A stretch of DNA of 25,929 bases from a virus, in the IMG/VR virus record IMGVR_UViG_3300017727_004965, positions 1 to 25,929 of that record. One strand, written 5' to 3'. The translations under genes and the position numbers were made by a program. Under the pieces are notes generated by a model. That model had not been told where the DNA came from, ran no database searches, and was given only the letters and a program-made list of their open reading frames with translations. Each line of letters starts with the position of its first letter. Position 1 is the first letter of the stretch. Positions 1 to 25,929 of this stretch are shown in pieces.

Positions 1-1
1 G

Positions 2-586
2 GGTCGTAAGCCTAAGGCATTGACTTCACTTGTACGTAACACTGTTAACATGATTGGCTCGCACAACGTAGGACTAGTATGTACTAACCATACATACGCA
101 TCACAAGATATGTTTGATCCAGATGACAAGATCAGTGGTGGACAAGGCTTCATTTATGCATCAAGTATTGTTGTAGCAATGAAGAAACTAAAACTAAAAG
201 AAGACGAAGATGGTAACAAGATCAGTCAAGTTATGGGTATCCGAGCTGGCTGTAAGGTTATGAAGACTCGTTACGCTAAACCTTTTGAAGGTGTACAAGT
301 TAAGATTCCATACGAAACTGGTATGAATCCGTATAGTGGCTTGCTTGAATTGTTTGAAGCAAAAGACATTATTAAAAAGCAAGGAAACAGACTTGCGTAC
401 ACTACACTTGATGGTGAAGAAATCCTTGACTATCGTAAAAAGTGGATTGGTACAAACCTCGATAAAGTTATGTCAGATTACTTGGTAAAAGAAGCGTCAG
501 TGGTAAATACCTCGGATGATGCAGAAACCGTTACAGAAGAATTAGTTGACGGACACGGTGACGTACACGAACTTATCGAGGAGTAA
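2..586 (+). CDS. uvsX: UvsX/RecA-like recombinase, C-terminal part (5' truncated by window edge)
   Basis: This is the strand-exchange recombinase of T4-like phages, which forms filaments on ssDNA in recombination-dependent replication and repair. Only the C-terminal ~195 residues are inside the window. The frame is already open at base 2, so the TTG at 20 is an internal leucine codon and not a start. Visible are the RecA-core stretch NVGLVCTNHTYAS, the glycine-rich GGQGFIYASS segment typical of loop L2 followed by a beta strand, and the acidic C-terminal tail ending VHELIEE, as in many RecA-type proteins. The Walker A and B motifs lie upstream of the window. The next genes are a small acidic protein and a uvsY-like gene, the T4-type recombination context. 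Confidence 0.9.
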   Translation, partial: GRKPKALTSLVRNTVNMIGSHNVGLVCTNHTYASQDMFDPDDKISGGQGFIYASSIVVAMKKLKLKEDEDGNKISQVMGIRAGCKVMKTRYAKPFEGVQVKIPYETGMNPYSGLLELFEAKDIIKKQGNRLAYTTLDGEEILDYRKKWIGTNLDKVMSDYLVKEASVVNTSDDAETVTEELVDGHGDVHELIEE

Positions 587-589
587 AGT

Positions 590-823
590 ATGGAAGAGAG
601 TCAAGTAGTAGATATTTGGTTATGTTTTAAAGAGAGTATAGACAAAAAGCATTTAGAAGTTGTAGCTGAGAAGTACATCGACTTGTGCGCCGATCATGGA
701 ACATCAGATATAACCTTTCGGGAATCATTAGGCAATTGCGGAGTGTTAGATGATGCGATTAACTACTATCTCGATGTTGACGACGATGACGACTGGGATG
801 ACGAAGAAAACGAGGACTGGTAA
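590..823 (+). CDS. Small acidic hypothetical protein
   Basis: This 77-residue protein is not recognised. It starts 4 bases after the uvsX stop, and its stop shares its last base with the ATG of the next gene (TAATG). The N-terminal ~55 residues look like a small folded unit, and the last ~17 residues are almost all Asp/Glu with Trp (DDDDDWDDEENEDW). A strongly acidic tail next to uvsX and uvsY could act as a DNA mimic or as a docking peptide for a DNA-binding protein, but that is inference. Tight packing and an uninterrupted frame support it as a real gene. Confidence 0.7.
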   Translation: MEESQVVDIWLCFKESIDKKHLEVVAEKYIDLCADHGTSDITFRESLGNCGVLDDAINYYLDVDDDDDWDDEENEDW

Positions 824-1278
824 TGGGTTGGTATAGTGAAATATCACGTGACATTAGTAAAATACCTGATGCTATTGCTTACTTTGAAAAAGAGTTAATT
901 GATGCTCGAGTTGAAGTAAAGTTAAAAGGCAATGTTGAACGAGCCGCGGCAGAAATGCCCGGTATCGTTGAACATAGGTTTAACCAGTTACAAGAAATTG
1001 AAGCTATACTAAACTACCTCAATATTGAGCTACGTAGATTACGTAGCTCATTCTTTAAAAAATACCTTGAGAATTATCAAAGAGCTCTATCAAGCCGTGA
1101 CGTAGAAAAATATGTTGACGGTGAAGCAGACGTAGTTGACTACGAAAAAATTATCAACGAATTTGCTCTTATGCGTAATAAATGGTTAGGTCTACTAAAA
1201 GGACTTGATCAAAAGCAATGGCAGATTACAAATGTTGTTAAACTTAGAGTAGCAGGTATGGAAGATGCTGTCTTATGA
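823..1278 (+). CDS. uvsY: UvsY-like recombination mediator
   Basis: UvsY helps UvsX load onto ssDNA coated with gp32. The call rests on position, two genes after uvsX, and on general resemblance. The protein is 151 residues (T4 UvsY is 137), largely helical and charged, with a central coiled-coil-like region (residues ~55-90, EIEAILNYLNIELRRLRSS), a VDGEADVVDYEK segment like the short link before the C-terminal helices of phage UvsYs, and a C-terminal W..LL.GL..KQWQI..VVKLR pattern seen in cyanophage UvsYs. Sequence identity to T4 is low. It overlaps the first island gene by 14 bases. An unusually strong inverted repeat lies inside the gene (1026-1050). Confidence 0.6.
   Translation: MGWYSEISRDISKIPDAIAYFEKELIDARVEVKLKGNVERAAAEMPGIVEHRFNQLQEIEAILNYLNIELRRLRSSFFKKYLENYQRALSSRDVEKYVDGEADVVDYEKIINEFALMRNKWLGLLKGLDQKQWQITNVVKLRVAGMEDAVL
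1026..1050. repeat. Perfect inverted repeat: 11-bp arms, 3-base spacer
   Basis: TGAGCTACGTA (1026-1036), GAT, then TACGTAGCTCA (1040-1050) form a perfect hairpin inside the uvsY-like gene, followed at once by TTCTTT. This resembles an intrinsic terminator or an RNA-processing hairpin more than ordinary coding sequence. It encodes an ...LRRLRSS... stretch, so the amino acid sequence is partly constrained. Confidence 0.6.
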
Positions 1279-1951
1279 TGTTAGTATCATACGTATAAAA
1301 GGCGAAGAGTTTTCTGAATCTTTAGCAAATGACTGTTTGCGAACATGCAAACAATATGGTTATCACGCTAAACTATTTGATGCATACTACGGTAAAGTTG
1401 CTGATATACAATATACACAACTAAAATTAAAACCATTTAAAGGTTTAAAAGAAGGCAAACAAACCCAAGGAGCAAAGGGTTGTTTGCTTTCTCATTTACA
1501 TCTGTGGAATAGATGTTTACAAAAGAATAAGCCTATTGTTATATTAGAACACGATGCGTTATTTGTACGTCATATTCCTGTTGAAGCATTAAAACCTAAA
1601 AAATTTGATTTAGTAAACTTTGACATTCACAGTAGAACTAAAGATGATTATACAAAATTTTGTGAATATTTTGATGACACAACAATATATAGATTGCCTG
1701 GCGGCGGCAATAAAAGGCGTTACGACCATCACAATGTAAATCATATAAAAGGATCACACGGTTATGTTATTCATCCAGAAGGTGCTAATAAGTTAGTGCG
1801 CTTCATTGAAGAATTTGGGTGGTTACCTGTAGACTTACTAATCAATCCTATGTTGTTAAATGCATATGCAACAAAAGCCGTTATAACACGTATTAATCCT
1901 AAAGCGTGGAACGAACAAAAGCGTAAGCCAATTCAAAGCTATACACGCTAA
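1265..1951 (+). CDS. Glycosyltransferase, GT25-like (LPS sugar transferase type)
   Basis: This predicted GT-A glycosyltransferase transfers a sugar from a nucleotide donor, most likely to a surface glycan. GT25 landmarks are GAKGCLLSHLHLW (residues 69-81, family pattern G..GC..SH...W), ILEHDA (93-98, at the place of the usual LEDD metal-binding motif, here with His), and the HGYVIHPEGANKLV strand-helix (family pattern .aY.is..gA.kL). The length of 228 residues is usual for the family. It opens the sugar island and overlaps uvsY by 14 bases. It is followed by a 37-base gap, the largest in this region. Acceptor and donor cannot be told from sequence. Confidence 0.75.
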   Translation: MLSYDVSIIRIKGEEFSESLANDCLRTCKQYGYHAKLFDAYYGKVADIQYTQLKLKPFKGLKEGKQTQGAKGCLLSHLHLWNRCLQKNKPIVILEHDALFVRHIPVEALKPKKFDLVNFDIHSRTKDDYTKFCEYFDDTTIYRLPGGGNKRRYDHHNVNHIKGSHGYVIHPEGANKLVRFIEEFGWLPVDLLINPMLLNAYATKAVITRINPKAWNEQKRKPIQSYTR

Positions 1952-1988
1952 ATTACAGATAATTATTTTAATAATATAAGGAAATCAT

Positions 1989-2750
1989 ATGAAAGTTGGA
2001 ATAATCGGATATGGTTGGGTTGGTAAAGCAACTGAAAAACTTTTTCCTGATGCACAAATATACGATAAATTTATACCTAAATATAACAAACCTTTAGAGG
2101 ACGATATAGATATAGCATTTCTTGCTGTGCCTACACCGTGGGATGGAGAACGTCTCAATTGTGATGCAGTTGAAGATGCAATAGCACATTGTAAATGTGA
2201 ATTTATTGTTATTAGAAGTGCAACATATCCAGGCTTTGCAGATGCAATGGCTAAAAAATGGCGCAAAAGAATAGTTGTTCAACCTGAATATTTAGGTGAA
2301 ACTCCGGCACACCCTATGCTTGCTATGAAGGGTAGACAGTTTATGATTATAGGCGGAGATCCTATTGACAGACGCAAAGTGATAGATTGTTATACAAGTG
2401 TGTACAATGCAAATATTACTATTAGACAGACAACTGCTAAAGAAGCTGAGTTTATAAAACTTACTGAAAACAGAGCTATATTTTGGAAAGTCCTACAGTG
2501 TCAAGAACTATATGATGCATGTGAAGCGGCTGGTATGGATTACTATACTATACGTGATGCTGTATACGCTGACGACCCAAGAATGAACTTATGGTTTAGT
2601 TTTGTGTATCCTGATAATAGAGGTGCCAACAGTAAATGTATTCCTAAAGATGTCCACGCATGGTGCCACTTCTGTGAAAGCGTAGGACTTGATCCTGTAG
2701 CAACTAAGCACCTTTTAGAATATAACAAGCAATTAATTAAGGACAATTAG
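1989..2750 (+). CDS. Short UDP-glucose/GDP-mannose dehydrogenase family protein
   Basis: This is an NAD-dependent nucleotide-sugar 6-dehydrogenase that would oxidise a UDP- or GDP-hexose to the uronic acid. Seen: Rossmann GYGWVG (7-12), VPTP (47-50), QPEYLGE with the active-site Glu (E100), KLTENRA (Lys157/Asn161 of the central helix) and the catalytic-cysteine motif SKCIPKD (Cys217, family pattern G..CFPKD). At 253 residues against 390-450 in bacteria, it lacks the C-terminal domain that normally completes the UDP-binding site, yet the catalytic residues remain. A good ribosome binding site (AAGGA, ~1978-1982) precedes the ATG. The next three genes complete a nucleotide-sugar pathway. The substrate is unknown. 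Confidence 0.85.
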   Translation: MKVGIIGYGWVGKATEKLFPDAQIYDKFIPKYNKPLEDDIDIAFLAVPTPWDGERLNCDAVEDAIAHCKCEFIVIRSATYPGFADAMAKKWRKRIVVQPEYLGETPAHPMLAMKGRQFMIIGGDPIDRRKVIDCYTSVYNANITIRQTTAKEAEFIKLTENRAIFWKVLQCQELYDACEAAGMDYYTIRDAVYADDPRMNLWFSFVYPDNRGANSKCIPKDVHAWCHFCESVGLDPVATKHLLEYNKQLIKDN

Positions 2751-3352
2751 TGAACGATTTAAAAGACTTTACCAACTTCAATGGTAATTACATACACCCT
2801 ACTGCTATTATAAATTGGGATAGAGTAAGCATGGGAACAGGCAACATCATTTATCCATATGCATGTATTGGAACTGATGCACAACATCCTCGTGAAGATT
2901 CTAACGGTGTAATAGAAATAGGCGATAACAATATTTTTAGAGAATATGTTACAGTGCATTTACCAACAGCACATTCAAAATTAACAAAAATAGGCAGTGA
3001 TTGTTATCTAATGGTGTTAGCACACGTTGCACATGATTGTATTGTTGAAGACAATGTGCGTATTAGTAACAACACAGTTTTATCTGGACATGTGCATGTA
3101 ATGAATCATGCAGTACTTGGACTTAACTGTAACATACACCAATTCCAAGTTATAGGATCATATGCAATGTTAGGCATGGGTACAGTGGTCGGTGCGAATA
3201 ATAAAATAGTACCTGGTAAAGTTTACATCGGTTCTAATGCAAAAGGCTTAAAAGAAAACACAATTGGGTTAGAACGTAATAATGTTACACCAGAAATATT
3301 AGAATCAGAAATTGCACGTTTTGAAAAATTATATGAGGACATGCATACATGA
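2750..3352 (+). CDS. LpxA-like left-handed beta-helix acyltransferase
   Basis: The protein has hexapeptide-repeat (left-handed beta-helix) sequence close to LpxA, the UDP-GlcNAc O/N-acyltransferase that begins lipid A synthesis. Matches to the E. coli LpxA pattern include EIGDNNIFREYVTVH (56-70), LTKIGSD (78-84), LAHVAHDC (90-97) with His92/His95 aligning with catalytic-site His122/His125, SGHV (112-115) and HQF..IG (130-136). It is 200 residues against 262 and lacks most of the C-terminal helical domain. The GTG start is supported by AAGGA at 2739-2743 and one-base overlap with the previous stop. The GnnA/GnnB-like genes that follow suggest N-acylation of a 3-amino sugar (inference). A plain sugar N-acetyltransferase is the alternative. 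Confidence 0.85.
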   Translation: MNDLKDFTNFNGNYIHPTAIINWDRVSMGTGNIIYPYACIGTDAQHPREDSNGVIEIGDNNIFREYVTVHLPTAHSKLTKIGSDCYLMVLAHVAHDCIVEDNVRISNNTVLSGHVHVMNHAVLGLNCNIHQFQVIGSYAMLGMGTVVGANNKIVPGKVYIGSNAKGLKENTIGLERNNVTPEILESEIARFEKLYEDMHT

Positions 3353-4254
3353 TACTTTTAGTAGGTTACGGATACTGGGGCAAAAATTTAGCACGTAACT
3401 TTACAAAAGAGTTAAGTGTTGTATGTGACAAAGACATTGACTTATTGCACACAGCAAAACAAGTATATCCTCGTATCGCAATATACAACGATTACGATTT
3501 AGCACTTCAACATCCAGGCATAAAAGCTGTTCTTATAGCAACAAAGACCAACGAACATTTACAAATGGCAAGTAAGGCAATTCAACACGGTTATGATGTT
3601 TGGATTGAAAAGCCTGTGTGTGCAACTTTAGACGAAGTAGATCAGCTTATAAAAGTAAGTGAAGAACACAATAAATTAGTATTTGTAGATCATACCTTTT
3701 GCTATCATCCAGCAGTTGAAAAAATGAAAAGTATTGACATTGGTCAACCTCTTTATTACGATAGCACAAGAATTAGTTTAGGTTTATTTCAACCAGATGT
3801 AGATGTATTACTTGATCTTGCAATTCACGATGTGAGTATTATAAATTATTTGTATCCTGATATAAAACTTGCGGATCGTAAAATTATAAAAAATGCACAT
3901 ATTAATAAAACAGCAAATCAGGCAGTAGTGCTATTGAAATACAACAATGGATTTACAGCAAACATAAATGTTAACTGGGTAAGTCCTGTAAAGAAAAGGC
4001 AAATCATACTTGCAGGTAGTACAGCAAGTGTTGTTTACGATGACATAGACAACGATAAAATTAAAGTATATGAAACTGGCGAAATAGCTGATGACTTTAA
4101 TGCCAACAGTTTAGGTGATATGTATTCACCTAAAGTAGGTACACAAGAAGCATTATATATGGGACGAACACATTTTTTAGATTGTATTAAAACAAGACAA
4201 CAACCGCACACAAATATATACAAAGCAAAACAGATCATGGAGTGGCTATTATGA
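3349..4254 (+). CDS. Gfo/Idh/MocA oxidoreductase, GnnA/WlbA-like
   Basis: NAD(P)-dependent sugar dehydrogenase. Seen: Rossmann GYGYWGKN (6-13), the family's EKP motif (87-89) that carries the active-site lysine, and DLAIHD (156-161) for the conserved DxxxH. It has 301 residues, within the family range. GYGYWG is typical of the subgroup that oxidises the C3 hydroxyl of UDP-GlcNAc or its uronic acid (GnnA, WlbA/WbpB), giving the 3-keto sugar used by a DegT aminotransferase. It is coupled to both neighbours by ATGA overlaps, and the next gene is such an aminotransferase. The 3-oxidation role is inference from context. Confidence 0.85.
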   Translation: MILLVGYGYWGKNLARNFTKELSVVCDKDIDLLHTAKQVYPRIAIYNDYDLALQHPGIKAVLIATKTNEHLQMASKAIQHGYDVWIEKPVCATLDEVDQLIKVSEEHNKLVFVDHTFCYHPAVEKMKSIDIGQPLYYDSTRISLGLFQPDVDVLLDLAIHDVSIINYLYPDIKLADRKIIKNAHINKTANQAVVLLKYNNGFTANINVNWVSPVKKRQIILAGSTASVVYDDIDNDKIKVYETGEIADDFNANSLGDMYSPKVGTQEALYMGRTHFLDCIKTRQQPHTNIYKAKQIMEWLL

Positions 4255-5285
4255 TCCCTTTTTACAATTTTAAGGAAATACACAGACCAAAAGTAGAGCA
4301 GGAACTTATAGAATCTGCAATGGATGTAATTGTAAGTGGCAACTACGTATTTGGCACATATAAGTTTGAAGAAGACTTTGCAGATTATGTAGGCAGTAAA
4401 TATTGTGTTGCAGTATCATCTGGTACATCTGCACTACACTTAGGACTAAAGTCATTAGGTATTGGACCAGGTGATGAAGTCATTACAGTAAGCCATACAT
4501 TCAAAGCAACTATTGCCGCAATAAAATACTTAGGTGCAACACCTGTATATGTAGATATTAATCCACATACTTTTTGTATGGATGCTACTAAAATACAAAA
4601 GGCAATTACACCTAATACAAAATGTATATTACCTGTACACTTGTACGGTAACATGGCTAATATGGAAGGTATTTGTGCAATAGCAGAAGCACACAACATA
4701 CCTATTATTGAAGATTGCAGTCAAGCACACGGTAGCACATTTAAGGAAAAACACGCAGGAACATTTGGTAAGTTAGGAACTTTTAGTTTTTATCCTGGCA
4801 AAGGTTTAGGAGCATTAGGCGATGCAGGTTGCATTGTTACAGACGACCCTGACATTTATGAATACGCTTGCGAAGCACGTAGTTGGCACGAAACCGAAGT
4901 AGGTTTCAATTATAGAATGTCAAACATACAAGCAGAATTTTTACGTGTAAAATTAAAACACTTTGACGAAGTATTAGAATCAAAGCGTGAAATTGCAAGT
5001 TTTTATAATAAGTTTTTTAACGATGTTTACACAAAGAATGTACAGCACAGCTATCACATATATCCTGTATTAAGTAATGATAGAGATAGTTTAATTGCTA
5101 AGTGTAAAGGCAAAGTTGAATTAAAAATGCACTATCCTAAACCGGTACATAAAACACCAGGACATATTGCACCTTATCATTTACCTGTTACAGAAATGAT
5201 ATCATCTTCGCAAGTAAGTTTACCTATCTATCCAGGAGTAGAATGGCAAGAGGTTATTAACACAGTAATGGAACATAATACATGA
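4251..5285 (+). CDS. DegT/DnrJ/EryC1 aminotransferase, GnnB/WbpE-like
   Basis: PLP-dependent sugar aminotransferase that converts a keto-sugar nucleotide to the amino sugar. Seen: SGTSAL (57-62, phosphate-binding turn), IEDCSQAHG (153-161, Asp155 binds the PLP ring nitrogen), SFYPGKGLGALGDAG (Lys184 as Schiff-base lysine) and NYRMSNIQAE. I chose the ATG at 4251, which overlaps the preceding stop as ATGA; an in-frame ATG at 4242 would add three residues. The length of 344 residues is slightly short for the family (~360-390). Placed after a Gfo/Idh gene, it likely aminates C3 of a UDP-GlcNAc-type sugar (inference). Confidence 0.9.
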   Translation: MIPFYNFKEIHRPKVEQELIESAMDVIVSGNYVFGTYKFEEDFADYVGSKYCVAVSSGTSALHLGLKSLGIGPGDEVITVSHTFKATIAAIKYLGATPVYVDINPHTFCMDATKIQKAITPNTKCILPVHLYGNMANMEGICAIAEAHNIPIIEDCSQAHGSTFKEKHAGTFGKLGTFSFYPGKGLGALGDAGCIVTDDPDIYEYACEARSWHETEVGFNYRMSNIQAEFLRVKLKHFDEVLESKREIASFYNKFFNDVYTKNVQHSYHIYPVLSNDRDSLIAKCKGKVELKMHYPKPVHKTPGHIAPYHLPVTEMISSSQVSLPIYPGVEWQEVINTVMEHNT

Positions 5286-6061
5286 TAACATTGGCAGCCT
5301 TTTATAAGGATCTCAAAGAAACTAAATTATCTTCTAAACTTACAAAACGTATAAAAAATAATAAAATAGATTACCGCAGTTCGTTAGATATGATGCAACA
5401 AACATTGTTGAAGACAAATCCTACAGCAACATTTACAGTAAAAACGTGTAATGAAACACAATTAAATTATAATAATATTTTCAGAACTAATTGTACACGA
5501 ATAAATTTAATAGAATCATTTGTAAGATGCGATTTAAATTTTGTACGGCAACACTATGGTAAAACTATTATGGTAGGCAGTGATCATTTAGTATGTGGCG
5601 ATCTTAGAAAGTTTTTTGAAGAAGATTATGACTTTGCAACTTGTATACAAAATAATACATTTGATAGCACACACAGAACTAATGTAATGAACTTTATGTT
5701 TATAAATGATAAAGATGCTAAGTCACACAAAAGACTTGAAAAGTTTTTTTTACGTAGATATGAAATATTTAAAACGTTTGAAGAACAAGATAGACTATGG
5801 TGGGGAGATCAAAAAAGTCTAAGTGTAGCATTAAACAGTGAAGGACACATACAAAATTTTTATGATTCAAATGGCAAAGACAATATGTTTGAACTCAACG
5901 GACTACGAATAAAATTATTCAGATACCCAAACTCATATATTACAAGACCAAATAGAGAAGGTACTGCTAACATAGATGAAAGTATCATAGTTGACTTTGC
6001 AGGTGATCAAGCAAAAAAATATGTAAACGGAATATTTAATGGTATTATGGAAAGAACATAA
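5282..6061 (+). CDS. Predicted GT-A-fold glycosyltransferase
   Basis: Weak but consistent signs of a nucleotide-sugar glycosyltransferase: GKTIMVGSDHLVCGDL (93-108) sits where GT-A enzymes carry the DxD metal motif, with S-D-H in its place; then a short-strand MNFMFIN segment, WWGDQKSLS (the DQ.. motif common in GT8-like enzymes), and a C-terminal IIVDFAGDQAKKY resembling the H/F-x-G-..-K donor-binding end. It has 259 residues. Translationally coupled to the aminotransferase (ATGA) and to the next gene (TAATG). Family assignment is uncertain. Confidence 0.55.
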   Translation: MITLAAFYKDLKETKLSSKLTKRIKNNKIDYRSSLDMMQQTLLKTNPTATFTVKTCNETQLNYNNIFRTNCTRINLIESFVRCDLNFVRQHYGKTIMVGSDHLVCGDLRKFFEEDYDFATCIQNNTFDSTHRTNVMNFMFINDKDAKSHKRLEKFFLRRYEIFKTFEEQDRLWWGDQKSLSVALNSEGHIQNFYDSNGKDNMFELNGLRIKLFRYPNSYITRPNREGTANIDESIIVDFAGDQAKKYVNGIFNGIMERT

Positions 6062-6657
6062 TGCCATACATAACTATACATCATAAGAAATTATTTAGAA
6101 TGTTTCGCGATAAAAACATTGCCGTTGTTGGCAACGCTATTTCTCTTTATGACAAAACTTATGGTGAAGTTATAGACTCAAATGATATTGTTGTTAGATT
6201 TAATTTAGGATTAGAACACAATAGCAAAGCTACACACGGATCCAAAACTGATTGGTTAATTTATAATAACGATGTATGGGCACGTTCTGTAAACTTATTT
6301 GATAGTAAACAACATTTCAATTGGATGCAAATTTATTACATGCATGATAGTTCTCCTGTAAGTCATAATGTATACACTATACCGGAGTTTGTACAAGAAA
6401 GTTTATTTACGAAAGGTAACTTTACAAGGTCTAATAAGCCTTCTATAGGACTGTCATTTGTACATTTCCTTACATATGTAAATGCCAAACAAGTAAATAT
6501 TTTTGGTTTTGATCACAAACAATCCCTTACATTTTATAATACAAATAGAAAGCGTAAAAAAGATCTGCGTGGAAAAGGGCATGACTGGCTAAAGGAGCAA
6601 ACTTTTTTAACAGACACTATACTCAAGACGCACAGTAATTTCAACATTCACCGATAA
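6061..6657 (+). CDS. Sialyltransferase-like (GT29) glycosyltransferase
   Basis: All main GT29 sialylmotifs can be read. Motif L: IAVVGNAISLYDKTYG..IDSNDIVVRFN (residues 20-48; family pattern AVVGNsg.l....G..ID.hD.V.R.N), followed by THGSKTD. Motif S: NKPSIGLSFVHFL...VNIFGFD (125-151; pattern PS.G.......v.lyGF). A short FYN (158-160) lies at the place of motif III. Motif VS: HDWLKE (174-179; H-x4-E). The family uses CMP-activated donors (CMP-sialic acid, and by proposal CMP-Kdo in plants). KdsA and KdsB later in the window would provide CMP-Kdo, so this may be a Kdo or nonulosonate transferase (inference). At 198 residues it is compact and has no signal or membrane anchor. Confidence 0.7.
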   Translation: MPYITIHHKKLFRMFRDKNIAVVGNAISLYDKTYGEVIDSNDIVVRFNLGLEHNSKATHGSKTDWLIYNNDVWARSVNLFDSKQHFNWMQIYYMHDSSPVSHNVYTIPEFVQESLFTKGNFTRSNKPSIGLSFVHFLTYVNAKQVNIFGFDHKQSLTFYNTNRKRKKDLRGKGHDWLKEQTFLTDTILKTHSNFNIHR

Positions 6658-6666
6658 CTAATTATA

Positions 6667-6672
6667 AAGGAG
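6667..6672 (+). promoter_or_regulatory. Strong Shine-Dalgarno before the first methyltransferase
   Basis: AAGGAG ends 5 bases before the ATG at 6678. Most island genes start by stop-start overlap with a weak or absent site, so this site after a 20-base gap marks an independent translation start within the island. Confidence 0.6.
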
Positions 6673-6677
6673 TAGTT

Positions 6678-7388
6678 ATGGCAAAGATAGATAAGTCATT
6701 GTATACTAAAGAAGAACTGAAGGCAATGAAAGCTCTTAAAAGAGAACGCCAGGCTGCCAAGCATTTAAATTCTACTTTACCTAAAATACGAACAATTAAT
6801 AACCCTGTTGTATTAGATGAAGAATTTCCTCACTTAGGTGGTAACAATGAACTACTGAATAGGCATACATTTTGTCCTGAAAGTTGGTCATATGTCATAG
6901 ACAAATACAAAATTAAATCTGTGTTAGACGTAGGTAGTGGATACGGACATGCTCCAAAATGGTTTAGTGATAAAGGACTCACAGCAATCGCTATAGACGG
7001 GCTACAAAAAAATGTAGATAATGCAATATACCCTACAACAAAAGTTGACTTAATTGAAGATAGTTATACAGCCGAAGTTGATATGGTAAACTGTATAGAA
7101 GTTGTAGAACATGTATCTGAAGAATTTTTAGATAATTTATTAGAAACCTTATGCTGTGGGAAATATATTTTTATGACACACGGTGTACCAGGACAACGTG
7201 GACATCACCATGTAAACTGTCAATGGCAAGAATATTGGATAGAGCATATTGAAGCAAGAGGCTTTACATGGAACAAAGAAGATTCTGAAACTATAAAAAA
7301 ACTTTGTACAGGAAATAAGTTTAATACTGAAAACGGTATGCACATTAATGAAAGTGGTTTATTTTTTGTTAAGAATGGAATAGTATAA
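6678..7388 (+). CDS. Class I SAM-dependent methyltransferase
   Basis: S-adenosylmethionine methyltransferase. Seen: motif I VLDVGSGYG (82-90), an acidic residue ending strand 2 (AIDG), and VNCIEVVEHV like the post-II region of Methyltransf_11/23 proteins, then IFMTHGVPGQRGHHHVN. It has 236 residues with a basic, Lys/Arg-rich N-terminal helix (residues 9-30). In a sugar island the likely job is O- or N-methylation of a sugar or glycan end, but the substrate cannot be read. It is followed by a second, different methyltransferase (TAATG junction). Confidence 0.8.
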   Translation: MAKIDKSLYTKEELKAMKALKRERQAAKHLNSTLPKIRTINNPVVLDEEFPHLGGNNELLNRHTFCPESWSYVIDKYKIKSVLDVGSGYGHAPKWFSDKGLTAIAIDGLQKNVDNAIYPTTKVDLIEDSYTAEVDMVNCIEVVEHVSEEFLDNLLETLCCGKYIFMTHGVPGQRGHHHVNCQWQEYWIEHIEARGFTWNKEDSETIKKLCTGNKFNTENGMHINESGLFFVKNGIV

Positions 7389-8026
7389 TGGGTTACAAGA
7401 CACCATATCTAAGATGGATGAATGAACATATCGGTCAAGTATACGATTCAGTAGATGGATTAAAAATGTTAGAACTTGGTAATCAAGTAATTCGTCCGGA
7501 TAAACAAATACGTGAAACTACAGGAAAATTATATTTTACAAATTTAGGATACGAACACACATCAGTTGACTTAAATGGATTAGACGGAGCTCTAATTAAA
7601 GACTTGTCAAAACTCGAAGACTTTGCAGAATACAAAGAACACTTTGACGTAATTACAAATGCCGGAACAATAGAACATGTAGAACCTTTTGAAAAACAAC
7701 ATACTGCTTTTTTAAATGTGCATAATAGTTTGAAGGTTGGAGGTGTTGCAATACATATTGGTCCAGATATTGAATTTACAAAACGAGGACACTGTCAATA
7801 TTACTACGATTTGTCCTTTTGGCACAACATTACAGAGAATTCAGATTACGAGTTTTTAGGAACTACAGAGATATGTAATTGGCGTTTATATGCTGTCAAG
7901 AAGATAGGCAATGGCTTTATAGATGCAGATAATTTGCATTCTAAGATCCATGTATTACCAGGACCTGTAGGCGGCATGTATATAGATGGCGACCATAAAA
8001 AAGATAAAAATAGGCTTAAACAATAA
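7388..8026 (+). CDS. SAM-dependent methyltransferase (second, divergent)
   Basis: Seen: an altered motif I (MLELGNQ, 27-33), HTSVDLNGLDG with the acidic strand-2 residue, FDVITNAGTIEHVE at the motif-II position and SLKVGGVAIHIGP. These are class I methyltransferase landmarks, although the first glycine loop is degenerate. The 212-residue protein ends with a charged tail. It is not a duplicate of the preceding methyltransferase. It probably modifies a sugar or polysaccharide (inference). Coupled by TAATG to the amidotransferase gene. Confidence 0.7.
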   Translation: MGYKTPYLRWMNEHIGQVYDSVDGLKMLELGNQVIRPDKQIRETTGKLYFTNLGYEHTSVDLNGLDGALIKDLSKLEDFAEYKEHFDVITNAGTIEHVEPFEKQHTAFLNVHNSLKVGGVAIHIGPDIEFTKRGHCQYYYDLSFWHNITENSDYEFLGTTEICNWRLYAVKKIGNGFIDADNLHSKIHVLPGPVGGMYIDGDHKKDKNRLKQ

Positions 8027-9357
8027 TGTGCGGATTTGCGGCAACTAATCATAGCGACCCTGTAGCATCTAACAAATACTGTCAGATGCGAGGTCCTGAC
8101 ATGACCACTGTAGAAAAGATTGAAGGTATATGGTATCTTCACAACCTACTACACATAACTGGAGAAGTAACTCCTCAGCCAATTGAAAGCAATAATACTG
8201 TTGCAGTGTTTAATGGTGAAATATACAATTACACAGACTTTGGATCATACAATAGTGACGGTGAATGTATTGTAGACTTATATAATAAACAAGGCGAAAC
8301 ATTTGTAAGATCATTAGATGGCGAGTTTGCTTTATTTTTAGTAGACAACAGTCGGCGCAAACTTATTATTAGCACAGATACTTTTGCTTGTAAACCTCTT
8401 TGGTATGAATTTAAAGGAGGTAAATTTTGTGTTGCAAGTTATAAGAGTCAACTTGAAGGTTTAGGATTTACTAACGGTAAAAAATTGTTTGCAAACAAAA
8501 CACAAGTTTATAATTTAGACACACTTGAATTAGTCCGCGAATATGATAATTTTAAATTTGATATAAGACAGAAAAATGATAGCTTTGATAGATGGTGTGA
8601 TGCGTTTAGTGCAAGTATAAAAAAGCGTACACAAAATACTACACACGGAATGTTCTTAGGACTTAGTAGCGGATTTGACAGTGGTGCTATTGCTTGCGAA
8701 TTAAACAAGCAAGGAGTTGTAGCTACGGGCTACAGTATTGTTAATAATGAAAATCCAGACATAATGAAAGCACGTTTTGATATACTGCCAAGCACAGAAA
8801 GCATAACATTAAGTGTTGAAGAATTTCAAAAATGGAAAAGTGAATTAAGACACAACTGTGAAAACTTTGTATACAACGATGGCCATAGAAATTATGATAT
8901 AAAAGGCGATCAAGCATCTATGGGACTCAGTGCAATATGTAGTAGAGCAAATGCAAACAAGCAAAGAATATATTTTAGTGGACAAGGCGCTGATGAAATA
9001 ATCAGCGACTACGGATTTAATGGCAAGCGTATTTTTAAACACAGTGAGTTTGGTGGAAAGTTTCCAGACACACTTGAAGGGTTTTGGCCATGGCATAGTT
9101 TCTGGGACGGTACACAAATACAGTATCTAAACAAAGAAGAATATGTTGCTGGACACTTTGGCATAGAAACACGTTACCCATTTTTAGACAAACAATTAGT
9201 GCAAGAATTTTTATGGCTTAAACCAGAACTTAAAAATAGCAAATATAAAAGTTGCCTTGCTGAATATCTTACACGCAATAATTTTCCTTTTGAAGATAAA
9301 GAAAAGCGTGGCTTTAATGTAGTAGCAAAAGGAAAAAAGAAGAAGAGTGTACAATGA
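8026..9357 (+). CDS. AsnB-like glutamine-dependent amidotransferase
   Basis: Class II glutamine amidotransferase fused to an ATP-pyrophosphatase synthetase domain, as in asparagine synthetase B. Seen: N-terminal nucleophile Cys2 (MCGF), RGPD (22-25), VFNGEIYNY (61-69), the PP-loop LSSGFDS (213-219; family SGGxDS), SGQGADEI and IETRYPFLD. It has 443 residues against ~550 in E. coli AsnB. Homologues in O-antigen clusters (WbpS type) amidate uronic acids, which would suit the nucleotide-sugar dehydrogenase upstream; plain asparagine synthesis is the alternative. Both active sites look intact. Confidence 0.85.
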   Translation: MCGFAATNHSDPVASNKYCQMRGPDMTTVEKIEGIWYLHNLLHITGEVTPQPIESNNTVAVFNGEIYNYTDFGSYNSDGECIVDLYNKQGETFVRSLDGEFALFLVDNSRRKLIISTDTFACKPLWYEFKGGKFCVASYKSQLEGLGFTNGKKLFANKTQVYNLDTLELVREYDNFKFDIRQKNDSFDRWCDAFSASIKKRTQNTTHGMFLGLSSGFDSGAIACELNKQGVVATGYSIVNNENPDIMKARFDILPSTESITLSVEEFQKWKSELRHNCENFVYNDGHRNYDIKGDQASMGLSAICSRANANKQRIYFSGQGADEIISDYGFNGKRIFKHSEFGGKFPDTLEGFWPWHSFWDGTQIQYLNKEEYVAGHFGIETRYPFLDKQLVQEFLWLKPELKNSKYKSCLAEYLTRNNFPFEDKEKRGFNVVAKGKKKKSVQ

Positions 9358-10007
9358 GTATTGAAGGAAAAATTTATGTAGTAATTGCAGGCAACAAACG
9401 TTTCAAACCATATGTTGATTATGCAGTAAAGTCAAGTGCAATAGCAGGTTACACAACTAAAGTTTATGACTTAGGTGACCTTGGATATGGAATGCCATTC
9501 ACAGGAAAAGTTGGCAATGAACGCAATGCTAAAATACCATGCAAGCCTGAAATAATACAACATGCAATGAAAACAATTGCACCTGGAGATTGGATAGCAT
9601 GGTGTGACGCCGATGCAGTAATCAAAAAACGTTTTGATGAAATAAAAGGAATGTACGACATAGGCGTTACTATGCGACAACCTAAAGCATCACCACATGA
9701 TATGCCAATTAATGCTGGCATAGTGTTTTGTTGTAAAACACCTAAAATGGAAGCGTTCCTTGAAGAATGGGTAAGACGTTGCCAAGAAGCAGATAGCGAT
9801 CAAGCAGTACTCAACAGCTTAATACCTCTTACACAAAAAGACTACAATAAAATGGTATACAATAAAGAACCAGAAGTTGCAGTACGTGTTTGGAAATGTT
9901 GGGACTACAACAATTTTTATTTTAAGAAAAATCAAAGTCATTGTAAATTTATTCATTACAAATCAAAGTTCAGATGGAGACATCCGACAGGAGAAATAAT
10001 AGAATGA
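9354..10007 (+). CDS. GT-A glycosyltransferase with DxD motif
   Basis: Predicted nucleotide-diphospho-sugar transferase. Seen: a DxD metal site in WCDADAVI (DAD at 85-87), INAGIVFCCKT (strand plus acceptor loop), SDQAVLN, and a C-terminal KFIHYKSKFRWRH that would close the donor site. The 217 residues are close to the minimal catalytic domain. Starts at an ATGA overlap with the amidotransferase gene and ends the same way into the epimerase. Donor and acceptor unknown. Confidence 0.75.
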   Translation: MSIEGKIYVVIAGNKRFKPYVDYAVKSSAIAGYTTKVYDLGDLGYGMPFTGKVGNERNAKIPCKPEIIQHAMKTIAPGDWIAWCDADAVIKKRFDEIKGMYDIGVTMRQPKASPHDMPINAGIVFCCKTPKMEAFLEEWVRRCQEADSDQAVLNSLIPLTQKDYNKMVYNKEPEVAVRVWKCWDYNNFYFKKNQSHCKFIHYKSKFRWRHPTGEIIE

Positions 10008-10873
10008 AAGTAATAGTTACAGGAGCAACAGGATACATAGGAAGTCACGTATGTAAGTTACTTGCAGAACATGGACATACAGTACATGGATTTGATATAA
10101 ACTTACATGGTGAGTATAATGATGTAAGTGCATACTGTGACACATTTACTATACAAGATATTACCGACAAATTTATACACGGACATGCAGATGCAATTGT
10201 ACATTTAGCAGGACGCAGTGTAGTTCCACAAAGTTTAAAAGAGCCTTCAGAATATTATCGTGTAAACACAATGGGCACCCGTAACTTACTACAAAGAATG
10301 ACTTCAGACAATTTTATTTTTGCAGGCACAAGTAGCAGTTGGGAAATGGCTTCTCCGTATGCACGAAGTAAAGTAGGTGCAGAAGATATTATAAAAGAAA
10401 AAGCAAACGGATATACAATTTTTAGATTTTTTAATGTAAGCGGCACAGACGGTATACATAGACAATTAGGTCCTGCTTCTCATTTAATTAGGGTGGCTGC
10501 AATGGCTGCGGCAAAGAAAATCAAAGCCCTAACAATATATGGTACTGACTACGACACAAGAGATGGCACATGCATTAGGGATTATGTACACGTATTAGAT
10601 CTTGCAAATGCAATAGTAAAAGCAGTTGAAACAGGTCCTATGAATACCCCATATGAATGCTTAGGTAGCAAGCAAGGATGGACTGTAAGAGAAGTTATTA
10701 AAACAATGAAGGAAGTTACTGGCGTTAACTTTGATGTTTTAGAAGGAGAAAGACGCTTAGGTGATAGTGTAGCAAATACAGTAGACACACTTAGTGACTA
10801 TATTACTCTTACTAAAACTATAGAGGATATGTGTATAGATCAATATAAACTTGAAATATCACGAAACAGTTAA
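10004..10873 (+). CDS. NAD-dependent sugar epimerase, GalE-type
   Basis: Extended short-chain dehydrogenase/reductase; GalE interconverts UDP-glucose/UDP-galactose and their N-acetyl forms. Seen: TGATGYIGSH (Rossmann), HLAG, AGTSSSWEM with the catalytic serine region, SPYARSK with the Tyr-x3-Lys pair, and the GalE-specific run LTIYGTDYDTRDGT.IRDYVHVLDLA. It has 289 residues against 338 in E. coli, with the shortening spread along the protein. I chose the ATG at 10004 because it overlaps the preceding stop (ATGA) and begins directly at the Rossmann strand MKVIVTG. Confidence 0.85.
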   Translation: MKVIVTGATGYIGSHVCKLLAEHGHTVHGFDINLHGEYNDVSAYCDTFTIQDITDKFIHGHADAIVHLAGRSVVPQSLKEPSEYYRVNTMGTRNLLQRMTSDNFIFAGTSSSWEMASPYARSKVGAEDIIKEKANGYTIFRFFNVSGTDGIHRQLGPASHLIRVAAMAAAKKIKALTIYGTDYDTRDGTCIRDYVHVLDLANAIVKAVETGPMNTPYECLGSKQGWTVREVIKTMKEVTGVNFDVLEGERRLGDSVANTVDTLSDYITLTKTIEDMCIDQYKLEISRNS

Positions 10874-10888
10874 TGCATAAAGTACGTA

Positions 10889-10896
10889 TATAAATA
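10889..10896 (+). promoter_or_regulatory. T4-type late promoter candidate (TATAAATA)
   Basis: An exact match to the T4 late -10 box lies in a 28-base intergenic gap, 5 bases before the ATG at 10902. With normal spacing, transcription would start at about the ATG. A near-identical arrangement precedes the structural gene at 25765. It is a short AT-rich motif in an AT-rich genome, so chance is possible. Confidence 0.4.
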
Positions 10897-10901
10897 TTAT
10901 T

Positions 10902-11675
10902 ATGAAAGTAGTGTTGGTTACAGGCGGATTCGATCCTTTACACAGTGGGCATATTGCTTACTTTAATGAGGCCAAAAAACTTGGCGATAAACTTGTTGTA
11001 GGCGTTAATAGTGATGCTTGGTTAGCTCGTAAAAAAGGAAAACCATTTATGCCTTTTGAAGAACGCATTGCAATTATAGGTGCATTAGATGTTGTAGACG
11101 ATGTAACATTTGTAATGAACGACGATAAATTTGACGATGCTGGTGGAGCAATTTTCCATATGTTAAGTACAAACAGCCGCGATATAGAAATTATATTTGC
11201 CAACGGTGGCGATCGTAAAGAAGGTAATGTACCAGAAGAAAAAACATTCGGTGACCATCCAAATGTAAAATTTGTATACGGTGTAGGCGGAAACAATAAA
11301 AAGAATAGTAGTAGTTGGATATTACGAGAATGGAGTCATCCTACAACAAAACGTGCATGGGGCGCATATACAGTTTTAGATCAAGGTGAAGGATGGCTTA
11401 CTAAACAACTTGCATTTAGTGTTGGTAAAGCATTAAGTGACCAAAGACATTTTAAACGTTCTGAGCATTGGCATGTAGTAGAAGGTTCAATAAGAATGGA
11501 TCTTGAATATGCTAATGGCGGCAAAGCGATGATTACTGTTGGAGCTGGACAAAGTTTTGATATTCCTGTAGGTACATGGCACAAAGCAACTAATGTAGGT
11601 GACAATGTTGCGAAAGTAATAGAAGTTTGGTTAGGTGAAGAACTGACTGAAGAAGATATAGAAAGAAGAGATTGA
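10902..11675 (+). CDS. Cytidylyltransferase-like domain fused to a mannose-6-P isomerase-type cupin
   Basis: Two domains. Residues 1-~140 are a small nucleotidyltransferase of the TagD/HldE-C type: GGFDPLHSGH (8-17, the HxGH site) and a late NSSSW motif near 135-139. Residues ~150-257 are a cupin of the kind at the C-terminus of type II phosphomannose isomerase/ManC: WGAYTVL, QRHFKRSEHW (Q181, H183, E188, H189), IPVGTWH (H227), VIEVWLGE and EEDIERRD. Such a fusion could isomerise and activate a sugar or polyol phosphate, but the substrate is unknown. No convincing ribosome binding site precedes the ATG; only the TATAAATA box lies just upstream. Confidence 0.75.
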   Translation: MKVVLVTGGFDPLHSGHIAYFNEAKKLGDKLVVGVNSDAWLARKKGKPFMPFEERIAIIGALDVVDDVTFVMNDDKFDDAGGAIFHMLSTNSRDIEIIFANGGDRKEGNVPEEKTFGDHPNVKFVYGVGGNNKKNSSSWILREWSHPTTKRAWGAYTVLDQGEGWLTKQLAFSVGKALSDQRHFKRSEHWHVVEGSIRMDLEYANGGKAMITVGAGQSFDIPVGTWHKATNVGDNVAKVIEVWLGEELTEEDIERRD

Positions 11676-12355
11676 TGAAAGTATTTGTAGGATATGATAC
11701 TCGCGAAGATATGGCTTACCAAGTTTGTAAGCATAGTATTATTGCAAGGAATAAAGATGTTGATGTACGTCCATTAAAACAACAGGAACTAAGAGATGCA
11801 GGTTGGTATACACGACCTTTAGATAAACTTGCGTCAACTGAATTTACGTTTACACGTTTCCTTATCCCTGAACTAACAAACTTTACAGGTTGGGCAGTGT
11901 TCATGGACAGTGACATGATCCTTACAACAGATATTAAAGAATTATTTGATCAAGCAGACGACAAGTACGCAGTAATGTGTGTGCAACATGATTATAAAGT
12001 AACTGAAACAACAAAAATGGATGGACAGAAACAAACCATCTATCCACGTAAAAACTGGAGTTCAATGGTACTATGGAACTGCGGACATCCAAGCAATAGA
12101 GTTGTTACACAAGACTTTGTAAACGATCAAGAACTTAACGGTGCATATATGCATAGGTTTAGTTGGTTAAAAGATGAAGAAATAGGTAGTATAGATCATA
12201 CATGGAACTACTTAGTAGGTGTGTATGATGATATTGAAAAACCTAAACTAATACACTATACCGAAGGTGGCCCTTGGTTTGAAAACTATAGAGACTGCGA
12301 GTTTCATGCTGAATGGAAAACAGAATTATTTAATATGATGGAAGACGAAGTATGA
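11675..12355 (+). CDS. GT8-like glycosyltransferase
   Basis: Predicted GT-A glycosyltransferase. Seen: MKVFVGYDTREDMAYQV (the N-terminal strand common to GT8-like phage enzymes), TRFLIPEL, DxD in VFMDSDMIL (78-80), SSMVLWNCGH and the C-terminal HYTEGGPWF. It has 226 residues. I chose the ATG at 11675, which overlaps the preceding stop by one base (TGATG), over the TTG at 11672. Coupled to the next gene by ATGA. Substrates unknown. Confidence 0.75.
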   Translation: MKVFVGYDTREDMAYQVCKHSIIARNKDVDVRPLKQQELRDAGWYTRPLDKLASTEFTFTRFLIPELTNFTGWAVFMDSDMILTTDIKELFDQADDKYAVMCVQHDYKVTETTKMDGQKQTIYPRKNWSSMVLWNCGHPSNRVVTQDFVNDQELNGAYMHRFSWLKDEEIGSIDHTWNYLVGVYDDIEKPKLIHYTEGGPWFENYRDCEFHAEWKTELFNMMEDEV

Positions 12356-13176
12356 ATAAAACAAAGCTGAAAGATAAGTTTTTAGCTATTGATGAACATG
12401 ACGCTATTGTGCAAAACTTAGCTGAAAGTGTAGCAGTAGAGTGGCTACACCATTACAAGCAATTAAAGGATCATGATCCAAAAATTCCTGTAATCTTTAG
12501 GAGCATGGCACAGCGTAAAACAGTAAGACTATGTGTACAACAAGAAAGACCGTACTATTACATTGACACAGGTTACTTAGGTAACATGGAAAAACGCAAA
12601 GACTGGCATCGTGTTGTTAACAGCGGAATGCAACATAGCGAAATAAATTGGACAGTGCCTGCAGATAGATTTGAACGATTAGCAGAAAACAAAGAATACT
12701 TGCCGTTTAAAGGTTGGCGCAAACATGGCGGACCAATATTGTTGGTTACTCCATCTGACAAGCCTTGCTTGTTTTATGGTATTAACAGAGATGAATGGTT
12801 AGAAGAAACATTAACAGAATTAAAAAAATATACAGATAGAAAAATAATAGTAAGAGACAAGGTTATGAGACGAGCCCGAATTGGTGACGGTAGTCTGTAT
12901 AATCAATTGGAGCATGAGAATGTACATGCAGTTGTAACGTACAACAGCATAGCGGCAACAGAATCTATAGGATTTGGTGTGCCAGCATTTACACTTGCAC
13001 CAAACGCGGCTGACTACTTTTGCGAAAAGGATTTAAGCAAAATAGAAAGTCCTAAATACGCAGAACCAGACGAAGTAAGACAATGGCAACATTGGTTAGC
13101 TTATTGTCAATATACTCCTTTCGAACTTTCAGATGGAACTGCATTTAGATTAATAAAGGAGTATAATTTAAAATGA
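12352..13176 (+). CDS. GT-B-like polysaccharide protein, paralogue 1 of 3
   Basis: This 274-residue protein shares an architecture with the proteins at 13173 and 14943. An ILLVTPSDKP strand starts the C-terminal half, then TDRKIIVRDK, a VVTYNSIAATESIGFGVPAF segment (a GT-B-like donor-site helix, here beginning N-S), and a tail of the form W..WLAYCQYTPFELSDGTAFR. This resembles the C-terminal donor-binding half of capsule/LPS GT-B transferases (Capsule_synth type, which includes the KpsC/KpsS Kdo transferases). The family is inferred from pattern only. ATGA couplings on both sides. Confidence 0.5.
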   Translation: MNKTKLKDKFLAIDEHDAIVQNLAESVAVEWLHHYKQLKDHDPKIPVIFRSMAQRKTVRLCVQQERPYYYIDTGYLGNMEKRKDWHRVVNSGMQHSEINWTVPADRFERLAENKEYLPFKGWRKHGGPILLVTPSDKPCLFYGINRDEWLEETLTELKKYTDRKIIVRDKVMRRARIGDGSLYNQLEHENVHAVVTYNSIAATESIGFGVPAFTLAPNAADYFCEKDLSKIESPKYAEPDEVRQWQHWLAYCQYTPFELSDGTAFRLIKEYNLK

Positions 13177-14114
13177 GTATTAAGGTAGCATCATATTTAA
13201 TGGGCATACCTCCGGGAAATAAAAACCCCGAGAAGCCAAAGATAATTGTAAACTTTATCGAAGGTGTATGGAAGACTGGAGACACAGGTGAAATAGTATG
13301 TGACTATGATCCTATCGATGCAGACGTTGCTGTTGTACAAGGATTTGTACACCCAGACAGCAAACCAGGCAAGCATTTACAACTACGAAAAAATGTTTTT
13401 GAAAAACAAGCCAGAGAAGGCAAACGTAGTATTATTGTAGATAGCAATTTGTTTTTGTACAGAGATCCTGACAACCGAAGAGGTTATCTACGCTATAGCT
13501 ATGACGGTATTTTTCCTAACACTGGCGAGTATTGTAATGAAGATCCAGATCCTGCACGTTGGGGCAAAGTTGGCGCTGACTTAGGAATGAGATTGCAACC
13601 ATACAAAAAAGGAAGTCCATCAGCACAATATATTCTTATTTGTTGTCAACGTGACGGTGGTTGGAGCATGAACGGTTCTCCATTATTACCATGGTTGGTT
13701 AAAACTATTACGCACATTAAGAAGTACAGTGACCGTCCTATTCGAATTAGATTTCACCCAGGTGACAAAAGACAACTCGAACATAAGAGAGCATTGTCCA
13801 GATATCGAATACCAAACGTAAGTATATCACACCACGAGAATATTATGCAAGATTTTGCAACTGCTTATTGTGTGATAAATTTTAATAGTAGTCCTACAGT
13901 GGCAGCGGCAATTGAAGGCATTCCTACATTTGTTTTAGATCCTGCACGTAGTCAAGCGGCAGAAGTATCGCATACTAAGTTAGAACATTTAGAAAACTTG
14001 CAAGATTTTGATAGAGAAAAATGGGTTCATAAAATGGCACAAATGCATTGGACATTAGACGAACTTAAAGACGGAACAGCATGGAGGCATCTAAGAAAAT
14101 GGGCGATCAAGTAA
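13173..14114 (+). CDS. GT-B-like polysaccharide protein, paralogue 2 of 3
   Basis: 313 residues. Paralogue of the flanking proteins: YILICCQRDGG strand, SDRPIRIRFHPGDKRQLEH, CVINFNSSPTVAAAIEGIPTFVLD, and the tail W.HKMAQMHWTLDELKDGTAWRHL. The N-terminal half (YLMGIPPGNK..., ADVAVVQGF) looks like the acceptor-side domain and is more complete than in paralogue 1. The RPIRIRFHP and S-S-P...A...G.P pattern is what GT-B enzymes of the capsule-synthesis type use for the nucleotide. No DxD is present, as expected for GT-B. Preceded by AAAGGAG at about 13154-13160. Confidence 0.55.
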   Translation: MSIKVASYLMGIPPGNKNPEKPKIIVNFIEGVWKTGDTGEIVCDYDPIDADVAVVQGFVHPDSKPGKHLQLRKNVFEKQAREGKRSIIVDSNLFLYRDPDNRRGYLRYSYDGIFPNTGEYCNEDPDPARWGKVGADLGMRLQPYKKGSPSAQYILICCQRDGGWSMNGSPLLPWLVKTITHIKKYSDRPIRIRFHPGDKRQLEHKRALSRYRIPNVSISHHENIMQDFATAYCVINFNSSPTVAAAIEGIPTFVLDPARSQAAEVSHTKLEHLENLQDFDREKWVHKMAQMHWTLDELKDGTAWRHLRKWAIK

Positions 14115-14953
14115 CAGTACTAACTACGTTTCATCAACCAGGATTAGAAACATACGGACAGCGATTCTTAGATAGTTTTGCAGAACGTGTTGACAATAGA
14201 ATTAAATTGTTAGTGTATGCAGAAGATTGTACTCCTGTAAATCCTAACCCAGAGCAAATTACAATTTTAGATGCAAAAGAAGCATTGCCTAAACTTGTAG
14301 CATTTAAAGAGCGTTGGGGCAATGTACCTAAGGCAAACGGCAAGCCTCCACCTGATATTGTTGCACGTAGACCACGCGATCATCACAAAGAATTTAAGTG
14401 GGATGCTGTACGCTTCGCTAATAAAACTTATGCTGTGTATGACGCTGTACAACGCTCTAAGAGCTGGTGTGTGTGGATGGACGCCGACACTTATGTACAC
14501 AGTGATTGGACATACGAACAGTTTATGAGTTTGCTTCCTAATAATGCATGGATTACATATGTTGGCAGAGGCAAAGGATCACAGACATGGCCAGAGTGTG
14601 GATTTTATGGATTGAATCTAAATCATCCAGTGTGCCATGAATTTATCAAAGAGTTTGAAAGGATGTATGAAGATGCCGATAATGGTATATTTACATTGGA
14701 AGAATGGCATGACAGTTATGTGTTTGGACACATACTTAACAATATGAAAAAAGACTTCCCCACAGTACACGACTACAGTGAAAACATTTATGTTACTACT
14801 GCTAAAACTGGTGGAGGTGGACATCCGCTAATCAACGGTCCTTTAGGACAATGGATCGATCACATGAAAGGTGGTCGTAAGAAAACTGGTAAAAGTAACG
14901 TTGCCAAAGACCTTATGGGCGATAGAAAAGAAGCATATTGGAATGAAGTTTAG
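14099..14953 (+). CDS. GT-A glycosyltransferase inserted among the GT-B-like paralogues
   Basis: Predicted glycosyltransferase, 284 residues. Seen: VTVLTTFHQPGLETYGQRFLDS at the N-terminus (a start-of-domain strand followed by acceptor loop), DxD in WMDADTYVHSDW (128-130), ECGFYGLN, HDSYVFGHIL, and a conserved tail HPLIN..LGQWIDHMKGGRKKTGKS. I chose the ATG at 14099, just before the first strand; an in-frame ATG at 14081 would add six residues. It overlaps the previous gene by 16 bases and the next by 11. Confidence 0.7.
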   Translation: MGDQVTVLTTFHQPGLETYGQRFLDSFAERVDNRIKLLVYAEDCTPVNPNPEQITILDAKEALPKLVAFKERWGNVPKANGKPPPDIVARRPRDHHKEFKWDAVRFANKTYAVYDAVQRSKSWCVWMDADTYVHSDWTYEQFMSLLPNNAWITYVGRGKGSQTWPECGFYGLNLNHPVCHEFIKEFERMYEDADNGIFTLEEWHDSYVFGHILNNMKKDFPTVHDYSENIYVTTAKTGGGGHPLINGPLGQWIDHMKGGRKKTGKSNVAKDLMGDRKEAYWNEV

Positions 14954-15785
14954 TCTCTGGACAGATTATGGCGCACTTAATAGTAAACCAATTTTTGACG
15001 CTTTTGCAAATAGTCTTGTGGACGCTGGTCACAGTGTTGTTTATAACAGTTCTACTGCCGATGTTAATGTTATTTGGAGTGTGCTGTGGAACGGCAGGAT
15101 GGCTCGAAACAAAGAAATTTGGAGCCAGAATAAACCAACCATAGTACTCGAAGTAGGTGGAATAAATAGAGGTGTTACTTGGAAAGTAGGGCTTAATGGA
15201 ATCAATCGCGATGCTTATTTTGGTCCCAGTAATAATAATAGTGATCGTTGCAATGATCTTGGGCTATTATTAAAACCCTGGCGCACTGAAGGCAAATATA
15301 TTCTTATATGTGGACAACACGATAAAAGTTTACAATGGCAAGAAATGCCACGTATGAGCAATTGGTTCTTAGATACCTACGATCAAATACGCAAAGTAAC
15401 AGACAGACCTATACTATTTAGACCACACCCACGCTGTAGATTAGAACACATAGAACGCGGACTAAGACACGTAGAACGACAGGAGCCAATAAAACTTGAC
15501 AATACTTACGACGACTTTGATATGGTGTTTGATAATGTCTGGGCTACTTTCAGCCATAGCTCTAATCCGGGGATTCACAGCGTTATCAATGGTGTTCCTG
15601 CTTTTGTTAGCCCTCACAGTCTTGCTTACGATGTCGGTAACGACATAGACTTTTTTCACGACATAGAAGATCCATTAATGCCGGATCGAACACAATGGCT
15701 AAACGACTACGCTCATACCGAGTATACAATTGAAGAAATATCTCAGGGTATCCCACTTAAACACTTGACAGATAAGTTAATCTAA
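14943..15785 (+). CDS. GT-B-like polysaccharide protein, paralogue 3 of 3
   Basis: 280 residues from the ATG at 14943, which begins at the first beta strand (MKFSLWTDYG) and overlaps the previous stop by 11 bases. An upstream in-frame ATG at 14871 would put 24 extra residues inside the preceding gene and is less likely. Shares with paralogues 1 and 2: YILICGQHDKS, TDRPILFRPHPRCRLEH, VWATFSHSSNPGIHSVINGVPAF and the tail W.NDYAHTEYTIEEISQGIPLKHL. Last gene of the sugar island; the next gene has its own promoter. Confidence 0.55.
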   Translation: MKFSLWTDYGALNSKPIFDAFANSLVDAGHSVVYNSSTADVNVIWSVLWNGRMARNKEIWSQNKPTIVLEVGGINRGVTWKVGLNGINRDAYFGPSNNNSDRCNDLGLLLKPWRTEGKYILICGQHDKSLQWQEMPRMSNWFLDTYDQIRKVTDRPILFRPHPRCRLEHIERGLRHVERQEPIKLDNTYDDFDMVFDNVWATFSHSSNPGIHSVINGVPAFVSPHSLAYDVGNDIDFFHDIEDPLMPDRTQWLNDYAHTEYTIEEISQGIPLKHLTDKLI

Positions 15786-15793
15786 GTTATAAT
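15765..15793 (+). promoter_or_regulatory. Consensus sigma70-type promoter
   Basis: TTGACA (15765-15770), 17-base spacer, TATAAT (15788-15793): a perfect match in both hexamers and in spacing. The -35 lies inside the end of the preceding gene. The predicted start of transcription, 6-7 bases after the -10, falls on or next to the ATG at 15800. Likely a host-polymerase early promoter for the downstream gene and uvsW. Confidence 0.8.
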
Positions 15794-15799
15794 AAACTT

Positions 15800-17029
15800 A
15801 TGTTAAATGCAGAATCAATTGAAGATCTTCTTGAGCTATTTGCTTCTATGCATAGTAGTGAAGTATCTATAAAACCTAATTCATCAGACGTAACTATCAT
15901 GTATAGTATTGCAAGAGCCACATTCAAAGGCACTGCACTTACTGATAGACAGTTTGCATTAATGCAAACAAAGTTAGAAACTTACAGAGATCAATTTGAA
16001 AGTCAAGGTGTTGACTTTAGTAGTTGTATTGGTGTTACAAGACAACCTTTGAGAGAAATAGATAGACGCAAATTTATAAAAATGTTGTCAACAGAACAAG
16101 CAGAAAAATTAAGACTTGATGACACAACTGATTGGTTTGTAATTAGATTTCCATTTAAAAAGACACACATATGTTTGCTTACACAGTTTCATACAGATAC
16201 TAATGAATATGCACATAATAAAGGTAGTCACGAACACTTTTTTAAGTTTAGCGAAAAGAACGTATACGCTGTATTAAGTAGATTTATTGATAAAAACTTT
16301 GACATAGATGAAGAAATATTAGACTATTACAAACAAATTAAAGATATAAAGCAACAAGGACCAACTTACTTAAACATTTTACATAGCGATAATGTAACGT
16401 TTTCTAATACTACTGCGAAGCAATTTGCAGAAAATGAAATTGGAGAACTTAACGATGACAACTATTTTAAGTATTTAGATCGTAGATGGCGCTATGGTAT
16501 TGATGTTGCAGATGTACATAATCCTAAGCAAGATGACCTTGTTAATGTTATATGTTGTAGGAAGAGTGCAAATATACACGTACCTACAAATACGTGGACT
16601 ATAGATGATTTGTTTAGTGCAATTAATACATTAGATAGATTTCCGTTACTGTGTGTATTAGGCAGTGGACAACAATCGCTCGACCAGTTACATATGGTGT
16701 ATCAGACAACAAAAGGCTTTTTATTACCACAAGAACAAAGTGTTCTTTTTAGATACGATAATCCAAGTGAGTTTAATGATTATGTAAAAGAAAAGAATCT
16801 CAATAATTGGGTTGACAAAAACACGAAAGTAGTGTATATTAATAATGAGAAGCTTCCTAAACTACTGTTAAAAGGTGAGTGGACGCCTGTAGCTGTGTTG
16901 CAATTTTCGGAACACAGAAATAGAACAATTCTTTCGTATACACATCACAACTGTGATTTAGTTATGTGTTATGCAGAAGAAATAGATATGATGAGAAGGT
17001 ATAGTAAATTTTACGATGGCCAGCTGTAA
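15800..17029 (+). CDS. Unknown 409-residue protein co-transcribed with uvsW
   Basis: Not recognised. No membrane segment, signal peptide or nucleotide-binding loop is visible. Residues 42-65 (KGTALTDRQFALMQTKLETYRDQF) look like a helical pair with the LT.RQ..L...KL..Y pattern found in DNA-processing proteins. Several acidic and His-containing strands follow (FPFKKTHICLLTQFH, ILHSDNVTF, VINICC-like), and the C-terminus ends VLQFSEHRNRTILSYTHHNCDLV. It has a consensus early promoter and overlaps uvsW by 14 bases, so a replication or repair role is the natural guess (inference). No Shine-Dalgarno precedes the ATG; the mRNA may be leaderless. Confidence 0.65.
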   Translation: MLNAESIEDLLELFASMHSSEVSIKPNSSDVTIMYSIARATFKGTALTDRQFALMQTKLETYRDQFESQGVDFSSCIGVTRQPLREIDRRKFIKMLSTEQAEKLRLDDTTDWFVIRFPFKKTHICLLTQFHTDTNEYAHNKGSHEHFFKFSEKNVYAVLSRFIDKNFDIDEEILDYYKQIKDIKQQGPTYLNILHSDNVTFSNTTAKQFAENEIGELNDDNYFKYLDRRWRYGIDVADVHNPKQDDLVNVICCRKSANIHVPTNTWTIDDLFSAINTLDRFPLLCVLGSGQQSLDQLHMVYQTTKGFLLPQEQSVLFRYDNPSEFNDYVKEKNLNNWVDKNTKVVYINNEKLPKLLLKGEWTPVAVLQFSEHRNRTILSYTHHNCDLVMCYAEEIDMMRRYSKFYDGQL

Positions 17030-18479
17030 ACTTATAATTGAAGATGAAGTAAACATTAAGTTGGAAGGACTTGAGGTTGATGTACGAAGGAAGCTCGCGA
17101 ATGCTCTTAAGTTTGAAGTGCCTTACGCAAGATACATGCCACAATACAAACTTGGTCGTTGGGATGGAAAGGTTGCTTTCTTTGGTATTGGTGGTTCTGG
17201 CTATGTCAATCATCTTAATATTGTTAGTGAAGTGTTACAAAAAAATAATGTACAGATAGTAGATATTGAGGACAGAAGACATCCTGTAAAATTAGACTTT
17301 CAACATGTTACAGAAAACTACTGGAAAGACCAAGGCGTAGTATGGCCTAAAGGACATCCAGCAGAAGGAGAAGATATTATATTACGTGATTATCAAGTAG
17401 AAGCAGTTAATAACTTTTTAGATAATCCACAGAGCTTGCAACAGATTGCTACTGGTGCAGGTAAAACAATTACGACAGCAACGCTGTCTCATTTAGCAGA
17501 GCCCTATGGTAGAAGTCTTGTGATTGTTCCTAACAAGTCGTTAGTAGAACAAACAGAAGAAGACTATATTAACTGTGGGCTCGACGTAGGGGTGTACTTT
17601 GGTGATCGAAAACAATTAGGTAAGACTCACACTATATGCACTTGGCAGAGTTTGAATATACTCGACAAGAAGCATAAGGACGGTAGCGCAGTATTAAGTC
17701 TGGCAGAGTTCCTTGAAGGTGTAAGCACTATCATCGTTGACGAAGTACATCAAGCGAAAGCAGAAGTTCTTAAGAACCTGCTCACTCGTAACCTACGTAA
17801 CGCTCCAATACGTTGGGGACTAACCGGCACTGTGCCTAAAGAGAAGTTTGAATTCGAAAGTATTCATGCTTCATTAGGTCCTGTAATAGGACAAATTAGT
17901 GCTAAAGAATTACAAGACAAAGGAGTGTTATCCGAATGTCATGTGAATGTTGTACAGTTAATTGACACTGTAGCACATTCAGGTTATCAAGAAGAATTAA
18001 AATACCTTGTTACAAACAAAGAACGGGTAGAATATATAGGCAAACTTTTAAACAATGTTAAACAAACAGGCAATACACTTATACTTGTAGATAGAATCTC
18101 AGCAGGAGAAATGCTACAAGAACTAATACCTGACAGTACTTTTATAAGCGGTAGTGTTAAGGTAAAAGACAGGAAAGAAACTTATGATACAATACGTGAA
18201 GGAACAAATGAAGTTATTATTGCAACCTATGGTGTAGCTGCCGTTGGTCTCAATATTCCACGTATTTTTAATCTTGTGCTCATTGAGCCTGGCAAAAGTT
18301 TTGTTCGTGTTATTCAGTCCATAGGTAGAGGCGTTAGAAAGGCAAAAGACAAAGACTTCGTGCAAATATGGGATCTTACATCAACATGTAAGTTTGCGAA
18401 GCGACATCTAACTCAGCGTAAGAAATTTTACAAAGAAGCAGAGTATCCCTTTACTATTGAAAAAGTGGATTGGAAATAA
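17016..18479 (+). CDS. uvsW: UvsW-like superfamily 2 helicase
   Basis: ATP-dependent DNA/RNA helicase that in T4 unwinds R-loops and branched DNA, shifting replication from origins to recombination. 487 residues. Seen: an N-terminal UvsW-type domain (residues 1-~120, with KFEVPYARYMPQYKLGRWDGK), Q-motif-like LRDYQVEAV, Walker A ATGAGKT (145-151), DEVH (242-245), motif III GLTGT (268-272), and motif VI QSIGRGVRK (434-442). All helicase motifs are intact and the length is normal. It is separated from uvsY by the sugar island. Confidence 0.93.
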   Translation: MASCKLIIEDEVNIKLEGLEVDVRRKLANALKFEVPYARYMPQYKLGRWDGKVAFFGIGGSGYVNHLNIVSEVLQKNNVQIVDIEDRRHPVKLDFQHVTENYWKDQGVVWPKGHPAEGEDIILRDYQVEAVNNFLDNPQSLQQIATGAGKTITTATLSHLAEPYGRSLVIVPNKSLVEQTEEDYINCGLDVGVYFGDRKQLGKTHTICTWQSLNILDKKHKDGSAVLSLAEFLEGVSTIIVDEVHQAKAEVLKNLLTRNLRNAPIRWGLTGTVPKEKFEFESIHASLGPVIGQISAKELQDKGVLSECHVNVVQLIDTVAHSGYQEELKYLVTNKERVEYIGKLLNNVKQTGNTLILVDRISAGEMLQELIPDSTFISGSVKVKDRKETYDTIREGTNEVIIATYGVAAVGLNIPRIFNLVLIEPGKSFVRVIQSIGRGVRKAKDKDFVQIWDLTSTCKFAKRHLTQRKKFYKEAEYPFTIEKVDWK

Positions 18480-18986
18480 ATGAACATACTAACATTAGAT
18501 GACAAAAGCTACAACTTAGAAAACTTGCCTGAAACATTAGACGACGACATACGTTTTTGTGTATTAGACAACAGCGATCCTAAAAATCCTGATTTCTTTT
18601 TTATACCTTTGATTTTCTTAGAAAGTTTTAGTGCGCCTGCAATGGTTTTAGAAATAGGCGGCAGAGAGCTTACAATGCCAGTAGACTGGAGCATGGCTGT
18701 TGGCTGTTCTGAGTCTGGCAACGATTTAGAAATACTACCTTTAACAAGTTTGAACGATAGAGGGTTTGAAGCATTTTTGTTTAACCCGTTGTCAGGATTC
18801 AAAGCAGAATTTGCTGACATTAAAATTGTAAATTTTTATCAAGATATAAAATGGTATTTTCCTAAAGTTAAAAATGGACAACTTTTAACTGTACCTATTA
18901 CAGGAGGAGACAAACCGTTATGTGCATATTTTGTAAAAGACATAAGCAGACAAAGTGAAGTAATAGAGTACAGCCAATTGCTGTAG
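18480..18986 (+). CDS. Conserved-looking hypothetical protein after uvsW
   Basis: 168 residues, starting on the base after the uvsW stop (TAAATG). Function not recognised. Mostly beta-strand-like, with a hydrophobic stretch FFFIPLIFLESFSAPAMVLEI (39-59), too interrupted for a membrane helix, then PVDWSMAVGCSE and FNPLSGF. No catalytic motif is visible. Position and spacing suggest it belongs to the uvsW transcript. I believe similar proteins occur next to uvsW in marine T4-like phages, but I could not check this. Confidence 0.65.
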   Translation: MNILTLDDKSYNLENLPETLDDDIRFCVLDNSDPKNPDFFFIPLIFLESFSAPAMVLEIGGRELTMPVDWSMAVGCSESGNDLEILPLTSLNDRGFEAFLFNPLSGFKAEFADIKIVNFYQDIKWYFPKVKNGQLLTVPITGGDKPLCAYFVKDISRQSEVIEYSQLL

Positions 18987-18994
18987 AGGAACAA

Positions 18995-19612
18995 ATGACA
19001 GAAAACATTTATCATAGATACTTAGATTTGCCTTTCGAAATTACAAAGCATCCTGATTTCACTGGCTCACCAACTGATATGAAACATTACGACATCAATG
19101 ATTATAACGATGACGCAATGAACGAATGGCACAAAAGTTTAGGCTTATATATTAGGCACACTGAAATATTTTACACACCTCCTGGAGGCAACTTACCAAT
19201 ACACTGTGATGAGACAGAATTGACTAACCATGTAAAGATAAACAAGACATGGGGTCCTGAAGAAGGTGTAACACGTTGGTGGACATCAAACAATGTAACT
19301 GTTAATGATGGCCGCGACGGTGCCAAAGAAGTTCTTGAAAACTTTGATGATAACGCTATCGAAGAATTTTCATATAGAGAACATAGAGTGTTAGTATCTA
19401 ATCCTGATGATTGTAACTTAGTGTACGAAGCAAATACTAATACTCCAAGTATTGTGAATGTTGGACAGTTACACGACACACATAACCCTACAGACCAAGG
19501 ACGTTGGACTATTTGTTTTGTACCAGCAAGAGGTGATGACTTCTATATTTACTGGGACGAAGCAATGGAAATATACAAAGATTTTATCAAAGGAGATAAT
19601 AATGGGAATTAA
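18995..19612 (+). CDS. 2-oxoglutarate/Fe(II) oxygenase-like protein
   Basis: Double-stranded beta-helix oxygenase of the type common in marine T4-like phages. Seen: EIFYTPPGGNLPIHCDE with a metal-binding H-x-D (His70, Asp72), and QLHDTHNP....RWTICFVP with a candidate distal His163 and the 2OG-binding Arg170, spaced as in aspartyl hydroxylase/P4H-like proteins. 205 residues. Preceded by AGAGGAAC about 8 bases before the ATG. The substrate could be a protein, nucleic acid or small molecule; sequence does not decide. The next gene, a cupin, overlaps its end by 11 bases. Confidence 0.65.
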   Translation: MTENIYHRYLDLPFEITKHPDFTGSPTDMKHYDINDYNDDAMNEWHKSLGLYIRHTEIFYTPPGGNLPIHCDETELTNHVKINKTWGPEEGVTRWWTSNNVTVNDGRDGAKEVLENFDDNAIEEFSYREHRVLVSNPDDCNLVYEANTNTPSIVNVGQLHDTHNPTDQGRWTICFVPARGDDFYIYWDEAMEIYKDFIKGDNNGN

Positions 19613-19952
19613 AGCAGGAAAGATTTGGGGGAATACAGAACTAATACATGCAAATGGCGTATTAGAATTTCACCGTATCGAATACAAAGCAGGATACAAA
19701 TGTTCAGAACATGAACATCAATTTAAATGGAACGGATTCTTTGTTGAGTCGGGCAAGATGCTTGTTCGAGTTTGGCAAGATGATCAAGGACTTGTTGATG
19801 AAACAATCCTTGAAGCAGGCGACTTCACTCAGGTGAAGCCGGGAAAGATCCACCAGTTCGAAGGTTTAGAAGACGGTGTCGCTTTTGAACTATACTGGGC
19901 GGAGTTTAACCACGATGACATTGTTCGTCGTACTTCAGGCACAGAAGTATAA
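19602..19952 (+). CDS. Small cupin protein
   Basis: 116-residue single-domain cupin. Seen: CSEHEHQFKWNGFFVESGKM (34-53) with the His37/His39 metal pair and the motif-1 Gly turn, and AGDFTQVKPGKIHQFEG as motif 2. I chose the ATG at 19602: it is preceded by AAGGAG (19590-19595), and upstream codons in this frame lie inside the previous gene. Role unknown; phage cupins may bind sugar phosphates or metals. Not closely similar to the cupin at 21104. Confidence 0.75.
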   Translation: MGIKAGKIWGNTELIHANGVLEFHRIEYKAGYKCSEHEHQFKWNGFFVESGKMLVRVWQDDQGLVDETILEAGDFTQVKPGKIHQFEGLEDGVAFELYWAEFNHDDIVRRTSGTEV

Positions 19953-19970
19953 AATAGAAAGAAGTAAATT

Positions 19971-20624
19971 ATGTTCGGAAAACTATTAGAAGGTGTAGAT
20001 AAGACTCTTGTAAGAAATCTTGTAATACTACACACACTTGTAATTGCAGTAAGTAATTACTTAGTTACAATTCGATTTGATGTGTTCCCTGGCGCAGACT
20101 TACCGTTATTTGGATCATTTCCATTAGCGGCGGCGGCATTTACATTTCCAATCGTTGTTGTAGCAACTGACCTTACAGTACGTATGGTTGGTAAAGAAGC
20201 AGGTAGAGCTGTTGTAGCAATGGCTATTATTCCTGCTATTATTGCATCAGTGCTTGTGTTATTAGCACTTGATGATCCACATGCATACAGAGTAGGTTTT
20301 GCAAGTGGTACTGCTTATGCTATCGGTACTATGCTTGATGTATATGTATTCCAAGCAATTAGGGAACGATCAAATGCATGGTGGGCGGCACCAGCTGTAT
20401 CAACTATCGCCGCAAACATTATTGACACATATTCATTCTTTTATGTGGCGTTTGCAGGATCATTAGATGCAGAAGGCAATCTATCATGGATTGGCGCTAA
20501 CTGGCATATTGTTGCACAGAACAACACACTAACGAAAATTGTAGTAGGCTTAATTGTATTCCTACCTGCATACGGATTGTTACTACGCTACCTCAGAGGT
20601 AGAATGGCAACAAACGGTGGGTAA
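19971..20624 (+). CDS. yhhQ: YhhQ-family queuosine-precursor (preQ0/preQ1) transporter
   Basis: Integral inner-membrane protein of the VUT family. It matches E. coli YhhQ closely in pattern: LHTLVIAVSNYLV (cf. LFHLLVITSSNYLV), FTFPIVVVATDLTVRMVG (cf. FSFPFIFLATDLTVRIFG), GTMLDVYVFQAIRE, WWAAPAVSTIAANIIDTYSFFYVAF and FLPAYGLLLRYL. At 217 residues (E. coli 221) it is full length, with about six hydrophobic segments. The family imports 7-deazaguanine precursors. In a phage the imported base could feed tRNA queuosine or modification of phage DNA (inference; no DNA-transglycosylase gene is in this window). Confidence 0.9.
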   Translation: MFGKLLEGVDKTLVRNLVILHTLVIAVSNYLVTIRFDVFPGADLPLFGSFPLAAAAFTFPIVVVATDLTVRMVGKEAGRAVVAMAIIPAIIASVLVLLALDDPHAYRVGFASGTAYAIGTMLDVYVFQAIRERSNAWWAAPAVSTIAANIIDTYSFFYVAFAGSLDAEGNLSWIGANWHIVAQNNTLTKIVVGLIVFLPAYGLLLRYLRGRMATNGG

Positions 20625-20877
20625 CCTTATACCCGATCAAACTTTGATATACGAGCGAGCCAACGGTGTTGTGTTTGCTCGTTATCGAGACAAGCCTGAG
20701 ATACCCCGTTGGATAATCGGCGGGGATCCAGGAGCCATAGCAAAGGCACAAGGTGAACTTTTAGATTATGGTGAATGGAATGATTTATGCAAACTTGCAC
20801 AAACACATCCTACTCTAAAAATTCAAATGGACAAATTAGTTACAACTTATTATTTGATTAAGGAGCATACGAAATGA
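20617..20877 (+). CDS. Small conserved-looking phage hypothetical protein
   Basis: About 86 residues from a GTG at 20617 that overlaps the transporter stop by 8 bases; a TTG at 20644 is a possible later start, and an upstream TTG at 20554 would lie deep inside the transporter gene. The core IPDQTLIYERANGVVFARYRD.. then IPRWIIGGD resembles a short protein repeatedly seen in T4-like marine phages (pattern iYErvnGv.YAR), whose function I do not know. Ends in an ATGA overlap with the next gene. Confidence 0.6.
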   Translation: MGNLIPDQTLIYERANGVVFARYRDKPEIPRWIIGGDPGAIAKAQGELLDYGEWNDLCKLAQTHPTLKIQMDKLVTTYYLIKEHTK

Positions 20878-21107
20878 AATTACTTATTTTATTATTAGCA
20901 TTTATTACTGCGGTAGCAGTTTATACAGACGCCAATGCCCATGAGGATCCATTACAAATACCTTGGCCTAAAGGAGAAAAGGTTCCTTGTCGTTGTGATA
21001 TCTTAGCTATGGATTATGAGCTATGCCTTAAAGGTATCGGCAGAAAAGAATGCTTTAAGGAAAGTAAAAAAGAACCAGTAAAACCATGTGGGAAGGCTAC
21101 ATCATGA
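20874..21107 (+). CDS. Small exported cysteine-rich protein
   Basis: 77 residues. Residues 1-22 form a signal peptide: MKLL, a hydrophobic core LILLLAFITAVAV and an A-N-A cleavage site (after Ala22). The mature part (~55 residues) has five cysteines (39, 41, 51, 60, 72), including a CRC pair, and many lysines, suggesting a disulfide-bonded periplasmic protein. Not recognised. Placed between the transporter and the cupin/KdsA genes with ATGA overlaps. Possible roles include superinfection exclusion at the cell surface, by analogy only with small exported exclusion proteins of T4-like phages. Confidence 0.7.
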   Translation: MKLLILLLAFITAVAVYTDANAHEDPLQIPWPKGEKVPCRCDILAMDYELCLKGIGRKECFKESKKEPVKPCGKATS

Positions 21108-21430
21108 GATATAGAAATTATACCATAGGTGGCAATGTAGTAAAAGAAGATAATCGTTACGTTGTAACCGACAATACAGAATTAAAAAACCTTGTGGTAA
21201 GTAGCACAAGGTTAAACCCATTTAAAAGCACATCAGGTCACAGTCATGCAGGGCAAGAGGAAGTCTATATGTTTATAGAAGGTCATGGCGAAATGGAACT
21301 TAATGATAAAACATTTGAAGTACAACCTGGCGATACAGTATTAATAGAAGATGGTGTATTCCATAGAGTACACGCATTACAAGACACGCTTTACTTTATT
21401 TGCGTATTCGACGGAGGAAGAAAACATTGA
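21104..21430 (+). CDS. Small cupin protein (second)
   Basis: 108 residues from the ATG at 21104, which overlaps the preceding stop (ATGA). A clear single-domain cupin: motif 1 GHSHAGQEEVYMFIEGHG (His-x-His, Glu, Gly) and motif 2 PGDTVLIEDGVFHRV. Directly upstream of kdsA and overlapping it. The arrangement suggests a sugar-phosphate isomerase or epimerase feeding Kdo synthesis, for instance supplying arabinose 5-phosphate, but this is inference; a metal-binding regulatory role is also possible. Confidence 0.75.
   Translation: MRYRNYTIGGNVVKEDNRYVVTDNTELKNLVVSSTRLNPFKSTSGHSHAGQEEVYMFIEGHGEMELNDKTFEVQPGDTVLIEDGVFHRVHALQDTLYFICVFDGGRKH
21413..21419 (+). promoter_or_regulatory. Shine-Dalgarno fixing the TTG start of kdsA
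   Basis: GGAGGAA lies 7 bases before the TTG at 21427 and inside the end of the upstream cupin gene. It is one of the strongest ribosome binding sites in the window and supports the non-ATG start. Confidence 0.65.
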
Positions 21431-22224
21431 GAATTATAGCAGGCCCTTGCCAACACGAAACACTTGAGCAAAGTTTAGAAATTGCTACAGAATGTAAAAG
21501 AGTATGTGACAAGTACGGCATTGATTACTACTTCAAGGCAAGTTTCGATAAAGCAAATCGCACAAGCGCAGATGGACAACGTGGGTTAGGACTTACACCC
21601 ACACTACATGCATTTGCAGATATGAAAGGCGACATTGCTAATTTAAAGATTCTAACTGATGTTCATACAGTTGAACAAGTTAGAGAACTGGGCAAAAGTC
21701 CAGTAGTTGACGTTTTACAAATACCTGCCTTTTTATGCAGACAAACAGATCTTATTAGAGAGGCATGTAGAACTGATAAAATTATTAATATAAAGAAAGG
21801 ACAGTTCCTTGCACCGTGGGACGTCAAAGGTATATTAAGTAAAACAGAAGGTGCAAAAGAAATATGGATAACAGAAAGAGGTACAAGTTTTGGATATAAT
21901 ACTTTGGTCGTTGATTACACTGGCTTGCTCTATATGCTTGATACCTATAATGTTCCTATTGTTTTTGATGTTACCCACTCGGTTCAACGCCCGGGAGGAA
22001 ATGGCAGTAGTAGCGGCGGTAATAGGGGGTATGTCCCTGGCTTGGCTCGCTCTGCATCTGCATTGGGTATAACAGATTTCTTTTTAGAAGTACATGCTGA
22101 TCCTGACAACGCTCCAAGCGACGGACCTAACATGTTACATCTAACAGACTTCGAAACAGTAGTAAGAGATATTATAGGTTACAGTTATGAAAACAGCAAT
22201 ACTAATACCAGCACGGTACGGTAG
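21427..22224 (+). CDS. kdsA: 3-deoxy-8-phosphooctulonate (Kdo-8-P) synthase
   Basis: Condenses phosphoenolpyruvate with arabinose 5-phosphate to Kdo-8-phosphate, the first committed step of Kdo synthesis. Motifs: IIAGPCQHE (3-11), FKASFDKANRTS (36-47), LQIPAFLCRQTDL, NIKKGQFLAPWD (121-132), FDVTHSVQRPGG (180-191) and EVHADPDNAPSDGPN (221-235). Cys8 with His184, Glu221 and Asp232 occupies the metal site of the metal-dependent class (E. coli KdsA has Asn instead of Cys). 265 residues, near full length. The TTG start is preferred over another TTG at 21400 because of the GGAGG site. Overlaps kdsB by 38 bases. Confidence 0.95.
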   Translation: MRIIAGPCQHETLEQSLEIATECKRVCDKYGIDYYFKASFDKANRTSADGQRGLGLTPTLHAFADMKGDIANLKILTDVHTVEQVRELGKSPVVDVLQIPAFLCRQTDLIREACRTDKIINIKKGQFLAPWDVKGILSKTEGAKEIWITERGTSFGYNTLVVDYTGLLYMLDTYNVPIVFDVTHSVQRPGGNGSSSGGNRGYVPGLARSASALGITDFFLEVHADPDNAPSDGPNMLHLTDFETVVRDIIGYSYENSNTNTSTVR

Positions 22225-22867
22225 CACACGCTTTGAAGGGAAGCCACTATGTATGTTAGATGGTGTCCCAATGATAAAACGTGTGTATGACGCTTGTATT
22301 GCGTCTAAGATACCAACATATGTGCTTACAGATGATCAACGCATATACAATGTGGTAGGTGGTAACTGCATCATTGATCGAGAAGAATACGACAACGGTA
22401 CTGAAAGATGTGCCGGTGCAATAAAGAACTTTAGGCAACTTGACCGTTATAACAAGTTTATAAACGTGCAAGGTGATATGCCAGATGTGACACTGCAAAT
22501 GATAGAACGTTGTGTAGAATGGTTGAAGTATCATTCTATCAGCACAGTATACACTGACATGCCTGAAGAGATGCAAAACAATCCTGACTCAGTCAAAATG
22601 GTTAGAGCAGGCGACCAAGCTCTTTGGTTTGGTAGAGGAATGACTGGCTACGGAGATTGGCACTTAGGTATATACGGATATAAACGAGATGCATTGGAAT
22701 TATATCCAGATATGCTTGTAGAAAAAGAAGAACAGGTTGAAAAATTAGAACAGTTACGTTGGTTAAAAAACGGTTGGCAAATCGGCTGTTCGAGTGTATA
22801 CTTTAAAGGTACAGAGATAAATTCACCAGAGGACGTAGACATATGGCACAAGACAAACTGTCGTTAG
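22187..22867 (+). CDS. kdsB: CMP-Kdo synthetase (3-deoxy-manno-octulosonate cytidylyltransferase)
   Basis: Activates Kdo with CTP to CMP-Kdo for glycosyl transfer. Seen: ILIPARYGSTRFEGKPL (5-21, nucleotide loop), DNGTERCAGA, INVQGDMP (the metal-binding Asp of the QGD motif), LGIYGYKRDAL and the C-terminal LEQLRWLKNGWQI...INSPEDVD, all in family order. 226 residues against 248 in E. coli. A related CMP-sugar synthetase cannot be excluded, but linkage to kdsA favours Kdo. The phosphatase KdsC, needed between the two steps, is not in this window. Confidence 0.92.
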   Translation: MKTAILIPARYGSTRFEGKPLCMLDGVPMIKRVYDACIASKIPTYVLTDDQRIYNVVGGNCIIDREEYDNGTERCAGAIKNFRQLDRYNKFINVQGDMPDVTLQMIERCVEWLKYHSISTVYTDMPEEMQNNPDSVKMVRAGDQALWFGRGMTGYGDWHLGIYGYKRDALELYPDMLVEKEEQVEKLEQLRWLKNGWQIGCSSVYFKGTEINSPEDVDIWHKTNCR

Positions 22868-23301
22868 CAGAGATATTTGCAGGCATTGATACAAACAGCA
22901 AAAGCCTTTGGAAGGAACTAAGCGAAGAACAACGCAAGAGTGTTAGCTTTTGGTTGTTGAATAGATATGCAAGTGCAGTGTCTGGTAATAGAGATGCACA
23001 AGAACTTGCTGTTGTAATGACAAATGAAATTTACAACAAGAACTGGAACGAATTAGGCGTCAAACATCCACAGTTGCAATGGCAACTATTATGTGCTACA
23101 CACAATGCGGCATCATCAATTAGGCGACACAATTGGATTGGTTTCAAAAAGAAAACAGGCGATAATAGTAAATCTGTAAAACTATTAGAACAACTATATC
23201 CAAACATGAAACGTGATGAGGTAGAATTACTTGCTCGAATACATACAAAAAAAGAACTCAAAGAGTTGGCAAAGGAACACGACATTGACATCAAGCTCTA
23301 A
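22843..23301 (+). CDS. Possible sliding-clamp-loader small subunit (gp62-like)
   Basis: 152 residues, all-helical looking and soluble. The pattern SFWLLNRYASAVSGN....VVMTNEIYNK, followed by HPQLQWQLLCATHNAASSIRRHNWIGFKK, resembles the short gp62 proteins of marine T4-like phages (NR..S at the domain start, then a conserved L-Q-[WY]-x-[FL]L and basic K/R-x-W.K end). gp62 joins gp44 to load the gp45 clamp. No gp44 gene is next to it, which weakens the call. Good AGAGGA site about 9 bases before the ATG, inside kdsB. Confidence 0.4.
   Translation: MAQDKLSLAEIFAGIDTNSKSLWKELSEEQRKSVSFWLLNRYASAVSGNRDAQELAVVMTNEIYNKNWNELGVKHPQLQWQLLCATHNAASSIRRHNWIGFKKKTGDNSKSVKLLEQLYPNMKRDEVELLARIHTKKELKELAKEHDIDIKL
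23271..23277 (+). promoter_or_regulatory. Shine-Dalgarno fixing the TTG start of the zinc-finger gene
   Basis: AAAGGAA ends 7 bases before the TTG at 23285, inside the end of the upstream gene. No ATG lies between the upstream gene's stop and the first zinc ligand, so TTG is the best start. Confidence 0.5.
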
Positions 23302-23977
23302 GCCATATGTTTGCGAATACTGCGGTAGTGGTTACGTTAGAGAAAAAACTCTGGCGGCGCATATGTGTGAAAAGAAGAGACGTGCATTACAAAAAGATGA
23401 AAAACGTGTTAGACATGGCTTTTATGCATTTCAAAGATTTTACAAATTAAGTGCAGGTACAAAGAAAGAAAAAACATATCAAGACTTTTGCAATTCACAA
23501 TATTACAATGCATTTGTAAAGTTTGGCAGTTTTATTAGTAATGTAAAACCGTTGTATCCAGAAAAGTATATTGACTGGGTAGTAACGTCAGGTGTAAAAC
23601 TTGATCATTGGTGTAGAGATGAATTGTATGAAAAATATGCATTAGAGTTTATTCTTAAAGAAAGTGTAGAGACTGCACTTGAACGTAGTGTTACAACTAT
23701 GATGGATTGGGCAAGCGAACAAGAAACAGCACCATGGAATCATTATTTTATGTATGTAAGTTTGAACAGAGCAGTATGGGATATTAAAGACGGCAAGATA
23801 AGTCCGTGGCTCATACTTAATTGTAAGACTGGTAAAGACATGCTAAGTAAATTAAATGACGAACAACTTGAAATGGTGTTTCACGTTATTAATCCTGAAC
23901 ATTGGGCATTACGCTTTAAGCGAAGTAAAAGTGACGTGGAGTTAGCTAAACAAGTAGCTAAGGAAAGTAGTTTATGA
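23285..23977 (+). CDS. Zinc-finger-bearing phage protein of unknown function
   Basis: 230 residues from TTG 23285. At the N-terminus PYVCEYCGSGYVREKTLAAHMCEKK gives a C-x2-C-x12-H-x-C zinc finger (Cys10, Cys13, His26, Cys28), a C2H2-like knuckle, followed by a basic helix (KKRRALQKDEKRVR). The rest is helical with many aromatic residues and no enzyme motif. It probably binds nucleic acid or protein via the finger. An alternative ATG at 23231 would overlap the upstream gene by 71 bases and has no good ribosome site. Coupled to the kinase gene by ATGA. Confidence 0.65.
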   Translation: MTSSSKPYVCEYCGSGYVREKTLAAHMCEKKRRALQKDEKRVRHGFYAFQRFYKLSAGTKKEKTYQDFCNSQYYNAFVKFGSFISNVKPLYPEKYIDWVVTSGVKLDHWCRDELYEKYALEFILKESVETALERSVTTMMDWASEQETAPWNHYFMYVSLNRAVWDIKDGKISPWLILNCKTGKDMLSKLNDEQLEMVFHVINPEHWALRFKRSKSDVELAKQVAKESSL

Positions 23978-24333
23978 AAATATTGATATGCGGTCCAGAA
24001 GGCTCAGGAAAAACAACATTAGCTAAACCATTTGCAGAACTTATAAATGGTGTTTATGTAAACAAAGATAGTTACGAAAAAAGAGAACTACGTGGATATG
24101 TTGATGCTATTGTTGCTATGGGCAAGACTGTAGTAATAGACAAACGATGTAATACAAATGCCGCAGTTGAATACTTACAGCCTGATTACATTGTATGGAT
24201 GGATATGCAAGAAGATGTAAAAACAGAAAGACCTTATAGAGTAGACTATCATATTACTAAATGGTTTGACGACACAGCGGCACAGCTAATGCCTGTAGTA
24301 CAACGATTTATAGAAAAGAAAGGAAAATTATGA
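23974..24333 (+). CDS. Small P-loop kinase-like protein
   Basis: 119 residues. Walker A GPEGSGKTT (7-15) is intact; VNKDSYEK and VVIDKRCNTNAAVEYL follow the order of adenylylsulfate-kinase/zeta-toxin-type small-molecule kinases (acceptor aspartate then strand 3), and YIVWMDM is strand 4. It is much shorter than typical adenylylsulfate kinase (~200 residues), lacking most of the lid region. The substrate cannot be read. ATGA overlaps on both sides. Confidence 0.6.
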   Translation: MKILICGPEGSGKTTLAKPFAELINGVYVNKDSYEKRELRGYVDAIVAMGKTVVIDKRCNTNAAVEYLQPDYIVWMDMQEDVKTERPYRVDYHITKWFDDTAAQLMPVVQRFIEKKGKL

Positions 24334-24827
24334 ACTTAGTATATCACCCAGATCCATTTTTAGACAAGCAGGTTGCTATGGTTGATTTAGAAAATCCAGG
24401 ATTTGATCCAAAGGAAATTAAACAGCAAATGATTGACACCATGCTTGCAAACAATGGTATCGGACTTAGTGCTAATCAAGTAGGATTAGATGCACAAGTT
24501 TTTGTAATGGGCGATAGCGTAACTAACGCAATGATTTGTATTAATCCTACTATACTTGAATACACAAAAGAAACTGTATTGGATACAGAAGGTTGTTTAA
24601 GTTTTCCTAATGTATATGTAAAAGTACAACGTCCAAAAGAAATACTTGCAGAATTTTACAACGAAAATTTAGAAAAACAAACTGTAAAGATACAAGGTTA
24701 TAGTGCAAAATGTTATTTGCATGAATGGGATCACTTGCAAGGTGTTACATTTAAAGATCGCGTAAGCAAACTAAAATGGAACATGGCACTTAAGAAAGCA
24801 AGAAAAATAGGAAAGACATATGCCTGA
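24330..24827 (+). CDS. def: Peptide deformylase
   Basis: Removes the formyl group from the N-terminal methionine of new proteins. All three family motifs are present: GIGLSANQ (43-50; GxGxAAxQ), EGCLS (87-91, metal-binding Cys) and HEWDH (131-135, two metal-binding His and catalytic Glu). 165 residues, near the catalytic minimum, without the C-terminal extension of host enzymes. Phage-encoded deformylases are known in marine T4-like phages, where they are thought to help mature highly expressed proteins (established for the group; role here inferred). Confidence 0.95.
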   Translation: MNLVYHPDPFLDKQVAMVDLENPGFDPKEIKQQMIDTMLANNGIGLSANQVGLDAQVFVMGDSVTNAMICINPTILEYTKETVLDTEGCLSFPNVYVKVQRPKEILAEFYNENLEKQTVKIQGYSAKCYLHEWDHLQGVTFKDRVSKLKWNMALKKARKIGKTYA

Positions 24828-25383
24828 TATTGACATAGACTTTGCTGATAGAGACATAGTGCTACAAAAACTTGACCATAGAGTAGCAAGACTCAACACA
24901 GGCAAGAAACACAATACAGGTGTATATGCAACTGAGATTCCGCACAATCCTGTTAATAACTTGAGTACAATAGAACACAAGACAGCAGAAGATAGAGGAT
25001 ACTTTAAATTAGATTTTCTTAATGTAAGTATCTATAAAGACGTAAAAGACGAAGCACACTTACAAGAATTAATGGAAAGGAAACCACTATGGCAACTTCT
25101 GGAACACGAAGACTTCAGCGAAAAAGTATTTCATCTCAACGGGCACAACGCACTATTGAAGCAATTGAAGCCGTCATCGGTAGAACAATTAGCGGCAACA
25201 TTAGCAATTATACGTCCGGCAAAAAGACACTTAGCGGACAAAGATTGGAAAACAATAATGGACGAGGTGTGGACAAAGCCGACAAACGGTGAGTATTATT
25301 TTAAGAAAGCACACGCAATATCTTATGCTATGGCGTGTGTTGTACACATAAATTTATTATGTGAACAGATATCTAATCCTTAG
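24820..25383 (+). CDS. Miniature DnaE-like protein (C-family DNA polymerase fragment)
   Basis: 187 residues whose segments follow, in order, the palm and finger motifs of bacterial DNA polymerase III alpha: PDIDIDF (2-8; DnaE PDFDVDF with two catalytic Asp), RDIVLQKL, then GYFKLDFLNVS (60-70; DnaE KFDFLGL with the third catalytic Asp), LAATLAIIRPAKR (126-136; DnaE I..YRPGP) and YYFKKAHAISYAM (159-171; DnaE YGFNKSHA..Y). The PHP, thumb and OB domains are missing, and the spacing between motifs is strongly reduced. It overlaps the deformylase by 8 bases and ends by an 11-base overlap with a convergent gene. Whether it synthesises DNA is unknown. Confidence 0.65.
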   Translation: MPDIDIDFADRDIVLQKLDHRVARLNTGKKHNTGVYATEIPHNPVNNLSTIEHKTAEDRGYFKLDFLNVSIYKDVKDEAHLQELMERKPLWQLLEHEDFSEKVFHLNGHNALLKQLKPSSVEQLAATLAIIRPAKRHLADKDWKTIMDEVWTKPTNGEYYFKKAHAISYAMACVVHINLLCEQISNP

Positions 25384-25744
25384 ACTTCCTTACTAACTGT
25401 ACACTCTTACGTTTGACTCTTTTTATAGTCAAGTTATGTAAGTTTACGCAGGGACCAATAGTAACTTTTACATCTTTAGAATTCATTGTCATTATGGCAT
25501 GTTTAAACTTTGCCATTTCATCTCTTAGAAATATGTTAATTGGAATCATTCTATTTGATTCCCACCACCAAACTTCACCTAAATCTAAAAACTGCTTTTC
25601 TTCAGCTGTATTGTGTAATTCTGTATAAACATACATACTCGTGACTGTGCTGTCTTGATTAATAATAATCCCGACATATTCCTGGCCACCGTAGGTTACG
25701 ATTGACAGGAATGGAAATTTTTCTTCAATATCTTTTAATAACAT
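25373..25744 (-). CDS. Minus-strand phage hypothetical protein
   Basis: 123 residues, the only minus-strand gene in the window. Beta-rich N-terminus (FLSIVTYGGQEYVGIIINQDS), DLGEVWWWESNRMIPINIFL in the middle and a basic C-terminus (KRVKRKSVQLVRKSKD). It looks like a conserved small protein of marine T4-like phages of unknown function. Its first codon is 20 bases from the divergent structural gene and its end overlaps the DnaE-like gene, so it marks a switch between transcription units. Confidence 0.65.
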   Translation of the reverse strand: MLLKDIEEKFPFLSIVTYGGQEYVGIIINQDSTVTSMYVYTELHNTAEEKQFLDLGEVWWWESNRMIPINIFLRDEMAKFKHAIMTMNSKDVKVTIGPCVNLHNLTIKRVKRKSVQLVRKSKD

Positions 25745-25751
25745 AATTCTC

Positions 25752-25759
25752 GATAAATA
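25752..25759 (+). promoter_or_regulatory. Late-promoter-like box before the structural gene
   Basis: GATAAATA matches the T4/cyanophage late -10 (TATAAATA / NATAAATA) in the 20-base divergent gap, 5 bases before the ATG at 25765. A virion gene is expected to have a late promoter. The same box-to-ATG spacing occurs at 10889. Confidence 0.5.
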
Positions 25760-25764
25760 TTAGT

Positions 25765-25929
25765 ATGCAACTGTTACCAAGATATTTAGTCTCAAACAAA
25801 ATCAACATTGTATCAAATGATACAGGATTCATCACGGAGTATAGACCAGTGTATTCAAGAACCGTACAACTATATAAAGGAATTGATAATGATCTACAAT
25901 TCCGTTTATTAAATGCAGATCAAAAACCA
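25765..25929 (+). CDS. Virion structural protein, N-terminal part (cut by window edge)
   Basis: Only the first 55 residues are in the window. The stretch NKINIVSNDTGFITEYRPVYSR..QLYKGIDNDLQFRLLNADQKP resembles the N-terminus of a large structural protein conserved in cyanophages and pelagiphages (pattern lYkGidN.l.F.l.NaDqKp, similar to baseplate upper-protein-type domains). The frame is open to the right edge. Late-promoter-like box upstream; no Shine-Dalgarno. Confidence 0.65.
   Translation, partial: MQLLPRYLVSNKINIVSNDTGFITEYRPVYSRTVQLYKGIDNDLQFRLLNADQKP

Follow-up and report, generated by a model that had tools for sequence, protein, structure and literature searches.

A Phage Gene Trio with a Short LpxA-Like Protein as a Candidate Route to a 2,3-Diacetamido Sugar of Surface Glycans

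Introduction

Three adjacent genes of a T4-like marine phage probably encode a route from UDP-HexNAc to its 3-acetamido derivative, i.e., a 2,3-diacetamido sugar, destined for a surface glycan, a reading to which we assign a probability of roughly 0.7. The genes lie in a window of 25,929 nucleotides, the whole stretch of DNA analysed here (IMG/VR record IMGVR_UViG_3300017727_004965), and code for a short LpxA-like protein, a Gfo/Idh/MocA dehydrogenase and a DegT aminotransferase. Their content, order and conservation, the family placement and fold of their products, and the presence on SAR11 chromosomes of a related short gene next to genes for Gfo and DegT are direct observations. A first-pass annotation of the same DNA had proposed that the trio might act like GnnA, GnnB and LpxA to alter lipid A, and had mentioned a 2,3-diamino sugar of the O-antigen as the alternative; the latter, taken as a route to surface glycans, is now rated the better of the two.

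Organization of the Trio and Its Neighborhood

The trio consists of three adjacent open reading frames (ORFs) on the + strand with overlapping frames. Together with its immediate neighbors it is laid out as follows.

1265..1951, + strand: glycosyltransferase of family GT25 (LPS biosynthesis), preceding the operon (PF01755, 6e-21)
1989..2750, + strand: short nucleotide-sugar dehydrogenase, 253 aa (UDPG_MGDP_dh central domain, 6e-11)
2750..3352, + strand: LpxA-like protein of 200 aa, a short left-handed beta-helix (NCBIfam lpxA, AF2 model, fold, tree)
3349..4254, + strand: Gfo/Idh/MocA dehydrogenase, 301 aa (PF01408, NCBIfam, motifs, tree)
4242..5285 (start GTG 4242 or ATG 4251), + strand: DegT/DnrJ/EryC1 aminotransferase (PF01041, PDB matches, motif, tree)
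5282..6061, + strand: protein of unknown family, directly after DegT (no Pfam match)

The three families and their order, as first annotated, are confirmed by the ORFs and by Pfam and NCBIfam searches, the Pfam matches being Hexapep, GFO_IDH_MocA (PF01408, 1e-16) and DegT (PF01041, 2e-97). ATGA overlaps of 4 bases occur at the junctions 3349/3352 and 5282/5285, and ribosome-site-like AAGGA/GAGGA motifs precede GTG 2750 and ATG 3349. An in-frame ATG at 4251, which would give an ATGA overlap with the stop of the Gfo gene, is the more likely start of the DegT gene rather than GTG 4242.

The product of 1989..2750 covers only positions 75-295 of the 413 of TIGR03026 and lacks the C-terminal domain; it could provide a 6-dehydrogenase accessory step. 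This gene is confined to the present phage among the trio phages checked, and a search of their long records with PF03721 gave no match. Homologues of the 5282..6061 product (30-35% identity) are encoded right after DegT in L004, L088 and L097, and one gene later in L003. Other surface-sugar genes of the window encode KdsA, KdsB-like, GalE-like, HldE-like, GT25, GT29 and GT8 proteins.

The Short LpxA-Like Protein

The best NCBIfam match of the 2750..3352 product is lpxA (1e-43), yet its score of 149 bits falls below the cut-off of 226, as does a second score of 144 against 231; for comparison, the E. coli protein scores 403, the lpx-linked L030 protein 328 and a SAR11 short protein 135. As the first-pass annotation had noted, the protein keeps the catalytic-site histidines, and a residue table places equivalents of all four (E. 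coli H122, H125, H144 and H160). These residues do not discriminate LpxA, since Pcryo_0615 of Psychrobacter cryohalolentis keeps three of the four (H125, H144 and H160) and H122 is gone in three other trio phages.

In an unrooted tree, from which a Desulfovibrio LpxA row (L020) was dropped for its branch length of 8.7, 25 short proteins and 18 canonical LpxAs are split at 100/100 support and in all 200 bootstrap trees. On the short side stand the window protein, other phage proteins, the second SAR11 paralogue and Pcryo_0615 (PDB 8E62). The two sides also differ in length after the N198 equivalent, with 22-35 residues in the short proteins (30 in the window protein) vs. 64-85 in the 18 LpxAs; half of the LpxA C-terminal domain is missing from the 200-aa protein. 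An identity as canonical LpxA is not supported, given the sub-threshold score, the wrong side of the 100/100 split and the halved C-terminal domain. Nor is WbpD/WlbB: WbpD-type rows form a separate clade (100/99), and the window protein matches 3mqg only at E 5e-4.

The AF2 model of the protein, built from 36 sequences, reached a pLDDT of 96.5 (an earlier five-sequence model with a pLDDT of 57 was set aside). Among solved structures the model comes closest to 8E62 (Z 29.0, rmsd 1.3 A over 181 residues), vs. Z 25.4 for LpxA; 8E62 is also the top Foldseek match and leads the profile matches, with 155 bits vs. at most 120 for LpxA. According to the title of the 8E62 entry, Pcryo_0615 is an N-acetyltransferase of a diacetamido-2,3-dideoxy sugar pathway. 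The acyltransferase is a member of a distinct, shorter family in which a single protein, an enzyme that acetylates such sugars, has been characterised; it is predicted to be a Pcryo_0615-like 3-amino-sugar N-acetyltransferase, with acetyl-CoA as the presumed donor. The first-pass annotation had argued that LpxA, and not WbpD, is what the protein matches; this does not hold, as an LpxA-like N-acetyltransferase was already known from a 2,3-diacetamido-sugar pathway. Tree and fold set the protein on the side of the sugar acetyltransferases and not of LpxA, a placement which that annotation had itself named as speaking against lipid A.

The nature of the acyl group bears on two further readings. 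At the position of E. coli G173, Met is found in 24 of the 25 short proteins and in none of the 18 canonical ones. P. aeruginosa LpxA also carries Met at position 173 and uses C10 chains, so this residue is compatible with a short acyl chain. Within the same 3-amino sugar pathway, the enzyme might draw on CoA or ACP to load the 3-amino group of a surface sugar with a short acyl group other than acetyl, such as formyl, 3-hydroxybutyryl or a C4-C10 chain, in keeping with the LpxA-like fold and sequence, with the diversity of the family and with O-antigens, in which 3- and 4-amino sugars N-acylated with hydroxybutyryl are known; we consider this unlikely, the sole characterised family member being an N-acetyltransferase. 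Least probable of all the readings weighed here is that the short family uses acyl-ACP or acyl-CoA to attach a longer acyl chain to the 3-amino sugar; phages would then make an N-acylated, amphipathic sugar nucleotide and, during infection, alter either lipid A or a surface glycan of lipid-like character.

The Dehydrogenase and the Aminotransferase

The best NCBIfam match of the Gfo protein is UDP-GlcNAc 3-dehydrogenase (120 bits, under the cut-off of 450). Its EKP and D-x3-H motifs, aligned to 7bvj, are invariant in the Gfo alignment. The best PDB match is 7bvj, which we take to be A. ferrooxidans GnnA; none of the WbpB/WlbA structures 3oa2, 3o9z, 3q2i and 3q2k was matched by Gfo (E up to 1e-3; profile 1e-8). 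The GnnA clade, which comprises lpx-linked, spirochaete and alphaproteobacterial proteins as well as 7bvj, is recovered at 100/99 with the phage rows outside. An AU test rejected the grouping of phage Gfo with GnnA in a smaller set (p 4e-5) and lost significance with more rows (p 0.06), so the phage Gfo may be sister to the GnnA clade. In the tree it groups with dehydrogenases of exopolysaccharide clusters, a clade that holds no characterised enzyme. The protein is predicted to be a C3 dehydrogenase of UDP-HexNAc, a specificity that homology does not fix.

The DegT protein, a predicted 3-keto-sugar aminotransferase, matches QdtB (225 bits), WbpE (210 bits) and NtdA (177 bits) in the PDB and keeps the PLP lysine motif SFYPGK, which is aligned to WbpE and invariant in the DegT alignment. 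Its tree shows a clade of its own, apart from lpx-linked GnnB; grouping with GnnB, sampled here only as lpx-linked proteins, was rejected (AU p 0.0026). From WbpE, too, the clade appears separate, with short inner branches.

These placements bear on the lipid A headline, in which UDP-GlcNAc3N would be made and N-acylated by the LpxA-like enzyme with hydroxyacyl-ACP, so that infected cells would form lipid A with amide-linked chains. Gfo and DegT do adjoin an LpxA homologue in which none of the four active-site histidines is missing, and the best Gfo match, 7bvj, strongly matches lpx-linked Gfo (185 bits). Against this stand the three placements outside GnnA, lpx-linked GnnB and LpxA, the lack of lpx gene context, and the finding of neither LpxB nor an acyl carrier protein in the phage records searched. 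We regard the lipid A route as improbable, although the underlying idea of a 3-amino sugar formed by C3 oxidation and transamination and then N-acylated is supported as a prediction.

Since other amino sugars are also made by Gfo and DegT pairs, and DegT matches NtdA as well as WbpE, the sugar might derive from something other than UDP-GlcNAc (a kanosamine-like NtdC/NtdA product or another 3-amino hexose); alternatively, the product might modify phage DNA or virions, which phages are able to glycosylate, rather than the host surface. The NtdA-type match is the weaker one, however, the LpxA-like partner suggests UDP-linked substrates, and the closest cellular Gfo and DegT genes lie in polysaccharide clusters, which leaves this explanation with little probability.

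Distribution in Phages and Cellular Relatives

At least four further phage lineages keep the three genes in this order, namely L003, L004/L089, L088 (152 kb) and L097-L101 (up to 137 kb), with protein identities to the trio of 39-61%; the arrangement is therefore not due to chance. Differences between the window and L088 are commonest at third codon positions. L002 is the same phage from a different sample. In another phage, L153, a short LpxA-like gene adjoins a Gfo gene whose best PDB match is 3q2i/3q2k, presumably WlbA. The short LpxA-like gene is present in about 80 viral contigs, and no Gfo or DegT gene is nearby at 65 of the 82 phage loci, many of them fragments; the gene may thus serve other pathways too. 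Among annotated phage genomes, the LpxA-like protein found weak matches (at most 36% identity, several in records labelled as bacteria), and Gfo found no named phage at useful identity. The nearest relatives of the phage's UvsW helicase are in Sinorhizobium and Agrobacterium phages with genomes above 460 kb (53-57% identity).

The closest cellular relatives of the LpxA-like protein are from SAR11 (46-51% identity), whose genomes carry a canonical LpxA of about 260 aa plus the short paralogue; that SAR11 has the related short gene yet retains a separate LpxA is a further point against the lipid A route. On SAR11 chromosomes, two of the short genes have Gfo and DegT genes in their vicinity. The SAR11 Gfo and DegT proteins are only 24-35% alike to those of the phage, so no single recent SAR11 source accounts for the three genes, and the idea that the phage recently acquired the trio as a whole from SAR11 is rejected. 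The closest cellular Gfo genes found are in polysaccharide clusters, some in the order hexapeptide acetyltransferase-Gfo-DegT (L211, L213) and others with these genes nearby; identities to Pseudomonadota exopolysaccharide clusters are 34-38% for Gfo and 40-44% for DegT.

Proposed Pathway

For the favored diacetamido-sugar route, we infer the substrate, acetyl donor, sugar destination and benefit to the phage as follows. The pathway would start from a UDP-HexNAc of the host, in all likelihood UDP-GlcNAc; where a 6-dehydrogenase is at hand to make it, UDP-GlcNAcA could serve instead. Gfo would oxidize C3 with NAD, DegT would transaminate the resulting 3-keto sugar, and acetyl-CoA would then be used by the short LpxA-like enzyme to acetylate the 3-amino group, yielding, e.g., UDP-2,3-diacetamido-2,3-dideoxy-glucose or the uronic acid. 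Glycosyltransferases of the phage or host could then use this product to build an altered surface polysaccharide.

Comparison with Known Systems

Pcryo_0615, from the 2,3-diacetamido-2,3-dideoxy-glucuronate pathway, resembles the phage acyltransferase in fold, short C-terminus, three histidines (H125/H144/H160), GMG motif and full-length alignment, whereas the phage protein keeps H122 and is encoded, in a phage, next to a Gfo that belongs to a different clade. The two share only about 33% identity within a deep family, which counts against the favored reading.

The WbpB/WbpE/WbpD system (WlbA/WlbC/WlbB) of P. aeruginosa and Bordetella involves the same three reaction types, and L153 combines a WlbA-type Gfo with the short LpxA-like gene. 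In the window, however, the acetyltransferase is not WbpD/WlbB, Gfo is not WbpB-like, DegT forms a separate clade, and the 6-dehydrogenase is short and turned up in none of the long records of trio phages. With GnnA/GnnB/LpxA of Acidithiobacillus and Leptospira, the trio shares enzyme superfamilies and probably C3 oxidation and transamination, but it falls outside their clades and has no lipid A gene context. The Pseudomonadota exopolysaccharide clusters share the gene order, whereas their acetyltransferase is WbpD/NeuD-like, of about 170 aa, and not LpxA-like.

Pelagimyophages and cyanomyophages are known to carry LPS genes (PMC7029224), and lpxA/kdsB genes have been reported from viruses of the Challenger Deep (PMC9529941), the passages on such genes naming rfaE, UDP-glucose 6-dehydrogenase, GT8 and lpxA/D. 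These phages likewise bear sugar-nucleotide and glycosyltransferase genes thought to alter the host surface; the trio is not among the genes described in those passages (PMC7029224; PMC9529941).

Significance

The trio is noteworthy mainly because phage genes resembling lpxA may be miscounted as viral lipid A genes; the lpxA-like phage proteins examined here form a short family of their own that is linked to amino sugars of the surface. Should the trio function as suggested, these phages would hold all three steps towards a 2,3-diacetamido sugar and, with them, a means to change the surface glycans of their host, and hence phage adsorption or superinfection.

Organization of the Locus

The window, a phage contig of 25.9 kb, carries a block of surface-sugar genes flanked by two T4-type recombination genes, one for a UvsX-like recombinase and the other for a UvsW-like helicase; a 151-aa gene adjoining UvsX is named UvsY-like from its position. 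ORF and Pfam checks recovered the three consecutive genes (the trio) where the first-pass annotation had placed them, preceded by a short dehydrogenase gene:

1989–2750, nucleotide-sugar dehydrogenase, 253 aa, without the C-terminal domain of its family
2750–3352, + strand, LpxA-like acyltransferase
3349–4254, + strand, Gfo/Idh dehydrogenase
4242 or 4251–5285, + strand, DegT aminotransferase

ATGA overlaps at 3349, 5282 and possibly 4251, together with good ribosome-site-like sequences upstream of GTG 2750 and ATG 3349, suggest that these four genes form a single translationally coupled operon. A 278-aa relative of the short dehydrogenase occurs in L006.

Other genes of the window
6061–6657, GT29 (sialyltransferase family) glycosyltransferase
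8026–9357, asparagine-synthase-like amidotransferase
10902–11675, HldE/RfaE-II-like nucleotidyltransferase fused to a mannose-6-phosphate-isomerase-type cupin
19971–20624, YhhQ-like queuosine precursor transporter (TIGR00697, above cut-off)
21400–22867, overlapping KdsA (above family cut-off) and KdsB-like (below cut-off) genes
24330–24827, peptide-deformylase-like ORF, HEWDH motif (read by eye)
24820–25383, next in order, ORF starting MPDIDIDFADRD, resembling a piece of family C DNA polymerase (read by eye)

The KdsA and KdsB-like genes constitute a phage KDO pair, and Synechococcus phage S-SCSM2R likewise has annotated KdsA and KdsB. Among other trio-bearing phage contigs, the fusion gene is conserved in L003, L004 and L089, several relatives of the GT29 gene occur in L097, and the amidotransferase (65–75% identity in L003, L004 and L088) is more conserved than the trio itself. 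The YhhQ-like gene may hint at phage use of 7-deazaguanine.

The Acyltransferase is Distinct from LpxA

The four histidines pointed out in the first-pass annotation are indeed present but do not discriminate. The protein is distinct from LpxA: with the NCBIfam LpxA model (cut-off 226) it reaches 149 bits, vs. 403 for E. coli LpxA and 328 for an lpx-operon LpxA. The top match of a profile built from five phage LpxA-like proteins is PDB 8E62 (155 bits; canonical LpxAs, at most 120), entitled as Pcryo_0615, an N-acetyltransferase required for production of a diacetamido-2,3-dideoxy sugar. 8E62 is also the best fold match of the AF2 model (pLDDT 96.5), with Z 29.0 and rmsd 1.3 over 181 residues, vs. 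Z 25.4 for E. coli LpxA.

Phylogeny separates 25 short proteins (from the window, phages, SAR11 and one unclassified bacterium, plus 8E62) from 18 canonical LpxAs with branch support of 100/100. Two traits track this split: the length following the N198 equivalent (22–35 aa vs. 64–85 aa) and Met at position 173 (24/25 vs. 0/18), a position that established studies of the E. coli and P. aeruginosa enzymes assign to the LpxA acyl-chain ruler.

Relationships of the Gfo and DegT Proteins

The references were, for GnnA/GnnB of the lipid A route, the Gfo and DegT genes that marine Gammaproteobacteria carry as an insertion separating lpxB from rnhB (L030; compared with E. coli), and, for WbpB/WbpE of the 2,3-diamino sugar route, L222 (Gfo to PDB WbpB, 405 bits; DegT to WbpE, 346 bits). 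The closest cellular Gfo proteins found (34–38% identity) lie in polysaccharide clusters, two of which (L211 and L213) share the phage order of hexapeptide acetyltransferase, Gfo and DegT. The phage Gfo groups with these proteins, outside GnnA, and several genomes carry a GnnA-family gene and a polysaccharide-type Gfo as distinct genes. The AU test gave p 4e-5 in a first set and 0.06 in a wider one for a grouping of phage Gfo with GnnA, so that the case against a sister relationship of the two is not firm. The phage DegT forms its own clade; its grouping with lpx-linked GnnB was rejected (p 0.0026).

In phage L153, a Gfo adjoins a short LpxA-like gene and has the WlbA structures 3q2i and 3q2k as its best matches (138 bits), a separate line of evidence linking the short family to the synthesis of 2,3-diamino sugars. 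WlbA structures are cited in PMC10622841.

DegT and Gfo genes also adjoin lpxA in marine Gammaproteobacteria (L030, L036, L041, L044 and L063), within the lpx operon itself in L030, which suggests GlcN3N lipid A in these uncultured bacteria. Their checked LpxA rows have Leu at position 173.

Conservation in Phages and SAR11

The order LpxA-like, Gfo, DegT is retained in other phage contigs (L003, L004, L088 and L097–L101), which reach 152 kb in length, with 39–61% protein identity to the window; the trio lies downstream of UvsY in L003 and L004 and near UvsW in L088. Compared with L088, codons of the window differ most often at the third position. L148/L149 have the order LpxA-like, DegT, Gfo. 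The LpxA-like genes L003:3878–4480 and L004:4097–4699 differ at 3/603 bases, vs. 54/453 in the adjacent UvsY. Clear divergence is also seen between the two Gfo proteins, and the LpxA-like gene thus seems to undergo exchange by itself.

Each of three Pelagibacteraceae genomes carries a canonical LpxA of ~260 aa on one contig and a short paralogue on another. At two SAR11 loci (L008 and L009), the short gene accompanies a Gfo, a DegT and a gene for a glycosyltransferase-like protein of ~695 aa. SAR11 LPS core and surface genes are reported to lie in a hypervariable region, with lipid A genes elsewhere (PMC2217521), and we infer that both loci belong to such a region.

Proposed Pathway and Role

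The trio most likely acts in succession: UDP-GlcNAc (or UDP-GlcNAcA) would be oxidized at C3, then transaminated and finally N-acetylated. No WbpA-type 6-dehydrogenase was recognizable in three long trio phage records, which favors a neutral sugar product or use of host UDP-GlcNAcA. In the window, the product might be the uronic acid, since the 253-aa dehydrogenase retains the catalytic Cys motif SKCIPKD. Neither LpxB nor acyl carrier protein was found in seven phage records, possibly incomplete.

Neither LPS genes in phages nor LpxA-like N-acetyltransferases are new in themselves, and viral lpxA genes have been interpreted as lipid A genes (PMC9529941). As far as could be found, the conserved phage trio is new, as is the evidence setting this LpxA-resembling phage family apart from lipid A enzymes. 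A pelagimyophage study proposes that such genes alter host O-chains and restrict coinfection (PMC7029224); this role is plausible for the window genes.
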